Positions 1 to 64,000 of a stretch of DNA of 64,000 bases are shown one piece after another. The stretch comes from Candidatus Chloroploca sp. Khr17 (GTDB lineage Bacteria; Chloroflexota; Chloroflexia; Chloroflexales; Chloroflexaceae). The stretch covers positions 124,001 to 188,000 of the forward strand of contig NZ_RYFF01000002.1 of the NCBI RefSeq assembly GCF_004138165.1, in the 5' to 3' direction. The notes under the pieces were generated by a model that had not been told where the DNA came from, searched no databases, and saw only the letters and a list, made by a program, of their open reading frames with translations. Positions within the stretch are counted from its first letter, which is position 1. The number at the start of each line of letters is the position of its first letter. The translations under genes were made by a program, and so were the position numbers.

Positions 1-130
1 ATACGTATCTGGAAGAACCAGGGGTGTACCAGAAGAACCGGGGCTTTGCTCCATGCTTCCAGCGAGAAGGTCGGGTGTCACCCCCATGTCCACTCACGGA
101 ACGGTCTGGCTAACCGAGCCGATCCGCTGG

Positions 131-150
131 ATGCCCGCTTTCGCGGGCAT
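131..150. repeat. short palindromic repeat (REP-like)
   Basis: A perfect hairpin with arms ATGCCCGC/GCGGGCAT and a 4-base loop TTTC. This stem type is a common dispersed extragenic palindrome in bacteria. It lies in the gene-free first 459 bases, where I see no credible coding frame. Confidence 0.6.
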
Positions 151-259
151 GACATAGTGCGCGTGTAGATTGGGCGTGTAGCGCATCGGGATGAGGTCGG
201 CATCGCGCTGATGCCCGAACAAGTCGCCCGGTACTCCAATAGATACGACCCTCCGTGTC

Positions 260-401
260 GTTCCCGCGCAGGCGGGAACCTAGGCCGCACACGCGGCCAC
301 CAGCCCGCGTACCACGGGTCGTTCCCGCGCAGGCGGGAACCTAGGCCGCACACGCGGCCACCAGCCCGCGTACCACGGGTCGTTCCCGCGCAGGCGGGAA
401 C
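260..401. repeat. 61-bp tandem repeat, 2.3 copies, each with a REP-like hairpin
   Basis: The hairpin GTTCCCGC-GCAG-GCGGGAAC starts at 260, 321 and 382, exactly 61 bp apart. The 41-bp segment between hairpins is identical in the first two copies. There is no variable spacer, so this is not a CRISPR array; it looks like amplification of a REP-type element upstream of rplS. Confidence 0.8.
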
Positions 402-459
402 CCAGGGCTGGCATTTGCGTTGACCGCGCCGATGATGCAGTTACTGCCTTCAAACAAAG

Positions 460-488
460 TTGTCTCGGATGGAACCCTATGGTATACT
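460..488 (+). promoter_or_regulatory. sigma-70-type promoter for rplS
   Basis: TTGTCT at 460-465 and TATACT at 483-488 are separated by 17 bp, close to the housekeeping consensus. The predicted transcript has a leader of about 115 nt before the rplS start at 612. Confidence 0.7.
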
Positions 489-611
489 ACACGCTTGTGA
501 ACTGCACTGGCAGCGTCTTATGCTGCTCTGCTTGCTTATTCTGTTGCCTCATCAGTCCCGCGTTGGTGCGGGCGCCTGGTAGAGGTTGATGCTGAAAGGA
601 ACGACATCGTC

Positions 612-977
612 ATGTCGCAGCAAACCCTGGATGATTTGGCTCAACGCTATCTCAAGCCTGCTCTTCCTGAGTTTCAGGTGGGTGATACCGTGCGCGTTGG
701 GGTGAAGGTGGTTGAAGGAACTCGTGAGCGTGTGCAGGATTTTGAGGGTGTCGTGATTCGCCGCCGCAGTGGTGGTTTGAATGAGAATTTTACGGTGCGC
801 CGCATTGCTTCGCACGGGATCGGTGTTGAGCGTACTTTTTTGGTGCATGCGCCTCGGGTTGATTCGATCAAGGTGATTCGGCGCGGTAAGGTGCGTCGGG
901 CCAAGCTCTACTATCTGCGTGGGCGTTCGGGCAAAGCGGCTCGGATCAAAGAGCGTCGCGATACGGTGCGTCGCTAA
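612..977 (+). CDS. rplS: 50S ribosomal protein L19
   Basis: The 121-residue product is a full-length L19, a protein at the 30S-50S interface of the ribosome. The conserved core is clear: [20 protein letters not shown] near residues 22-41, FEGVVIRRR, and the basic end around [21 protein letters not shown]. The ATG at 612 follows AAAGGA at 595-600 and is the first start in frame. It is the first gene of an apparent transcription unit with the downstream methyltransferase and rnhB, an L19-RNase HII neighbourhood common in bacteria. Confidence 0.97.
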
Positions 978-981
978 ACTG

Positions 982-1671
982 GTGTTGCTCTATCGCCGTG
1001 TGGTGCGGTGGGCTTTTCACGTGCTCTACCACGAGTTTGCGTGGAGTTATGACTTTGTAGCGGCGCTGGTGTCACGTGGGTACTGGCAGCGCTGGACAGC
1101 AGCAGCGCTGCCTGAGTTGCATGGTGTGACGCTTGAGCTTGGCGTGGGGCCGGGCCACATGCAAGTGGCCCTTGCGAACCGTGCGGCAACTTTTGGCTTG
1201 GATCGCTCGCCCACGATGCTGGCCCTTGCTGCCAGACGGGTGCGTCGGGCAGGGGCAACACCCCGTTTGATGCGTGCGGATGCCGCCGCGTTGCCTGTGC
1301 GCTCGGCGGCTTGTGCGACGCTTTTTGCTACCTTTCCCTCGGAATATATCGTCGATCCCGCAACGCAGGCTGAAATTCGCCGCGTGCTGGTGCCCGGCGG
1401 TCGGCTGGTGCTGGTGCCGTTTGCCGAACTGGATGCCGGTTGGTATCAACGGTTGATGGCGCTGGCGTACCGTCTGACGCTTCAGTTCCGCCCGCGTGTC
1501 GATCACCAATCTGACCAGGGGGCCTCCTTGCCTGGATCGCCCGCTGGGACGCCCGAGCGCCTCGAACTGGCCGGGATGATTCTCCACGGCCGCTGGGTGA
1601 GGGTCGGGGCGAGTCGCGTAATGGTGATGGTTGGTACTCACGGTCAGGAGGCATATGGCACCGACCTGTGA
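982..1671 (+). CDS. class I SAM-dependent methyltransferase
   Basis: The product is about 229 residues with the SAM-binding motif I (LELGVGPGH, residues 51-59), an acidic strand end (FGLDRSP) and the post-motif region [15 protein letters not shown] typical of UbiE-like methyltransferases. The substrate cannot be told from sequence. I chose the GTG at 982 because it comes just after the rplS stop; the frame is open further upstream but that part overlaps rplS. Its end overlaps the rnhB start by 17 bases, so the two genes are probably translationally coupled. Confidence 0.85.
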
Positions 1672-2287
1672 ATACGAACGTGAGCTTGTAGCGCAGGGCT
1701 ATCAGGTGATTGCTGGTCTTGACGAGGCCGGTCGTGGGTGCTGGGCCGGGCCAGTCGTCGCGGCTGCGGTCGTCTTTCCGCGTGATCTGTTGATGCGCTC
1801 GGAGACTTTGTACGGCATTGACGACTCCAAGCAACTCTCTGCCCTTGCGCGTGAGCAGGGCTATGCTCAGGTGAGGCGATGGGCAACAGGAATTGGTGTC
1901 GGTATTGTCCCGGCCTACCTGATTGATGCCTTTGGCATTATTGCCGCGACGAGGCTGGCAATGATGGTTGCGTTGCTGCAGTTGCCCTGTCAACCTCACG
2001 CACTCTTGCTTGATGCCCTGGTCTTGCCCACGCTACGCTTACCACAGCAGCCGTTGATCAAAGGTGACGCCCGCTCCCTCTCGATTGCTGCCGCCTCGCT
2101 GGTCGCCAAAGTGACCCGTGATCGCCTGATGCAGACGGCGGATCAGGCTTTTCCGGTGTACGGTTTTGCCGCACACAAAGGCTATGGCACGGCGCAACAT
2201 AAACGCATGCTCGATCAACACGGCGCGTGTGGGTTGCATCGGCGTACTTTTGCCCCGCTGCTTGCCCTGCAAGCCGAGGGAGCCTGA
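1655..2287 (+). CDS. rnhB: ribonuclease HII
   Basis: RNase HII removes RNA from RNA-DNA hybrids, including single misincorporated ribonucleotides. The 210-residue protein has the family signature [20 protein letters not shown] near residue 20, with catalytic D and E, plus the later DSKQL and D-A-L segments expected of the active site. The ATG at 1655 is preceded by AGGAGG at 1646-1651, which decides the start over an upstream TTG. It follows rplS and a methyltransferase in one run. Confidence 0.95.
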
Positions 2288-2288
2288 G

Positions 2289-2666
2289 ATGCGGTTTCGT
2301 ACCCACCTGATCACTTCGTTACTTCTCGGCGCGGTCTGCTATCCCCGGCAGCCTGTCCAGTTTGCGTCTGTGGTGGTCGGGGGGACGTTGATTGATCTTG
2401 ATCATCTGGTGCTTTATGCGATGCGTACCGGTGATTGGAGCATCGTTGGGGCGCTGCGGTATGATCGGTATCGTCACCTGCCGTTGCAGCCAGGTGATCA
2501 TCGCCCGCGCTATGGTTTTTTGCGTTCGTGCTTGCATCGGCCTATGTTGAGTCTGCCGCTCTGCTGGGGGTTCGCCTGGCGGTATGCTGCCTTGCGCCCG
2601 GTGGCCCTGGGGGTGACATTGCATTTGATCCTTGATCGTCGCTGGAAGGGTTCTGTGGTACACTGA
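2289..2666 (+). CDS. small membrane protein, YdjM/DUF457-like
   Basis: The 125-residue product starts at ATG 2289, right after the rnhB stop. It begins RFRTHLITSLLLGAV and has LIDLDHLVLY, the D-x-D-H pattern seen in LexA-binding, inner-membrane-associated putative hydrolases of the DUF457/YdjM type. A further His pair (YRHLPL, GVTLHL) and hydrophobic stretches fit that family, but the protein is shorter than most members. Function is unknown; family placement is tentative. Confidence 0.65.
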   Translation: MRFRTHLITSLLLGAVCYPRQPVQFASVVVGGTLIDLDHLVLYAMRTGDWSIVGALRYDRYRHLPLQPGDHRPRYGFLRSCLHRPMLSLPLCWGFAWRYAALRPVALGVTLHLILDRRWKGSVVH

Positions 2667-2695
2667 AGATCAAGCAATGAAGAAGGGAGGCCAGG

Positions 2696-3193
2696 ATGGA
2701 TGAATTTCTTGATCCGCTGGATTCCCAGCAGGAAGATCCCAGTGGTGAATTAGAGCGGCTTGCTCGTGAAGCACTGGAGGCACAAGCAGAGACGAATGAT
2801 CCCATTGCGACCCGCCAACGTTGCCAACGTGTCATTGATCTCTATGCTGGTGGCTGGATTCAGAATGAACGTGATAATTTTTATGCCGCATGGGTGATGA
2901 TCTGCGGTGAAAGCCAGGGCCATTTTAGCTTGGCGCAACTCTTTGCGCGTCGGTCGGCTGAACTTGGCGAAGATCGGGCCTGGACGTTGTGGGCGATGGC
3001 GTGGGATCGCTGGCTAGTAGCCGCAGGGAAACCACAACGCTTTGGTACCCAAATTATTAAACAGCACGGACGCTGGTCACTCGGTGTCGTTGATCCGGCG
3101 ATTAGCGATCTCGAGCGTGCCCTTTTTGCTGTGCCCCCACTCTATGTGCAACTTCAGCGCGCTGAACAGTTGCAGCGCCAAGAGAATAACTGA
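2696..3193 (+). CDS. hypothetical protein, DUF6624-like
   Basis: A 165-residue soluble protein with a strong ribosome site (GGGAGG at 2685-2690). The acidic N-terminus (about residues 1-45) precedes a helical domain containing AWDRWLVAAGKPQRFGTQ. The G-x-x-Q-R-F/Y-G-T-Q signature occurs in DUF6624-type proteins of unknown function. The stop codon lies at the edge of a strong hairpin that probably ends the rplS-side transcription unit. Confidence 0.7.
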   Translation: MDEFLDPLDSQQEDPSGELERLAREALEAQAETNDPIATRQRCQRVIDLYAGGWIQNERDNFYAAWVMICGESQGHFSLAQLFARRSAELGEDRAWTLWAMAWDRWLVAAGKPQRFGTQIIKQHGRWSLGVVDPAISDLERALFAVPPLYVQLQRAEQLQRQENN

Positions 3194-3242
3194 CCCGCCA
3201 AAACGCTGCGAGGACTTTTGTCCAGCAGCGTTTTGGCGGGTC
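3192..3242. terminator. bidirectional hairpin terminator
   Basis: Perfect 18-bp arms (3192-3209 and 3225-3242) around a 15-base loop, sited between two convergent genes. The left arm begins inside the stop codon of the upstream gene. There is no clear T tract. Confidence 0.75.
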
Positions 3243-3248
3243 ATCAAG

Positions 3249-3740
3249 TCAGATGGCATCGCATCCTTGCTCGGTATCAGGATGCACTTCCTGAAGACCG
3301 GTGAAGAGTTGTTGCAAAAGATCACGCAATTCCTGAACCTGCGGCTGCGAGAGGGTTCGCATGCGTCGATGAACACCCGCATGATGGCGTGGACGGATCT
3401 GGCGGAGCTTTTCCGCCCCGGCTTCGGTGAGACAGATCAGGCTCACCCGACGATCCTGCGGGTCGGGACGACGTTCGACGAATCCTTTGCTGATCAAACG
3501 GTCGACGATGCCAGTCAAATTGCTGTTGTCACAGAGCATGCGACTGCTGATTTCGCTCAGCGGAACCCCCTGGGCGTTGGCGTAGGTCAAAATCATAAAC
3601 TGAGGTACCGTCAGAGCCTCGCTACGTAAATCGTACCGATTGTAGGTCTCCATCATCGAACTAATCTGGCGGATCAGAGTGTACGCCTCAAGTTCAGGAG
3701 TGAGCAGTTCTGGTGAGGGTAGCTCAGAAGGCAGACTCAT
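3249..3740 (-). CDS. MarR-family transcriptional regulator
   Basis: The 163-residue protein has a winged helix-turn-helix: TVPQFMILTYANAQGVPLSE, then RMLCDNSNLTGIVDRLISKG as recognition helix region, then the wing ERRPDPQDRRVSLICLTEAG. The DxR(R)V-x-L-T pattern is diagnostic for MarR. I placed the start at ATG 3740; the frame is open to 3881 but that part contains the promoter. It is divergent from the membrane protein at 3915 and two palindromes lie between them, so it probably represses itself and perhaps that gene. The ligand is unknown. Confidence 0.92.
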   Translation of the reverse strand: MSLPSELPSPELLTPELEAYTLIRQISSMMETYNRYDLRSEALTVPQFMILTYANAQGVPLSEISSRMLCDNSNLTGIVDRLISKGFVERRPDPQDRRVSLICLTEAGAEKLRQIRPRHHAGVHRRMRTLSQPQVQELRDLLQQLFTGLQEVHPDTEQGCDAI

Positions 3741-3794
3741 AACGTGACTTTCGTGTACTGTTTCGAGTGAGACAATTTGAGGATCACTCTTTTG

Positions 3795-3808
3795 ATAGTT
3801 CAAACTAT
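3795..3808. promoter_or_regulatory. MarR-type operator overlapping the regulator's -10
   Basis: ATAGTT-CA-AACTAT is a perfect palindrome. It covers the -10 element (TATAGT, read on the minus strand at 3809-3804) of a near-consensus promoter whose -35 TTGACA is at 3833-3828 with an 18-bp spacer. The position fits autorepression by the MarR protein. Confidence 0.7.
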
Positions 3809-3833
3809 AACATGTTTTACCGCAGAATGTCAA
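3804..3833 (-). promoter_or_regulatory. promoter of the marR-like gene
   Basis: On the minus strand TTGACA (3833-3828), an 18-bp spacer and TATAGT (3809-3804) form a near-consensus promoter about 64 bases upstream of the ATG at 3740. Confidence 0.7.
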
Positions 3834-3846
3834 TAAGTCATACATG

Positions 3847-3871
3847 TTTTGCACAGCAAAACTGTGCAAAA
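3847..3871. promoter_or_regulatory. second operator-like palindrome in the divergent region
   Basis: TTTTGCACAG-CAAAA-CTGTGCAAAA: 10-bp perfect arms around 5 bases, 44 bases upstream of the membrane protein start at 3915. Its sequence is unrelated to the ATAGTT palindrome, so a second regulator may bind here. Confidence 0.55.
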
Positions 3872-3914
3872 TGTTGGGCAAGCCTGAAACCCTTCCGGGG
3901 TGAGGAGGACGTGT

Positions 3915-4778
3915 ATGCTCTCGGCGAGTTCACCAGTGCCGCGTTTTGATCGCATTGTTTCGCTGATCTTTGTGATCTTGATCGGCCTGGGGGTGATTTT
4001 TCTTGTTGATACCAACCCTGATACCCTGCGGATTGTGCCGGGGGGTGATCTGCCGACTATTACCCTGTCGTGGTTTCTGGTTGCGTTGCTGACCGTCATC
4101 ACGAGTGTAGGCGCCGATCTGCTTGCCCGTGCGCATCCGCAGTTGCAGTCACGTACGTTGCCCGAGGTCAACCTTGGCTTTGTGCGGTTTGAGGTGGTGC
4201 CCAATTTCTGGGTGTTGCCCTCGCTGAGTGTGGTTGGTTCATTTGCCTTTTTCAGGCTCTTTAGCAATGCCTTCGAGGGCCTGGCCTTTGTGCTGGCCCT
4301 GGTTGCCGCTGGCAGTTCGCTCTTGATCGTGTTGCTTGCCCAGCATTATGTGCTTGATCGTACGCCCAGGGTCAGTCAGCTTGCGCAGGTGGTCTTGCAA
4401 GCGGTGGGCTATTTGCTGGCGTTTGGTATCTTTAGTGCGGTGAGTTATACGGGCTATCGTACGCTCTATTCAGCCTCGATGATTGGGCTGACTGGTGCGC
4501 TGCTTGCCTATGCGTTGCTGGCGTTTCATCCCCGTACCAGCACGGTGCTCTTAGCGCTGCTCGTTGGTCTTGTGCTTGCTGAGGCGACGTGGGCGCTGAA
4601 TTACTGGGCCACCTCTTTTTTGATCGCCGGAACAGTGCTCCTGGTGCTCTTTTATGTGGTGGTCAGTCTGTTGCAACATCAGGCTGCCGGTCGCCTGCAG
4701 CGAAGGATGTTGCTGGAATATGGCGTGCTGGGCGGGGCTCTCTTTGTGACGATTGCCTATGTGGCGTTACTGATCTAG
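3915..4778 (+). CDS. integral membrane protein, DUF5656-like
   Basis: The 287-residue protein is almost entirely hydrophobic, with about seven or eight transmembrane segments, beginning with FDRIVSLIFVILIGLGVIFL (residues 11-30). A conserved-looking loop, LPEVNLGFVRFEVVPNFWVL, sits between the second and third segments. It resembles DUF5656 membrane proteins found mainly in Chloroflexota; function is unknown. AGGAGG at 3903-3908 sets the ATG at 3915. Its 3' end overlaps the convergent cobW-like gene by 12 bases. Confidence 0.8.
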   Translation: MLSASSPVPRFDRIVSLIFVILIGLGVIFLVDTNPDTLRIVPGGDLPTITLSWFLVALLTVITSVGADLLARAHPQLQSRTLPEVNLGFVRFEVVPNFWVLPSLSVVGSFAFFRLFSNAFEGLAFVLALVAAGSSLLIVLLAQHYVLDRTPRVSQLAQVVLQAVGYLLAFGIFSAVSYTGYRTLYSASMIGLTGALLAYALLAFHPRTSTVLLALLVGLVLAEATWALNYWATSFLIAGTVLLVLFYVVVSLLQHQAAGRLQRRMLLEYGVLGGALFVTIAYVALLI

Positions 4779-5726
4779 TAGTTCGTCGTACCGCTGGCGC
4801 CAATGGTTGGCCCGCTCGGGCGCGTCGGCACAGCGATCCAGGTTGGCAAAGATCTGCGCGGCAAGCGGTTCGAGGTCAGGCCCAATCAAGATGAGCCGGT
4901 TGAGCGGTTGCTGGTGCTGTCGCGGTCGTACGCTGGTCAGGCTGTGCCGTCCAAAGACGTGGTGGACTTCGTTGGGCCACGGGGCATCAGTGCAGTGAAC
5001 AAGGCCCTTCGCTCGGTAAACCCGCTCGGGCAGGCTCGCCAGGGTTTGCTCGAAGGCACTGCGTATCAGGGGCGTGTCGTTGCTCCAACTGAGCGCACTG
5101 AACCCGTCTTGTGTGCGGTGCCCAGCGTACGCGGGTGGGTCTTCCCCTTCCATCCGAAGGCTAAAGAGCAGATCAGCAGGAACGAGGCCCTGAACCGTTG
5201 GGACAAGCGCGGCACGGGCATTGATGCGTTGCACCTCTTCACTGACCTGTTTGCATCTTTCTGTGGAAATAAGATCGGTTTTGTTGAGAATAATCAGATC
5301 GGCTGCCTGTAGTTGCCAGGTGGTGACTGGTGAGGCAGCGAGGGCTGCTGCGAAATTGGTGGCATCAACCACCGTCACAATCGCATCGAGGGGCAGTTCG
5401 GCAGCCCGGATGCGGCGCACCAGGCCGCCTGGTTCGGCGAGGCCGCTGGTTTCGACCAGGATTTGGTCGGGATGGTAGTCCAGCAACTCTTCGACGGCCA
5501 GCAGGAAATCCGAGCCTGCTTCGCAACAGACGCAGCCGCCGGCGAGTTCAACAATCGGGGCGTGACCGCTGCGAGCGAGCGTTGCGCCATCCAGGCCGAT
5601 CTGGCCAAATTCGTTGACAATTACGCCCAGACGCCGACGCGTGCTTGCCTCTGCCACCAGTCTGCGCACGAGTGTTGTTTTGCCACTGCCCAGAAAGCCT
5701 GTCACGAGCGTCAAAGGTGTTTGCAT
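4767..5726 (-). CDS. CobW/COG0523-family GTP-binding metallochaperone
   Basis: The 319-residue protein belongs to the G3E GTPases, several of which deliver Zn or other metals to target enzymes. Visible motifs are the P loop GFLGSGKTT (residues 9-17), the metal-binding GCVCC, ETSGLAEP (Walker B region) and the base-specificity NKTD. A His/Cys-poor C-terminal CobW_C domain follows. It starts 8 bases after the lipoprotein gene at 5735-6880, so the two are likely one operon. The metal cannot be predicted; the lack of a His-rich stretch argues against a nickel-storage role. Confidence 0.92.
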   Translation of the reverse strand: MQTPLTLVTGFLGSGKTTLVRRLVAEASTRRRLGVIVNEFGQIGLDGATLARSGHAPIVELAGGCVCCEAGSDFLLAVEELLDYHPDQILVETSGLAEPGGLVRRIRAAELPLDAIVTVVDATNFAAALAASPVTTWQLQAADLIILNKTDLISTERCKQVSEEVQRINARAALVPTVQGLVPADLLFSLRMEGEDPPAYAGHRTQDGFSALSWSNDTPLIRSAFEQTLASLPERVYRAKGLVHCTDAPWPNEVHHVFGRHSLTSVRPRQHQQPLNRLILIGPDLEPLAAQIFANLDRCADAPERANHWRQRYDELLDQ

Positions 5727-5734
5727 AGCTTAAC

Positions 5735-6880
5735 CTACCAGCGACAATCAACCGAACGGCAATCGTCGCCCGCATAGCCGGTCAATTCGACATAGCCGCG
5801 CCCGCTGAGGGGCTGCCCGCCCTGTGAACCCTGGACGTCTACCGCGCCTTCCCAGTAGATAATCGTGACGGGCAACTCCTGGTCACGTAACGCGGGTTGG
5901 ATGGTGAGTTCGAGCGCAAGCTCGGGAATGGTGAGTTGCCAACCCGATGGGTAGACGGCCCCGCTACGCGGGCTGCGCCAGGTGTCGAGAACGTCGAGCG
6001 TCACTGGGGCTTGATCCAAGATGCGCATTGTGCCGTCTGCCTCGACGAGTGAGCCGAGGCGGTAGCTGATGGCATCGGCTGTCCGCACCTGTGCGTACAT
6101 TATTTCGCGTCCATCATCAAGCTGAAGGCTGAACCAGTCCCACCCGACGGCCCCATCTTCAAGGGCACTGGTGCCCCACTCGTGATCCATCCAGCTGAGC
6201 CCGGTGACCGCATACTGTGCGTCGCCGATGCGCACGGTGCCGTTTGTCTCCATCCGGGTCAGCGAATAGTAGAACGAGGCATTGCCGGGAGTCAAACCCT
6301 TTTGGCTCAAGCCCTGGTCGCCCTGAAGCGCCGGAGCTTTGCGGCTCACGAGGGTCAGATCAAGGGCAACCTCCTCTTCGGCGGCGCGGAGGTGCATGGT
6401 CATCCCCTCGGGGCCACTCCCTTCGGCTGACCAGTCTTCGAGGAAGACCCGAAACGGCTCACCCGACGCCCCGGCGAGGCCGACCGCATCGCGGCTGAAG
6501 CGTTCAAAGGCATAAAAGCGGCCATTTGCCACATCACTGAGCGCCAGATGGGCCATATAGATCGCACTGGTTCCCCAGGGCGAAGCCCGTTCGGGCGGCT
6601 CAGGCGTCAGCGCACTGCGAAAAAAGGTCAACTGATAACCGAAACGGTGCTCACCGGCGTCAAGGTTGCCTGTATAGTACCACCACTCAATCGCATACTC
6701 AGGGTGTGGTCCGTGATCCTGTGGGAAGACAAAGGGCCGTGGCTCGAGCACACGGGCAAAACCACTGTCGCTTCCACGGTTGATGGCCTCAACCGCATCG
6801 AGGCGCGCCGTAATCGAGGGTGGCGGGGCGGTGCAGCCTGTGATCAAGAGGATACCAATCAAAATGAGCCAATAGGGCAT
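5735..6880 (-). CDS. AttH / CrtC-like (carotenoid 1,2-hydratase family) lipoprotein
   Basis: The 381-residue protein has a lipoprotein signal (LILIGILLITGC, Cys at about residue 16). The mature part carries the lipocalin-like double domain of the AttH/CrtC superfamily: FPQDHGPHPEYAIEWWYYTG, AHLALSDVANGRFYAFERFS and GLSWMDHEWGTS are hallmark segments. Some members hydrate carotenoids (CrtC) and others have unknown function, so a carotenoid role in this phototroph is possible but not shown. It is followed by the cobW-like gene after 8 bases. Confidence 0.85.
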   Translation of the reverse strand: MPYWLILIGILLITGCTAPPPSITARLDAVEAINRGSDSGFARVLEPRPFVFPQDHGPHPEYAIEWWYYTGNLDAGEHRFGYQLTFFRSALTPEPPERASPWGTSAIYMAHLALSDVANGRFYAFERFSRDAVGLAGASGEPFRVFLEDWSAEGSGPEGMTMHLRAAEEEVALDLTLVSRKAPALQGDQGLSQKGLTPGNASFYYSLTRMETNGTVRIGDAQYAVTGLSWMDHEWGTSALEDGAVGWDWFSLQLDDGREIMYAQVRTADAISYRLGSLVEADGTMRILDQAPVTLDVLDTWRSPRSGAVYPSGWQLTIPELALELTIQPALRDQELPVTIIYWEGAVDVQGSQGGQPLSGRGYVELTGYAGDDCRSVDCRW

Positions 6881-6943
6881 ATCTTTTACGCTCTTCTAGC
6901 GGTATATGGTGTATCGACTTATTCATTGTACCTGGATTTTGTT

Positions 6944-7426
6944 ATGCTTGACGACCAACCTGAAGATCAGGCGCGTGTGCTTGTGGTCATTGTGCCACAG
7001 CCACGTGATCTGGCACTTGCTCGTGACGAGGGCTGGTATCGTGTGCCCCTGGCCCACACACCGGCGCAGTTTGCCGCAGACTACCTGGCCTTTTACCAGA
7101 CGGCGGCCTTTGGCGACGAGCGCTGGTCAGTTCGCTTCTATGCCGAAGTCTTGCGCTACACGATCCAGACGCGACGCGAATTATTGCCCGACGAACCGGA
7201 TCACCCGCGGGCCAACGAGCGCTACTATCGCGTCACCCTGGGGCCGTTGCGTGAGCTGCCGTTGCCTGTACCGTCGGCGCGGCTGCGTCGGGTCGTCTTT
7301 ATTGCGACCACCTTTGGGCAACTACGTCGGGCAAGCGATCTGCGTGACCTCTATCACCCGGATGAAGACGACCTGCCTGATGACGATCTCTGGGGGGCTG
7401 GGTTGGCAGGACGCACCTTGCGTTAA
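6944..7426 (+). CDS. conserved hypothetical protein
   Basis: A 160-residue soluble protein starting MLDDQPEDQARVLVVIVPQP; I do not recognise the family. It has an alpha/beta feel in the first half (VLVVIVPQPRDLALARDEGW), a helical middle (TPAQFAADYLAFYQTAAF) and a very acidic C-terminus (HPDEDDLPDDDLWG). I use ATG 6944, 63 bases from the divergent lipoprotein gene. No good ribosome site is visible. The frame is open far upstream, but that part lies antisense to the lipoprotein gene. Confidence 0.7.
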   Translation: MLDDQPEDQARVLVVIVPQPRDLALARDEGWYRVPLAHTPAQFAADYLAFYQTAAFGDERWSVRFYAEVLRYTIQTRRELLPDEPDHPRANERYYRVTLGPLRELPLPVPSARLRRVVFIATTFGQLRRASDLRDLYHPDEDDLPDDDLWGAGLAGRTLR

Positions 7427-7430
7427 AGAA

Positions 7431-7811
7431 GATGCAAGCGCCCTGTTTAATCCTGTAGGGCAATCGGATCACACGAAACCGGATAAAAAAAAGACGCTTT
7501 CTTTGGCAGCATGTGCATGCAACCAGCGGCGCAAACGTGCGAGCAGGGGGGGGCCTGGCGGGGGCTCCTATCAGGCCCGGCGGCACCCGCCAACAACGGG
7601 GCACCCGCAAGGGGTGCCCGTACCGCAAGGGGTGCGGGCGGGGTGTAGGGGCACCCCTTGCGGGTGCCCTGGCGGGGTGCCCTGGCGGGGTGCCCGTACC
7701 GCAAGGGGTGCCCGTACAGGGCCGGGGCGCGGGCGGGGTGTAGGGGCACCCCTTGCGGGTGCCCTGGCGGGGTGTGTACACGGAAGGTGCAACCGCCATG
7801 TTTAATCCTGT
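7431..7811. repeat. GC-rich repeat island bounded by 26-bp imperfect direct repeats
   Basis: Related 26-base sequences at 7431-7456 and 7786-7811 (23 of 26 identical, ending TTTAATCCTGT) flank a segment made of copies and inverted copies of GGGCACCCGCAAGGGGTGCCC, around 7599-7622, 7647-7672 and 7741-7765. A closely related element is at 29860-29934. There is no transposase, so it may be a non-autonomous element. Apart from this repeat and the folE promoter, 7427-7991 holds no gene. Confidence 0.75.
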
Positions 7812-7819
7812 GCAAGTAC

Positions 7820-7847
7820 TTGACAAATTCTGTGCAAGTGGTATTGT
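7820..7847 (+). promoter_or_regulatory. promoter upstream of folE
   Basis: Consensus TTGACA at 7820-7825, a 16-bp spacer and TATTGT at 7842-7847. Direct repeats CTGTGCAAGT at 7808-7817 and 7830-7839, 22 bp apart, bracket the -35 element and could bind a regulator. Confidence 0.6.
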
Positions 7848-7991
7848 TAATAGCGGTGCTGTAATATAAAGAATGATTTGTGGCAGCGCATTTTAGCGAC
7901 CCGACTGGCGCAAAGATCCTGAATGACTGAAGTAATTGCTGGCAATGGTTGCCAGGCTATCGTCGAGAAGATTGAAGAGGAAACAAACCTA

Positions 7992-8711
7992 ATGGGTATG
8001 CATAACGGAAATGGACACAACGGGAACGGACACAATGGCAATGGGCAGCATCATCGGAGTGTCGGTGAGCTTGATGGACACGACTATGATTTGTTGATTG
8101 TCCCTGGTCGCGGCAAGCTTGAGGGTGTGACGTACACCTCTGATCCGCAGATCGAGGGGGCAGTGCGCGAGATCCTCGACGGGATCGGTGAGCAGCCGGA
8201 TCGTGAGGGTCTGCTCAAGACGCCTTCGCGGGTCGCCAAGATGTATGCCGAGTTGACCGCTGGCTACCATGTCGATCCCGAGGCATTGATCAACGATGCG
8301 ATCTTTACGGTTGGCTATGACGAGATGGTGGTGGTCAAGAATATTGATTTCTACAGCCTGTGTGAGCACCACATGCTGCCCTTTATGGGTCAGGTGCATG
8401 TTGCCTACATTCCCAATGGCAAAGTGGTTGGCCTGAGCAAGATTCCGCGCATTGTTGAGATGTTTGCCCGGCGCTTGCAGGTGCAAGAGCGGATGACGGT
8501 GCAGATCGCCGACTTCATCAATGAGCACCTCGAGCCGCAGGGTGTCGCTGTGGTCGCCGAAGGAGTGCATATGTGCTCGGTGATGCGTGGCGTCAAGAAG
8601 GCCAATGCCAGCATGGTCACCTCGGCGATGCGCGGCGTCTTCCGCGATGACTCCAAGACCCGCGGCGAATTCATGGCTCACGTTGGGCGTTCGCGTTCAT
8701 TTGAAGCGTAA
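7992..8711 (+). CDS. folE: GTP cyclohydrolase I
   Basis: FolE converts GTP to dihydroneopterin triphosphate, the first step of folate/pterin synthesis. The C-terminal 180 residues contain the zinc and catalytic motifs [10 protein letters not shown] and HMCSVMRGV and the QERMT region. The N-terminus is unusual: a low-complexity His-Asn-Gly stretch (HNGNG repeats) and QHHR, followed by the conserved [20 protein letters not shown] favour ATG 7992, downstream of GAGGAA; the frame is open to 7923 but without a ribosome site. The length of 239 residues is a little above the usual 180-220. Confidence 0.95.
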
Positions 8712-8774
8712 GGTTCTCTATCGGCCACGTTGTGGGTCGCCTCTAAAACCTGTGCTTAGCTTCGTGAAATTGAT

Positions 8775-8801
8775 CTTCCTGGAACCTACGGTTCCAGGAA
8801 G
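8775..8801. terminator. hairpin after folE
   Basis: 12-bp perfect arms (CTTCCTGGAACC and its complement) with a 3-base loop TAC, 64 bases past the folE stop. There is no T tract, so it may be a transcription-end or RNA-stability element. Confidence 0.55.
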
Positions 8802-8921
8802 GTCGCAACAAATCTCCTCATCAACCAAGATCAAATATGTTATTCTATGCACATGCCAGCGAAGCGTAGCCTGTGGCAGGGTTCGGTGGTTCGTTTTCGT
8901 TTAGTGTAAGGAGAATGACCT

Positions 8922-9767
8922 ATGCGACGGTTGGCGATGGTGGCTCTTGTGAGCCTGTTGCTCGTGTTGGTTGCAGCGTGTGGTGGGCAACCCGCCGCAG
9001 CACCGACACCGACGAGTGCCCCAAGCACAGATTCCTCGACCCAGACGGAAGGTGGTTTGCCCGATCTTGGGGGCCGCAGTGTGACAATTGCAGTCGAAAA
9101 TGCCTATCCTCCCTTCAACTATATCAATCCCCAGACGGGGCAGGGTGAAGGGTGGGATTACGATGCCTGGAATGAGATTTGCCGCCTTTTGAACTGCACG
9201 CCAGTCTATCAGGAGGCTTCGTGGGAGGGGATGATCCAGGCGGTCAGCAATGGACAGTTTGATGCGGCTGCCGATGGCATTACGATCACGGAAGAGCGTG
9301 CCCAGCAGGTCGATTTTTCTGATGGCTACATTCAGATCAGCCAGCGCCTGCTTGCCCTGGTTGGCGAGGATCGCTTTGCAAGCATGGACGATTTCATTGC
9401 TAATGAGAGCCTGTTGCTCGGGACGCAGACTGGCACGACCAACTATGAGACGGCGCGGAACCTGTTGCCCGAGAACCGCATCCAGGCCTTTGAGCAGTTC
9501 CCGTTTGCGGTTGCCGCGCTGCTCAATAGCGATGTTGACGCCGTCATTATGGACGAAACCGCCGGTCAGGGCTATGTTGGTACCAATGCCGAGCGTCTCG
9601 AGTTGATCGGCCCGGCGATCTCGAGTGATGAACTTGGTTTCATCTTCCCCAGGGGCAGCGATCTCGTTGAGCCGGTCAATCTGGCCCTCGCCGAGATGCG
9701 CAGCAGTGGCAAGCTTGATGAGTTGGCGGCGCGCTACTTTAGCGATGACTTCAAGTTGCCCGAGTAG
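8922..9767 (+). CDS. amino acid ABC transporter substrate-binding lipoprotein
   Basis: A 281-residue lipoprotein (lipobox LVAAC, Cys about residue 20) with a Pro/Thr/Ser linker and then a periplasmic-binding fold of cluster 3 (SBP_bac_3). Diagnostic segments are [37 protein letters not shown] and [15 protein letters not shown]. It captures a polar amino acid outside the membrane and delivers it to the permease encoded downstream. GGAGA precedes the ATG. The specific ligand cannot be read from sequence. Confidence 0.93.
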
Positions 9768-9805
9768 GGTCTTTCTGGTGACGCGTAGCATGGAGTTGAT
9801 GGCCG

Positions 9806-9844
9806 GTCAGCGTCGGGAACCCCTGCATGGTTTCCGGCGCTGAC
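9806..9844 (+). terminator. hairpin between binding-protein and permease genes
   Basis: GTCAGCG (9806-9812) pairs with CGCTGAC (9838-9844), with further internal pairs. It sits in the 125-base gap of the transporter operon. Such hairpins often lower expression of the membrane subunit relative to the binding protein. Confidence 0.5.
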
Positions 9845-9892
9845 GATAGCCGCGACTGGCAAGACATGCTCTTGAGACAGAGGAAATGCTGT

Positions 9893-10693
9893 ATGACGGT
9901 TGACCACGAGCGTCCCGAGATCCAGCCCCGTCCGCGTGACCTGCGTGCCCATTTGAATGAGTTTCCCTGGTGGTTGCTGATCATTTTGTCGGTCATTGGG
10001 TATATGGTGGTTCGGATTATTGTTGATCCGATCTATCGTAATATTTTCAATACGATCCTCCAGGGCCTCTCCACGACCCTCTACGTAACGGCTATCTCGT
10101 TTGTCTTTGCGCTTATTTTTGGCCTGTTCCTTGGGCTTGGGCGTGTCTCGACGAACGTGATTTTGCGCAACCTCTCGATTACCTATATTGAGTTCATTCG
10201 TGGCGTGCCAATGCTCGTGCTGATCTTTACGATCTCGTATGCGGTTGTGCCGCTCCTTGCACGTACCTTTGGTTTGTCCAATAATGCCATTTCGTTGACG
10301 TCGCGGGCGATTATTGCGCTGGTCTTGATCTATGGGGCCTATATTGCCGAGGTTTTTCGGGCCGGGATCGAGGCGATCGGGCGTGGGCAGATGGAGGCCG
10401 GTCGCTCGCTTGGTATGTCGCGCTGGCAGACGATGCGCTATGTCATGTTGCCCCAGGCGACGCGCAATATGCTGCCGGCACTGGGCAATGATCTGATTGC
10501 CTTGCTCAAAGATACGTCCCTGGTCTCGGTGCTTGGGGTGCGCGAAATTACCCAGGTCTCACGGCTGTCGGTCAGTACGTCGTTTCGCTATGAAGAGACC
10601 TATTTCATTCTGACGCTCTTTTATCTGAGCATGACGCTCGTCCTTTCGTTGCTGCTCCAATGGATCCAGCGTCGCGCCAAAATCAAAAGGTAG
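9893..10693 (+). CDS. amino acid ABC transporter permease (HisM/GlnP type)
   Basis: A 266-residue inner-membrane subunit with about five transmembrane segments. It shows the polar amino acid permease start ([20 protein letters not shown]), the [12 protein letters not shown] segment and the EAA loop [20 protein letters not shown] that contacts the ATPase. AGAGGA at 9879-9884 marks ATG 9893; an in-frame upstream start at 9827 would run through the intergenic hairpin. It overlaps nothing and is followed 4 bases later by the ATPase gene. Confidence 0.93.
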
Positions 10694-10697
10694 TGTG

Positions 10698-11447
10698 ATG
10701 GTAGCAACTTCAGCCGACCCGATGATCAGGATCGAGAACGTCTCGAAGTTTTATGGTCATTTTCGGGCGCTTGACCAGGTCAGTCTTGATGTGCAGGCGG
10801 GTGAGGTGTTGATGATTGTTGGCCCGTCGGGGTCAGGTAAATCAACGCTGTTGCGCTGCATCAATCACCTCGAAGTTCCCGACGCTGGACGCATTGTTGT
10901 TGATGGCATTCTGCTCGATAACGATGAGAAGCATATCAATGCGGTGCGCGCCGAGGTGGGCATGGTCTTTCAGCGCTTCGAACTCTTTCCCCACCTCACG
11001 GTTAGCGACAATATTTGTCTGGCTCAGCAGAAGGTGCGCCGTCGCTCACGGGCCGAGAGTCAGACGATTGCGCGGGCCTTGCTCGAGAAGGTTGGCATTC
11101 CCGAACAGGCGCAGAAGTATCCCGAGCAACTCTCGGGTGGTCAACAGCAGCGCGTAGCAATTGCCAGGGCGCTGGCGATGCAGCCTAAGATTATGCTCTT
11201 TGATGAGCCGACGTCGGCCCTTGATCCCGAGATGATCAAAGAGGTACTTGACGTAATGCTTGCCCTCGCCCACGAGGGTATGACGATGGTTGTGGTCTCG
11301 CACGAGATGGGGTTTGCCCGCAATGCGGCACACCGGGTCGCTTTTATGGATCAGGGCCGGATTGTTGAACAGGGCCCCCCCGATAAGATCTTTGGCACGC
11401 CCCAACACGATCGCACCCAACTCTTTTTGTCACGTATTCTGCATTGA
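10698..11447 (+). CDS. amino acid ABC transporter ATP-binding protein (GlnQ type)
   Basis: A 249-residue ATPase with Walker [11 protein letters not shown] loop ([13 protein letters not shown]), signature [15 protein letters not shown], Walker [13 protein letters not shown] and H loop (VSHEM). The PHLTV and EMGFAR segments are typical of GlnQ/HisP. It powers uptake through the adjacent permease. AAAAGG at 10685-10690 supports ATG 10698 over a GTG one codon earlier. Confidence 0.95.
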
Positions 11448-11453
11448 GCTCTG

Positions 11454-12176
11454 CTACCGCACTTCGATGATGAGTGGGTAGAGGGTTGTGTTGCGCCAGA
11501 TGCCGAGGATTTCGACCGGGCCAAAGACGATGCGTCCGTCGTTGCTGGTGGTGAGTTGCTGCCGTACGGCTTCGTCGCGCAAGGGGTCGCTGAGCTTGAT
11601 CTGGCGTGTGTTGTCGGCAGGAACGCCACCTGGTCCGAGCCGCTCGACTAGCAGGGCGCTTTGCGGTGAGGCGAGCAGTTCGCCACTGAGGCGTACTGGT
11701 TGCCCACTATAGAGCGCACTGTTGCGCAAGAGCAGATCGATAGTCAGATCGCGTGATGAACGTGAGATCAGGGTTGCTGAGGTCAGGCGGTACATATACG
11801 CCCCCCCTGGCCCGAATGCGCCCGGGCCTTCGAGGATGCCGCGAGCTTCAACGACCAGATAGCTGATTGCGCCAAGCACCACTGGCGCTGGTTCGGGGGG
11901 CAACGGCGGTACCTCTTCAAGCCAGATCAGTGCCGGGCCAATTGGCTGCGGCGTTGCCCCACTGATACTCAGCCCGTCGGTGAGTAGCGCCCCTCCTGCG
12001 CTCAGCACAAGCAAGCCAATGGTCTGGATCGCCCCTGGTTGTGGCTCGGCCAGGATTTCGCTAACGACGGGCACCGTTGGCGCTGGCAGCATCGTTGGGG
12101 CCGGTGTGGGCTCGCTGCTGCAGGCAGGTAGCAGAAGCAGTAGCCCACAGAACAAAAACACGAGTCGTGCAAGCAT
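11454..12176 (-). CDS. lipoprotein of unknown function
   Basis: A 240-residue protein with signal peptide and lipobox (LLLLLPAC, Cys about residue 19), then a Pro/Thr-rich linker. The rest is beta-rich, with SYLVVEARGILEG, YRLTSATLISRSSRDLTIDL and a C-terminal GRIVFGPVEILG. I do not recognise a family. It lies 6 bases from the convergent end of the ABC operon and is probably anchored on the outer face of the membrane. Confidence 0.75.
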   Translation of the reverse strand: MLARLVFLFCGLLLLLPACSSEPTPAPTMLPAPTVPVVSEILAEPQPGAIQTIGLLVLSAGGALLTDGLSISGATPQPIGPALIWLEEVPPLPPEPAPVVLGAISYLVVEARGILEGPGAFGPGGAYMYRLTSATLISRSSRDLTIDLLLRNSALYSGQPVRLSGELLASPQSALLVERLGPGGVPADNTRQIKLSDPLRDEAVRQQLTTSNDGRIVFGPVEILGIWRNTTLYPLIIEVR

Positions 12177-12237
12177 AGCTCAGAAAGATAGCGCGATCGC
12201 CATCTGGTAATCTACGGTGTTTCAGGGGGCCATCTGG

Positions 12238-13155
12238 TTACCCAAGGAGGGTGCGTGTGCGTGCTGCATCCTGGGCAATCTGACTCACCAGGGCCTCAAT
12301 GCCACTGAATTTCTGCTCGCCGCGCAGATAGTGGCGAAATTCGAGGCGTAGCGTCTGCCCATAGAGATCCCCACTCCAGGCGAGCAGGTGGGCCTCGACG
12401 GTGCGCCGTACGCCATCAAAGGTTGGACGCAGCCCGATATTCGTTACGGCCGGCCACCGCATCTGCGCGGCGATCACGTAGCAGGCATAGACTCCATCGG
12501 CAGGCAGCAAGCGCCCTTCGGCAAGTTGCAGGTTGGCGGTAGGAAAACCGATCGTGCGGCCACGTTGATCACCCTGGATGACGGTACCCTGGAGGGCAAA
12601 GGGCCGCCCCAGCAATTGCCCAGCTATGCCTACCTCGCCCTGGTCAAGCAGTTCACGTACGCGTGAAGCACTGACCGGAGTTCCCTCGATCACGAGTTGA
12701 CGAACAGTGCCCACGGCAAACCCCAGATTGGCCCCAATCTGCATCAGACTGGCTACGTCACCACTGCGCCCGCGGCCCATCGCAAAACCTTCACCCACCC
12801 AGAGTTCACGCAGTTGCACTGCTTCGGCAATGGTGCCCATGTATATCTCGGCACTGGTACGCCGGGTCGCTTCGGTAAAAGGGGCGATAATGAGCAGATC
12901 AGGCGCATATTGTTCAATCAGTGCGATCTTTTCATCAAGGGTGGTAAGCAAACGAACCGGCTGATCCGGGCGGAGCACCGTGTTCGGGTGGGGTTCCCAG
13001 GTCAACACGGCACTACAGAAATCGAGGGTTCTGGCTCGTTCGACCGTGGTTTTGATCAGTTGCTGGTGGCCCAGATGCAACCCATCAAACTTGCCCATCG
13101 TAAGAATTGTTGAACGCCTGGTGAGCCCAGGTTTGAGCGTACCGACAACTTCCAC
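12238..13155 (-). CDS. ribF: bifunctional riboflavin kinase / FAD synthetase
   Basis: RibF phosphorylates riboflavin to FMN and adenylates FMN to FAD. The N-terminal nucleotidyltransferase domain shows MGKFDGLHLGHQQLI (residues 20-34), with the HxGH element. The C-terminal kinase domain has GRPFALQGTVIQGDQRGRTI, then GFPTANL and the later NIGLRPTF and EAHLLAW. The length of 305 residues is normal. The start is GTG at 13155 behind GGGAG. The gene is preceded by the sensor gene, whose stop lies 36 bases away, so read-through is likely. Confidence 0.95.
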   Translation of the reverse strand: MEVVGTLKPGLTRRSTILTMGKFDGLHLGHQQLIKTTVERARTLDFCSAVLTWEPHPNTVLRPDQPVRLLTTLDEKIALIEQYAPDLLIIAPFTEATRRTSAEIYMGTIAEAVQLRELWVGEGFAMGRGRSGDVASLMQIGANLGFAVGTVRQLVIEGTPVSASRVRELLDQGEVGIAGQLLGRPFALQGTVIQGDQRGRTIGFPTANLQLAEGRLLPADGVYACYVIAAQMRWPAVTNIGLRPTFDGVRRTVEAHLLAWSGDLYGQTLRLEFRHYLRGEQKFSGIEALVSQIAQDAARTRTLLG

Positions 13156-13191
13156 AGCGATGCTCCCGGCCAGGAACGACTTACAACCATC

Positions 13192-15717
13192 TTAGTGTAC
13201 CATAACTGGTGCCCCGGCTTGATCAAGCATCGTCAGGAAGGTCTTGACGACCCACGGATCAAACATGCTGCCTGCCTGAGCCTCAATATACTCTCGGGCT
13301 GCCTGGTGGCTCAAGGCTGTGCGATAGGGTCGATCCGACGTGAGGGCATCCCAGACATCAACAATGGTAAAGATGCGTGCGGCCAGGGGGATCTCGTCAC
13401 CCTTTAGTCCTCGTGGATAGCCGCTACCGTCCCAGTGTTCGTGATGGCAGTAGGGAATCGCGAGGGCGGGCCTCAGAAAAGCGATTGGTTGCAAGAGTTG
13501 ATAGGCATATTCAGGGTGGCGGCGCATGATCCGCCATTCGTGGTCGGTCAGTGGCCCGGGTTTGTGCAGGATGGCATCGGGAATGCCAATCTTGCCAATA
13601 TCGTGCAAGAGCGCCCCGCGTCGCACATGCTCCAATTCTTCTTCATTGAACCCGAGTGCCCGAGCAAGTTGGAGGGTCAACAGGGTCACGCGACTGCTAT
13701 GGCCTTCGGTCTCGCGGTCACGGAGGTCGAGCGCCTGTGACCAGCCTGCCAGCGTGCTATCGTATGATGCGATCAAGGCATCGTGAGCGGTACGCAACGC
13801 TGCTTCTGCTTCTTTGCGTTCGGTAATATCCTGCTTGATCGCCACAAAATGGGTGATGCCATTGCCATGCATCTGGACTGGGGTAATGACCTGTTCTTCG
13901 GTATAGATCGTGCCGTCACGCCGCCGATTGATGGTTTCACCCTGCCAGACCTTGCCGGCTAGAACGGTTGCCCAGAGTTGGGCATAGAAGTGACGATCCT
14001 GATGGCCTGACGAGAAGATCCTGGGATTCTGGCCCAACACTTCTTCGGCGGGGTAGCCGGTCAGCGTTGTAAAAGCCGGGTTCACCCATTGGATGGTTCC
14101 CTTCGTATCGGTAATCACAATCGCGTTGGCGACCGCCGCCAGCACTTCGCCCTGAAGCCGGATCTGGGCTTCAGCGGCACGACGTTGACTTAGATCACGA
14201 ATGACGCTGAGCAGCACTGATTCGCCTCCGTACCTCATGCTCGTGGAACTGACCTCGACGGGAAAGGTTGAACCATCAGCGCGCTGATGCTCGGTTTCAA
14301 AGATGAGCCCGCCTGAGGCGGCGGCGGCCAACTGGCCCCCAATAGTTGGACGCGTATTCGGCGCACGCAGGTCTTCGAGGGTGCATTGCAGCAACCTGGT
14401 GCGACTGTAGCCATACACTTCTTCAGCGGCAGCATTGGCCTCGATGATCCGTCGGTCGGCTTTGCGTACAAAGAGCACAATATCGTGCATGTTTTCCGAG
14501 AGCAACCGATAGCGCTCGAGAATCGCTTGGGCTTCGATGCGAGCGGTGATGTCGCGGGCGACGCCTTCAAGCGCCACGAAATGGCCTGCCTTATCGTAGA
14601 TCCGTGTATGATGCTGTTCGATCCAGATGATTTCGCCATTTTTGCGCAACCAGCGCAAGGTCAGCGGGCCATCTGTGCGCGCCTGACTATTCAGCAGGGC
14701 TTCGAAGTGGGGGCGGTCGTCGGGATGCACAATGTCTAGGCAGAGGTTTGGGTCGTGATAATAGTCTTCCGGTGCATAGCCGGTGATGGTGGTGATGGCA
14801 GGGCTAATATATTCGGTGAAGGGGCGAGGATGCAGGCCAAGGCGATAGATGGCGTCAGGGGCATATTCGGCCAGGGTGCGGAAGCGTCGCTCACTCCTTT
14901 CCAGGGCTTCGACGGCATTGCGCCGCTCGCGCTCGCGGTAGGCTGACTCGATGGCAAAGGCTAGGTCATCGGCAAAGACCGTGAGTAGGCTTATTTCCTC
15001 GGGACTAAAGGTACGTGGCTGGTCGGCATAACAGCAGAAGGCCCCGACAATCTTCTCCTCGATCCATAACGGAAAGGCTGCTGATGACCGCAGGCCCTGG
15101 GCTTCGTACCGCGTTCGCCAGATCGCCATGTAGTCGGCTGCCTGGACATCAACACAGATGCGAGGTTCACCACTGCGTAACGCGGTTCCAAGCGGGCTTG
15201 TCATATGCGCATCATCGGTCGTGTCAAGGACGAGTTGATCGAGAAACGCTGTCCGCCCCCAGGCCGCGAGTGGGTAGATGCGGCTGGTTTCACTATCGAT
15301 CAGCGCAACCCAGGCCAGTTGAAAGCCACCTCGTTCGGCGGCAATGCGACATGCTTGCTGCGCAATCGTGGTCGGATTGCGTTCGTAGATGATCGCCCGA
15401 TTGACCGCAAAGAGTAGTTCGTAGAGGCGGGTAGTTTGTTTGATCGTTCGGAGAAGACGTAGGGCGAGGAAGGTGATCAGAAGGGTGGTGATGCTAATGA
15501 AGCCGATTCCTTTGATCATGCTGACCTGGATCAGGGTCTGTTCGTTCAGCAGCAACCTAAGCAGAATCCAGTCTGAGAGGATGATCCAGGAAAAGGAGAC
15601 CAGAAAGTAGATGCCTCCTATCCAGAGGGCTTGATGCCAGAGTGGCGGCCCACGGTCTTGATCGAAGCGATGATGTTCATGTGCATCCTGGTTTGGCTTT
15701 TCTCTTCTACCCGCCAT
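13192..15717 (-). CDS. membrane-bound GAF/multi-PAS sensor with HD-GYP domain
   Basis: An 841-residue signalling protein. Two transmembrane segments (about residues 30-52 and 66-88) lead into a GAF domain (RAIIYERNPTTIAQQACRIA onward), then at least three PAS domains (EYAPDAIYRLG, MHDIVLFVRKAD, AVANAIVITDTKG) and an HD-GYP output. The metal-binding HD pair is at about 705-706 (HDIGKIG), the GYP at 766-768. HD-GYP proteins hydrolyse cyclic di-GMP, so it probably lowers c-di-GMP in response to a small ligand, redox state or light. The signal is unknown. Confidence 0.93.
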   Translation of the reverse strand: MAGRREKPNQDAHEHHRFDQDRGPPLWHQALWIGGIYFLVSFSWIILSDWILLRLLLNEQTLIQVSMIKGIGFISITTLLITFLALRLLRTIKQTTRLYELLFAVNRAIIYERNPTTIAQQACRIAAERGGFQLAWVALIDSETSRIYPLAAWGRTAFLDQLVLDTTDDAHMTSPLGTALRSGEPRICVDVQAADYMAIWRTRYEAQGLRSSAAFPLWIEEKIVGAFCCYADQPRTFSPEEISLLTVFADDLAFAIESAYRERERRNAVEALERSERRFRTLAEYAPDAIYRLGLHPRPFTEYISPAITTITGYAPEDYYHDPNLCLDIVHPDDRPHFEALLNSQARTDGPLTLRWLRKNGEIIWIEQHHTRIYDKAGHFVALEGVARDITARIEAQAILERYRLLSENMHDIVLFVRKADRRIIEANAAAEEVYGYSRTRLLQCTLEDLRAPNTRPTIGGQLAAAASGGLIFETEHQRADGSTFPVEVSSTSMRYGGESVLLSVIRDLSQRRAAEAQIRLQGEVLAAVANAIVITDTKGTIQWVNPAFTTLTGYPAEEVLGQNPRIFSSGHQDRHFYAQLWATVLAGKVWQGETINRRRDGTIYTEEQVITPVQMHGNGITHFVAIKQDITERKEAEAALRTAHDALIASYDSTLAGWSQALDLRDRETEGHSSRVTLLTLQLARALGFNEEELEHVRRGALLHDIGKIGIPDAILHKPGPLTDHEWRIMRRHPEYAYQLLQPIAFLRPALAIPYCHHEHWDGSGYPRGLKGDEIPLAARIFTIVDVWDALTSDRPYRTALSHQAAREYIEAQAGSMFDPWVVKTFLTMLDQAGAPVMVH

Positions 15718-15741
15718 AGCTTTTATCCATATGTTCCGGTC

Positions 15742-16413
15742 TTATTCAACCGCAAAACGGTCTGGTTGCTCGCCTTGTGTGGTATGTTGACGGGCAAGGA
15801 AAGCGGCACCTTTGCCGAGGCGTGTATTGATGGGCTGGCCTGCTGCGCAGAGCGGGCATGCCTCAGCGTCAAAACTCTCAAGTGGTACGCTCGTCAGGCA
15901 AAAGAGGTCGGGTGCATCAATGGCGGCGGCGGTGATGCCCCCGCGATTGCAGAGTGCTCCGACGCCTACGACGGTGCCTCCGACGGCCCTGACTGCCTCG
16001 ATCACCATGCGTACCGAGCCACCGGTCGTCAGGATATCTTCGACTACCAGTACCCGCTGAGCGTGAATGAGCTCAGCGTACCCCCGGCGAAAACTCCGTT
16101 GTTTGCTCCCTCCGCTCACTTCTTCTTCGGCATACACCGCCAGGATATCGCGGTTGCTCAGCCTGCTCAGATGATATGCCGTCCACTGAGCCATAATGAC
16201 GCCACCCACGGTTGGCCCGGCCACCACATCAATCGCTGCGTTGGCAAAATGGTGCGCCAGCCGCTCACACACGGCGCTCGTGGCCCCCGTATGCGGATAG
16301 AGCGCATCTTTGTTGACATAACTGCTGCCGTGGCGACCCGAGGTGTAGACCAGGTGGTCATTGGTGATCAAGGCACCGACCTCGGCGAGGGTGACGAGAA
16401 GATCCTGTTGCAT
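15742..16413 (-). CDS. pyrE: orotate phosphoribosyltransferase
   Basis: PyrE makes OMP from orotate and PRPP in pyrimidine synthesis. The 223-residue protein has the PRPP motif VLVVEDILTTGGSV (VEDILTTGGS), the NKDALYPH substrate loop and the catalytic KQRSFRRGY lysine loop. The C-terminal part contains a Cys pair (CPLCAAGQP) not needed for catalysis. It is the last gene of the pyrD-pyrF-pyrE run. No strong ribosome site is seen at ATG 16413. Confidence 0.93.
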   Translation of the reverse strand: MQQDLLVTLAEVGALITNDHLVYTSGRHGSSYVNKDALYPHTGATSAVCERLAHHFANAAIDVVAGPTVGGVIMAQWTAYHLSRLSNRDILAVYAEEEVSGGSKQRSFRRGYAELIHAQRVLVVEDILTTGGSVRMVIEAVRAVGGTVVGVGALCNRGGITAAAIDAPDLFCLTSVPLESFDAEACPLCAAGQPINTRLGKGAAFLARQHTTQGEQPDRFAVE

Positions 16414-16431
16414 GAGCTAGCGTTTCTTTGT

Positions 16432-17151
16432 TCAACGGGCGAGTTCAGTGACGATACGGGCGGCAGCGGCGACAGGATCATCTGCTGCCGTGATTGGGCG
16501 CCCCACCACGAGATAGTCAACTCCGGCTGCAATAGCCTCGGCAGGCGTCATGATCCGACGCTGGTCATCGCGTGCAGCCCAGGTCGGGCGTACGCCTGGG
16601 GTCACAATCAGTAACTCCGGGCCACAGGCTGCACGAATGGCTGCGACTTCGTGTGGTGAGGCGACGACGCCATCGAGACCACACGCTTGCGCGAGGCGGG
16701 CGAGGTGGACAACATGGGCTTCGAGGTCGGCCCCAACGCCGAGTTCCTTGTGGAGTGCCTCTCCATCGACACTGGTCAGCACGGTAACGCCAAGCAAGAG
16801 CGGGCGTTGGGGCGCAGTGTGGGCCGCAGCGACGGCAGCTCGCAGCATAGCGGCCCCGCCCTGGCAGTGCAAGGTCAACATGCGCACGGCTGAGCCCAGT
16901 TCACAGACGGCGCGCACACTTGCTGCCACGGTGTTTGGAATATCGTGGAGTTTCAGATCAAGAAAGAGTGCGCCCCCCGCCTGTCCCACGGCTTCGACCA
17001 CTTGCGGGGTTCCCATCGCAGTGCAGAGTTCGAGGCCCACTTTGAAGCCGCCAACATATGGTTGAAGGAGGCCAACCAGCTTGAGGGCCGCCTGGAGCGT
17101 CGCTACATCCAGCGCGACAAGGATGGGTTGTTCAATGCTACGCGCACTCAT
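16432..17151 (-). CDS. pyrF: orotidine-5'-phosphate decarboxylase
   Basis: PyrF converts OMP to UMP. The 239-residue TIM barrel shows ILVALDV near the N-terminus and the catalytic [13 protein letters not shown] (D-x-K-x-x-D). The C-terminal TPGVRP and DYLVVGRPI complete the phosphate-binding site. Its ATG overlaps the pyrD stop by 4 bases (ATGA), a coupled arrangement, and GAGGAGAG lies upstream. Confidence 0.96.
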
Positions 17152-18209
17152 CGTACTCTCCTCGCGAGGGTCTGTTTGATCTGGCGGGGCAATCCTGGCC
17201 CCTGATAGACGAGCCCCGTATAAATCTGGACGAGGCTTGCTCCGGCCTCAAGCATGCGGAGGGCATCCTCGCCACATGCAATACCCCCTACCCCGATGAT
17301 CGGCAGCGCGCCCCCGGTCTCTTGGGCAATAAAGCGAACGACCGCGAGTGCCTTTGCGGCGAGGGGGCGCCCACTCAGGCCACCGGTTTCACCTCGCAGC
17401 GAAGCGTCTTGCTCAGACAGGCCCTCGCGACTCAGGGTAGTATTTGTGGCAATGACGCCACTGATCGCGTGGGTTGCGCAGACGTCCAGCACTTCGCCCA
17501 GGGCCGACTCACTCAGATCTGGTGCGATCTTGACCAGAATTGGACGGGGTTGGCTTGCCCCATGTGCGGCCAGTTGGTGATTCTCGTGCGTGAGCGTGGC
17601 GAGCAACGCATCCAACTGGGCGCGATCCTGCAGGCTCCGTAGTCCGGGTGTATTAGGTGAACTGACGTTGACCGCAACATAGCTTGCATAGGGAAAGAGC
17701 GTCGTGAAAGAGGCAACATAATCTTCAATCGCGTGCTCAAGCGGGGTCTGTTTCGATTTGCCAATGCTGATGCCAAGTGGAATAGGAAGTGTTCCGAGTT
17801 GCTTGAGGCGTAGGGCGAGCGCATCGGCCCCGTGATTATTGAAGCCCATCCGATTGATAATGGCTTCATCTTTGATGAGACGGAAGAGACGCGGACGTGG
17901 ATTACCGGGTTGGGCATGGTGGGTGACTGTTCCGACCTCAACAAAACCAAAACCGAGCGCGGCCCAGGCTGGCAACGCAACCCCATCTTTATCCATACCG
18001 GCGGCGAGGCCAACAGGGTTGGGAAAATGCACCCCGAAAAGCGTCCGTGCCAGTGATGAGGCTTGATCGGCATACAACCGCTGCATCAGGTACAAGAGCA
18101 TCCGCCGACGCGCAACCATTGCCAGCAACGCAAGCGTCCGTTCGTGCGCACCTTCGGCATCGCCGCGGTGTAGGCGAAAGAGCGCCGGTCGTAACACATG
18201 CTGATACAT
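17148..18209 (-). CDS. pyrD: dihydroorotate dehydrogenase (quinone), class 2
   Basis: PyrD oxidises dihydroorotate to orotate using the membrane quinone pool. The 353-residue protein has the class 2 N-terminal helix region and the FMN/substrate motifs [22 protein letters not shown] and [13 protein letters not shown]; the catalytic Ser (VNVSSPNT) marks class 2. I chose ATG 18209, as the extra 40 codons upstream overlap the previous gene. It is coupled to pyrF and starts 4 bases after the small gene at 18214-18540. Confidence 0.95.
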
Positions 18210-18213
18210 AACG

Positions 18214-18540
18214 TCAGAAAGGCTCAACGCCAGCCTCTGAGAGACTATCAGCCAGGCGCTCGAGGTCGCCGATGGTTCGTACGCGCCCAATACGGTCAAG
18301 CAGACGTGAGCGCATCGCATCTTCCGCAATGACCGCCCGTTCGAGATACTGACGCAGATAGATCTGGATCAACTCAAGTTGCGCTGGTGCGAGTTTCTCA
18401 CCGCGCATATAGACCTCAATGGCCGCTGCCAGTACCCCGGTTGTCTCCTCCATCCAGAAGCGAGGTGGCTGTTCCACCGCAAAAGGATAAGGATACTCAA
18501 GATTTTCCACAAAGACCAGCGGCCCAATCTGTTCTTCCAT
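18214..18540 (-). CDS. conserved hypothetical protein in the pyr operon
   Basis: A 108-residue, mostly helical, acidic protein ([20 protein letters not shown]...). I do not recognise a domain. The C-terminal half ([20 protein letters not shown]) is amphipathic and could form a helical bundle. It sits 4 bases upstream of pyrD on the same strand, so it is co-transcribed, which suggests, but does not show, a link to pyrimidine synthesis. Confidence 0.7.
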
Positions 18541-18603
18541 ACGCTCAAAGACTCCACAACTCGTCTAGAGCGCAGAGCAGAAGCCCGTGCGACCAGGCTT
18601 CCC

Positions 18604-19674
18604 TCAGCGCAACCTCATTCCCATCGCATCATACAAACGATCAAAATCAAAACTCGCCTCCAACAGATCGGCAAACCGTTGCAGCTTGGCGGCCTGATGA
18701 AAGCGCACGCGCCCAAAGAGTCGTTCGGCCCGGTCGACCGTTGTCAGGGTATCATCAGGGACAAGCACAATGGGCACCTGACGCTCGTTGGCGCGGTCGA
18801 GCACCTGGGGACTGGGGCGGAAATTTCCTGTCAACACGAGGGCCGTCGTACTTGTCTCAAGTGCAGCGAGTTGCAGATCGCTGCGATCACCGCCGGTAAT
18901 CACGGCCTTATTGGCGCGGCGGCGGAAAAACGAAATACTCGCATCCGCCCCCATTGCCCCGATCATCAACGCCTCGATCGTGCGGGTACACCATGCTGGT
19001 TGCCCAATCAACTGCCCCCCGAGATGTTCGAGCAGTTCATTGACCGTCACACCGCCGAGGGTTGAATCGCGTGGCATCAAGCCAAAGACAGGGATGCCAC
19101 GTCGTTCGAGAAAGGGCATCACGCGACTCTGCACAAAGTCGAGATGCGGCTCTTCGATCTGATTGATCAATACACCGAGCAAGCGATCACCGACATACCG
19201 TTGCACCGACAGGATCGTATCAACATTGAGGGTCGAGCGATAGCGCGTCACCAGGAGTGTTGGGGCCTGCAACAGATCGGTTACCTGGTCGGAGGTCAAA
19301 TCAACCAGGGCTCCTTCCGACCAGGTATTGGTACCTTCAAGCACCACGATATCTTTATCGCGCGCAATAGACAGATACGCATCACGGAGCGTTCGCGCAT
19401 AGGTTGCCGACTGCCCACGCAAAATCGACTCGACCACACCAGGTGTAATCAAGACGGGTGCGATATGTTCCAGGGAGGCTTCCAGCCCGAGGGTACCGCG
19501 AATAAAGGCTGCATCCTCATCGATTGCTGCCTCGCGGGTATGCGCTACCGACACACTGACCGGCTTCATGTACCCAATTCTGAAGCCATCCTGCTGCATC
19601 CGGCGCAGTAACCCGATACAGACAGCGCTTTTGCCCACAAACGTCTCTGTTGAGGCGACATAGAGCGTTGCCAT
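18604..19674 (-). CDS. BioD-like/DRTGG 'phosphotransacetylase-family' protein
   Basis: The 356-residue protein starts MATLYVASTETFVGKSAVCI, a P-loop of the dethiobiotin synthetase-like AAA_26 domain (residues 1-200), followed by a DRTGG domain (VITGGDRSDLQLAALETS). This pair is the regulatory N-terminal half of long phosphotransacetylases, but the catalytic C-terminal PTA domain is absent here. A strong GGAGG site sets ATG 19674. It lies 87 bases after the ADP-forming acyl-CoA synthetase gene and may regulate acetate/acetyl-CoA metabolism; this is inference. Confidence 0.85.
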   Translation of the reverse strand: MATLYVASTETFVGKSAVCIGLLRRMQQDGFRIGYMKPVSVSVAHTREAAIDEDAAFIRGTLGLEASLEHIAPVLITPGVVESILRGQSATYARTLRDAYLSIARDKDIVVLEGTNTWSEGALVDLTSDQVTDLLQAPTLLVTRYRSTLNVDTILSVQRYVGDRLLGVLINQIEEPHLDFVQSRVMPFLERRGIPVFGLMPRDSTLGGVTVNELLEHLGGQLIGQPAWCTRTIEALMIGAMGADASISFFRRRANKAVITGGDRSDLQLAALETSTTALVLTGNFRPSPQVLDRANERQVPIVLVPDDTLTTVDRAERLFGRVRFHQAAKLQRFADLLEASFDFDRLYDAMGMRLR

Positions 19675-19761
19675 ACAAACCTCCGCAGGAGAGAGCAAGA
19701 TGTTGTTCCTCCTGCTATTATAGACCCTCTTTTCACTTTTCGGGAGTAGCAAAGAGGGCGC

Positions 19762-21852
19762 TTATTGAATCAAGATCCGTGCATCAAGCACCACGGCACC
19801 TTCGCCCTCGTGATGGATCACAAGCGGATTAATATCGAGTTCAACAATTTCGGTAAAATCGGTCACGAGCTGGCTAACCCTGAGCACACAATCTTCGACG
19901 GCGAGCACATCAACCGGTGCATTGCCACCGGCCCCGCGTAGCAGTGGATAGGCGCGCAGCGAACGGATCTGGTCGCGAACATCCTGTTCGCTAATCGGGG
20001 CGAGCCGATAGGCGACATCCTTCATCACTTCGACATACATCCCGCCGAGCCCAATGGCAACGAGGGGGCCAAACTGCGGATCGCGATGGACGGTGATCAA
20101 AAACTCTTGACCGGGTTTGATCATTTCTTGGACAAAGACCCCATGCACCCGTGCTTCAGGCCAGTATTTGTGGGTGCGATACTCGATCAACTCGAAGCTA
20201 TCACGGGCGGCTTCTTCACCGGTAATGCCCAGTTTGACCCCACCGATCTCGGTCTTGAGCAGAATATCGGGGCTGGCGATCTTCATGACCACCGGAAACC
20301 CGAGCATGGCAGCTTGTTGGACAGCTTCTTCGGGTGACATTGCGAGGTGGCTCTCGGGGAGGCGTAGCCCATAGGCCGAGAGAACCGCACGGACTTCGCC
20401 TTCACTCAATTCAACGCGCCCAGAAGCGTGTGCATCGGCAAAAATCTGGCGCACCTGATCCTGGTCAGTCTCAAAGGTTCGATAGATCCGTTGGGGACGA
20501 CGGCGGCGCTCATAATAGTGGTGCATGCCGGCAATGGATTGCACCGCTCGTTCGGGGAACGTATAGTTGGGAATATGGGCGCGACTCAGGGCCGCCAAGG
20601 CCGGCCCGAGGCTATAACCACCCATAAAACATGTCACAACTGGCTTCTTGTACCGTGCAGCCGTCTCACCAATCGTCTCGGCAATCTCAACGAGGGCACT
20701 CTGTGCCTGTGGAGTTAACATAATAATCAGACCATCAACCCCCGGATCTTCAAGCACGGCGGTAATGGCTGTCTGGTAGCGGTTGTTCCGCGCATCGCCG
20801 AGGATATCAACGGGATTATAGACACTTGCCGAAGGGGGCAGATCATGATTCAGTCGCTCGATCGTTGCCGGGGCAAAGAGGGCCATCGCCAGGCCACTGC
20901 GTTCAACGGCATCGGCGGCAATAATGCCCATTCCGCCTGAATTGGTCACCACGGCGACGCGATTACCCTGAATCAAGGGCTGATACGAAAAGATCAAAGC
21001 CAGATCAAAGAGCTCGCTCACCGTCCGGGCACGCAGAATACCACTCTGCGCAAAGGCTGCCTCGTAGGCGTGTTCCGAGCCTGCCAGGGAACCTGTATGT
21101 GATGATGCCGCTCGTGAACCTGCTGCCGTTGTGCCACTCTTAATCGCAATCACGGGAACCTGACGGGTCACTTCGCGTGCCGTTGCGATAAATGACGCAC
21201 CATCGCTAATATCTTCGAGATAGGCCAGAATGACCTTGCTTTCGGGATCGCGACTCCACGCCCGCAGCAACGTGACCTCGTTAATATCGGTCTTATTGCC
21301 GAGTGACACAAAGCGTGAAAAGCCAATGCCGCGATTCTTGCTCCAGTCAAGAATCGCGGCGCAGATAGCCCCCGACTGCGACATCAGGGCAATATTGCCC
21401 TGGTTGGGCATGACTCCGGCAAACGAAGCATTAAGTTTGCTGAACGTGTCAATCACGCCGAGGCTATTTGGCCCGATCATATCCATGCCATAGCTACGCA
21501 CTAGGGCCAATAATTTGCGTTCAAGCTCGTTGCCCTCACTGCCGGCCTCTTTGAAGCCAGCGGTGATGACAACCAGACCGCGCACGCCCTTCTGCCCGCA
21601 TTGCTTAACCACAGGCAAGACCTGACTGATTGGGACAACAAGCACTGCCAGATCAATGAGATCAGGAACATCCAGCACGCTTGCATATGCTTGATACCCC
21701 AGAATCTCGGGGATATGTGGATTGATCGGGTAGACCGCGCCAGGATAGCCATTGTCCAGGATATTCTTGAGCACGGCATAGCCTACGCGATCAGGACTGG
21801 GCGACGCCCCGATCACTGCGACTGACTTTGGCGTAAAGATCGCCTCGAACAT
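19762..21852 (-). CDS. acetate--CoA ligase (ADP-forming), fused alpha-beta subunits
   Basis: A 696-residue enzyme that interconverts acyl-CoA + ADP + Pi and acid + CoA + ATP. The alpha part holds the CoA-binding fold (SVAVIGASPSPDRVGYAVLK, residues 10-29) and the succinyl-CoA ligase-like segment with MIGPNSLGVI and SQSGAICAAI. The beta part is an ATP-grasp domain (GLRLPESHLAMSPEEAV, GFPVVMKIASPDI, EIGGVKLGI). The phospho-His is likely in SSHTGSLAGSE. AGGAGGGAGGG directly precedes the ATG, an unusually strong ribosome site. Confidence 0.93.
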   Translation of the reverse strand: MFEAIFTPKSVAVIGASPSPDRVGYAVLKNILDNGYPGAVYPINPHIPEILGYQAYASVLDVPDLIDLAVLVVPISQVLPVVKQCGQKGVRGLVVITAGFKEAGSEGNELERKLLALVRSYGMDMIGPNSLGVIDTFSKLNASFAGVMPNQGNIALMSQSGAICAAILDWSKNRGIGFSRFVSLGNKTDINEVTLLRAWSRDPESKVILAYLEDISDGASFIATAREVTRQVPVIAIKSGTTAAGSRAASSHTGSLAGSEHAYEAAFAQSGILRARTVSELFDLALIFSYQPLIQGNRVAVVTNSGGMGIIAADAVERSGLAMALFAPATIERLNHDLPPSASVYNPVDILGDARNNRYQTAITAVLEDPGVDGLIIMLTPQAQSALVEIAETIGETAARYKKPVVTCFMGGYSLGPALAALSRAHIPNYTFPERAVQSIAGMHHYYERRRRPQRIYRTFETDQDQVRQIFADAHASGRVELSEGEVRAVLSAYGLRLPESHLAMSPEEAVQQAAMLGFPVVMKIASPDILLKTEIGGVKLGITGEEAARDSFELIEYRTHKYWPEARVHGVFVQEMIKPGQEFLITVHRDPQFGPLVAIGLGGMYVEVMKDVAYRLAPISEQDVRDQIRSLRAYPLLRGAGGNAPVDVLAVEDCVLRVSQLVTDFTEIVELDINPLVIHHEGEGAVVLDARILIQ

Positions 21853-21984
21853 CCCTCCCTCCTTGCGCTGCGCCTTTCATCATACTCCAATGCGCCTGTA
21901 TGCGCAAAAAGCGAAAGCTAGGCTAGCATAGCAAGCCCGGTTACAGCCGCTTGTGGTGAGGTGTGAGCGATCTGGTATCACCAG

Positions 21985-22758
21985 CTAATCAATGCTCGAG
22001 GCAACAGCCACTGTTCGTCGTGCGGGCAAGGCGAGCATCCAGTGCTCGATGGCACCGAGGGTCACCAGTGAGGCGAGCAAGGCGAGCCGTACTCCTGATG
22101 GGTCGAGGCGATGCGCCCATGTTGCGAGCCACAGCATGATGGCAAGCATGGTCGCAATCGAGACCGAGGGGATGAAGAAACCGCTTGGAACCCGGGGAGT
22201 CCAGTAGCTGCCCAGGTAACGCAGATGTTGCGGAAAGAGTTCGACATTCAACCGTGGTACCCCGAGCAAAACATTGAGTTTGGCGCTATGCTGCATTGCC
22301 CAGCTTAAAGCAAAGACCAAAAGCCCAAGGGTATTTGTTCCGCCACCTAGAAGCCAGACCATCAACACAACTTCGGCGAGGACGGCCAGTTCGTGATAAA
22401 GATGTGTTCCAAGTGCATAGCCAAAGCGTTTGACGCCTCGGGCCGCAGGTGGGCAGGGCTTGCGCCATGGCCCAGTTAAGACCCCGCTATAAAAAGCTAG
22501 CTCGTGCCATGCCCAGATAAACGTCCCCGCCACAAAGGCCCGGTAGGCTCCGCCAATGCTTGCATCGTAGGCCACGACCCAGAGTTCGTGGTGGGCCATT
22601 GCCAGCAATGGCAGCACCGCAACGAGCGCAACCCTGCCCGGCCATGGGCTGCGGCGGTTCAAACTGCCCACGATCACCGTCAAGCCAACCCAGAGTAGCA
22701 TAGCTGCGAGCAGTGGGTAGAGCAAAACATCGGGCCAAGCGGGCAATGGGCTGAGCAT
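21985..22758 (-). CDS. puhE: PuhE-like photosynthetic complex assembly protein (DUF3623)
   Basis: A 257-residue membrane protein with about seven transmembrane segments. Family hallmarks are FIWAWHELAFYSGVLTGPWR, KPCPP, GVKRFGYALGTHLYHELAVL and MQHSAKLNVLLGVP. In purple bacteria PuhE affects reaction centre/LH1 assembly and pigment supply, so a role in photosystem assembly is likely here. It is not near puhA or puf genes. A 16-bp palindrome at 22814-22829 lies upstream and could be its operator. Confidence 0.85.
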   Translation of the reverse strand: MLSPLPAWPDVLLYPLLAAMLLWVGLTVIVGSLNRRSPWPGRVALVAVLPLLAMAHHELWVVAYDASIGGAYRAFVAGTFIWAWHELAFYSGVLTGPWRKPCPPAARGVKRFGYALGTHLYHELAVLAEVVLMVWLLGGGTNTLGLLVFALSWAMQHSAKLNVLLGVPRLNVELFPQHLRYLGSYWTPRVPSGFFIPSVSIATMLAIMLWLATWAHRLDPSGVRLALLASLVTLGAIEHWMLALPARRTVAVASSID

Positions 22759-22813
22759 GGTGCCTACTTTGTCAGCTTATCTGCGAGTGGATAAACCGAT
22801 GACAATTTTTTGG

Positions 22814-22829
22814 GTGACATAGATGTCAC
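22814..22829. promoter_or_regulatory. operator-like palindrome upstream of puhE
   Basis: GTGACAT-AG-ATGTCAC is a perfect palindrome 56 bases upstream of the puhE ATG. On the minus strand TTGTCA lies just downstream of it (-35 candidate, followed after about 18 bases by GATAAG). It would suit an activator or repressor dimer. Confidence 0.55.
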
Positions 22830-22892
22830 GTTCTCATATATGCGATGGTAGCATACATGCTCTTGCCGAGTCAACTCTAGAGCGCACTCTTC

Positions 22893-22974
22893 AGGGCTGT
22901 TGCAACAGCCCTAGCCCTCTTGGTATGATGCCGCGAGCGGGCCAGTTTGGCTGGCCCGCTCGCGGCATCATACC
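22893..22974. terminator. hairpin pair, terminator of the MacB-type operon
   Basis: A 20-base palindrome (AGGGCTGTTGCAACAGCCCT, 22893-22912) is followed by a 24-bp perfect stem with a TTTGG loop (22922-22945 and 22951-22974). The big stem ends just before the stop codon of the permease gene at 22976. It separates that operon from puhE. Confidence 0.75.
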
Positions 22975-22975
22975 T

Positions 22976-24241
22976 TCATTCATTGCGCAGGGCACGGATC
23001 GGGTCAAGCCGCGCCGCACGGATCGCTGGGAAGAGCCCGAAGAAGATCCCGATGCTTGCCGAGATGGAAGTCGCCAGGATGATCGAGAAGAGCGAGACAC
23101 TGGCACGGATATTGGGATCTTGCGAAATCGCGTAGAGCACAAAGGTTCCCCCGAACGAGAGCAGATATCCCAGGCCGATCCCTATTGCGCCACCGGCGAG
23201 GCAGAGGACCAGCGCTTCGATCAAAAATTGGAGCAGGATATCACGTCGTTTGGCCCCGACCGCCTTGCGCAGGCCGATTTCGCGGGTACGCTGGGCGACA
23301 CTGACGAGCATAATATTCATGATGCCAATGCCCCCAACCAGCAGCGAGATCCCCCCGATGGTGCCCAGAAAAGCACTGAAGCCGACGGTAATCGTTTGAA
23401 ACTGCGCCGAGAGTTGCGCAGGATTGGTGATCCGAAAATCGTTGGCCTGGTAGGTCAGCCGATGCTCCTCGCGCAATACCTCGGTCACCTGCCGGATCGC
23501 CTCATCAATCTGTTCGACATCGCGTGCGCGTACGGTTAGGCTCGAGACATCAACTCGTGTCGTCACGTCGTTGCGGAAGAGCCGGTCACGGGCGGTGCGA
23601 TACGGTAGATAGACTTGTTCACCTGGGTCACTGAACCGTCCGAACGCGCCGGCGATCTGGCTCTGTTGCGCGACCGAGACCCCGATGACCTCGAATTGTA
23701 CCCCGTTGACGGTGATGCGTTGCCCGACCGCCCCTTCAATGCCCCCAAAGAGCGTTGTGGCGACATTTTGCCCAATGACGGCAACGCGTGCGCTCGCGAG
23801 ATCTTCCTCGTCGGTAAAGTAACGCCCATCACCAAGTTCCTGGGCACCGATGGTAAAGAAATCGGGTGTCACCCCTTTGACCCCAAAGAGGAAGCGTTCG
23901 CCGCCCGCACTCACAACCCCGTTCCGGTTCAGTTCGATCACCACCAGATCGATCGCTGGCGCTCGCCCCGGTTCCATCAGCGCAGCAGCATTGGCGGCGG
24001 TCAATTGTGGTCGCAAGGTCTCGTCATCGGCGTCGCGGTCAACCGATGGATTGACATAAAAGGTGCCAACCCCAAGCGAATTGAACTCGGCATCAATGTA
24101 GCGTGCGTAGCCTTCGCCAATCGCGAGCATGCCGACTACCGCTCCGACACCGATAATGATGCCAAGCATTGTCAACAGCGAACGTAGTTTGTGGGTAAGC
24201 ATTGCGCCCCAGGCAATGCGAAAGGATTCTAAAAGCGCCAT
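22976..24241 (-). CDS. MacB-type ABC transporter permease (second)
   Basis: A 421-residue permease with an N-terminal membrane anchor ([20 protein letters not shown]), a large extracytoplasmic MacB-PCD domain (residues about 45-280) and a C-terminal FtsX domain with three transmembrane segments ([20 protein letters not shown], then ALVLCLAGGAIGIGLGYLLS). It ends in ARLDPIRALRNE, the usual family C-terminus. It is a paralogue of the gene just upstream, 5 bases away; the two may form a heterodimer with the shared ATPase. The substrate is unknown. Confidence 0.93.
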   Translation of the reverse strand: MALLESFRIAWGAMLTHKLRSLLTMLGIIIGVGAVVGMLAIGEGYARYIDAEFNSLGVGTFYVNPSVDRDADDETLRPQLTAANAAALMEPGRAPAIDLVVIELNRNGVVSAGGERFLFGVKGVTPDFFTIGAQELGDGRYFTDEEDLASARVAVIGQNVATTLFGGIEGAVGQRITVNGVQFEVIGVSVAQQSQIAGAFGRFSDPGEQVYLPYRTARDRLFRNDVTTRVDVSSLTVRARDVEQIDEAIRQVTEVLREEHRLTYQANDFRITNPAQLSAQFQTITVGFSAFLGTIGGISLLVGGIGIMNIMLVSVAQRTREIGLRKAVGAKRRDILLQFLIEALVLCLAGGAIGIGLGYLLSFGGTFVLYAISQDPNIRASVSLFSIILATSISASIGIFFGLFPAIRAARLDPIRALRNE

Positions 24242-24246
24242 AGTCT

Positions 24247-25500
24247 CTATTCGGTGCGAAGGGCTTCAATCGGGTTCAGGCGCGATGCCTGCAGGGCCGG
24301 AAAGAAGCCAAAGATAATGCCGATGATAGCTGCAATGCCGCTTGCCAGCATGATATTGCTCATATTGACCGTAGCTTCAGCGCCTTCGGCGTTGAACAGA
24401 CTAACCAGGACAAAGGTTCCAACCAACGAGAACCCATAGCCTAATACTGTGCCCAGCGCTGCTCCGATCAGACAAAGCACCAATGCTTCGATCAAAAATT
24501 GCAGGAGGATATCACGCTGTTTCGCTCCAACAGCACGACGAAGGCCAATCTCACGGGTGCGTTCAGTTACACTGACGAGCATGATATTCATAATCCCAAT
24601 GCCCCCAACGACGAGCGAAATACCGGCCACGAGTCCGAGAAAAGAGTTGAAGGCTCCGATCACACTATTAAGTTGGGCGGCGATCTGTTCAGGGTTGATG
24701 ATCGAAAAATCATTATCCTGATAGGTCAGGCGATGTTGCTCACGCAGCACCGCCGTTACTTGACTGATCGCATCATCAATCTCGTTGACACTTCGGGCTT
24801 TGATCGTGATAATCGAAACGTCAATGCGATCATTGACCTGATTCCGATAGAGTCGGGCGACCCCGGTATGATAGGGAATGAAGATCGCTTCGGCAGGATC
24901 GGCCCCGATACTGAAGGTGCCTTCAGGGGTTGTCAAGACACCGATCACATCGAAGCCAACGCCATTGAGATCGAGCCGCTGACCGACGGCACTATTGATA
25001 TCACCAAACATGCGTTCAGCCACAATGCTGCCAAGCACGGCGACCCGTGCGCGATCCTGGTTCTCGTCGCTCGTGAAGAGACGGCCCGGCCCGAGATCCT
25101 GAGGGGTCACGTCGAACCACTCGGGGTTGACCGCGCGTACGCTGTAGGTGCGCCGCTCTCCGCCGGCACTCACCTGGGCGTTGCCACTGAACTCGATTGA
25201 AACCTGGCTGACCGCCGGGGCGCGGCCTGGTTGCATGATGGCCTGCGCATCACTCGCCGTCAAACGTGCCGATGTGAGCACATCAATCTGGTTGCTATCG
25301 ATAAAGGGGGCCACATAGAAGTTGCCCGCCCCAAGTTGCGCAAACTGACTATTCAGGAAACCCTGAAACCCGTTGCCCATCGCCAGCATGCCAATGACCG
25401 CTCCAACGCCAATAATGATGCCGAGCATCGTCAACAAGGCTCGGAGTTTGTTGCTGAGCAGAGCCTGCAGAGCGATGCGAAAGGACTCGATCAGATTCAC
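24247..25500 (-). CDS. MacB-type ABC transporter permease (first)
   Basis: A 417-residue paralogue of the next gene with the same plan: [20 protein letters not shown] anchor, MacB-PCD domain, and FtsX domain ([40 protein letters not shown]), ending [12 protein letters not shown]. Its ATG overlaps the ATPase stop by 4 bases. The extracytoplasmic domain lines up closely with the second permease ([19 protein letters not shown] against GRAPAI, GGERF, GRYFTDEE), which points to tandem duplication. Confidence 0.93.
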
Positions 25501-26255
25501 GATGCGACCTCATCCATTGCTTCGGCCTCGGTTGCAACCGCAGCGACCGTGGCCCCCGCGACAATCCGGCCTTGTACGGGTTCGTCGCCGGCAATGATCC
25601 CGTCGCGCACGCTGATAATGCGTTCGGCGTGTTGGGCAACATCGTGTTCATGGGTAACGAGGATCACCGTAATGCCTTGTTCGCGGTTGAGTTTCTGAAA
25701 AATGCCCATGATCTCTTCGCCGGTGCGGGTGTCGAGGGCTCCTGTGGGTTCGTCGGCCATGATAATGCGCGGTTCGTTGACGAGGGCACGCGCAATCGCA
25801 ACCCGCTGCTGTTGCCCACCCGAAAGCTCGTTGGGTTTGTGATGCATGCGTTCGTCCATGCCGACGGCGGCCAGGGCCGCCATAGCGCGTTCGTGGCGAC
25901 TGCCCCCTTTGCCGCCATAGAGCATTGGCAGTTCAACGTTGCGCAGCGCGGTTGTGCGTTGCAGCAGCATATACTGCTGAAAGACAAAGCCGATCTTCTG
26001 GTTGCGGATCTCGGCTAGCTGGTTGTCGTTCAGATCTGCCACGCTAACCCCGTCGAGGTAGTATTCGCCATCGCTTGGTTGGTCAAGGCAGCCAATGATA
26101 TTCATCAGGGTGCTTTTGCCACTGCCCGATGGCCCCATAATGGCGACCATCTCACCCTCACGAATGGTCAGCGCAACCCCGCGCAGGGCGCGAACCTCGA
26201 CATCGCCCATGCGGTACACTTTGGTGAGGTTCTTGACGACAATCAAATCAGTCAT
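25497..26255 (-). CDS. MacB-type ABC transporter ATP-binding protein
   Basis: A 252-residue ATPase with Walker [16 protein letters not shown], signature [19 protein letters not shown] and Walker [13 protein letters not shown]; the LMNIIGCLD and ADEPTGALD forms are typical of LolD/MacB-type ATPases. A C-terminal extension rich in Ala/Val/Glu (about residues 230-252) is unusual and of unknown role. ATG 26255 begins [18 protein letters not shown]; upstream in-frame codons lack a ribosome site. It drives the two permeases at 22976-25500. Confidence 0.94.
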
Positions 26256-26344
26256 GGCATTGCTTTGCTTCCTGTTGACCCTTGTTGCCAGTGACCACAA
26301 GAGCCAGGATAATTCGTAGGTTGTGAACGAAGGTTTTGGCCTTC

Positions 26345-26403
26345 CTGGGAGCGCGGGCGGCCCGCCCGCTTCGGGAGCGCGGGCGGCCCGCCCGCGCTCC
26401 CAG
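26345..26403. repeat. nested GC-rich palindrome
   Basis: Outer 16-bp arms CTGGGAGCGCGGGCGG (26345-26360) and its complement (26388-26403) enclose a second copy of GGGAGCGCGGGCGG, which itself pairs perfectly with the right arm. It lies just after the adaptor gene stop, within the operon, and could reduce read-through into the ATPase gene or be a dispersed palindrome. Confidence 0.7.
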
Positions 26404-26407
26404 CGAC

Positions 26408-28213
26408 TTAATTCGGCGGGCCAGCCGGATTGAAGGTACTCACAACATCCTGTACCAGGACGCGTTCTCCCGGGGCAATGCCCTCAACGATTTCGACAAA
26501 CTCACTGCTGCTCAAGCCAATGGTCACTGGACGGCGATCCCCAGGCAACTCTGCCGTTTGTCCCGGAACGGTTGGTTGCGGCACAAACTCAGGATTGGGT
26601 ACCAGGACAAAGCTCTGTCCGCCCTCGGCACGCACCGCACGTCGTGGCACAAGGACAACATCCTCTTTTTCCTCGGTAATGATTGCGACAACCGCCGTCA
26701 TCCCTGACCGCACCCCTGGGCTCTCCTCGTCAAAGGTGACGGTGACCTCGTAGGTCGTGGTTCCCGTTTCGCTGCGTGTGGCGAGCGGGGCAATCGCCGT
26801 TACGACGCCGCCGAGCCGTGCGCCAGGCAGGGCATCGAGTTCGATCGTCGCCCGCTGCTCAAGCTCTACTTCGGCAATATCGAGTTCATCGACTGGCAAA
26901 TCGACGTGAAAGCTGCTCAGATCGGCCAGGGCAATCACGGCTGATGCGTCGGCAGGTTCACCTACGCGCATATCAACGCGGGCAACCGTCGCGGCAAAGG
27001 GGGCCACCAGGGTGCCCTGTGCCAGGTCCCGCTGCGCACTCTTGAGCGTGACTTCGGCCCGGATCAATCCGGCTTCGCGGGCGGCGAGGGCGGCGCTGCT
27101 CGGCTCGGCAAGCAGACGATCGAGCGAAGCCTGGGCAATTTCGATGCCCGATTGTTGGGTCGCGAGCTCACTCTGGCGCTGTGCGCCGGTCAGTTGATCA
27201 AGTGTAGCACGAGCCCGTTGCACGGCGGCGCGAGCCTCGGCGATGGTCTCAGTTTCCGTACCTTGGAGCAGGCGATCACGCGCCGCGATGGCGCTGTTCA
27301 ACTCGGCTTCGCGGGCGGCGAGACTGTTGATCTCTTCTTGCTGCGCCTGTTCGTAGGCCGTCTGGGCATTACGCAAAGCCGTTTCCGCATCAGTCACATT
27401 GCGTGCTGCCTGTTCTTCGCGATCGCGCCGCTCTTGCGGGAGATCCGTTGGCAAGCGCTCAAGCTCACGATTTTCCCAGTAGATCCGACTATACTCGTCC
27501 TGAACGTTGCGCAGGGCATTGGCGCGTGTTTCTAGATCGTTACGGGCGCGTTCTTTCGCCGCACTCAGATTTGTGCGTGCGTTTGCCAGATTCGTCTGGG
27601 CACTCTGCACCCGTTCGTTGGCACTTGCCAGTTCGTCGGTCGCGGGCCCTGCTTCAAGCCGGGCCAGCCGGGCCTGGGCACTCTCAAGCTCGGCACGGGC
27701 TGCGCTCACGTCAGCCGCACTGACACTTCCTGCCGCCTGGGCATACTGGCGCCGAGCCTGCTCGACGCGTGCGTTCGCCTCGGCAAGTTCTTCTTCCGTC
27801 GAACCTGTCAGGAGGGCTTCAAGATCGGCCTGGGCCTGCGTAAGATCGGCCTGGGCCTGTTGCACGCGCAACTCAAGCGTTGTTGTGTCAATGCGGGCGA
27901 GGGGTTGACCGGCTTCAATAACGTCACCAGGTTGCACCATGATTTCGGTGACGGTGCCACTGGTTTCAAACCGTACCTGCGCCTCGGCCTGTGGCTCGAC
28001 ATTCCCTGTGGCGCGTACCGACGATGTGATGCTTCCGCTGGTAACTTCGACTTCCTGCCACCCCGTAGGCAAGGTGCCGGGGGCGGCCCCTTGATTCAGG
28101 AAGGTCATGACCACGCCAGTTAGCGCAGCAATGCCCAGCACGATGACGACGAGTGCAATGATCCAGCGCCGTCCATTGCGGTTGCGTTTCCGAGGTGTGG
28201 CTGTTGCAGCCAT
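26408..28213 (-). CDS. efflux periplasmic adaptor (HlyD/MacA family) with long coiled coil
   Basis: A 601-residue adaptor, far longer than MacA (about 370). After a basic N-terminus and one transmembrane anchor ([20 protein letters not shown], residues 17-36) comes the split biotinyl-lipoyl domain ([20 protein letters not shown] and [18 protein letters not shown]), separated by about 300 residues of Ala/Glu/Gln/Arg-rich coiled coil. Barrel domains follow ([20 protein letters not shown]). AAGGAG precedes the ATG. In a single-membrane Chloroflexota cell the long hairpin may span the thick envelope; this is inference. Confidence 0.93.
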
Positions 28214-28371
28214 CGCTGATAACTCCTTGCGTTGTAGGGCCTTGCCCTACCCACCCACATGAATCTTGTCGCGGTTGCTATGTGCAACCCTTTATCCATT
28301 ATGCCTGATCTGACGTTCGTCTGCATCAGTCTGTTGCAGGATGTGCACTCGTACTTCAGTCGATGGTCGCA

Positions 28372-28400
28372 TTGACACCCCCTTTCCTGTCAGGTATCCT
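28372..28400 (+). promoter_or_regulatory. promoter of the Hsp70-like gene
   Basis: TTGACA at 28372-28377, a 17-bp spacer and TATCCT at 28395-28400, about 35 bases upstream of the ATG at 28436. Confidence 0.7.
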
Positions 28401-28435
28401 TCGTTTGGTACACCTCGCGCGATGAGGAGAATGCG

Positions 28436-29785
28436 ATGCGTATCGGGCTGGATTTTGGGACAACAAATTCGAGTGCGGCGATCTATGATGGTAGTCAGGT
28501 GCGGCTTTTGCCACTTGATCCGGTCAATGCCAATCCGGGCATTCTGCGGTCAACGCTCTTTATGACCCGCGAAGGGGCTGCCTATCTTGGTCGTGAGGCG
28601 ATCAATCGCTTTACCGAGGGCAATGTTGGGCGCGAAGTTGAGTATGAATGGAAGTATATTGGCGATGCCGAGGTGACTTTCGCTGATTTTGGGACGATCC
28701 AACAGGCTCTGTATGTGAAAGTTGATGCGAATGCGCCAGGGAGGCTCTTTCAATCGCTCAAGACAGGGCTGCGTGACCGCAGTTTTTCGCGTACCAATGT
28801 GTTTGGTACCTTGTATACGCTCGAAGAATTGATCGCGATTGCCTTGCGCATGATCCTTGAACGGGCCGAGGCAGCGCTGGGGACCCAGGTGACCAGCATG
28901 GTGATTGGGCGCCCGGTCTTCTATAGCCTCGATCCGGCTAGCAATGAACTTGCGTTTCAACGTATGCAGGCTGCCTGCAAGCTCGCAGGTTTGCCCGAGG
29001 TGACCTTCCTCGAAGAACCGACGGCTGCGGCGCTTGCCTATGCCCAGACGGTGCGGCGTGCCGAGCACGTGCTTGTCTTTGACTTTGGTGGAGGGACGCT
29101 CGATGTCACCGTGATGCGTCTTGATGCGTTGGGGCGTCGGCAGATTCTGGCGATCGATGGGGTGCCCGTGGGCGGCGATCTGCTTGATCAGCGCCTGGTG
29201 ATGGGCCGCCTCTTGCCCCATTTTGGCGAAGGTGCTACCCTAGGTTCCCGTCGCTTGCCCTTCCCGACCCATGTGCTCGATCATCTCTGCGAGTGGCAGC
29301 AAATCATCGATCTCACCCAACCCCACTATCTTGAGATTATTGATGAGGCCATTGCGATTGGCGACCGCCCCCGCGAATTGCGTGCGCTCCGCTCGCTTGT
29401 GCGCCAGAATTATGGTTTGCCCCTCTACGAGGCCGTCGAAGCCGCCAAGGTGCGGCTCAGTGAGGCCCCCGAGACGGTGCTTGGTATGCATATGGGCGAG
29501 ATTGCTTTTGATGAAGTGATTCCACGTTGGGATTTTGACCGCCTGATTGGACCTGATGTGCGGGCCGTTGAACAGTGCATTGATCGGGCGCTTGCCGCCG
29601 CCGATCTCTTGCCCCACGATATTGATGTCGTCTTGCGTACCGGTGGTTCGTCACGCGTGCCGCGCTTTGTCAAAATGCTCACCAAAAAATTTGGCGCCGA
29701 CCGCCTCCAGGAGATGGATGTCTTTACGGGTGTTGCCTCGGGGTTGGCGCTTGCTGCAGCCGATTTTGGTTCGCAAGCGCGTTAG
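28436..29785 (+). CDS. Hsp70-like (YegD type) protein
   Basis: A 449-residue actin/Hsp70-fold ATPase. The phosphate-1 loop RIGLDFGTTNSSAAI (residues 2-16), EEPTAAALAY, phosphate-2 VFDFGGGTLDVTV and a C-terminal VLRTGGSSRVPRFVKML (adenosine motif) are intact. It lacks the substrate-binding beta domain and lid of DnaK, like E. coli YegD. Its clients are unknown. GAGGAG precedes the ATG. The gene is monocistronic and divergent from the export operon. Confidence 0.9.
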   Translation: MRIGLDFGTTNSSAAIYDGSQVRLLPLDPVNANPGILRSTLFMTREGAAYLGREAINRFTEGNVGREVEYEWKYIGDAEVTFADFGTIQQALYVKVDANAPGRLFQSLKTGLRDRSFSRTNVFGTLYTLEELIAIALRMILERAEAALGTQVTSMVIGRPVFYSLDPASNELAFQRMQAACKLAGLPEVTFLEEPTAAALAYAQTVRRAEHVLVFDFGGGTLDVTVMRLDALGRRQILAIDGVPVGGDLLDQRLVMGRLLPHFGEGATLGSRRLPFPTHVLDHLCEWQQIIDLTQPHYLEIIDEAIAIGDRPRELRALRSLVRQNYGLPLYEAVEAAKVRLSEAPETVLGMHMGEIAFDEVIPRWDFDRLIGPDVRAVEQCIDRALAAADLLPHDIDVVLRTGGSSRVPRFVKMLTKKFGADRLQEMDVFTGVASGLALAAADFGSQAR

Positions 29786-29859
29786 GCGTTGAGTGCGCAT
29801 CTAGACGCAATATCTTGCAAAGAGGCAGGGCAATTGCATCTTTCATTCATGCGCCCCGC

Positions 29860-29934
29860 CAGGGCACCCGCAAGGGGTGCCCGTACACCGGGTTCGGCCC
29901 CCGGACGGTAGGGGCACCCCTTGCGGGTGCCCTG
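29860..29934. repeat. dispersed inverted repeat, related to the 7431-7811 island
   Basis: 23-bp perfect arms (29860-29882 and 29912-29934) around a 29-base loop. Each arm is itself a near-palindrome built on GGGCACCC...GGGTGCCC. The core matches the repeat units at 7599-7765, so this is the same family at a second site. Confidence 0.8.
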
Positions 29935-30061
29935 ATAGCGCGTCTTGTTGTATCCGGTGTTGCGCTCCCAGGAATGTCAGAAAACCTCGCTGACAGCCTC
30001 CTCAGGATGACGCATGCCAGGAACCTATGCTACAATGCCAAACGGTTTGCCGCCATATAGT

Positions 30062-30652
30062 ATGGTTACTCTTGTGATGCATAGCTCTTTTACTGATCAA
30101 TGCGATGAACTCGTTGCCGTGCTCCAGCGCCTTGCCGCGCAGTCAGCGGCGGTCGATGCGCTCGTTGATCGCATTGCCGAGGCGGTGCTGGCCGGGCAGA
30201 CGCTTTTTACTTGTGGCAATGGCGGCAGTGCCGCTGATGCGATCCATCTTGCCGAGGAACTGGTCGGGCGCTATCGGAGCGATCGCCGCCCGCTCGCCGG
30301 GATCTGCCTCAATACCGATGTTGGTGCGTTGACCTGCATCGCCAATGATTTTGGCTACGAACAGGTCTTTGCCCGTCAGATCCAGGCGCTTGGCCGGCCC
30401 GGCGATCTGCTGGTTATCTTCAGTACCTCTGGTGGCTCGCCCAATCTTCTGGCCGCGCTACGTGCGGCCCGTGAGTCCGGACTCATCACGTTTGCCCTGC
30501 TTGGCAAAGATGGTGGTCTGGCACTGAACCTCGCCGATCATAGCCTCGTGGTGCCGAGTGCCAACAGCGCCCGCATCCAGGAAGTCCACGGTCTGCTCCT
30601 TCACGCGATCTGCGAAGAGCTTGAACAGCGCCTGCAACGTGCCCAGGGCTAG
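30062..30652 (+). CDS. gmhA: SIS-domain phosphoheptose isomerase family protein
   Basis: GmhA converts sedoheptulose 7-phosphate to D-glycero-manno-heptose 7-phosphate for heptose-containing surface glycans. The product (about 196 residues from 30062, 191 from the alternative ATG at 30077) has the SIS motifs LFTCGNGGSAADAIHLAEEL, the DVGALTCIANDFGYEQVF loop and VIFSTSGGSPNLLAAL. No clear ribosome site distinguishes the starts. A -10-like TACAAT is at 30031-30036. The stop codon lies in the middle of a 44-bp palindrome. Confidence 0.88.
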   Translation: MVTLVMHSSFTDQCDELVAVLQRLAAQSAAVDALVDRIAEAVLAGQTLFTCGNGGSAADAIHLAEELVGRYRSDRRPLAGICLNTDVGALTCIANDFGYEQVFARQIQALGRPGDLLVIFSTSGGSPNLLAALRAARESGLITFALLGKDGGLALNLADHSLVVPSANSARIQEVHGLLLHAICEELEQRLQRAQG

Positions 30653-30672
30653 CCCTGGGCACGTTGCAGGCG
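30629..30672. terminator. 44-bp perfect palindrome across the gmhA stop codon
   Basis: Two 22-bp arms meet with no loop at CT|AG, where TAG is the gmhA stop codon. The left arm encodes the last seven residues. There is no T tract. A second, weaker inverted repeat (CGCAGATTA at 30716-30724 with TAATCTGCG at 30742-30750) follows in the 249-base gap before serA. Confidence 0.75.
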
Positions 30673-30901
30673 TGGCCAGGGCATGAGCAAAGTTCCAGTA
30701 GGGTTAGATAGTGTTCGCAGATTACTCAGATGCGGAACCTATAATCTGCGTCATCTGCGGACGATAGATCTGGCTTTGCATCAGGCATGACGGCGTGGCA
30801 CGCACCGTGCTTGAAACTCGCCCTGGTATGATAAAGCGTGGGCTGATTGGCGCATCGGCCTCTTTTGTGTTGGCTGATGTCTATAGCTGGAGAATGCTTT
30901 C

Positions 30902-32479
30902 ATGGATCGGATTCTTGTCACAGAGAAGATTGCGGCTGAGGGCCTCGACGTTCTCAGGCGGGCGGGCGAGGTTGATGTTAAGCTCGATCTTGATAAGGCT
31001 GCACTGCTTGCGCAGGTTGCCGAGTATGACGCGCTGGTCGTGCGTTCGGCCACCAAAGTGACCGCCGAGGTCATTGCGGCAGGCAAGCAGTTGAAGGTGA
31101 TCGGGCGTGCTGGAACCGGTGTCGATAACATTGATGTTGAGGCGGCTACCCGCAATGGCATTATTGTGGTCAATGCGCCTGCCTCTAATAATGTCGCCGT
31201 GGCCGAACTTGCGATAGGTTTGCTCATCAGCCTTGCCCGCTCGATTCCGCAGGCTCACGCTTCACTCCAGAGTGGCAAATGGGAGCGGACGAAGTTCGTC
31301 GGGTGGGAAGTTCGGGGCAAGACGCTTGGCCTCGTTGGCCTCGGGCGGATCGGTTCTGAAGTCGCCATCCGTGCCCGTGCCCTCGAGATGACGATCCTTG
31401 CCTATGATCCGGTGGTCTCGCTTGACCGCGCTGAGCAGATCGGGGTCGAGTTGGTTTCGATGGACGATCTGCTGGCCCGGAGTGATGTTGTTTCGTTGCA
31501 TATTCCTCTCGTTGAGGGAACGCGCAATCTCTTTGATGCCAGCCGCATTGCGCGCATGAAGCGTGGGGCGTGTTTGATCAATGCCAGCCGTGGTGGCATT
31601 GTTGATGAGGCAGCTTTGATGGAAGCGCTTGATAGTGGTCAGTTGACCGCTGCTGCGCTTGATGTGTTTAGCCAAGAGCCGCCCGCGCCTGATGCGCTGG
31701 TGACCCATCATCCCAAGATTATTACGGTGCCCCATATTGGTGCGTCAACCGCCGAAGCCCAGATCTCTGCTGGAAGCGAGGTCGCCGAGGGTGTTGCGGC
31801 TGCGCTTGGCGGCGAAACGCCCCGCTACGCTGTCAATGCGCCGTTTGTGGCCCCTGAGTCGTGGGGTGTCTTGCAGCCCTATATGACCCTTGGTCGTCAA
31901 CTCGGGCGCCTGATTTCCCAGATGATTGTTGATCCGGTGCGCAGCTATGACCTCGAATTTCGCGGTGAACTGGCTGAAGTTGATACCCACCCGGTGCGTC
32001 TCGCGGTGCTGCAAGGTCTGCTCGAAGCCAATAGCCCCATGCGCATTACGCCTGTTAATGCGCCGCTCATCGCTCGCGAACGTGGCGTGCGTCTCACCGA
32101 GCGCACCGATCCTGATGCGCAGAGCTATACCGGCCTGCTGGTTGTTAACGTCCAGACGGCAGATAATCTCCATTGTTTCAGTGGCAGTGTCTTACGTGGT
32201 GAATCACATATCATTCAGGCTGATGGCTATTTTGTTGATTTTGTGCCCCACGGTCCGCTGCTCTTTACCTATCACCGCGATCGCCCCGGTATGATCGGCC
32301 GCGTCGGTACCTTGCTTGGTACCAGTGACGTCAATATCTCGGGTATGTATGTTGGTCGTCTTGCGCCCCGCGAGCAGGCGATGATGGTGTTGACCCTCGA
32401 TGAGCCGGCCTCAGTTGAGGTGTTGGCGAAGATCGAGGAGGAAGAAGATATTCAGCGGGCCATTGGCGTCGTGTTGTAA
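30902..32479 (+). CDS. serA: D-3-phosphoglycerate dehydrogenase
   Basis: SerA catalyses the first step of serine synthesis, oxidising 3-phosphoglycerate with NAD. The 525-residue protein is the long form: substrate/NAD domains with LGLVGLGRIGSEVAIRARAL (Rossmann), INASRGGIVDEAAL and the catalytic PHIGASTAEAQ, then an ASB domain and a C-terminal ACT domain (LFTYHRDRPGMIGRVGTLLG) expected to bind serine. GGAG lies upstream of ATG 30902. It appears monocistronic and ends in a strong hairpin. Confidence 0.96.
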   Translation: MDRILVTEKIAAEGLDVLRRAGEVDVKLDLDKAALLAQVAEYDALVVRSATKVTAEVIAAGKQLKVIGRAGTGVDNIDVEAATRNGIIVVNAPASNNVAVAELAIGLLISLARSIPQAHASLQSGKWERTKFVGWEVRGKTLGLVGLGRIGSEVAIRARALEMTILAYDPVVSLDRAEQIGVELVSMDDLLARSDVVSLHIPLVEGTRNLFDASRIARMKRGACLINASRGGIVDEAALMEALDSGQLTAAALDVFSQEPPAPDALVTHHPKIITVPHIGASTAEAQISAGSEVAEGVAAALGGETPRYAVNAPFVAPESWGVLQPYMTLGRQLGRLISQMIVDPVRSYDLEFRGELAEVDTHPVRLAVLQGLLEANSPMRITPVNAPLIARERGVRLTERTDPDAQSYTGLLVVNVQTADNLHCFSGSVLRGESHIIQADGYFVDFVPHGPLLFTYHRDRPGMIGRVGTLLGTSDVNISGMYVGRLAPREQAMMVLTLDEPASVEVLAKIEEEEDIQRAIGVVL

Positions 32480-32489
32480 GGTTAATCAT

Positions 32490-32538
32490 GGTTCCTTGGC
32501 TAGAAGGCCAGTTACGGTGGCCTTCTAGCCAAGGAACC
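32490..32538. terminator. bidirectional hairpin after serA
   Basis: Perfect 21-bp arms (32490-32510 and 32518-32538) with a 7-base loop, starting 11 bases after the serA stop and ending 6 bases before the convergent lipoprotein gene stop. There is no T tract. Confidence 0.75.
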
Positions 32539-32543
32539 TAGAC

Positions 32544-33350
32544 TTACTCTGGCAAGCTCCAGATCGCAAAACGATCCAACCAGACTTCGACCTTGTCTTC
32601 ATCGCTGTACGAGTTGGTTGAGACGCCAACTTTGCCGCCAGGGTAGGAGTTGTCCTTGATCCTGGCAAGCATGACGTTGTTCAGTTCAATTTGGATGAGG
32701 TTGCCTTCACGGATGACGCGTAACTGGTTGAGTTCCCCAGGTGCGTTGATCACCGATGACGGATCGCCTTCGGCCAGGATCCCTGGTTCACCATTGCTCT
32801 GAATGATAAAGAGCCGGTAGTAATCCTCGAACAGTTCGTATTTGTAAAACCCCAACTCACCCTGATGCCCAAAAACGAGGCTACAGCTTCCCTTGCGATC
32901 ACCCTCGTGAATGCGACAGTCCAGTTCGGCAATGAAATTATTGAGCTCGCGCACTTCAAAGAGTTCGTACGATGCTCCTGAGGCTGTCCAGCCTATTTTG
33001 AAAAAGCCGTCCTCAATGGTATTCGTTTCAATCTCATTGAATACGCCAGTAAACCATGCGTTGCGATTATCAACAAAATCGTCACGAAAGACCTGTTGCG
33101 CAACCTCTTGCCGCTGCGCCGCAAGGGTGGTTGCCTCGATCCGGGCTTCTTCAGCCTGGGTGGTTGCCATCAGTTCACGTGCTGTTGGCGTTGGTGTCCC
33201 GATGGGGCTCGGTGTCATCATGATCATCGTTGGCGTTAGCGTTGCCTCGATGATCGCTAGGCCCGTGGTCTCTGGCTGATCCACTCGCTGGTTGCTGCAT
33301 CCAGTGATCACTAGACTCATCAGCAGGATGACCATCAAGCGTGGCATCAT
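32544..33350 (-). CDS. lipoprotein with laminin-G/concanavalin-like domain
   Basis: A 268-residue protein with a lipobox (LMSLVITGC, Cys about residue 18), a Thr/Pro linker (PSPIGTPTPTARELM), a short coiled coil (TTQAEEARIEATTLAAQRQE) and a beta-sandwich domain typical of lectin-like/3-keto-disaccharide hydrolase folds (FRDDFVDNRNAWFTG, LNQLRVIREGNLIQIELNN, GGKVGVSTNSYS). This is probably a surface lipoprotein that binds a ligand; no catalytic residues can be assigned. The start has GAGG 7 bases upstream. Confidence 0.8.
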   Translation of the reverse strand: MMPRLMVILLMSLVITGCSNQRVDQPETTGLAIIEATLTPTMIMMTPSPIGTPTPTARELMATTQAEEARIEATTLAAQRQEVAQQVFRDDFVDNRNAWFTGVFNEIETNTIEDGFFKIGWTASGASYELFEVRELNNFIAELDCRIHEGDRKGSCSLVFGHQGELGFYKYELFEDYYRLFIIQSNGEPGILAEGDPSSVINAPGELNQLRVIREGNLIQIELNNVMLARIKDNSYPGGKVGVSTNSYSDEDKVEVWLDRFAIWSLPE

Positions 33351-33393
33351 CTCTTTACCTCACACAAAATCCCGTTGCAGATCTTGCATGCTA

Positions 33394-34821
33394 TCACACC
33401 TCGCGTACGCCGGTTGCGTGTGCTCCCGATGACGTGCCGCCCGTCACTCGCATATGCAATCCCGACTCTTGGGCAACCTTCTCAACCAGGGTTTCTAGTG
33501 CAGCCTCGGCATCGCTATGGCCCAGCACGACCAGGCTTGCCCCCGATGCTGCTGCGGTTGCCCGTGCTCCATAGAGACCGAGGCCGCCCCCGTCGAGCGC
33601 AATGACTTCGACGAGCCGGTCGGCCCGCGGATCGCCCAAGCCTGCGGCACGCTGGCCGCCGTGTGAGCGCGCCAGCAATTCGCCAGCGAGATGCAGATCC
33701 TCGTCGCGTTGTGCCTTGCTTGCCGCCGCCCGTAGCAACGCCGCGATCATGCGTGCGCGCAGATGCTCTTCAACGGCGAGCGCTGCGGCCGCGCGCACTG
33801 GATAGAAGACGGCTGGATCGATGGATATGCCCGCAGGTACGTCTGCACGTTCCAGGAAAGCGGCTCCACTCAGACTCACCGGCAACGCAGCCCGTATCCG
33901 TGCTTCATAGCGCGCCGTTCCCAGGTTGCTCAGATACCCGCGCCAGTAGCTGTTCGCGTCGGTTGGCGCTGTCTCGGTCACCTCAGCGACGAGATGATAC
34001 GCCATCGCCGTTGCCACCTGCAATTGATGCTGGGATTCCATCGGTGCTCCATCTTCGATCTCCACCGCCCACAATGCGGTGCCCGGTGGGAGATGCAATT
34101 CGCCCCAGAGCCAGGCTGGTTGTTGATGCACGAGCAGCAGCGACCCAGCGTGGCTACAAACACTGACGAGTGGCCCAAGCACGCCCGGATTCGCGCCACT
34201 GAGCCGATGCAGTGCCGTCTGAACCAGCAGACCCAGTTCACGCGGGGCAAGCTGTATCTGAAACGCCGCGACAAGGGCCTGAGCCATGGCCGCTCCGAGG
34301 CCGACCATTTCGCCAGGGCCGGTATGCGGCTGTACCAGCACCCGTACCCCGCCAGGAAAACGCACAAACTCTTCACGCATCAGGGCGAGCCAGATCCCAC
34401 CGACGATCTGCACCATCGCCGGGAATTCGCTCAGCATCTTTCTCCCTTCACCATAACTGGATGGTGTACCATCGAGGGACGCCAATTGATGGCACAGCAG
34501 CCTGTATGACGCAACGTTGGCAAGAGGAGCGAGTTCCTTGTCTCTTCTGCGTGGTCGTGAGCGAGTGTGAACCTCCCCAGTTGCGTGCGGGTCAGGCAGG
34601 ATACGTACCTCGATAACGGGTTCGCTCTGCGGTTGCACAGCCACAAATGTCCCGGTTCCAAGTGGCCAGCCTAGCGCGAGTGTGCCGCCATCAAAAGCCG
34701 CGCCGCCAACCAGATCAACCCAACCCGGCCCACGACTCGCATAGACAGAACCCTCGGCATGCCAAAAAAAATCTCGTTCCGCCTGCACAAGCTGCAGAAA
34801 ACGCTCAAACTCATGTGGCAC
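33394..34821 (-). CDS. GHMP kinase (galactokinase-like) homologue, probably inactive loops
   Basis: The product (475 residues from GTG 34821) follows the galactokinase/arabinokinase plan: GPGWVDLVGGAAFDGGTLAL at the substrate end, a middle P-loop-like segment, and the C-terminal GLGDPRADRLVEVIALDGG and LYGARATAAAS. Key loops are degenerate: the GLSSSAA-type loop reads VGLGAAMAQAL, and the C-terminal GGGxGG reads TAAASGAS. It may be a pseudokinase or a diverged kinase. Its start lies inside the end of the phosphatase gene; AGGGA 9 bases ahead favours GTG 34821 over GTG 34830. Confidence 0.75.
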   Translation of the reverse strand: MPHEFERFLQLVQAERDFFWHAEGSVYASRGPGWVDLVGGAAFDGGTLALGWPLGTGTFVAVQPQSEPVIEVRILPDPHATGEVHTRSRPRRRDKELAPLANVASYRLLCHQLASLDGTPSSYGEGRKMLSEFPAMVQIVGGIWLALMREEFVRFPGGVRVLVQPHTGPGEMVGLGAAMAQALVAAFQIQLAPRELGLLVQTALHRLSGANPGVLGPLVSVCSHAGSLLLVHQQPAWLWGELHLPPGTALWAVEIEDGAPMESQHQLQVATAMAYHLVAEVTETAPTDANSYWRGYLSNLGTARYEARIRAALPVSLSGAAFLERADVPAGISIDPAVFYPVRAAAALAVEEHLRARMIAALLRAAASKAQRDEDLHLAGELLARSHGGQRAAGLGDPRADRLVEVIALDGGGLGLYGARATAAASGASLVVLGHSDAEAALETLVEKVAQESGLHMRVTGGTSSGAHATGVREV

Positions 34822-35857
34822 GTTCGGCACTCCCTGATTTCAACCGCTGGCGTAACTCAGCCAGGAGCACAGGCTCGATCTGACTCCGAATGGCTGCATT
34901 CGCATACCCAATCCAGCCCACGTCAGCATCAACCGTGAACGGGGCATCGAACGGGTTGCCATCCTCATCGGTGAGCAGCACCCCGGCTCGTTCGGCCAGC
35001 AGCGCCGTACAGAGATCGTACGGATGGCAACAGATCCCGAGGGCTTCGCCGCGTGCGGCCATATACTGGTCAAGCAGTGGGCGCAAGTCAGCGACAAATC
35101 GGTCGTGCCCGGCGATCAACTCGTAGAACTGGCCCGCTGAGCAGATATACTGATCCTCAAAGCAGCGGGCCTTGCCCCGCTCGGGTGGCCCAAGCACCGC
35201 CCGTACCATCGCTTCATCAATGGCCGCGAGCTCTTCCCGTGCCCCCGGAAAGAAACGACTGATCATTGCAAAGCCATGGGCTATCGTTGTGGCCCGCGAC
35301 GGACGCAGCGTGATCGGCCATCGCTCACCAGTCAGCCGATTGAGGCGCTCAGCATGAAGCGGCCCGCCAGCCGTCGCCCAGAGTGTATCGCAGAGATGCT
35401 GCTTGACCAGGGGAATCTCGGTCTGCACAGCCAGCACAATGTCACGCAGGCGGGTTGCTGGGCCATAGTTGGGGGCCACCCCCGTCAGTACCCAGGCTGG
35501 GCGCTTCTGGTACATCAAGCCTCGGGTTCCATCAATCGGATCAACAAGCACACGGATCACGGCCTTGTCGGGGGGCAACCCTGTTGGCAGCGTGATACCC
35601 TCGGGCGGCAAGCCCTCGGCGAGCAAGACCAGCGGCCAGCGTGGGGCCACATGCTCGCCAAAAAAATCCACGAGCAGCGCCTCACTCACCCGGTCAATCG
35701 CATAGATCGTATCGCCGGCCTGCTCATCTTCGGCTACGCCAGCCAGTTCTTCCACCGCCGACTGCTCGCAGGCCGCCACCACTGCATCACGAATCTGCGT
35801 GTGCAGCAGACGCAGCAACGCCAACAAAGCTTCAGCATCATCAATTGGAATCTGCAT
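34811..35857 (-). CDS. inositol monophosphatase-family sugar phosphatase
   Basis: A 348-residue Mg-dependent phosphatase of the IMPase/FBPase superfamily. The metal motif VDPIDGTRGLMYQKRP and the upstream acidic residues (VLLAEG) are present, and a later GWIGYAN plus the AGVLLTDEDGNPFDAP segment fit the family. It is longer than IMPase (about 270), with an insertion around residues 170-240. ATG 35857 (MQIPIDD) is preferred over an upstream TTG. The downstream kinase-like gene overlaps by 11 bases. The substrate is unknown. Confidence 0.85.
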   Translation of the reverse strand: MQIPIDDAEALLALLRLLHTQIRDAVVAACEQSAVEELAGVAEDEQAGDTIYAIDRVSEALLVDFFGEHVAPRWPLVLLAEGLPPEGITLPTGLPPDKAVIRVLVDPIDGTRGLMYQKRPAWVLTGVAPNYGPATRLRDIVLAVQTEIPLVKQHLCDTLWATAGGPLHAERLNRLTGERWPITLRPSRATTIAHGFAMISRFFPGAREELAAIDEAMVRAVLGPPERGKARCFEDQYICSAGQFYELIAGHDRFVADLRPLLDQYMAARGEALGICCHPYDLCTALLAERAGVLLTDEDGNPFDAPFTVDADVGWIGYANAAIRSQIEPVLLAELRQRLKSGSAERAT

Positions 35858-36114
35858 AGGGATGATCGGGGTTGTCTCAAACAGCAACTACATTAACAGC
35901 GGCGACCCTCAATCCAGAAGTTTGGAAACGCCAGCATACCACACAACGCATACCCTCACAAGCGCTTGATCAGCGTATCCTTTGCCGCCTCTCGACGGTC
36001 TATCTTGTAGATGCAGTGTGCGCAGCCTCTCTTCGCTTTGGCCGCCTCATTGCCTCACTTTGGCCTGGTTCTTCCTTCAGGTTCGTCCAGGCGTTATACC
36101 ACAGCGAGGTTGTT

Positions 36115-36627
36115 ATGCGTGTTCTTGGATGGTTGGTTGTTGTGTTGACCTGTACGCTTGCTTTTGCGTATCCGTCAGTCGGTGCTCGTCCCAGTTCTGC
36201 CCCCAGTCAGGCCTTTCTCCCGTTGATCCGCAGTCCCTATCCGAATCCTGATCTTGCTGCGCTTGCCCAGGCCGCCGAAGGCTTGCTCTATCCCAGTGAA
36301 ATTGATGCGCCCCTCGATCCTTTTGCCCCTCCTGCATACTTCGGTCTGGCCCCCTCGCAGGTTTGCCTCGCCCTTGCCGATGGTGCCCCGATGCGCCTGC
36401 TTGACGCCGATGCCTTCCTGGCGGCCCCGGCGCGTGCCGAGCCATGGATGTCGCCGGAGCAACTTGCCCAGGCGGCCCGCTTTGCGACGTTGCGCGAGGT
36501 CTTTCGGCAGCGTCTTGCCAATCCGGTCGCCTGTCGCATCGGTGGCTATCAGGCCGATGTTTTTCTCCTGGGAATCTCATCAACAGGCCATATTGTGGGC
36601 CTGCATACCGTTGTGGTCGAAACATGA
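36115..36627 (+). CDS. exported nuclease A inhibitor (NuiA)-like protein
   Basis: The 170-residue protein starts with a signal peptide (VLGWLVVVLTCTLAFAYPSV) followed by SQAFLPLIRSPY. The mature part has the NuiA fold segments AEGLLYPSEIDAPLDPF near the N-terminus and IGGYQADVFLLGISSTGHIV, then GLHTVVVET at the end; NuiA inhibits the Anabaena non-specific nuclease NucA. NuiA itself is cytosolic, so an exported form is unusual. GAGG precedes ATG 36115. No nuclease gene is visible nearby. The 35888-36114 gap holds only promoters. Confidence 0.75.
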   Translation: MRVLGWLVVVLTCTLAFAYPSVGARPSSAPSQAFLPLIRSPYPNPDLAALAQAAEGLLYPSEIDAPLDPFAPPAYFGLAPSQVCLALADGAPMRLLDADAFLAAPARAEPWMSPEQLAQAARFATLREVFRQRLANPVACRIGGYQADVFLLGISSTGHIVGLHTVVVET

Positions 36628-36754
36628 TCTGACGCACAAGCTATGCGAGTGCTGGGTATCGGGGGCTCCAAATCGCTTCGCTCGCAAGCATGGAAGCGAG
36701 GGCGTCTCGCCCTCGAACACATAGAACCCCCGCGCTCGCAGAAGCGTCATAACG

Positions 36755-36791
36755 AAAGCGGCCTGTGCTGGGGGACAGCACAGGCCGCTTT
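36755..36791. terminator. hairpin terminator in the nuiA-dgt gap
   Basis: 16-bp arms, AAAGCGGCCTGTGCTG and its complement, loop GGGGA, ending CTTT on the plus strand. It could end nuiA-side transcripts or, read on the minus strand, a small RNA. The gap 36628-37014 also holds GC-rich repeat fragments near 36680-36745 and a leader hairpin at 36960-36978; no gene is seen. Confidence 0.65.
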
Positions 36792-36959
36792 GACCATAGA
36801 GGAGGTGAGAGAGAGGTATCAGATGTGGCGGTTGCTCCGCCTGCACCACTATTCTAGCACCGGAATGATCATTTTTGAGAAAAGATTTGGTTGCGTAGTG
36901 AGGTAAAATAATAACGGAAGGACTGCACGAAAAACTACCCTCATCGCAAGGCTTGCTCT

Positions 36960-36978
36960 GCTGGCACGAGGTGCCAGC
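36960..36978. promoter_or_regulatory. hairpin in the dgt leader
   Basis: GCTGGCAC-GAG-GTGCCAGC: 8-bp perfect arms, 36 bases before the dgt ATG. It may affect translation or be an operator. Confidence 0.4.
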
Positions 36979-37014
36979 GCAACGAGCATCGCGTGCCACC
37001 AGAATGGAAGCCGT

Positions 37015-38082
37015 ATGGTCTCTGCACGTGTACGTGAGTATCAAGAAGAACTTGAACGCCGGACGCTTTCGCCTTTGGCGGCTTTCAGCGCCGAGGCGGT
37101 GCGTGAACATCCTGAACCTCCATGCCCAATTCGTCCGGCGTTTCAACGTGATCGCGATCGTATCTTGCATTCGAAGCCGTTCCGCCGTTTGAAACATAAA
37201 ACCCAGGTCTTCATTGCGCCCCTTGGTGACCACTATCGTACCCGCCTGACCCATACCCTCGAGGTGACGCAGGTCTCGCGGACGGTCGCACGGGCCTTGC
37301 ATCTCAATGAGGATCTGACCGAGGCGATTGGTCTGGGTCACGATCTCGGCCATGCTCCATTTGGTCACGCCGGTGAGACGGCCCTGACCCGGATCTTCCC
37401 CGACCACTTCCGCCATAATGAACAGTCCCGTCGGATCATTGAGGTGCTCGAACGCGATGGCCGTGGCCTCAATCTCACCTATGATGTTCGCGAGGGTATT
37501 TATCTCCACTCCAAGGCGCGCCGTGATATCATGATGACAGCCTGGGGTACCGCCCATACCCTAGAGGGGCAGATCATTAAGATCTGTGATAGCGTCGCCT
37601 ATATCAACCACGATATTGATGATGCCCTCCGCGCTGGTGTTTTACATAAAGAGGATTTGCCCGCCGATCTGCTCGAGATCCTTGGTCATACTCACGGCGA
37701 ACGCCTCAATACGATGGTTGGTGACCTGATTGCCCATAACTGGTGGGCCACCGGTGAAGGAACGCCCCCCGATCCGCCCTTGATCGCGATGAGCGCTCCC
37801 ATTCTCGAGGCCACCAACCGGCTGCGCGAGTTTATGTATCGCGAGGTCTATTTGAACCGCAAGGCGAAGGCTGATGATGAGAAAGTTCGCTTTGTGATCG
37901 AGACTCTCTATGCCTACTTTGTCAAATATCCAGAACAACTTCCCCCTGATTTGCTACGCATTAATCGGGAACGCGATGAACCGATCGAACGGGCCGTCGT
38001 GGATTATATCGCGGGCATGACTGATCGCTATGCCCTCGAAATCTTTAAGCGGATCTTTGTGCCGCGTACCTGGGGGGCTTGA
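37015..38082 (+). CDS. dgt: deoxyguanosinetriphosphate triphosphohydrolase family protein
   Basis: An HD-domain dNTPase that splits dGTP to deoxyguanosine and triphosphate. The 355-residue protein has the metal ligands [19 protein letters not shown] (H) and [16 protein letters not shown] (HD), then [13 protein letters not shown] and [19 protein letters not shown] (D). The length is that of the short bacterial dNTPases rather than the 505-residue E. coli Dgt. The ATG follows GGAAG. Its TGA overlaps the ATG of the secreted protease gene (TGATG), so the genes are translationally coupled. Confidence 0.93.
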
Positions 38083-39899
38083 TGCCAAATATTTCATCGG
38101 AACCGCCGTCGCCCCGACGTCGCCGCTACGCCGTGCTTGCGCTGGTTCTCTTTGTGCTTCTGCTGCTCACGCTTGCTCGGTTTCCCGCTGGTGATGCTGC
38201 CCAGGCCCGCTTTGCTGAGCAGTCTGGTTCACATGCCGCCTATGTTGCCCCACAGCGCGATCCTGACGTTGTCAATCATCTCGTTGAATTGAGCAGAGCC
38301 GCCCAGGCGGAAGGCAGCGTGCAGGTTATCGTGACGCTTGCGGTGCCCACGGTTGCCGAGGGGGTCTTGCCCACATCGGCTGACGTCGCTGACCAGCGCC
38401 GCCGCATTGAACAGGCGCAGGATGCCGTCCAGTCGCGGCTTGCCGGGCACGTTGCCACTGTCCGCCATCGCTATACTCTGACCCCGGCTATGGCCCTCGA
38501 CGTTGATGCTGCCGCACTCGAGGTGCTCGCTGCCTCCCCCGAGGTGGTGCGCCTCCAGCCTGATCTGATGCTGCAAGCTACCCTCTACGAGAGTACCGCA
38601 CTGATCGGCGCAACGACGGCTTGGGCGCAAGGCTTTACTGGTGCTGGGCAAGTTGTCGCTGTGCTCGACACGGGTGTCCAGACAACGCATCCTTTTCTGG
38701 CGGGCCAGGTTGTGGCCGAAGCGTGTTTCTCTTCCACGAACTCCACAACGACGAGCCTCTGTCCGGGTGGGGTCAGTTCCTCAACGCAGCCTGGCTCAGG
38801 TCAGGCGTGCGATTCTTCCATTACGGGGTGTGGGCATGGTACGCACGTGGCTGGCATTGTTGCCGGTAAGCCGATCAGCCTCACGATCGGTGGCGTGCCC
38901 CAGACGGTCGCCGGGGTCGCCCCTGAGGCAGGTCTGATTGCCATTCAGGTCTTTTCCCGCGTTGCGTGTGACTCTTCATATTGTGTCACGGCCTGGTCAA
39001 GCGATCTTATGGCGGCGCTTGAACATGTCTATGGCCTACGGACAACCTATGCGCTGGCCGCTGTGAATATGAGTCTCGGTGGTGGTCGCTACGAGACGAC
39101 GTGTGATAATGATCCGATGAAGCAAATTATCGACTCGTTGCGCAGTGCTGGCATTGCGACCGTCGTTGCTTCGGGCAATACAAGCTATAGTGACGCAATC
39201 TCATTTCCGGCCTGTATCTCGACGGCTATCAGCGTTGGTGCAACGACGACCAGTTCCTCGGGCCTGCCAGTTGATCAGGTGGCGAATTTCTCGAATAGTG
39301 CCTCGTTTCTGAGCTTGCTTGCTCCAGGCTATTTTACCCTCTCGTCCGTCCCAGATAGTTCCTATGCCTGGTATTCGGGCACCTCGATGGCGGCACCTCA
39401 TGTCGCTGGGGCCTGGGCGGTCTTGAAGCAGGCCGCCCCCGCCGCAAGCGTTGCGTCGCTGTTGGATACGTTGCAAACTACCGGCAAACCAATTGTTGCT
39501 GAACGCTCTGGTTTTTCCACCATCATCAAGCCGCGCATTCAACTTGATGCGGCCCTTGCTGCTCTTACCTCCAATAATCCGACGGCTACCCCTGCTCCGC
39601 CGACCGCAACAGCCACTGCTACACCGTCACCTACAGCAACGCCGTCACCCACAGGTACCGGCACGGGGACGGCAACGCCCACCGGCACAGGGACGGCAAC
39701 GCCCACCGGCACAGGGACGGCAACGCCCACCGGCACAGGGACGGCAACGCCCACCGGCACAGGGACGGCAACGCCCACCGGCACAGGGACGGCAACGCCC
39801 ACCGGCACTGCTACCATAACGACTATGCCCAGTACGACACCGACCGCCACACCACTCACGCCCTTGTCGCGGGTCTACCTGCCCCTCATACGCCATTAA
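38082..39899 (+). CDS. secreted subtilisin-like serine protease (S8)
   Basis: A 605-residue protease. N-terminal signal anchor (residues 15-33), an inhibitor-like prodomain (about 75-160, [20 protein letters not shown] onward), then the catalytic domain with Asp196 ([10 protein letters not shown]), His252 ([10 protein letters not shown]), oxyanion region VVASGNTS and Ser435 ([13 protein letters not shown]). Residues about 500-590 are Thr/Pro-rich, including six 8-residue TPTGTGTA repeats, probably an envelope-spanning spacer. The C-terminus is RVYLPLIRH, a motif of Chloroflexota secreted proteins. ATG 38082 is coupled to dgt. Confidence 0.94.
39657..39808 (+). repeat. 24-bp tandem repeat within the protease gene
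   Basis: Units start every 24 bp at 39657, 39681, 39705, 39729, 39753 and 39777, with a partial seventh at 39801. Units 2-6 are identical at the DNA level. A whole-codon period keeps the reading frame, so copy number can change the spacer length without breaking the protein. Confidence 0.9.
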
Positions 39900-39911
39900 A
39901 TCCTTATGCCA

Positions 39912-39959
39912 CCTCCAAGCCCTCTCGCTTGCGCCAGCACAAGCGAGAGGGCTTGGAGG
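39912..39959. terminator. hairpin terminator of the dgt-protease unit
   Basis: 20-bp perfect arms (39912-39931 and 39940-39959), loop CGCCAGCA, beginning 12 bases after the protease stop. No T tract. Confidence 0.75.
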
Positions 39960-39973
39960 CCGTAGGCCTTCAA

Positions 39974-40197
39974 AGGGTTTCACTAGAGGGAGTAAACCCC
40001 CTGCTGCCTCGGATGGAGCCCGGTTTACGGGCCGCATCGTCGTGCCACATCCCGGTGGCGGAAGGCCTTTCAGAGAACTGCTAGGCGTGCGCCACAGGGA
40101 TCCTGGGGGTACCGGAACGATCCTCCCGGCGCACACCCGGCAGGTCTGAGGTCGCCTGAAGTCGGCACGACCTGATGTAATGCTTAAAAACCATTAC
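39974..40197. ncRNA. candidate structured RNA of unknown class (strand undetermined)
   Basis: Gene-free segment with successive hairpins: GGGTTTCACT/AGTAAACCC (39975-39999), GCCAC/GTGGC (40044-40059), GTGCGCC/GGCGCAC with inner AGGGATC/GATCCT pairing (40087-40134), AGGTCG/CGACCT (40149-40173), GTAATG/CATTAC (40177-40197). I could not match it to RNase P RNA, tmRNA, SRP RNA or common riboswitches. It could also be a mobile-element remnant. The 39900-40447 interval has no gene. Confidence 0.35.
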
Positions 40198-40252
40198 GAC
40201 GACGGACGTTTCTCCCATCGCCCTACCCCGCAAACGGCGTACTTGAAAAGTA

Positions 40253-40282
40253 TTGACACCCGACGTACAATCAAGGTAATTT
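40253..40282 (+). promoter_or_regulatory. promoter of the ABC-2 exporter operon
   Basis: TTGACA at 40253-40258, an 18-bp spacer and TAATTT at 40277-40282. The transcript would carry a leader of about 160 nt that includes the pyrimidine tract at 40352-40434. Confidence 0.55.
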
Positions 40283-40351
40283 AGATAAGGTTCCCAGTTA
40301 CTCAACCGTACACCGACACACATTGCATCCTTGATGTTCTCATCCTACTCT

Positions 40352-40434
40352 CCCCTTTCCCTTTCCCTTTCCCTTTCCCTTTCCCTTTTCATCTTTCATC
40401 TTTCATCTTTCCCTTTTCCCTTTTCCCTTTTCCC
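40352..40434. repeat. polypyrimidine tract with C3 runs (G-quadruplex motif on the minus strand)
   Basis: Hexamer CCCTTT repeated about six times (C runs at 40352-40385), three ATCTTTC units, then four CCCTTTT-type units (40411-40434). On the minus, template strand this reads as two G3-N3/4 series that fit the quadruplex pattern. It lies between the promoter and the ribosome site (GAGG 40437-40440) of the ABC gene. Confidence 0.85.
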
Positions 40435-40447
40435 TACGAGGCTTCTT

Positions 40448-41314
40448 ATGCCTATTCCTTCAATTATTGCCGAGAAGTTGGTCTATCGTTATGGCTCGTT
40501 GCTCGCTGTTGACCAAATCAGTTTCCAGGTTGCTTCCGGAGAGATCTTTGGGTTCCTTGGCCCCAATGGTGCTGGCAAATCGACAACGGTGAAGATGCTC
40601 ACTGGTCAACTGCTTCCCCAGTCAGGCCAGATGACGATCCTGGGCATCGATGTTGCCCGTCATCCCAAACGGGTGCAAGCGCGGATCGGGGTCTGTTTCG
40701 AGTTGACGAATCTCTACGAGACGATGAGCGGTGCCGAAAATCTGCATCTCTTTGCCCGCCTCTTCGGGGTACGCAGTTTTGATGCCGATGCGCTGTTGCG
40801 TCGGGTTGGCCTCGATGGCCGCGGCAAAGATAAGGTTGAAGGCTATTCCAAAGGGATGAAGCAGCGCCTGATGGTTGCACGAGCACTCGTCAATCAACCT
40901 GATGTGCTCTTTCTCGATGAACCAACCGAGGGTCTTGATCCAACGTCGGCGCAGGCGATTCGCAATGTGATCCGTGAGGAACAGGCCCGCGGGGCGACGG
41001 TTTTTCTGACCACCCACGATATGCACGAGGCCGACATGCTCTGTGATCGGGTTGCCTTCCTTGATCGCGGTACCATCGTCGCTCTCGATACGCCGCATAC
41101 GCTCAAGCAGCAGTATGGCGAGCGTATGGTGTATGTCGAGGTGCTCGCCCCCGATGGTAGCCTGCAGCGCCGTGAGATTATGCTCGATCGCGCTGATACA
41201 CCCGCCGAGGTTGCTGCCTTGCTCCAGGGTGAGCAGGTCGTCACCTTGCATAGCGCCGAGGCGACCCTCGAAGATATCTTCATTCGCATTACTGGCCGGG
41301 GGCTTGCGTCATGA
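40448..41314 (+). CDS. ABC-2 type transporter ATP-binding protein
   Basis: A 288-residue ATPase with Walker A GPNGAGKSTTVKMLTGQL, a signature-like YSKGMKQRLMVARALVN and Walker B VLFLDEPTEGLDP; the C-terminal 70 residues (YVEVLAPDGSLQRREIML onward) form the regulatory domain typical of drug/polysaccharide exporters. GAGG sets ATG 40448; the open frame upstream (Leu-Ser repeats) is just the translated pyrimidine tract. It overlaps the next gene by 4 bases. Confidence 0.93.
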   Translation: MPIPSIIAEKLVYRYGSLLAVDQISFQVASGEIFGFLGPNGAGKSTTVKMLTGQLLPQSGQMTILGIDVARHPKRVQARIGVCFELTNLYETMSGAENLHLFARLFGVRSFDADALLRRVGLDGRGKDKVEGYSKGMKQRLMVARALVNQPDVLFLDEPTEGLDPTSAQAIRNVIREEQARGATVFLTTHDMHEADMLCDRVAFLDRGTIVALDTPHTLKQQYGERMVYVEVLAPDGSLQRREIMLDRADTPAEVAALLQGEQVVTLHSAEATLEDIFIRITGRGLAS

Positions 41315-42372
41315 CAACGATGATGCTGACCGCGCTCATTGCCAAGGATTTCAAGGGCTATTTTGCCAATCGCTTCTTTGCCCTTGTGACCGTTTTGTCA
41401 CTGGTGGCATTTACGGGCCTCTACTTTCTTCTCCCCAAAACGGTTGATGAGACGCTTGCGCTCGGCTTGGTGCTCGCCGAGGCTCCTCCTGCGCTTGAGG
41501 CTGAGTTGAGCAATGCTGATGAGGTGCGCATCGCTCGTTTTGCTACCTCAGAAGAGTTACAGGCTGCCATCCTTGCCGGTGATCTTCCCGTTGGCTTTGT
41601 TTTTCCTGATGATCTCGCTGCTCAGTTGCAGGCTGGTACGCAACCTCAGGTGACCCTCTTCCTTGCCCCCGATGTTCCACCCGAGTTTGTGTCTATCTAC
41701 GAGGTGGCGGTGCAAGAGTTTGTCTTTCTCATTCTTGGGCAGGAATTGCCAATTGAGGTCACCGAGACGGTGCTTGGGCCTGATATGGCTGGGGCACAGA
41801 TTGCCCCTCGCCAGCGCATGCTGCCGCTGCTGGTGGTGTTTGTCTTGATGGTTGAAAGCCTCGGTCTCGCCAGTCTGATTGCGAGTGAAGTTGAGGCTGG
41901 TACCATCCGGGCGTTGTTGGTGACCCCCTTGACGATGCGCGGGCTCTTTTTTGCGAAAGGCATCTTTGGGTCGCTCTTTGCTTTTGCGCAGGCTGCTCTG
42001 CTCTTGCTGCTTACCGGTGGCCTTGCGGCTCAGCCCCTGTTGAATTTGCTCGCGCTCCTCGCTGGGGCGGCCATGGTGACCGGGGTGGCGTTCTTGATCG
42101 CTTCGGTCGGGCGCGATTTGATGTCGGTGATGGGTTGGGGCATTCTCGCGATGCTCTTGCTCGCCTTGCCGACGCTGAGCCTTCTGATCCCCGGTCTTGC
42201 CTCAAACTGGATGCGGCTGATTCCGTCGCATTATCTGGTCGATACGCTCTTTCGTACCCTTAATTTTCAGGCCGGCTGGCGTGAGGTTGGTGTCAATCTG
42301 CTAGTCTTGCTGGCGTATGCGGCGGTCCTGATGACCCTTGGTACGATGACGCTGCAAAGGAGATTCCGATGA
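41311..42372 (+). CDS. ABC-2 type transporter permease
   Basis: A 353-residue membrane subunit. One N-terminal segment (RFFALVTVLSLVAFTGLYFL), a large extracytoplasmic part (about residues 45-170) and five C-terminal segments (LLVVFVLMVESLGLASLIAS, FAQAALLLLLTGGLAAQPLL). The region EVEAGTIRALLVTPLTMRGL is the family coupling helix. It is expected to pair with the permease encoded next. The substrate is unknown. Confidence 0.9.
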   Translation: MTTMMLTALIAKDFKGYFANRFFALVTVLSLVAFTGLYFLLPKTVDETLALGLVLAEAPPALEAELSNADEVRIARFATSEELQAAILAGDLPVGFVFPDDLAAQLQAGTQPQVTLFLAPDVPPEFVSIYEVAVQEFVFLILGQELPIEVTETVLGPDMAGAQIAPRQRMLPLLVVFVLMVESLGLASLIASEVEAGTIRALLVTPLTMRGLFFAKGIFGSLFAFAQAALLLLLTGGLAAQPLLNLLALLAGAAMVTGVAFLIASVGRDLMSVMGWGILAMLLLALPTLSLLIPGLASNWMRLIPSHYLVDTLFRTLNFQAGWREVGVNLLVLLAYAAVLMTLGTMTLQRRFR

Positions 42373-43433
42373 GTCTCTATCGTGTGGGCGTGCTGCTTTA
42401 CCGTGAAATGGTGCAGGGCCCAAAGAATATCATTTTTATCTTTGCTGTGGTGGTTCCTCTTGTTCTCAGCCTCGTCCTTGCGCTGCTCTTTGGGACGCTC
42501 TTTAGTGGCAAGCCTCGCCTTGGTATCGTTGATGAGGGTTCCTCGCAGTTGAGCCAAGCGGCCGCTGCGATGACTTCCATCCGGTTGACAAGCTTTGCTA
42601 CGCAGGTTGCACTCGAGGAGGCAACTCGTCGGGGGGCTGTTGACATGGGTGTGGTTATACCAGCAGCTTTTGATGCCCAACTTGCTGCTGGTCAACCAAC
42701 GACGATGGTCGCCTATGTCTGGGGCGAGAGTCTGCTGAGGGATCGCGCCCTGCTCGGTACCGCTCTTGTCGCCTGGACGCGCCAGATCGCGGGCCAGGAA
42801 CTGCCTGTCACCTTGACGACCACGATGCTTGGCGATACCGTCGCCCTGCCTTGGCAAGATCGCATCTTGCCCTTGCTCATCCTGATGAGCGTCGTCTTTG
42901 GGGCAATGATGCTCCCTGCTTCATCGCTGGTCAGCGAAAAACAGCACCGGACGCTGACGGCGTTGGCGATTACGCCTGCGACGACCGCTGATGTGTACCT
43001 TGCCAAGGGCTTGCTTGGCGTCGGTTTGAGTACCGTGATGGCACTGGTTGTGCTCGCGCTGAATGGAGCCCTCAACGAGCGCACTGGGCTTGTCGCGGGG
43101 GTCTTGCTCTTGGGGGCGATCTTCTCCGCTGAACTGGGGATCGTGATGGGGGCGCTTGTCAAGGATATCAATTCTCTCTTTGCCACGATCAAGGCCATCG
43201 GTTTGCTTTTGTATGCTCCTGCCTTGATTGCGCTCTTTCCCGACATTCCACAGTGGATCGCACGCATCTTCCCAACCTATTATCTTGTGCAACCGGTCAT
43301 CGAGATCGTTCAGCACAATGCGCGTCTCGCTGATATTGCCGGTTTACTCGGTGTCCTGCTCGCTCTGATTGCCGTGACAGGCGCGATCCTTGCGTTGTTG
43401 GCCCGCCGCAACTATCGCCTCGGGACAGTTTAG
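42369..43433 (+). CDS. ABC-2 type transporter permease
   Basis: A 354-residue permease with the same layout as its upstream partner: N-terminal segment (IIFIFAVVVPLVLSLVLALL), extracytoplasmic domain, and five C-terminal segments after SEKQHRTLTALAITPATTAD. The ATG overlaps the previous stop by 4 bases (ATGA), and a strong terminator follows the stop. The two permeases and ATPase form a complete three-gene exporter; drug resistance or lipid/polymer export are both possible. Confidence 0.9.
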   Translation: MSLYRVGVLLYREMVQGPKNIIFIFAVVVPLVLSLVLALLFGTLFSGKPRLGIVDEGSSQLSQAAAAMTSIRLTSFATQVALEEATRRGAVDMGVVIPAAFDAQLAAGQPTTMVAYVWGESLLRDRALLGTALVAWTRQIAGQELPVTLTTTMLGDTVALPWQDRILPLLILMSVVFGAMMLPASSLVSEKQHRTLTALAITPATTADVYLAKGLLGVGLSTVMALVVLALNGALNERTGLVAGVLLLGAIFSAELGIVMGALVKDINSLFATIKAIGLLLYAPALIALFPDIPQWIARIFPTYYLVQPVIEIVQHNARLADIAGLLGVLLALIAVTGAILALLARRNYRLGTV

Positions 43434-43448
43434 GTGGCGTTTGACGGC

Positions 43449-43482
43449 ACGAAAAAGGCCAGCGTCGCTGGCCTTTTTTCGT
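43449..43482. terminator. rho-independent terminator, bidirectional
   Basis: GC-rich stem GGCCAGCG-T-CGCTGGCC flanked by an A run on the left and a T run on the right, so it works in both directions between convergent operons. Confidence 0.85.
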
Positions 43483-43500
43483 ACCGCCATCGGTTTCCCG

Positions 43501-43857
43501 CTAATCCTCCAACAACTTCATGCCTGTCATCCGCTCCACGGCCCAGAAGCCAAGCGGTAGCACGCTGAAGAAGGCCATGATGAGGTTCGAGAAGGTCGCA
43601 GCATTCAGCCCGACCCCGCCTGCACCAGCCAGACGCCCAACATTGGCGAGCGCCGCAATGGTACCCAGGGCTGCGATACCCAACGCGATGAGCGTCATTA
43701 GCCTGGTGCGCGCTGGATTGCGTGCCAGCCACCCTAGAACGATCAGAACCAGCCCAAACAGGGCCGGAATAAAAGCGGTTGTGGCAGTGGTGGCAATGCC
43801 TCCCCCCACACCGAGGACAACCAGACCGACGCCCGCCCAGATGATAATGGTGATCAT
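43501..43857 (-). CDS. small membrane protein of unknown function
   Basis: A 118-residue protein with four predicted transmembrane segments (IIIWAGVGLVVLGVGGGIAT, FIPALFGLVLIVLGWLA, MTLIALGIAALGTIAALANV, NLIMAFFSVLPLGFWAV), ending ERMTGMKLLED. ATG 43857 follows CAGGAG. I see no family motif. It lies 123 bases downstream of the photosynthesis operon's last gene, separated by two hairpins, so it may be transcribed on its own. Confidence 0.75.
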   Translation of the reverse strand: MITIIIWAGVGLVVLGVGGGIATTATTAFIPALFGLVLIVLGWLARNPARTRLMTLIALGIAALGTIAALANVGRLAGAGGVGLNAATFSNLIMAFFSVLPLGFWAVERMTGMKLLED

Positions 43858-43874
43858 ACGTGACTCCTGGTGGC

Positions 43875-43945
43875 TTGCAGGTATCTGCTCTCCTGCAAAC
43901 TCGCAAACGTCTGCATGGAGAGGCAACCAATTCTGCCTCTCCATG
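43875..43945. terminator. two hairpins after the photosynthesis operon
   Basis: TTGCAGG/CCTGCAA (43875-43881, 43892-43898) and a 12-bp stem CATGGAGAGGCA with its complement (43914-43925, 43934-43945). They lie just past the glycosyltransferase stop on the minus strand and likely end the bch operon. Confidence 0.6.
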
Positions 43946-43980
43946 ACGTATGGTACACGCTTTTAGCACATTGCGTCAAA

Positions 43981-45195
43981 TCAGCACTCGTTGCCCTTGA
44001 TGCGCTGCACAACCGCGAGAATACGTTCGGCGCGTTTGCCATAGGTGTGTTCGGTCGCGATCACCCGGCGTGCCATCGCCCGCCTCCTATCCGGTGCCCG
44101 TGCCAGCGCGTCCGCCAGGGCCTTCGTCAGACCTGCTTGATCGCGTCGGGCAAAGGTGTGACTCAGGTGCAGCGGCACAATCTCTTGCAAGGCAGGCAAG
44201 ATGGGCAGCACAAGCGGCTGCCCCAGGGCAAGATATTCAAAGAGTTTCAGTGGCGAGGCGGTAATGTCCGTTACGGTGTCTGGTATCGCCAGAACATCGG
44301 CTGCCTGCAGGTAGGTGACAATCTCGGCCTGGGGCCGTGGCGGGATGAGCAGGCAGACGCCCTGTCCTTGCTGTTGCCCACCATCACCAAAACCAAGATC
44401 ATAGGCCTGCTTGCGCAAAGCCTCGCGTTCGTGATCGCGCCCGCCTGCCAGAATGAGCACGAGATCCGGGCATTGTTGCCGCAGTTCCGCGCACGCGGCC
44501 AGCAGACCCTCAAGCCACCGATGCGCGAACGTCATACCTGCATAAGCGATGATCGGTGCTTCGGCGGGGAACCCCAGGGTTTGCCGGGCTTCCTGCCGAT
44601 TTCCTTGGGTAAAAACCTGCTCGTCATAGGCGTCGGGAACGACAAACACCTCGTCCAGGTTGCGCCAGCCAAGCGTTGCCAGCAACTGCCGAAAATCGTC
44701 GGTCAGCGACACAACCGCCGAAGATTTCGTCAGTGCTATACGATCAATCAGGTGCAAAAGTCCCTCGGCCCACGGTTCGCGTGCCCGCGACGGATTCTTC
44801 GTCTCCAGGTCGTGTGCCTCGTAGATGACTGGTATCCCCAGGCAAGGCCCCAGCACGCCTGCCCACCAGGCGGCACAGATCACCTGCCGCACATAGACCG
44901 CTTCAACCTCGTGCCGTCGTGGTGCGATCAGTGCCGCTGTCATGAACGCAAAGGCTGTGTGCTCAAGGTAGTAGAGCAACGTTGATTTGTAGAGGCGTGA
45001 GAGCTTGCCAATCGCCGGGCGTGGCAGATGCACGGCACCTACCTCCTCAAACCGACTCGCTTCGCGCCCCCAGCGCGGGATCAATGCCAGCGTGTCAGGT
45101 TGACGAACCCGAAGTTCACGCAGGGTGGTATACGTTTGCAACGCATTGGCCGACTGCAACGTCAGACTGGTGGGGTAAGCAATGTAGACGAGCAT
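43981..45195 (-). CDS. glycosyltransferase, GT4-like
   Basis: A 404-residue GT-B enzyme. N-terminal acceptor domain with AWWAGVLGPCLGIPVIYEAH, linker FVVPDAYDEQVF, donor domain with IIAYAGMTFAHRWLEGLLAA, LILAGGRDHER and the EX7E-like SPLKLFEYLALGQPLVLP. Start ATG 45195; the frame extends to 45351 inside bchD. It is the last gene of the photosynthesis operon, 16 bases after bchD. A link to glycosylated carotenoids or to envelope sugars is possible; neither is shown. Confidence 0.85.
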   Translation of the reverse strand: MLVYIAYPTSLTLQSANALQTYTTLRELRVRQPDTLALIPRWGREASRFEEVGAVHLPRPAIGKLSRLYKSTLLYYLEHTAFAFMTAALIAPRRHEVEAVYVRQVICAAWWAGVLGPCLGIPVIYEAHDLETKNPSRAREPWAEGLLHLIDRIALTKSSAVVSLTDDFRQLLATLGWRNLDEVFVVPDAYDEQVFTQGNRQEARQTLGFPAEAPIIAYAGMTFAHRWLEGLLAACAELRQQCPDLVLILAGGRDHEREALRKQAYDLGFGDGGQQQGQGVCLLIPPRPQAEIVTYLQAADVLAIPDTVTDITASPLKLFEYLALGQPLVLPILPALQEIVPLHLSHTFARRDQAGLTKALADALARAPDRRRAMARRVIATEHTYGKRAERILAVVQRIKGNEC

Positions 45196-45211
45196 AGATG
45201 GACACCACCGC

Positions 45212-47263
45212 TCAACTTTCCGTGCTGGCATCGAGCACAGCCTGGGCGATCTGTTCACCACGACCTTGCGGTAGATAGACATAACGTCCACCCAGCCAGG
45301 CTGCCAGTTGTTGCGCTTCGCCTCGACTAACAAAGCTTCGTTGGGTGTCAATCACGACGGCACCGATCCCGGCTGCGTGCAAACGCGCACTTAGGGTCTG
45401 GACTTCCCGGCGCGCAACTTCCAGCCGGGTCTGCTTATCGTGGCTCGGGTCGGGGCGTAAGGGCACATTGGGCCGCCCATCGGTAATAATCACCATGGTG
45501 GTTCGATGAATGCCCCGTGCACGGGCCTGTTCAGCAACCTGATAGGCCGCGAGCAACGCCGCCGCCAGGGGTGTTCCGCCGCCTGTGGGCAGCACATCAA
45601 GGGCACGTTTCGCCAGTTCGACACTCTGCGACGGTGGCAAGAGCAATTCGGCCTCTTCCCCACGAAATGCCAGCAGCGCGACCTGATCACGATGCACATA
45701 CGCCTGCTGCAACAGCGCATTAACAGCCCCTTTTGCCTGGCGCATCCGGTGCAGCGCCATCGATCCACTGGCATCAACCAGAAAGCAGAAGAGCGTCCCC
45801 GCTTTGCTGCGATATTTCTTGATATGGAGATCGTCGGCTTTGAGCCGAATATGGCGTTTGTGTACCTCGGCGCGTGGTCGTTGACTCGCTTCTTCGTGGC
45901 GCACGCGTTGCCATGGTGCCGCAGCGCGCAGCGTCGCCACAACATCCAGCCGCCCCTGTGAGGGAAGTCCGGGGATCGAGCGAATATGCCGCCCACGCAA
46001 TCCCGAGGTTGTCCCGCGTGACCCACTACGCCCGTTGCGGCGCACCGTAAAGGGTGTCTCTAGCACATCAGGGGGGATTTCGCTATCGAGGGCCGCCAGG
46101 ATCAGATCCTCCACCGTCAATTCTTCCGGTGGGGGAGGGGGCTTCTCTTCTTCATCTTCGTTATTCTCTTCGCTCTGCGAAGGTGGCGGGGGCTCTTCGG
46201 ATGGCGGGGGCTCTTCAGGCGGCGGCGGTGGTGCCTCCATCTGAGGGGTACGGGTTGCACGTGGCAGCAGCACAAAACGCACAGCGCGCTCAAGATCCTC
46301 ATCAGCGACCTTTTCACGTCCAGCAAGTGCTGCCGAGGCCAGCGCCACCCGGGTCGCAAAAATATCAGCCCGATGGCCTTCGACGCCGAGCGCCAGCGCG
46401 GCCTGAATCAGTTGCGTAACTTGCGCCTCTTCGATCGTGACTTCTTTCAGCGCTTCGCGTGCCGCCAGCACCATTGCCTGCAAGAGCGCATCTTCATCTT
46501 CGAAATCACCGCTCAGGCCTTCAGGGAGCACCGGAGTCTTCTTTGACCGTTTCAGCTTCACCAGGCGTTCGCGGTCAAGCGTGAGATTACGGCGCACGAC
46601 CTCGGCGCGGGCGGGTGCAGGGGCCTTGGAGATCGGGGCGGCAATCAAGCCAATGCGATCCATCAGGTGACGCCGGGGCGGGCCTTCATCAGGATCATAA
46701 GTCGCAAGCAACGCAAATCGTGAAGGCTCAACCACACTCAAGCCTTCGCGTTCTACGCGCACCACTCCGCTATCGAGCGCAGCGAGCAGATGGTTAATCG
46801 TGCTATCGTCAAGCAGATTCACCCCATCGGCATAGAGCAGGCCACCGTGAGCACGGGCAAGCACCCCACTACGATGCACCCGTTCGCCCCGGGCAAGCGT
46901 TGCCTCGAGATCGAGGCCACCCAGCAAACGATCTTCCGTCACCCCGACGGGTAGTTCCACAAAAATCTGCTCATCAATCAACTGCGCAAAGGCACGTACC
47001 AGCGTGCTTTTGCCTGTGCCAACCCCGGCGGCAATCACCGCTCCACCAAGACCGGGATCGACTGCGAGGAGGAGCAGCGCCTGCCGTGCAGCATCAAGTC
47101 CGACGAGAGCCGAGAAGGGCATACCACACTGGGGAATCGTAACCAGAGGCATAGCGTTCACCTTACGCAAACCTGGAGCAGGCACAGACGACCGCTCAGG
47201 CCCATACTCAACAGGCAGCGCCTGAGCCGGCGCTGCCGATGGTCTGTCTGCTGCAAGCGTCAA
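45212..47263 (-). CDS. bchD: magnesium chelatase subunit D
   Basis: BchD is the platform subunit of the ATP-driven enzyme that inserts Mg into protoporphyrin IX. The protein has an AAA+ domain (SALVGLDAARQALLLLAVDP), a Walker A-like AGVGTGKS at 79-86, degenerate Walker B (LLYADGVNLL, Glu replaced), a Pro/acidic linker at about 345-390 (PPPPEEPPPSEEPPPP), then a von Willebrand A domain with MIDAS DASGSM at 497. The start is TTG 47263 just after the bchI stop, or ATG 47152 behind AAGGTG, which would give 646 residues. Confidence 0.95.
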   Translation of the reverse strand: MTLAADRPSAAPAQALPVEYGPERSSVPAPGLRKVNAMPLVTIPQCGMPFSALVGLDAARQALLLLAVDPGLGGAVIAAGVGTGKSTLVRAFAQLIDEQIFVELPVGVTEDRLLGGLDLEATLARGERVHRSGVLARAHGGLLYADGVNLLDDSTINHLLAALDSGVVRVEREGLSVVEPSRFALLATYDPDEGPPRRHLMDRIGLIAAPISKAPAPARAEVVRRNLTLDRERLVKLKRSKKTPVLPEGLSGDFEDEDALLQAMVLAAREALKEVTIEEAQVTQLIQAALALGVEGHRADIFATRVALASAALAGREKVADEDLERAVRFVLLPRATRTPQMEAPPPPPEEPPPSEEPPPPSQSEENNEDEEEKPPPPPEELTVEDLILAALDSEIPPDVLETPFTVRRNGRSGSRGTTSGLRGRHIRSIPGLPSQGRLDVVATLRAAAPWQRVRHEEASQRPRAEVHKRHIRLKADDLHIKKYRSKAGTLFCFLVDASGSMALHRMRQAKGAVNALLQQAYVHRDQVALLAFRGEEAELLLPPSQSVELAKRALDVLPTGGGTPLAAALLAAYQVAEQARARGIHRTTMVIITDGRPNVPLRPDPSHDKQTRLEVARREVQTLSARLHAAGIGAVVIDTQRSFVSRGEAQQLAAWLGGRYVYLPQGRGEQIAQAVLDASTES

Positions 47264-48373
47264 TTACGTCAGCACCTCTTCGACTGCACGTTCAATGCGA
47301 ACCGCGTCGTCCTGGGTTTCGAGGGGGTCTTTGCGGAGGCGATGGCGCAGCGCAAGATTGGCAATGCGCCGGACATCCTCCATGCGCACTTCGTTATGAC
47401 CCTCAAATGCCGCCAGTGAACTGGCAGCCCGGCTCAACGTCAACTCACCGCGATGCCCATCAATTTCGAGCTTCACACAGAGTTCAGCGATCTTGTAGAG
47501 TGTTGGGTCAGGCAACGTGACCTCAGGCAACCGTTTCTGGGCGCTTTTGATCTTGCGTTGCAACTTGGACGTTTCTTTCGCCCACTCGTCGACAAAGGTA
47601 AACGGATCGGTATCATAGGCGCGACGGCGCTTCACAATTTCGACGCGATCGTCGACACTCGTGATCGTTGTGATCCGGGCGTGCAAGCCAAAGCGATCAA
47701 GCAACTGCGGTCGCAGATCGCCTTCTTCAGGGTTGCCGCTACCTACCAGGACAAAACGTGCCGGGTGACGGATGCTGATGCCTTCACGCTCAACCACATT
47801 GGTACCACTGGCCGCTACATCGAGCAATACGTCAACCAAGTGATCCTCAAGCAGGTTCACTTCGTCAATGTAGAGGAAGCCACGATTGGCGCGGGCCAAC
47901 AACCCTGGGGCAAACGCCTGCACACCCTGCGTCAGGGCGCGTTCAATATCAAGCGTACCACAGACGCGGTCTTCAGTCGCGCCCAATGGTAGATCGACCA
48001 CTGGTACGGCAATGGTCACAGCTGACGGATGCCGCGCCGCCTTCTTTCCTCCAGGCTCATTATGCGTCGTACAGCGTTCACATAGCCCAGCCGTACGATC
48101 AGGCGAACATGAATATGGGCAACCAGGCACAGCCTTGATCGGTGGCAACATCGCCGCCAGGGCGCGCACGGCCGTCGACTTGGCGGTACCGCGATGGCCC
48201 ATCACCATCACCCCGCCAATCGTTGGATTCACAACACAAAGCAGCAGAGCCAGTTTGAGCTCGGCCTGACCAACAATTGCAGCGAACGGGTACGGAGGAA
48301 CAGGTGCAGAAGACGGGGGGACAGCACCATTAGACAGCGTCTGAGGAAGCTCAGGCTCAGTAGCCGTGGGCAC
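47264..48373 (-). CDS. bchI: magnesium chelatase ATPase subunit I
   Basis: BchI is the AAA+ motor of Mg chelatase. The 369-residue protein has Walker A GHRGTAKST (59-67, Ala in place of the second Gly), a Cys cluster (Cys85, 89, 98, 101) in the insertion after the P loop, Walker B GFLYIDEVNLL and sensor segments VGSGNPEEGDLRPQLLDRFG. A Pro-rich N-terminal 28 residues precede PFAAIVGQ. GTG 48373 is preferred because AGGTG lies 6 bases upstream (the open frame reaches 48418). bchD follows immediately. Confidence 0.95.
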   Translation of the reverse strand: MPTATEPELPQTLSNGAVPPSSAPVPPYPFAAIVGQAELKLALLLCVVNPTIGGVMVMGHRGTAKSTAVRALAAMLPPIKAVPGCPYSCSPDRTAGLCERCTTHNEPGGKKAARHPSAVTIAVPVVDLPLGATEDRVCGTLDIERALTQGVQAFAPGLLARANRGFLYIDEVNLLEDHLVDVLLDVAASGTNVVEREGISIRHPARFVLVGSGNPEEGDLRPQLLDRFGLHARITTITSVDDRVEIVKRRRAYDTDPFTFVDEWAKETSKLQRKIKSAQKRLPEVTLPDPTLYKIAELCVKLEIDGHRGELTLSRAASSLAAFEGHNEVRMEDVRRIANLALRHRLRKDPLETQDDAVRIERAVEEVLT

Positions 48374-48393
48374 AGTTTTCACCTCATTGAAAT

Positions 48394-48432
48394 GCGAAGT
48401 GCAACATGTAGCGAGCACACCTTACACTTCGC
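48394..48432. promoter_or_regulatory. inverted repeat in the bchI leader
   Basis: GCGAAGTG (48394-48401) and CACTTCGC (48425-48432) are perfect 8-bp arms, 21 bases upstream of the bchI start, in the 83-base gap after the 66-residue ORF. Confidence 0.45.
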
Positions 48433-48456
48433 GTCACACACGTTACCGAAACGACA

Positions 48457-48657
48457 TTACCGTTCGGAGCGTTTCACCACCGAACCGGCAGTAGGAACAC
48501 GCTGACCATTGCGCTCACGTCGCGCAAAGGCCGTGATATTGGTCCAGAAAAACGTCAAACCGAGTGCAAGCACCGTAATAATCAAACTTGCCCAGCACAT
48601 GAGCGCCGGGGTGATCGGGCCAATCATTTGCGTGGCCTCACCAAGACCTGCTGGCAT
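48457..48657 (-). CDS. small single-span membrane protein in the bch operon
   Basis: A 66-residue ORF (MPAGLGEATQMIGPITPALM...) with one transmembrane helix (about residues 18-40, CWASLIITVLALGLTFFW) and a basic cytoplasmic tail. AGGAG lies 7 bases before ATG 48657. It is not a recognisable light-harvesting alpha or beta polypeptide (no His in the helix). Position between bchX and bchI suggests a photosynthesis link; function is unknown. Confidence 0.65.
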   Translation of the reverse strand: MPAGLGEATQMIGPITPALMCWASLIITVLALGLTFFWTNITAFARRERNGQRVPTAGSVVKRSER

Positions 48658-48754
48658 ACCCCTACTCCTATCATTTGTCGCGTACGGTTTGACGCGAAGA
48701 ATGGCACCATGGAACTGTAGCTGATGAGCTTCCGAAGGACGATCCTTCTTGTCT

Positions 48755-48760
48755 ATTGTA
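48755..48760 (-). promoter_or_regulatory. extended -10 promoter ahead of the 66-residue ORF and bchI-bchD
   Basis: On the minus strand TGGTACAAT reads as an extended -10 (TGn-TACAAT), about 100 bases upstream of ATG 48657. No good -35 is seen. It would allow separate expression of bchI-bchD. Confidence 0.45.
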
Positions 48761-48822
48761 CCATATTGCTGCAAGTATGCTTCATCACCAGGGTGCCATA
48801 TAACCCGTTACAATGAGCTATC

Positions 48823-48990
48823 TTACCGACGCCACAGTGGATTAGCTTGTTCTGGTGACGTTACTTGTTGCGCTTCAAAACTATTGCACCAACTCCAGAA
48901 GATCGCGCTTGCCCACCAGCGCACGCGCAAGTGCCAGGGTGCCAACACATACTCGGTCAGGGCTACTTTTGAAGGGGTTTCTAGCTTCAT
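48823..48990 (-). CDS. 55-residue Trp-rich ORF directly after bchX
   Basis: An open frame of 55 codons from ATG 48990 to TAA 48823, beginning 15 bases past the bchX stop and preceded by GAAGGATG. The product starts MKLETPSKVALTEYVLAP and has a Trp-rich core (WHLRVRWWASAIFWSWC), ending NPLWRR. The hydrophobic part is too short for a sure membrane span. No family is recognised. The position and ribosome site favour a real gene, but only comparison can prove it. Confidence 0.5.
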   Translation of the reverse strand: MKLETPSKVALTEYVLAPWHLRVRWWASAIFWSWCNSFEAQQVTSPEQANPLWRR

Positions 48991-49005
48991 CGTGCCATCC
49001 TTCGT

Positions 49006-50232
49006 TTAACGATACAACGGGCTTGCCGGTCTTCTCAGGTCAACATAACGGTAGGGTTCCCCTGAGCGTTGCAAAGCGATCAGGATCGCCAGCTTGCTCT
49101 CAAGTTCATCCTCGTTGCCAAAGCAAATGGTTGTATTGCCATCAATCGTGAGGGTCATGCCCTTTTTCGGATCGTGATTGGCTTCGGTCACATACATGCC
49201 AAGGTCGGTGAGTAACCTGCCGACGACCCGGTGTGTCGCCGGATCAAGTTCAGGTTGATCGCCAACCGCTTGTTGCATCAAGCCCAGCTCGAAGGTCGGC
49301 ATCACCCTAGCCTCACGCCCGCCCATCAGTTCCTCGACCCCCGCCCCTTCGGGCACCAGATCGGGCTCGATGGCCCCGAAGACCTTCAAAAACTCGGCAT
49401 ACTCAAGCGGATGTACATCTTCCATCGCGACTTCGGGGAGGCTTCGGGTCATAATCTGGCGTGCCAGGCGGTCAAAGATGACCTCAAAACGTGGTTCGGT
49501 GAGGGCCAGTTGGCATGCATCGGCGAGCTCGCGAACGCCACGGTCAAGTGGAATACTTGCCAGTACCGGCAGATTAATCCGCTCGGCAAAGCGTTCGGCG
49601 ACACCACTCCCGTCATCCCGATTGACAATCAACCCGATCAGGCGCGTGCGCCCTCCCATCTGGGCAAAATAGCGGGCCGCACTCGCAATATTATTGGCCG
49701 CATAGAGGCTCTGGCGGTCATTGCCACAGAGGATGATCACCTCTTCGGCTAGCGACCGCGAGAGCGGTGTGGCAAAGCCTCCACAGACCACATCACCCAG
49801 GAAGTCCATCACAATATAATCAAGCGCCCACTGGCTCATCCCGAACTTTTCGAGCAGATCAAAGCCAAAGGTAATGCCACGCCCTCCACAACCGCGTCCG
49901 ACCTCAGGGCCACCAATTTCGCAGCCATAGACAGTCGCCTGATCCATTACCCGTGTCTTAAAGATGACATCCTCGGCGCGCAACTGATCTTCCCGGCCAG
50001 CTTCTTTCAACTCACGCCAGACATCACCGAGCGTTGGCAGGCTGACCCCTCCAAAGAGGGCATTGCAACTGTCGTGCTTGGGATCGCAGCCGAGTTGCAT
50101 CACCCGATTGCCAAGCAGGGCTAGTTTGCTCACCAGATTTGTCGTGAAAAAGGACTTGCCCATGCCACCTTTGCCATAGACGGCCAGCATCCGGGCATGG
50201 TTCGTTCCGTTTTGTCGCATTTTCGCAGGCAT
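49006..50232 (-). CDS. bchX: chlorophyllide a reductase iron protein, with C-terminal extension
   Basis: BchX is the [4Fe-4S] ATPase that feeds electrons to BchYZ for ring B reduction. P loop GKGGMGKS (20-27), Cys115 (GRGCGGRG) and Cys150 (GDVVCGGF) as cluster ligands. GGPEVGRGCGGRGI and FLGDVVCGG mark BchX rather than BchL. Length is 408 against about 333 in Rhodobacter. Residues about 345-405 (MTLTIDGNTTICFGNEDELE, SKLAIL, YRYVDLRRP) look like the C-terminal beta domain of FtsQ/DivIB. ATG 50232 follows GAGAGG. bchY and bchZ are not adjacent. Confidence 0.92.
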   Translation of the reverse strand: MPAKMRQNGTNHARMLAVYGKGGMGKSFFTTNLVSKLALLGNRVMQLGCDPKHDSCNALFGGVSLPTLGDVWRELKEAGREDQLRAEDVIFKTRVMDQATVYGCEIGGPEVGRGCGGRGITFGFDLLEKFGMSQWALDYIVMDFLGDVVCGGFATPLSRSLAEEVIILCGNDRQSLYAANNIASAARYFAQMGGRTRLIGLIVNRDDGSGVAERFAERINLPVLASIPLDRGVRELADACQLALTEPRFEVIFDRLARQIMTRSLPEVAMEDVHPLEYAEFLKVFGAIEPDLVPEGAGVEELMGGREARVMPTFELGLMQQAVGDQPELDPATHRVVGRLLTDLGMYVTEANHDPKKGMTLTIDGNTTICFGNEDELESKLAILIALQRSGEPYRYVDLRRPASPLYR

Positions 50233-50263
50233 GAACGCCTCTCTTTGCACGTCTAACTTTGAG

Positions 50264-51265
50264 TCAGACCTCGCTCGTTGCTTCGTCCTGCGGCCATTCC
50301 ACGACGACTTTGAGACAACTCGGATCTTCAAGGGCGAGCCGATAGGCGGCCTGAATGCGATCAAGCGGCACCCGGTGGGTCAGCAGGCCACTGACATGCA
50401 GATCGCCCGAGGCGATCATATCGCGCACGCGGGGCAGGTCACCATCGGCCCCAAATTGCCATTCGCGGGCCACCAGGATCTGTGCCTCACGCATAAAGAC
50501 CGGGGCATACGGAATGTTGATATGATCATAATAGCCGAGCAGCAGAACGCGCCCATGGTTAGCGAGCAGCGGCAGGGCCCCGACAAGCGCAGGCATCGAG
50601 CCAGTTGCCTCAATGATGACATTGATATTGGCTTCGCCGAGTGCTTCGTCTAGTGACTCGCGGGTAATATCAATGACCTGATCCGCCTCGGCCACAGCCA
50701 GACGTACGCCCACCCGGTCGGCGACCGCCACATGCTGTGCCCCCTGAATACGAGCGAGGCGGGCGGCCAGTTGCCCAACGATCCCCTGACCAAGCACCAG
50801 TACGCGGTCAGTCTTACGGATCTGGGCGACATTGAGTCCATGCAGTGCAGTCGCGGCAAGGGCGAGCACCACCCCGGTCGCCGGGTCAATCGAACCCAGC
50901 GGCACGACGCGGTCGGCCTCGGCACTGATATACTCGCTTTGCCCACCCCAGGCCGGGTTGACGCCACGGAAACAGCGGGCACCACCAACATATACCCATT
51001 GCCCTAGCAATTCCTGAGGGGCTTTGGCCCCCACCTTCACGACCTGGCCTACCGTTTCATAGCCGGGGACTACCGGAAAGAGCAGCGCGGGATGCGGCAT
51101 CCGGCCATCAAGCAGCATTCGCTCGGTTCCAGCGCTAATCGAGGTAAAGGCAGTGCGGAGTAGCACATCACCCGCCTGTGGTTCAAGGACTTGAACCGTG
51201 CGCAATTCAATGGTATTGCGGCGAGGGATGACTACGGCGCGAGATTTGATCGGCATGTGGGCCAT
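50264..51265 (-). CDS. bchC: 3-hydroxyethyl bacteriochlorophyllide a dehydrogenase
   Basis: BchC oxidises the C3-hydroxyethyl group to acetyl, completing bacteriochlorophyllide a. The 333-residue protein is a medium-chain dehydrogenase with TSISAGTERMLLDGR near the N-terminus, VPGYETVGQVV, and a Rossmann segment VLVLGQGIVGQLAARLAR. No structural zinc Cys quartet is seen, as in the family. It lies 31 bases upstream of bchX. Start ATG 51265, with ATG 51256 as an alternative. Confidence 0.93.
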   Translation of the reverse strand: MAHMPIKSRAVVIPRRNTIELRTVQVLEPQAGDVLLRTAFTSISAGTERMLLDGRMPHPALLFPVVPGYETVGQVVKVGAKAPQELLGQWVYVGGARCFRGVNPAWGGQSEYISAEADRVVPLGSIDPATGVVLALAATALHGLNVAQIRKTDRVLVLGQGIVGQLAARLARIQGAQHVAVADRVGVRLAVAEADQVIDITRESLDEALGEANINVIIEATGSMPALVGALPLLANHGRVLLLGYYDHINIPYAPVFMREAQILVAREWQFGADGDLPRVRDMIASGDLHVSGLLTHRVPLDRIQAAYRLALEDPSCLKVVVEWPQDEATSEV

Positions 51266-51331
51266 CGCTTTCTAGCGAATGTCGAAAAAAGGTATCTGCA
51301 ACTGGTGCAGATCATCAGGCCTCTAGGCACC

Positions 51332-51799
51332 CTACATTTGTGAGGCTGCCTGGCGGAGCGAACGGCGTTGGCGAGCTGAATTTACCCCTCGTATGATAAA
51401 TTGAACCGCGTTAAAGAGGTAGGTGATATAGGCAAAGACCATTACCCACATCACGGTGCGCGAGTCGGCTCCCACCCATTGCGCCACAAAGTAGAGGTTA
51501 TGCGTGATAATCGCAATCAGATTGCCGACATCTTCCCAGAAAAACTCTTTTGCCATGAAATAGTGATCAAACATATCATATTCCCAGAGCATTCCGGTAA
51601 TCGTGAGCGCCCAGATCAGCGCAATTTTGATCCAGATACTGATCGTTGCAATCAAGTATCCTTCGCCAGTGGCAAGATACCGTAGTACTAGGGCAAAGCT
51701 GATCAAAAAGACCACAAACTGGATCGGGGCCAGAATGATTTGTACTTTTGTCCAGCGTGAGCGTTCACGACGGCGTAATTGATCCTCAGTATACATCAT
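51332..51799 (-). CDS. bchF: 2-vinyl bacteriochlorophyllide hydratase
   Basis: BchF hydrates the C3-vinyl group, the step before BchC. The 155-residue membrane protein has MYTEDQLRRRERSRWTKVQI, ILAPIQFVVFLISFALVLRY, LATGEGYLIAT, an EFFWEDVGNLIAI segment and YITYLFNAVQFI, all as in known BchF proteins. The paralogue BchV is not excluded, since green bacteria may carry both. ATG 51799 lies after GGTGA. The gene is between bchC and a methyltransferase gene. Confidence 0.93.
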   Translation of the reverse strand: MMYTEDQLRRRERSRWTKVQIILAPIQFVVFLISFALVLRYLATGEGYLIATISIWIKIALIWALTITGMLWEYDMFDHYFMAKEFFWEDVGNLIAIITHNLYFVAQWVGADSRTVMWVMVFAYITYLFNAVQFIIRGVNSARQRRSLRQAASQM

Positions 51800-51812
51800 A
51801 ACAATCACCAGG

Positions 51813-52625
51813 TTAGCTATGCATCACTTCCGGTTCAGTGGTGCCAATGCGCGTAACATTCAATATAAACCGTTGTTCTACCATTTCGGGTTCGGTCAGA
51901 TCTGACCACGTTGCTTCAGCCCAGGCATGCACGCGCTCCATAACGGCAGCGAGCATTGTATCGCTGAGCACCCATGTCTCGGCATCAAAGCGTGCCGCCA
52001 TCCCAGCCAGGACGTCGGCTGGGCTGATGGAACTTACCCACGTGGCTGCTACCAAAGGTTCGCTCGTCGTACCGCCAGCGCGAGCCAGCGCTGACGTAAG
52101 CGCCGCCCCTGCGCCCGGTGGGCGGCTTCCAGGCATGAACTCAATGGCGGCCAGTCGCAGTTGCGTCCGCAGGCGTCCGACACACGAATCAGGGTCTCGC
52201 CAATCGCTGCCTTGCACAAAGAGCCCACCTGGTTTGAGGACACGCACGATCTCACTCAGGGCTGAACGCCAATCGGGCAAGAGGTGCAACACATGCACCG
52301 CAAGCACGGCCTCAAAGCTCTGATCCGGGAATGGCAAGTGCTGGGCGTCACCACAAATCAGTGCAAGTTCTACCTCGGCAGCTTTGGCTCGTTGGGCTGC
52401 CAGAGCCAACATCTCGGCTGAAATATCCAACCCAGCCACCAACCCACCGGCCTGAGCCGTCGGCAGCGCAATGCGCCCCGTGCCTACTCCCAGTTCGAGC
52501 AGCGACGCACACGAACCGGTCAGGCCCACAATCGCCTGACCGATCTGTGCCGCTACTTCGGGCGGATGGGCTCGTTGCGCATCATAGACCGAAGCTATAT
52601 TCTCAAAACTAAACGCAAGCGCCAT
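51813..52625 (-). CDS. SAM-dependent methyltransferase in the bch operon
   Basis: A 270-residue class I methyltransferase with ENIASVYDAQRAHPPEVA, motif I LLELGVGTGRIALPTAQAGG, LICGDAQHLPFPDQSFEAVL and IVRVLKPGGLFVQGSDW. It is UbiE-like and does not look like BchM (Mg-protoporphyrin methyltransferase) or BchU. GGAGAAGA precedes ATG 52625. It sits 13 bases from bchF and 62 from the transporter gene, so it is in the operon. The substrate might be a pigment or quinone; unproven. Confidence 0.85.
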   Translation of the reverse strand: MALAFSFENIASVYDAQRAHPPEVAAQIGQAIVGLTGSCASLLELGVGTGRIALPTAQAGGLVAGLDISAEMLALAAQRAKAAEVELALICGDAQHLPFPDQSFEAVLAVHVLHLLPDWRSALSEIVRVLKPGGLFVQGSDWRDPDSCVGRLRTQLRLAAIEFMPGSRPPGAGAALTSALARAGGTTSEPLVAATWVSSISPADVLAGMAARFDAETWVLSDTMLAAVMERVHAWAEATWSDLTEPEMVEQRFILNVTRIGTTEPEVMHS

Positions 52626-52687
52626 AACAATCTTCTCCGCAGCGAGCGTATAGTTGCTCGCTGCGGCATTCCCTTTAGCTCAACGGA

Positions 52688-54043
52688 CTAGCTCGCGGTA
52701 TCCATCGCCAGCACCGTTCCGATATCCTGCTTGGTCAGGCCCTTGAACTCTTGCACACTGACACTGCGCAGGATGCCAATGGCGACGACCATCACGATGG
52801 CCTCGAAGCCAAAGATGAGGGTGTACCCAAGGGTTGGGCTGAACAAGCCCGTGCCAATCATCGCCGTGACGAGACCGCCACTAAAGACGTTGGCAAACCC
52901 ATTGCCCAGACCCTGAGCCATACCCCAGATCCCCATATAGAGGCCCGTCTGCCCTTCGATCGTCATTTCCATCATCATCGAGAGCGCACCGACGTTGAAG
53001 AAGCCGATCCCAACCCCCATGACCAGCAGCGCCGGATAGACCAGGCCAGGCTGATAGGTAATCGAAGACATCGCAATCGTTGCCAACGCGGCGGCAATGC
53101 CGAGCCCCCCCAGGCTGGCGATCAGTTTTTTGGAGATGGGGAAGATCGAGGAGAGCACGCCAATCGAAAACATGCCGAGCAGTGCTCCGGCCCCCCATGC
53201 CTGCTGGTAGGCAGCCGTCTCGGCCTGAGTTTTGCCGAAGACCTGCGCGCCAAATGGTTCAAGGATCGCATCCTGGAGGAAGATGCCCATAATCGCCAGC
53301 AGGACAAAGAAGAAGAAGGCCCGTACGTGGGGATTGGTGCCCATCAGTTGACGCGCCACGCGGAAGGTGCCCAGGGGCGAAGTGCTCTCTTGCGGCTGTG
53401 CAGCCAGCAGGGCCGCGTGCTCTTCTTTGGTGATGCGGCGCTCCATCCCGACCACCCCGAGCAGAATGGTCACGACGGCAATGATTGGCGTCAGGTTGTA
53501 GAGCTGTCGCATAGCTTCAGGTGAGTATTCGGGCATAATCACCCGCGAAACACCTGCCGAGACAATGCCGCTGATGATGATCGCTGCCCAGATCACGGCC
53601 ACGACGCCGCCACGCTCTTTCGGGGTGGTGACTTCGGCAACCAGCGAGTTTGACGCGCTTCCATTCATGGCCATAAAGACACCGAATATAGCCATCAACA
53701 GGAATGCTTCAACGGTTGCAACCAGTTCCCGTGCCCCAAGACCCACCGCAATATAGGGCAGAAACAGAAAAATCAGTGAAGCTCCAACACCGCTAATGAA
53801 GATATAGGGAGTGCGGCGATAGCCGAAAATGGGATAACGATCAGCAAAGCGCCCCCAGTAGACCTGGAAGAACGAGATGAAGTGGTGCATCCCGATCAGC
53901 GAGGTGACAATGACCGCGATGGCCCCGAGATCGGCAATCGCAACTCGGTTGAAGTTAAACGTTACGAGCGCAAACATCCAACCAATGCCCAGGCGCATTG
54001 TCGCCAGGCGAAGTGTTTTAATGACGAGACGCAGGAAACCCAT
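52688..54043 (-). CDS. PucC/LhaA-type BCD-family MFS transporter
   Basis: A 451-residue, 12-segment membrane protein of the BCD (bacteriochlorophyll delivery) family, thought to aid light-harvesting complex assembly or pigment handling. Hallmarks are KTLRLATMRLGIGWMFALVT, NRVAIADLG, HHFISFFQVYWGRFADRYPI, GYRRTPYI and AMNGSASNSLVAEVTTPKER. PucC, LhaA and Bch2 cannot be separated by eye. It is the first gene of the photosynthesis operon, with AAAGGGG ahead of ATG 54043. Confidence 0.92.
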   Translation of the reverse strand: MGFLRLVIKTLRLATMRLGIGWMFALVTFNFNRVAIADLGAIAVIVTSLIGMHHFISFFQVYWGRFADRYPIFGYRRTPYIFISGVGASLIFLFLPYIAVGLGARELVATVEAFLLMAIFGVFMAMNGSASNSLVAEVTTPKERGGVVAVIWAAIIISGIVSAGVSRVIMPEYSPEAMRQLYNLTPIIAVVTILLGVVGMERRITKEEHAALLAAQPQESTSPLGTFRVARQLMGTNPHVRAFFFFVLLAIMGIFLQDAILEPFGAQVFGKTQAETAAYQQAWGAGALLGMFSIGVLSSIFPISKKLIASLGGLGIAAALATIAMSSITYQPGLVYPALLVMGVGIGFFNVGALSMMMEMTIEGQTGLYMGIWGMAQGLGNGFANVFSGGLVTAMIGTGLFSPTLGYTLIFGFEAIVMVVAIGILRSVSVQEFKGLTKQDIGTVLAMDTAS

Positions 54044-54079
54044 GCGACTTGCCCCTTTCCGTATCTAGAACAGCGAATA

Positions 54080-54097
54080 CTGTAAGAAGTACTACAG
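54080..54097. promoter_or_regulatory. inverted repeat upstream of the photosynthesis operon
   Basis: CTGTA-N8-TACAG, 37 bases upstream of the transporter ATG. The TGT...ACA ends resemble PpsR-type sites, but the spacing (N10) is shorter than the usual N12. The 54044-54422 gap otherwise holds AT-rich promoter DNA and a 10-bp palindrome AGCATATGCT at 54290-54299; no gene. Confidence 0.45.
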
Positions 54098-54384
54098 ACT
54101 TAGAACTACATTATTAGGTGGGGATGCAGGATACGATAGAAACCTCTACATCGTGGGTTAGTGAAGAGGCGCGATCCCGCTGATATGCTTGATTGTAGCT
54201 ACTCTCCTAATCCAGTTCAGCTAGATCAGTTGTAGAAAGGACGGGGCCAAAAGACGACTAGAGGGCATATCCTTAATGAGCGAAAGTATAGCATATGCTC
54301 AAAAAGGTTGCAATATGTGCAAAATTATGGCAAAACCTAGACATTTTGTTTATTACATTTATTCAAAAATTTGACTTGTTGTGC

Positions 54385-54390
54385 TATACT
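54385..54390 (+). promoter_or_regulatory. extended -10 promoter of the small orphan gene
   Basis: TGCTATACT gives an extended -10 (TATACT at 54385-54390), with TTCAAA 17 bp upstream as a weak -35. GAGG at 54411-54414 leads to ATG 54423. Confidence 0.55.
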
Positions 54391-54422
54391 AGAACAACAA
54401 CAAATTATTTGAGGTTACACAT

Positions 54423-54848
54423 ATGTATGTCCGCTGGGTGGTCAGGCGCCACAAAAACGCCACGATCGCGGATACCAGCTTTTATGATGCGTATCTCGTT
54501 GCCAGTTATCGTGACGAGCGGGGTGTTCCGCGTCAGCGCACCATTTGCTATCTGGGCAACATTCGTCAGATCGCTGACGAGTTTCCTATGATTGAGCGCG
54601 AGCTGTTTCTCCTCCGTGCCGAACGCATCCTTCTCTCGATTGAGGAATTGGGTGAAGTTGACCGTGAAGAAGCTCTCGATGCGCTTCGTCAGAAGGTGCC
54701 TCCGCTGACCCGTGAGGAAGTGATGACGGCCTTTGTCGAGAATTTACGCTGGTATCGGCGCTGGTGGGAGCAGAATGGTGGTGGCCCGACCGATGATGAG
54801 TTGATCAAGATTGTCCAGTTAGCCCGCGGGCGTCTCGGGCCTGTCTGA
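54423..54848 (+). CDS. hypothetical protein; N-terminus like IS1634-type transposases
   Basis: A 141-residue basic protein (MYVRWVVRRHKNATIADTSF...). The first 45 residues (YLVASYRDERGVPRQRTICY, LGNI) resemble the N-terminal module of IS1634-family transposases, which also starts with a short basic strand, then 'SYR-x-G-x-R-Q-R-T...LG'. The remainder (ERELFLLRAERILLSIEELG, ENLRWYRRWWEQNGGG) is helical with no transposase catalytic part. It is probably a stand-alone protein of unknown function. Confidence 0.7.
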   Translation: MYVRWVVRRHKNATIADTSFYDAYLVASYRDERGVPRQRTICYLGNIRQIADEFPMIERELFLLRAERILLSIEELGEVDREEALDALRQKVPPLTREEVMTAFVENLRWYRRWWEQNGGGPTDDELIKIVQLARGRLGPV

Positions 54849-54872
54849 TAGCGCGGTAGCGTTGTTTCACCC

Positions 54873-54902
54873 TTTACAGGTTCGGCCCATATCTGCTATG
54901 AT
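54873..54902 (+). promoter_or_regulatory. promoter of the receiver-kinase gene
   Basis: TTTACA (54873-54878), 18-bp spacer and extended -10 TGC-TATGAT (TATGAT at 54897-54902). The start codon at 54912 is only 9 bases after the -10, so the transcript would be almost leaderless. Confidence 0.65.
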
Positions 54903-54911
54903 CAGAGAGCT

Positions 54912-56378
54912 ATGGGAAACGAGACAATTCTTGCTATTGACGATAATCCACAGATGTTGAGCATTCTGGCGGATCTCTTGCAGCCGCTCGGCTATACGGT
55001 CGTGTGTGCTGCCAATGGGCCTGATGCGCTGGCTCTGGCGACGGCCAACCCGCCCGATCTGGTGTTGCTTGATGTGATGATGCCCGGGATGGACGGCTTT
55101 GAGGTCTGTCGTCATATGCGCGCTCATCCGGCGCTTGCTCATGTGCCCGTTGTGCTCGTGACCGCGCTTGATGATCGCGAGTCACGGGTTGAAGGCTTTG
55201 AGGCTGGTGCTGATGAGTTTGTGACCAAGCCGTTTGACTATGTCGAGTTGCGGGCTCGCGTCACGACGATCCTACGCCTGAATCGCTATCGAACGCTTGT
55301 TGAACAGCAACGCCGTACGGCAACGGAACGAGCACGGTTTGTTTGGGCCGTGGAACATAGTGATGACGGTATTTTGCTTCTTGATGAGGCTGATCAGGTT
55401 CACTATGCTAATCCCCGCGCTCGCACGATCCTTGGGCTTGCCCCCGCTGTTTCCCTCGATCATGCCTTTTTGCCCCTCGCTACCCAACAGTATCGCCTGA
55501 CACCCCCTGAAGCATGGGACGCCTGGCCCCAGGTGCCCGCTCACGATGATCAACCTCGCTTCCTGGTTAGCCCTGAACGCGCGAGCAGTGTCGAACGCTG
55601 GCTCCGCGTTGATTTGTTGCCCCCCGCCGAGAATGATCCGACCCGCGTCTTGCGGCTGCGCGATGTGACCGAACAGATGATTACCCAACGCGAGATGTGG
55701 ACGTTTCATACCATGCTGGCGCACAAGCTCCGTACGCCGCTGGTAGGCATTCTCGGTGGGTTGAATATTTTGAGCGGTGGCGGCGCGACGATGGATCGCG
55801 AGAGCATCGTCCGTATTGCTGAGGTGGCGCTTGCCGGGGCACGACGTTTGCGCTCGGAAATCGAGGATATTCTGCATTACCTCCGCTCACCATCTGATGT
55901 CTATGGGCTCGATAGCATTATTGTCTCGGAAGTTTCGCTGTTGCTCGATCAGGTTGCCCGTGACCTTGACCTCAAACATGTGACGATCGAAGCTCCTTTG
56001 CCCGAGTCAGCTAATCATCGCATTGCGCTGACGCAGCATAGCCTTGAAGTGTTGCTGCGTGAAGTGCTGGAAAATTGTGTCAAATTCCATCCTCATCGTG
56101 ACCCCGAGATTCAGATCAAGCTCTCACTGCTGGAACCTAAGATGCTGCGGCTGGAGATTATTGATGATGGCCCTGGGATGAGTAATGAACAACGTCAGCG
56201 GGCGTGGTACCCGTACTATCAGGGTGAACGCAATTTTACTGGTCAGGTGGAGGGTATGGGGCTTGGGTTGGCGCTGGTTGCCCGCATTGTCCATGCGGTC
56301 GGTGGGCGCTGTGCGCTTGCCAATCGCACTGATAGCCATGGGACAATCGTGACGCTTACGCTTCCTCTTGCGAGTTGA
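54912..56378 (+). CDS. receiver-PAS-histidine kinase
   Basis: A 488-residue signalling protein. REC domain (residues 1-125): ILAIDDNPQML acidic pair, phospho-Asp in LVLLDVMMPGMDGFE, Lys in VTKPFDY. A PAS-like region (about 145-260, AVEHSDDGILLLDEADQVHY) follows, then a dimerisation helix with the phospho-His in MLAHKLRTPLVGILGG, and a HATPase domain (LREVLENCVKFHPH N box, IIDDGPGMS, GMGLGLALVARIV). It is probably phosphorylated by another kinase and relays the signal. No cognate regulator is adjacent. Confidence 0.9.
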   Translation: MGNETILAIDDNPQMLSILADLLQPLGYTVVCAANGPDALALATANPPDLVLLDVMMPGMDGFEVCRHMRAHPALAHVPVVLVTALDDRESRVEGFEAGADEFVTKPFDYVELRARVTTILRLNRYRTLVEQQRRTATERARFVWAVEHSDDGILLLDEADQVHYANPRARTILGLAPAVSLDHAFLPLATQQYRLTPPEAWDAWPQVPAHDDQPRFLVSPERASSVERWLRVDLLPPAENDPTRVLRLRDVTEQMITQREMWTFHTMLAHKLRTPLVGILGGLNILSGGGATMDRESIVRIAEVALAGARRLRSEIEDILHYLRSPSDVYGLDSIIVSEVSLLLDQVARDLDLKHVTIEAPLPESANHRIALTQHSLEVLLREVLENCVKFHPHRDPEIQIKLSLLEPKMLRLEIIDDGPGMSNEQRQRAWYPYYQGERNFTGQVEGMGLGLALVARIVHAVGGRCALANRTDSHGTIVTLTLPLAS

Positions 56379-56446
56379 CGTTGCTAGCGGCTTCTGCTAC
56401 CATCCACCCGGGGTGAAGATTGCTGCGTACGCACGGGAAGGCTTGC

Positions 56447-57280
56447 ATGAAGGTAGCAATTACTGGGGCACGTGGGCAACTCGGCAGTGAGTTGTGTGCG
56501 GTGCTGAGTGATGAACATACGATTATCCCGCTCGACCATACCAACCTCGAACTTGGCTCGCCCGAGGCTGTCGCGCAGATTGTCGCTACGGGGGCCGATC
56601 TGGTGCTGCATCCAGCGGCTTTTACCAATGTTGATGCCTGTGCCCGTGATCCCGAACTGGCCTATCGGATCAATGGCCTAGGCACGCGCTTTGTTGCGCT
56701 TGCCTGCCGCAAGCTCAAGGTGCCACTCGTCTATATCAGTACCAACGAGGTCTTTGCCGGTGATGCGTTGACCCCGTACTACGAGTACGATCAGCCTCGC
56801 CCGGTCAATGCCTATGGTCGCTCGAAGCTGGCCGGGGAACTGGCGGTGCGTGAGTTGCTTGATGCGTTCTATATTGTGCGGGTGGCTTGGCTCTTTGGTG
56901 GGACACGCAATTTTGTCCGTACGGTTCTTCGTCTGGCTGAGCAGCCACCAGAAGGCGGCTTGCGGATGGTTGATGATGAGTTTGGTAGCCCAACCTATAC
57001 CTTTGATGTGGCTCTCGCGCTGCGTGAGCTTATCACGAGTGAGCAGTATGGGACATACCACGTGGTCAATGGCGGGGTTGCTTCACGCTATAGCTTTGCG
57101 ACGACGATCCTGCGTCTTGCCGGTTACGAAAATGTGGCGGTGACGTCGATCAAACTGGCTGATTTTGTGCGTGATAGTACCCCGCCCCCTTATACGCCAC
57201 TTGCTAATCTGGCCGGTACCGCGTTGGGCTTGTCCTTGCGCCCCTGGGAAGATGCCGTGGCCGCTTTTTTGCAACGCTAG
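56447..57280 (+). CDS. rfbD: dTDP-4-dehydrorhamnose reductase (RfbD/RmlD-like)
   Basis: The last step of dTDP-L-rhamnose synthesis. The 277-residue short-chain enzyme has VAITGARGQLGSELCAVLS, LVLHPAAFTNVDACARDPEL, YISTNEVFAGD and the catalytic Y-x-x-x-K in NAYGRSKLAGE, then FGTxD-like GGTRNFVRTVL and DDEFGSPTYTFDVA. ATG 56447 has GGAAGG 6 bases before it. Two glycosyltransferases follow, in line with surface polysaccharide synthesis. Confidence 0.9.
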   Translation: MKVAITGARGQLGSELCAVLSDEHTIIPLDHTNLELGSPEAVAQIVATGADLVLHPAAFTNVDACARDPELAYRINGLGTRFVALACRKLKVPLVYISTNEVFAGDALTPYYEYDQPRPVNAYGRSKLAGELAVRELLDAFYIVRVAWLFGGTRNFVRTVLRLAEQPPEGGLRMVDDEFGSPTYTFDVALALRELITSEQYGTYHVVNGGVASRYSFATTILRLAGYENVAVTSIKLADFVRDSTPPPYTPLANLAGTALGLSLRPWEDAVAAFLQR

Positions 57281-57283
57281 ACG

Positions 57284-58255
57284 ATGATTGATATTATTAT
57301 TCCCAATTATAATGGTGCTGATCTGTTGCCGACGTGCCTTGATGCGCTGCGTGCCCAGACCCGCCGTGATTGGCTTGTGACGGTTGTTGATGATGGCAGT
57401 ACCGATCATTCGCTGGCCTTGCTGACCACAGCCTACCCCGAGGTGCGCGTTGTTGCCCTTGAACGTAATCGTGGCCTCGCTGCCGCCGTCAATGCCGGGC
57501 TCGCTGCAACCAGCGCTCCGTATGTGGTGCTGTTGAATAATGATACCGAGGCCACGCCGCACTGGCTTGCCGAGTTGATTGGAGCGCTTGAACGCTATCC
57601 GGCCTATGGTTTTGCCGCGAGCAAGTTGCGCCTCTTTGATCGTCGCGAGATGCTCCATTCGGCTGGTGATTATTATCAGTTTGATGGTGAACCAGGGAGC
57701 CGTGGTGTCTGGGAACGTGATCGGGGGCAGTATGATGCCCTCACCGAAGTCTTTGGCCCTTGCGCTGGTGCTGCGGCCTATCGTCGTGCGATCCTTGAAA
57801 CGCTGGCGCAGTCAGGCCGGGTCTTTGATGAAGATCTTGTGATGTATTGCGAAGATGTTGACCTGAATTTACGCGCCAGACATCATGGTGTCCGCACACT
57901 CTTTGTGCCTACCGCTATTGTCTACCATCGGCTCAGTGCCACCGGTGGTGGTGTCCTCGCAAGTTATTACTGTGGGCGTAATTTTTTGCTTGTCTGGATC
58001 AAAAATATGCCGCTGCCTCTGGTTCGCCGTCATTGGGGCGCTCTGTGTGTTTCTCAGTTGCGCTTTGCCTTCGCTAGTGTGCGGCATCTCCGCGAGCCTG
58101 CTGCCCGCGCCCGCCTCAGGGGGCAGTGGGCGGCTCTCTGTGCCTTGCCTCTTTTTGTTGGTAAACGTCGGCAGCAGTCACATTTGAGTGATACAACGCT
58201 CGCTGGCTTTGCTGCCGCATTGAACCTCGGGCTTACCGCGAAAGCGAGGATGTAG
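57284..58255 (+). CDS. GT2-family glycosyltransferase (rhamnosyltransferase-like)
   Basis: A 323-residue GT-A enzyme starting 3 bases after rfbD: IDIIIPNYNGADLLPTCLDA, VVDDGSTDHSL, VVLLNNDTEATPHWL (DxD-like NND) and EDVDLNLRARHHG. The C-terminal 100 residues are basic with one hydrophobic segment, so it may sit at the membrane. Given rfbD next door, a rhamnosyltransferase is plausible but not proven. Confidence 0.9.
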   Translation: MIDIIIPNYNGADLLPTCLDALRAQTRRDWLVTVVDDGSTDHSLALLTTAYPEVRVVALERNRGLAAAVNAGLAATSAPYVVLLNNDTEATPHWLAELIGALERYPAYGFAASKLRLFDRREMLHSAGDYYQFDGEPGSRGVWERDRGQYDALTEVFGPCAGAAAYRRAILETLAQSGRVFDEDLVMYCEDVDLNLRARHHGVRTLFVPTAIVYHRLSATGGGVLASYYCGRNFLLVWIKNMPLPLVRRHWGALCVSQLRFAFASVRHLREPAARARLRGQWAALCALPLFVGKRRQQSHLSDTTLAGFAAALNLGLTAKARM

Positions 58256-58257
58256 TC

Positions 58258-59073
58258 GTGTCCGATACGATGCCCTGGCTTTCGATTGTGATTCCGGCCT
58301 ATAATGAGGCAGGACGTTTGCCGCAAACCTTGACCATGATCCAGCGCTATCTGGCGACCCAGTCGTTTACGAGTGAAGTGCTGGTTGTTGACGATGGAAG
58401 CTCTGATGCAACGGCCGATCTTGCTGCCGCGATGCCGGGTGTAGCGGTCTTACGGCTCGATCATCGTGGCAAGGGGTTTGCTGTACGTGCCGGTGCGCTT
58501 GCTGCACGCGGTCACTATATTCTCGTGTCTGATGCCGATCTCGCGGTGCCGGTTGAAGAGTGGGCGCGCCTCGAACAGATGCTGCAGCATGGCTATGAAG
58601 TTGTCATTGGCTCACGTGAGGGTATCGGCGCGACGCGTGATGGTGAACCCTGGTATCGCCATGTGATGGGGCGTGTCTTCAATGGCTTGATTGCCTTGAT
58701 CGCCCTGCGTGGGATTAATGACACGCAGTGTGGCTTCAAAGCCATGCCTCGTCACGTGGCCCATGATCTGTTCCGGCGGGTGCGTATTTATGGCGATGGT
58801 GCGCCGGTGCTTCAGGGGGCCGCTGTGACTGCGTATGATGTTGAATTGCTCTTTCTCGCCCGGAAAATGGGCTATCGCATCGCCGAAGTTCCCGTGCGCT
58901 GGCACTATGGCACCGAGACAAAAGTCAATCCTCTCCGTGATTCGTGGCGTAATTTGCGTGATGTGGTGACGGTTCGGCTTAATGATCTGCGTGGGCGCTA
59001 TCGTGCTGCCCCAACGACGCTTGACTCTTCCGAAGAGGGTTGGCGTGATACGGTTCCTCCAAAAAACTCATGA
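58258..59073 (+). CDS. GT2-family glycosyltransferase (dolichyl/polyprenyl-phosphate type)
   Basis: A 271-residue enzyme that resembles dolichyl-phosphate beta-glucosyltransferase: LSIVIPAYNEAGRLPQTLTM, VVDDGSSDATADL, LVSDADLAVPVEEW, then NDTQCGFKAMPRHVAHDLF and VPVRWHYGTETKVNPLRDSW. It probably transfers a sugar to a polyprenyl phosphate carrier. The start is GTG 58258, 2 bases after the previous stop; yhbY overlaps its stop by 4 bases. Confidence 0.9.
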   Translation: MSDTMPWLSIVIPAYNEAGRLPQTLTMIQRYLATQSFTSEVLVVDDGSSDATADLAAAMPGVAVLRLDHRGKGFAVRAGALAARGHYILVSDADLAVPVEEWARLEQMLQHGYEVVIGSREGIGATRDGEPWYRHVMGRVFNGLIALIALRGINDTQCGFKAMPRHVAHDLFRRVRIYGDGAPVLQGAAVTAYDVELLFLARKMGYRIAEVPVRWHYGTETKVNPLRDSWRNLRDVVTVRLNDLRGRYRAAPTTLDSSEEGWRDTVPPKNS

Positions 59074-59384
59074 CACAACTGACAAATGCCCAACGCGCCT
59101 TTCTGCGCAAAATGGCACATCCACTCAAGCCCACGGTGATGCTTGGCAAGCAAGGGTTGACGGAACAACTGCTCGCCAAGCTTGACCAGGAGTTGAATGC
59201 GCACGAGTTGATCAAGGTGCGTTTGATCGATGGCAAAGACCAAAAACAAGAACTTGCCGAGACGATAGTGGCCGCAAGCGAAGCTACTCTGATCAGCATG
59301 GTTGGCTATGTGCTGGTGCTCTATCGTGAGCAGGTTGACCCCGAGCGGCGTACGCTTATCTTGCCCGCAGGAGGAGACGGGTGA
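59070..59384 (+). CDS. yhbY: YhbY-type CRM-domain RNA-binding protein
   Basis: A 104-residue single CRM domain: AQRAFLRKMAHPLKPTVMLG then KQGLTEQLLAKLDQELNAHE, with LIKVRL. E. coli YhbY binds 50S ribosome precursors. The length matches. It overlaps the upstream GT gene (ATGA) and the next gene (GTGA) by 4 bases each. Confidence 0.93.
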   Translation: MTQLTNAQRAFLRKMAHPLKPTVMLGKQGLTEQLLAKLDQELNAHELIKVRLIDGKDQKQELAETIVAASEATLISMVGYVLVLYREQVDPERRTLILPAGGDG

Positions 59385-59746
59385 GCCTTGATGCGCTTGT
59401 GATGCGCTGCTGGTTCTTCTGCTGGGGGATGGTGGCGCTTGTGCTGGCCCGCAAGAGTCTGGTGCCTGCACGTATTATCGGGGTTGACTGTGCGTACCTG
59501 TGCGGCGGTAACCCTTCGCTCGTGCATGTTCGCTGGATCTATAGCGAAGGCTTGCGCCCGCGTAGTGTCATCGTTGACCTGGTATACCCCGGAGATCGTG
59601 TCAGTGCCACGGTGGGCTATGGCATATGCGCGGCGGTGCTTCCGGTGGCTACCCCGCTTGAAGGCACCTGCGAGGTATCTTTGAGCGCGACCTATCGCAG
59701 CGTTGGGCCTGCGTATACCCTGATAACCCGTGTCAGCATGATTTGA
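59381..59746 (+). CDS. small hypothetical exported or membrane-anchored protein
   Basis: A 121-residue protein whose N-terminus (MRCWFFCWGMVALVLARKSL) is a likely signal anchor. The rest is beta-rich (SLVHVRWIYSEGLRPRSVIV and TCEVSLSATYRSVGPAYTLI). No family is recognised. GTG 59381 follows a strong AGGAGG and overlaps yhbY by 4 bases. The stop is inside the left arm of a 22-bp stem. Confidence 0.65.
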   Translation: MSLDALVMRCWFFCWGMVALVLARKSLVPARIIGVDCAYLCGGNPSLVHVRWIYSEGLRPRSVIVDLVYPGDRVSATVGYGICAAVLPVATPLEGTCEVSLSATYRSVGPAYTLITRVSMI

Positions 59747-59820
59747 CGCAAAGCCGCAGAGGCGCAAAGCTGCGTATGCAGATCCATCAAACCTTGGGGC
59801 CTCTGCGGCTTTGCGTCAAA
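59742..59820. terminator. long hairpin across the stop codon
   Basis: 22-bp perfect arms (59742-59763 and 59799-59820) 35 bases apart. The left arm includes the TGA stop at 59744-59746. The convergent gene ends 29 bases beyond. No T tract. Confidence 0.7.
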
Positions 59821-59849
59821 TACCCCGACGTATGTGCAAGGTGTTGTGC

Positions 59850-60278
59850 CTAAGCGGAGGACGCCTGGTGGAGCGCAGCGATCTGAGCACGAACTTGCCG
59901 CGCAAGCCGTTCGAGTTCCCGGTTGACGACATATTGCCATTCTTCGGCCTCTTTGTCATCGAGGGCACCCCCGCCGTAACGTAACTCCATCGCCAGAGGC
60001 CAGCCTTTGCGGGCGGCAAATTGCTCAAGTTCTTGCTGGCGACTCGGCAACCAGCGGCGTTTGATAAATGCACGAAATGCACGCTCCATACGGTGTGAGC
60101 CATCGGGGTTGAGTGATGGCAGGGCGAAAAACGGTTCGGCATCACGTGGATCGGGATCGGTCGCCTTGCTAAAATAGAGGGCTTGATGGGGAATAGAGTA
60201 GCGCCATTCGCCATCACCGTCATAGTGGGACGGATTATTCGCAATGGCACCAGTGAGCATACGGTCAGTAATTGTCAT
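59850..60278 (-). CDS. conserved hypothetical protein
   Basis: A 142-residue protein starting MTITDRMLTGAIANNPSHYD (ATG 60278 behind GAGGA). It has aromatic/Tyr-rich stretches (EWRYSIPHQALYFSK) and a helical C-terminus (EAEEWQYVVNRELERLARQV). I do not recognise a domain. The frame is open back to 60419, but that part lacks a ribosome site. Confidence 0.65.
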   Translation of the reverse strand: MTITDRMLTGAIANNPSHYDGDGEWRYSIPHQALYFSKATDPDPRDAEPFFALPSLNPDGSHRMERAFRAFIKRRWLPSRQQELEQFAARKGWPLAMELRYGGGALDDKEAEEWQYVVNRELERLARQVRAQIAALHQASSA

Positions 60279-60450
60279 AGTAGCCATCCTCAACAATACG
60301 ACAATGCCTCTACGGGGTGCATGATCGCGCTGCTTCTGCCAGGATAGCATGCTCTGGCGTTGCTGGCAATGTCGGCTTACTGGCGTTTGGGCGAGCTTTA
60401 TGCTACATTGTACGTGCATGTCTGGCCTTGCGGGAAAGGAGCGGAAAGGA

Positions 60451-61131
60451 ATGGCTGAACAGGAAGATCACACCCGTATTACTCCCGCAGTGGAAGACTA
60501 TCTGAAGGCTATTTATCATCTGCAACAGCATCAGCCAGTGGTTACGACGTCGTTGCTTGGTGAAGAGCGTGGCTCTCGCCCCGGTTCGGTGACGGGCATG
60601 ATCAAGAAACTGGCCGAGATGAACCTGGTGCAGCATACTCCTTATCAGGGGGTGCAGTTGACCCCGGCTGGTGAGCGGATTGCGCTTGAGGTGATTCGAC
60701 ATCACCGTCTGCTTGAACTCTATCTGGTGGAAGCCCTGGGCTATAGCTGGGACGAGGTACATGAAGAGGCTGAAAAGCTTGAGCATCACATCAGCGAGAA
60801 GCTTGAGGCGCGGATTGCTGCTCACCTTGGTCATCCCACCTTCGATCCACACGGTGATCCCATTCCAAGCCTCGAAGGCACGTTGCCGACGAGTCTCGAT
60901 CTTCGTCTCGCTGATATGAAGGTTGAGGAGTGCGCCCGCGTGATCCGTATGCGCGATCAGAGCGCCGAGCGCCTGCGTTATCTTGCCGACCTGGGCTTGA
61001 TGCCCGGTGCATTGGTTGAGATTACCGCAAGTGCCCCCTTCGACGGACCAATTACGGTACGCCTCGGGGAGGTGGTCTATGCTCTTGATCGCCGTATGGC
61101 TCGTACAATCGAAGTTGAACGTGTCGAATGA
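60451..61131 (+). CDS. DtxR/MntR-family metal-dependent regulator
   Basis: A 226-residue regulator with an N-terminal wHTH (AVEDYLKAIYHLQQHQP, then GSRPGSVTGMIKKLAEMNLV), a metal-binding/dimerisation domain (HHRLLELYLVEALGYSWDEV, HEEAEKLEHHISEKLEARI) and a C-terminal SH3-like FeoA domain (LRYLADLGLMPGALVEITAS). It binds Fe or Mn to repress uptake genes. AAAGGA sets ATG 60451. Its own target is not apparent here; it ends next to the convergent M61 gene. Confidence 0.92.
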   Translation: MAEQEDHTRITPAVEDYLKAIYHLQQHQPVVTTSLLGEERGSRPGSVTGMIKKLAEMNLVQHTPYQGVQLTPAGERIALEVIRHHRLLELYLVEALGYSWDEVHEEAEKLEHHISEKLEARIAAHLGHPTFDPHGDPIPSLEGTLPTSLDLRLADMKVEECARVIRMRDQSAERLRYLADLGLMPGALVEITASAPFDGPITVRLGEVVYALDRRMARTIEVERVE

Positions 61132-62892
61132 TCAGGCCCTCAGTCCAAGCCAGTCGCGGTAGGCTTGCTGTTGCTCAGCACTTTGCGCTTTTATTGGCAC
61201 GAGTTCGAGCCCGTCGGGTGGGGCCTCGGCCAGGGTGAGCGGTATGTCGATGAGTTGCTCACCACGGAAAAGGGTGAACCGGACGACCTGACCTGGCTGA
61301 TGTTCGGCGAGCCGGGCGTTTAGTTTTGTTTCGTTGATCCGCCAACCGTTGATCGCTAGTAGTTCATCGTCGGGGTAGATCCCGGCTGCATACCCTGGGC
61401 CATCGCTGTGTACGGTTGCCACGATCGTGCGTTGTCCTTCAGACCGTAGCGCTAAGCCTGTCCAGGCGCGTAAGCCATGACGCTTCCACACTAGCATTAG
61501 GCCGACCACCGCTAGCGCCGCATGATAGTCGAGCTCGGTTGTGCCAGCAATAGCGTTGGCAAAAAATTCGCGGAAGCGCCCATCGCATCCTCCCGCCACC
61601 TCTTCGACCGCAGCAAGGATCGCTCCATCCTCGGGCATCCCCGTCCCATTGAGGGGATATCGAGCAAAGAGCAGCCGCATAACATCATCAAATGAAGCCT
61701 GTCCGTGGGTTACCTCACGGATCGCAAGATCGAGCAAGAGGCAGATGAGGCTCCCCTTCAGGTAGTACGAAATACCAGAATTGGCGCTGTTTTCGTCAGG
61801 CCGGTAGAGCTTGATCCAGGCATCGAAGCTACTTGCTTCGAGGCTCTGCACATGGCGCCCCGGCTGGCTCTGGAGACTGAGGATGGCTTCGCTGAGGCGC
61901 GCAAGGTAGCGTTCAGGTTTCATCAGGCCAGCACGAACTAGCAGCAGGAGGTCATAGTAGCTTGTTGCGCCTTCAACAAACCAGAGCAGGCGCGTATAAT
62001 TTTCGATCTGATAATCAAATGGGCCGAGTGCGGCAGGGCGCAGGCGCTTCGCATTCCAGACGTGAAACAACTCGTGGCTGGTCAGCGCAAGGTAGCGCTC
62101 GTAGCTGCGTTCTGGTTGAAACGTCCATCGATCAACCTGATTGCTCACACTATTGCGGTGTTCGAGTCCACCCCCGCGCCCGTCGGTCAGGTGAAGGATA
62201 AACGTATAGCTGCTGTAGGGCAGTTGCCCAAAAAAATCACGCTGAATTTCGACAATACGGCGGGTATCTGCGATCAGGCGGGCCTCTTGTTCGTTGCCCT
62301 GACCCCAGAGTGCAATCTGATGCGGAATGCCGTCTACGTCAAACGTCAAGAGACGGTGGGTGCCACACTCAATGGGACAATCAATTAATTCGTCGTAGTC
62401 GTTTGCCGTATAGAGATTGATTTTGGGGCGAGGATCAGGCATCAGGGCGTCACCAACTAGGGGGCGTAGCCCTGTCGTGACGAGCCAACCACTAGGGACA
62501 TCAATTAATACCCGCACATGTTCGCTGGTGCGCTCGGGGACATACATAAAGACGGTCGCCCCATTGATGTACCCGTGGCTCGTATCGAGATGACTGGTGC
62601 GCACGGTGAGCTCATGCGCATATACCTGATAGCGGGCAATGACTTTTGAGGAAGCTTCGGTCGCAATGCGCCAGGTTGATTTGGTTACTTTCTGCCAGGT
62701 GAGAGGCTGACCATGATCAGTAGACGCCGAAAAAGACTGGACATGGCGGGCATACTCACGGATCATATATGACCCGGGTGTCCAGACTGGTAATTTCAGA
62801 TCTACATAATCATCGGTTAGATTGTCGACTTCGACTGATATATGAAACAGATGCGTATGAGGCGCGGGCATCGCAATGGTATAGGTCAACAT
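61132..62892 (-). CDS. M61-family metallopeptidase with PDZ domain
   Basis: A 586-residue peptidase of the glycyl aminopeptidase family. The N-terminal beta domain (LKLPVWTPGSYMIREYARHV) is followed by the catalytic HELFHVWNAKRLRP (HExxH about residue 273) and VEGATSYYD (Glu ligand). A C-terminal PDZ domain (GYAAGIYPDDELLAINGWRI) follows. No signal peptide is seen, so it may be cytosolic. ATG 62892 has GGAG 8 bases upstream; GTG 62901 and ATG 62898 are alternatives. It overlaps or abuts the dipeptidase stop. Confidence 0.92.
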   Translation of the reverse strand: MLTYTIAMPAPHTHLFHISVEVDNLTDDYVDLKLPVWTPGSYMIREYARHVQSFSASTDHGQPLTWQKVTKSTWRIATEASSKVIARYQVYAHELTVRTSHLDTSHGYINGATVFMYVPERTSEHVRVLIDVPSGWLVTTGLRPLVGDALMPDPRPKINLYTANDYDELIDCPIECGTHRLLTFDVDGIPHQIALWGQGNEQEARLIADTRRIVEIQRDFFGQLPYSSYTFILHLTDGRGGGLEHRNSVSNQVDRWTFQPERSYERYLALTSHELFHVWNAKRLRPAALGPFDYQIENYTRLLWFVEGATSYYDLLLLVRAGLMKPERYLARLSEAILSLQSQPGRHVQSLEASSFDAWIKLYRPDENSANSGISYYLKGSLICLLLDLAIREVTHGQASFDDVMRLLFARYPLNGTGMPEDGAILAAVEEVAGGCDGRFREFFANAIAGTTELDYHAALAVVGLMLVWKRHGLRAWTGLALRSEGQRTIVATVHSDGPGYAAGIYPDDELLAINGWRINETKLNARLAEHQPGQVVRFTLFRGEQLIDIPLTLAEAPPDGLELVPIKAQSAEQQQAYRDWLGLRA

Positions 62893-62897
62893 AGGCA

Positions 62898-63959
62898 TCA
62901 CTCCGGGAGCGCCTGTGCCAGCATCCGCAGCCAGTTATCACCCATGATCAACTGAATATCGGCATCGGCAAAACCCGCACGATTGAGGGCTTCGGCGACA
63001 CGTGGGAGATCAGCGATGGTGTCAATTTCACGGGGGATCTGCTGACGGCCCAGTCCTCCATCGAGATCGGTTCCAAGGCCTGTATGGCGGGCATTGCCGG
63101 CGAGTTGACACACATGGTCAATATGGCGCACGACGAGATCAAGCCCATAGTTTTCTTTCGGCGCACCGCGCTGGTAGTCACGGGCAAGAAAGCCATTGAA
63201 AAAGACCGTCCCAATCACGGCACCGTGGGTGATCAACTCTTTGATCATCGCATCGCTGAGGTGACGGTCGGCGTTGAACTGAGGGGCGAGCGAGCGACAG
63301 TTGCTGTGTGATGCGATGACCGGGCCATCCCAGCGATCCATTGCCTGCCAGAAACTCTCCTCGGCCATATGGCTCACATCCAGCACCATCTGGTTGCGGG
63401 CGAGTTCAGGCAAGAGCGCCCGTCCGAGGGGGGTAAGCGGGCCTGGCTGCTTTGTCCCACCGCAATAGCGCGTGGCCTGCCAAGCCGGACCGACGAGACG
63501 CACACCCTGTTCTGCCCACCAGACACTCTCGGCGGGTTCAGTGATCGGATCGGCATTCTCCATCAACAGCACCAACCCCAGTGGACTGGAGGCCTGCTTC
63601 CAGGTGGCTTGATGGTGGGCGAGATCGGCCCTCGTACGTATAATACGCACCAGGTCACGTGCTTCGAGTTCTTGATAATACGTGAGTTGGGCCCGGGCAA
63701 GCGCGTGGGCCTCGGCAGGTGTCGCATAACTTGCTTCTTGGGCGAGGTCAGTCGCAAGCGCTGAGGCAGGCAGCGTAAAGAGCGTGGCAAAGACCAGCCC
63801 GACCCCACCTGTCCGTAATTCTGGCAACGCAACCGTTGCCTCCCCCTGAGTTTGTGAAGGCGGCTGTTCGTGGGTACGGATCGCCGCAACACCCGCCAGA
63901 AGATCACGCTCAAAAGATAGCGCGTTATAGGCGAGATCGAGATGACCATCAACCAGCAT
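62898..63959 (-). CDS. M19-family membrane-type dipeptidase
   Basis: A 353-residue zinc dipeptidase: VDGHLDLAYNAL (metal HxD), LLMENADPI (E ligand), VLDVSHMAEESFWQ and PVIASHSNCRSLAP (His ligands), and GLGTDLDGG. It hydrolyses dipeptides; the family also includes renal dipeptidase. The gene starts at ATG 63959 (GTG 63968 is possible) close to the window end and is followed directly by the M61 gene, so both peptidases are probably co-expressed. Confidence 0.92.
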   Translation of the reverse strand: MLVDGHLDLAYNALSFERDLLAGVAAIRTHEQPPSQTQGEATVALPELRTGGVGLVFATLFTLPASALATDLAQEASYATPAEAHALARAQLTYYQELEARDLVRIIRTRADLAHHQATWKQASSPLGLVLLMENADPITEPAESVWWAEQGVRLVGPAWQATRYCGGTKQPGPLTPLGRALLPELARNQMVLDVSHMAEESFWQAMDRWDGPVIASHSNCRSLAPQFNADRHLSDAMIKELITHGAVIGTVFFNGFLARDYQRGAPKENYGLDLVVRHIDHVCQLAGNARHTGLGTDLDGGLGRQQIPREIDTIADLPRVAEALNRAGFADADIQLIMGDNWLRMLAQALPE

Positions 63960-64000
63960 ATTGTTCACTCGATATAAGGAAAAAAGAGCTTGGTAACCAG

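Follow-up and report, generated by a model that had tools for sequence, protein, structure and literature searches.

The bchX locus and the layout of its product

The window, a 64,000-nucleotide stretch of the genome of Candidatus Chloroploca sp. Khr17, carries an intact bchX reading frame on the minus strand (49006..50232), which runs from an ATG at 50232 to a stop codon at 49006-49008 and encodes a 408-residue chlorophyllide a reductase iron protein with a C-terminal FtsQ-type domain. A longer alternative start, a TTG at 50364, would give a 452-residue ORF and overlap the bchC-like gene at 50264-51265. The protein matched the NCBIfam equivalog model for BchX (TIGR02016) with 446.6 bits against a cut-off of 331.2, and judged by its sequence it is BchX, the iron protein of chlorophyllide a reductase. 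The bchC-like gene lies on the minus strand, as do the bchI-like and bchD-like genes downstream of bchX, each of these names coming from a reading of the translation. In Chloroflexus aurantiacus, one operon has been reported with bchI, bchD, bchF, bchC and bchX (PMC9316378). BchY and BchZ are both encoded on contig C55 of the same genome as the window, BchY scoring 435.7 bits, over its cut-off, and BchZ 509.5 bits (E 1.2e-152), under its cut-off of 529.

Two short minus-strand frames were also seen near bchX. The one at 48457-48657 encodes a 66-residue protein with one membrane-like segment (MPAGLGEATQMIGPITPALMCW...), which had only a sub-threshold Pfam match and is kept near bchX in Chloroflexaceae loci. 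The other is a 55-codon ORF (MKLETPSK...NPLWRR) directly downstream of bchX at 48826-48990, which had no match in Pfam and was not seen at the f3 and f4 family loci; its frame is kept across Chloroflexaceae loci, including the Chloroflexus-like ones.

Most of BchX is occupied by the Fe-protein core (residues 14-304; 49321..50193, minus strand), delimited by a Pfam Fer4_NifH match (E 1e-67), by alignment with tailless BchX, which ends at about the same point, and by dN/dS. As in the BchX of Pseudomonadota (TIGR02016), this core is whole, with its P-loop and cysteine motifs, and passes the equivalog cut-off. It is followed by a flexible linker (residues 305-328; 49249..49320, minus strand) recognized by its variable length and sequence, its dN/dS and its low pLDDT, which falls below 50 at residues 311-322 and 324-326 of the predicted model. 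Profiles and the predicted fold then place an FtsQ-type domain at residues 331-408 (49009..49242, minus strand), with a predicted order of helix-strand-strand-strand-helix-strand. Within it, a DLR motif (residues 398-400; 49033..49041, minus strand) corresponds to D245-R247 of E. coli FtsQ, and a terminal PxYR strand (residues 405-408; 49009..49020, minus strand) corresponds to the last FtsQ strand.

Relationship of the C-terminal domain to FtsQ/DivIB

The initial annotation had described an FtsQ-like tail on BchX from a set of short motifs, all of which are present: MTLTIDG (359-365), ICFGNED (369-375), ESKLAILIAL (378-387) and YRYVDLRRP (394-402). Profile searches bear the resemblance out. 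The tail alone matched Pfam PF03799 (FtsQ_DivIB_C) with 22.0 bits (E 3.2e-4) against a cut-off of 21, while the score for BchX was 21.3 bits in a genome search and 19.2 bits when the whole 452-residue ORF was used. In that search of the whole genome exactly two proteins exceeded the cut-off, namely BchX and the true FtsQ, whose gene is flanked by ddl-like (D-Ala-D-Ala ligase) and ftsA-like genes. PF03799 was matched by 21 of 28 related 67-residue BchX tails, with a best E-value of 8.4e-5. When a profile of the 28 tails was run against 400 Chloroflexota genomes, the sole second match in the window's genome was FtsQ (E 1.4e-7), and FtsQ was likewise the second match in many relatives. An hhalign comparison of the tails with 12 Chloroflexota FtsQ sequences gave 99.3% and E 1.3e-20 over 67/67 columns with 37% identity, a result less independent than the Pfam and fold results because most of the 12 FtsQ had been chosen for matching. 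We also considered the tail as a promiscuous domain and rejected this, as each of the eight long ORFs that the tail profile matched elsewhere in the Chloroflexota reads as FtsQ, with upstream read-through in several.

An AlphaFold model of the tail, built from BchX sequences only, had a pLDDT of 82-90 across the domain. Foldseek comparison of this model with solved structures returned FtsQ for all of the top 10 matches at a probability of 1.00, followed by an eleventh match at 0.38, and VIA-align Z scores were 6.2-8.8 for FtsQ and at most 4.4 for other structures. The predicted fold is therefore not an unrelated one, a possibility the initial annotation had named as counting against its proposal; it is that of the FtsQ beta domain, limited to the C-terminal half. 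It could still be argued that the resemblance arose by chance or convergence, or that the fusion is an assembly error, given that single-sequence Pfam scores lie close to the cut-off and that the tail profile, when searched against the sequences of solved structures, recovered FtsQ only at E 1.3, ranked behind chance hits. Against the hhalign E-value near 1e-20, the exclusive fold matches to FtsQ and the recurrence of the tail in dozens of genomes, we regard this as extremely improbable.

We conclude that the tail of BchX is almost certainly an FtsQ-type domain and that residues ~331-408 are homologous to the C-terminal half of the FtsQ/DivIB beta domain, including its last strand. Its last 67 residues align over their full length with the FtsQ/DivIB beta domain (PF03799) and share its predicted fold. 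Unlike FtsQ, however, the tail of BchX lacks a transmembrane segment, a POTRA/alpha domain and the first half of the beta domain, has a fixed S-G turn and is presumably cytosolic. In place of the transmembrane segment and POTRA/alpha domain that precede the beta domain in a whole FtsQ stands the Fe-protein core, and BchX is thus a carrier of an FtsQ domain and not an FtsQ. BchX shows no export or membrane segment.

The core and the tail each belong to known families, and it is their combination that is new: an extracytoplasmic division-protein fold is reused on a nitrogenase-like enzyme. The initial annotation knew of no description of the fusion, and we found no paper describing an FtsQ-type domain on BchX in open-licence PubMed Central. 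Some members exceed the PF03799 cut-off, so domain databases may already show the FtsQ domain without comment.

Distribution and conservation of the tail

A search of the class for BchX gave matches in two genomes of another family and in 66 from the order to which the window belongs. Four of the 66 (G039, G059, G068 and G070) had only a weaker Fe-protein match by score, probably BchL, leaving 62 genomes with BchX, three of which (G025, G029 and G058) have the protein cut by contig ends. Among the 59 uncut copies, 48 of which were read residue by residue and the rest judged from alignment coordinates, 58 align up to query residue 406-408. The remaining copy, from Oscillochloris sp. ZM17-4 (L025, L140), ends with ...PYRYVE at 399, without the last strand of the FtsQ-type domain, either by natural truncation or through a sequencing error. 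Since dozens of genomes share this frame, tail and terminus, an assembly error or frameshift joining two ORFs, which the initial annotation had raised against itself, is ruled out.

The tail also occurs in nine BchX copies from a further Chloroflexota group beyond the window's order. It is present in eight copies read from a further family, f35 (L084-L091), and in the BchX of a MAG titled Anaerolineae bacterium (L139). The module is fixed across one order and one further group and is not peculiar to the window's genome. Two BchX of family f5 (L052, L053), from organisms that we take as Chloroheliales-like, end without a tail. Among the named genomes scanned, records under a Pseudomonadota title supplied 76 BchX, which end 293-294 residues past the start of YGKGG and none of which (0/76) matched the tail profile, whereas three Chloroflexota BchX reach 380-391 past this point and match it; across the comparison, the Chloroflexota copies, with their FtsQ-type domain, extend to 380-394. 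The tail is likewise missing from two proteobacterial BchX encoded on plasmids. The sample covered Chloroflexota and Pseudomonadota and left out Chlorobi, heliobacteria, Acidobacteriota and Eremiobacterota; the absence of Chlorobi matters because in published trees their BchXYZ are neighbors of the phototrophic Chloroflexota proteins (PMC10972752). BchX figures in debates over horizontal movement of bacteriochlorophyll synthesis between Chloroflexota, Chlorobi and other groups, and the tail provides a discrete marker in this protein. A tree on the 67 tail columns is compatible with a single origin of the BchX tails, with the split supported only 53/74, and did not name the donor FtsQ lineage.

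Two records from the survey stood out. One genome of family f35 (G388) has two bchX copies, L085 and L086, one adjoining bchY and the other on a 3.4-kb contig. A MAG titled Candidatus Gracilibacteria SM1_231_1 (L142) gave a BchX match on a 4434-bp contig; since contig G020:C762, from the window's family, has an identical length, a mislabeled title or a mixed bin is probable.

Twelve pairs of relatives were compared for selection. Where it could be estimated, dN/dS was 0.00-0.09 for the tail and 0.01-0.06 for the catalytic core, and it was 0.05-0.45, mostly 0.17 or more, for the linker; these values are rough owing to the short tail and to silent-site saturation in some pairs. At the level of sequence, the tail is shown to be under purifying selection and to be conserved to much the same degree as the catalytic part. 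With a tail constrained like the core and a looser linker between them, the tail is best described as a retained, tethered module. Across the aligned BchX tails and FtsQ, G358, G372, D398, R400 and P405 are invariant, and Y407 is nearly invariant in the BchX tails.

Proposed origin and role of the tail

We propose, with a probability of roughly 60%, that this BchX is a two-domain protein in which a [4Fe-4S] electron donor carries a flexibly tethered, FtsQ-derived docking domain. BchX of phototrophic Chloroflexota would then combine the ATP-dependent [4Fe-4S] donor of chlorophyllide a reductase with a domain that arose once, through the capture of an ftsQ 3′ end, and that may act as a docking module in the cytosol. 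Its exposed last strand could accept a peptide strand from a partner, by analogy with FtsQ and FtsB; the likeliest partner would be BchY/BchZ or a membrane-bound protein of pigment synthesis, and through docking the Fe protein would stay close to its catalytic partner as it cycles. A more specific scenario, which we offer tentatively, has a peptide-docking fold of a division protein entering the pigment enzyme in a single capture event in early phototrophic Chloroflexota and, from then on, tying the reductase to a partner particular to the lineage. The proposal predicts a docking partner, which can be tested for, in a pathway whose physical organization is little known in green filamentous phototrophs, and lineage-specific tethering, if true, would be a previously unknown way to organize bacteriochlorophyll synthesis.

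The structure of FtsQ with FtsB (PMC6134095) shows that in E. coli a strand of FtsB joins the beta domain of FtsQ at its last strand, around Y248. The C-terminus of BchX falls exactly at the strand equivalent to this last FtsQ strand. Because BchX ends at the equivalent of the FtsB-accepting strand and key residues are kept, a strand-accepting docking module is the best-supported role, and by this analogy we somewhat favor docking as the function of the tail. Several observations count against it. At the position of the FtsB-contacting tyrosine (Y248 in E. coli), BchX of Chloroflexaceae has Arg (Cys in one), and most, but not all, other copies have Tyr; the Oscillochloris sp. ZM17-4 copy does without the last strand; and the first half of the beta domain is missing. 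Among the matches listed, no corresponding extra domain appeared in BchY or BchZ, whether or not the organism's BchX bears a tail. Thus, of the earlier suggestion of an FtsQ-like docking module, the FtsQ-like part held, while docking to BchYZ or a membrane partner stays a proposal, with no reciprocal domain among the matches listed for BchY and BchZ and with Arg at the Y248 position in Chloroflexaceae.

The same strand bears on whether the tail ties bacteriochlorophyll synthesis to the division machinery through an FtsQ partner such as FtsB. The tail is homologous to the FtsB-binding part of FtsQ, and Tyr occupies the Y248 position in 7/11 copies of families f3/f4 and 7/8 of f35, but Chloroflexaceae have Arg there, and the Y248K change renders E. 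coli FtsQ non-functional (PMC6134095). Such a link is very improbable because FtsB binds FtsQ outside the cytoplasm and BchX shows no export or membrane segment.

An alternative to docking is suggested by the related Fe protein of DPOR, BchL, which likewise has an extra terminal segment, a flexible autoinhibitory N-terminus that gates the protein (PMC7948495). As a C-terminal counterpart, the tail of BchX might fold back on the Fe protein and mask the [4Fe-4S] docking face until ATP binds, and its attachment through a flexible linker would suit such a regulatory cap. The BchL segment that masks the cluster is, however, N-terminal, short and flexible and not a folded FtsQ-type domain (PMC7948495). 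The output of the predicted model gave no readable contact between tail and core, and we consider the cap unlikely.

Fe proteins of the nitrogenase-like kind are dimers, and the tail could instead associate with itself and so stabilize the homodimer of BchX or a higher assembly. This seems quite unlikely, as tailless BchX proteins manage without it, although the second helix of the tail carries small residues that would fit such a contact: A382, A386 and S390 are spaced four apart and show little or no variation in BchX. In this helix and the turn that follows, A386, S390 and G391 are kept in BchX and variable in FtsQ.
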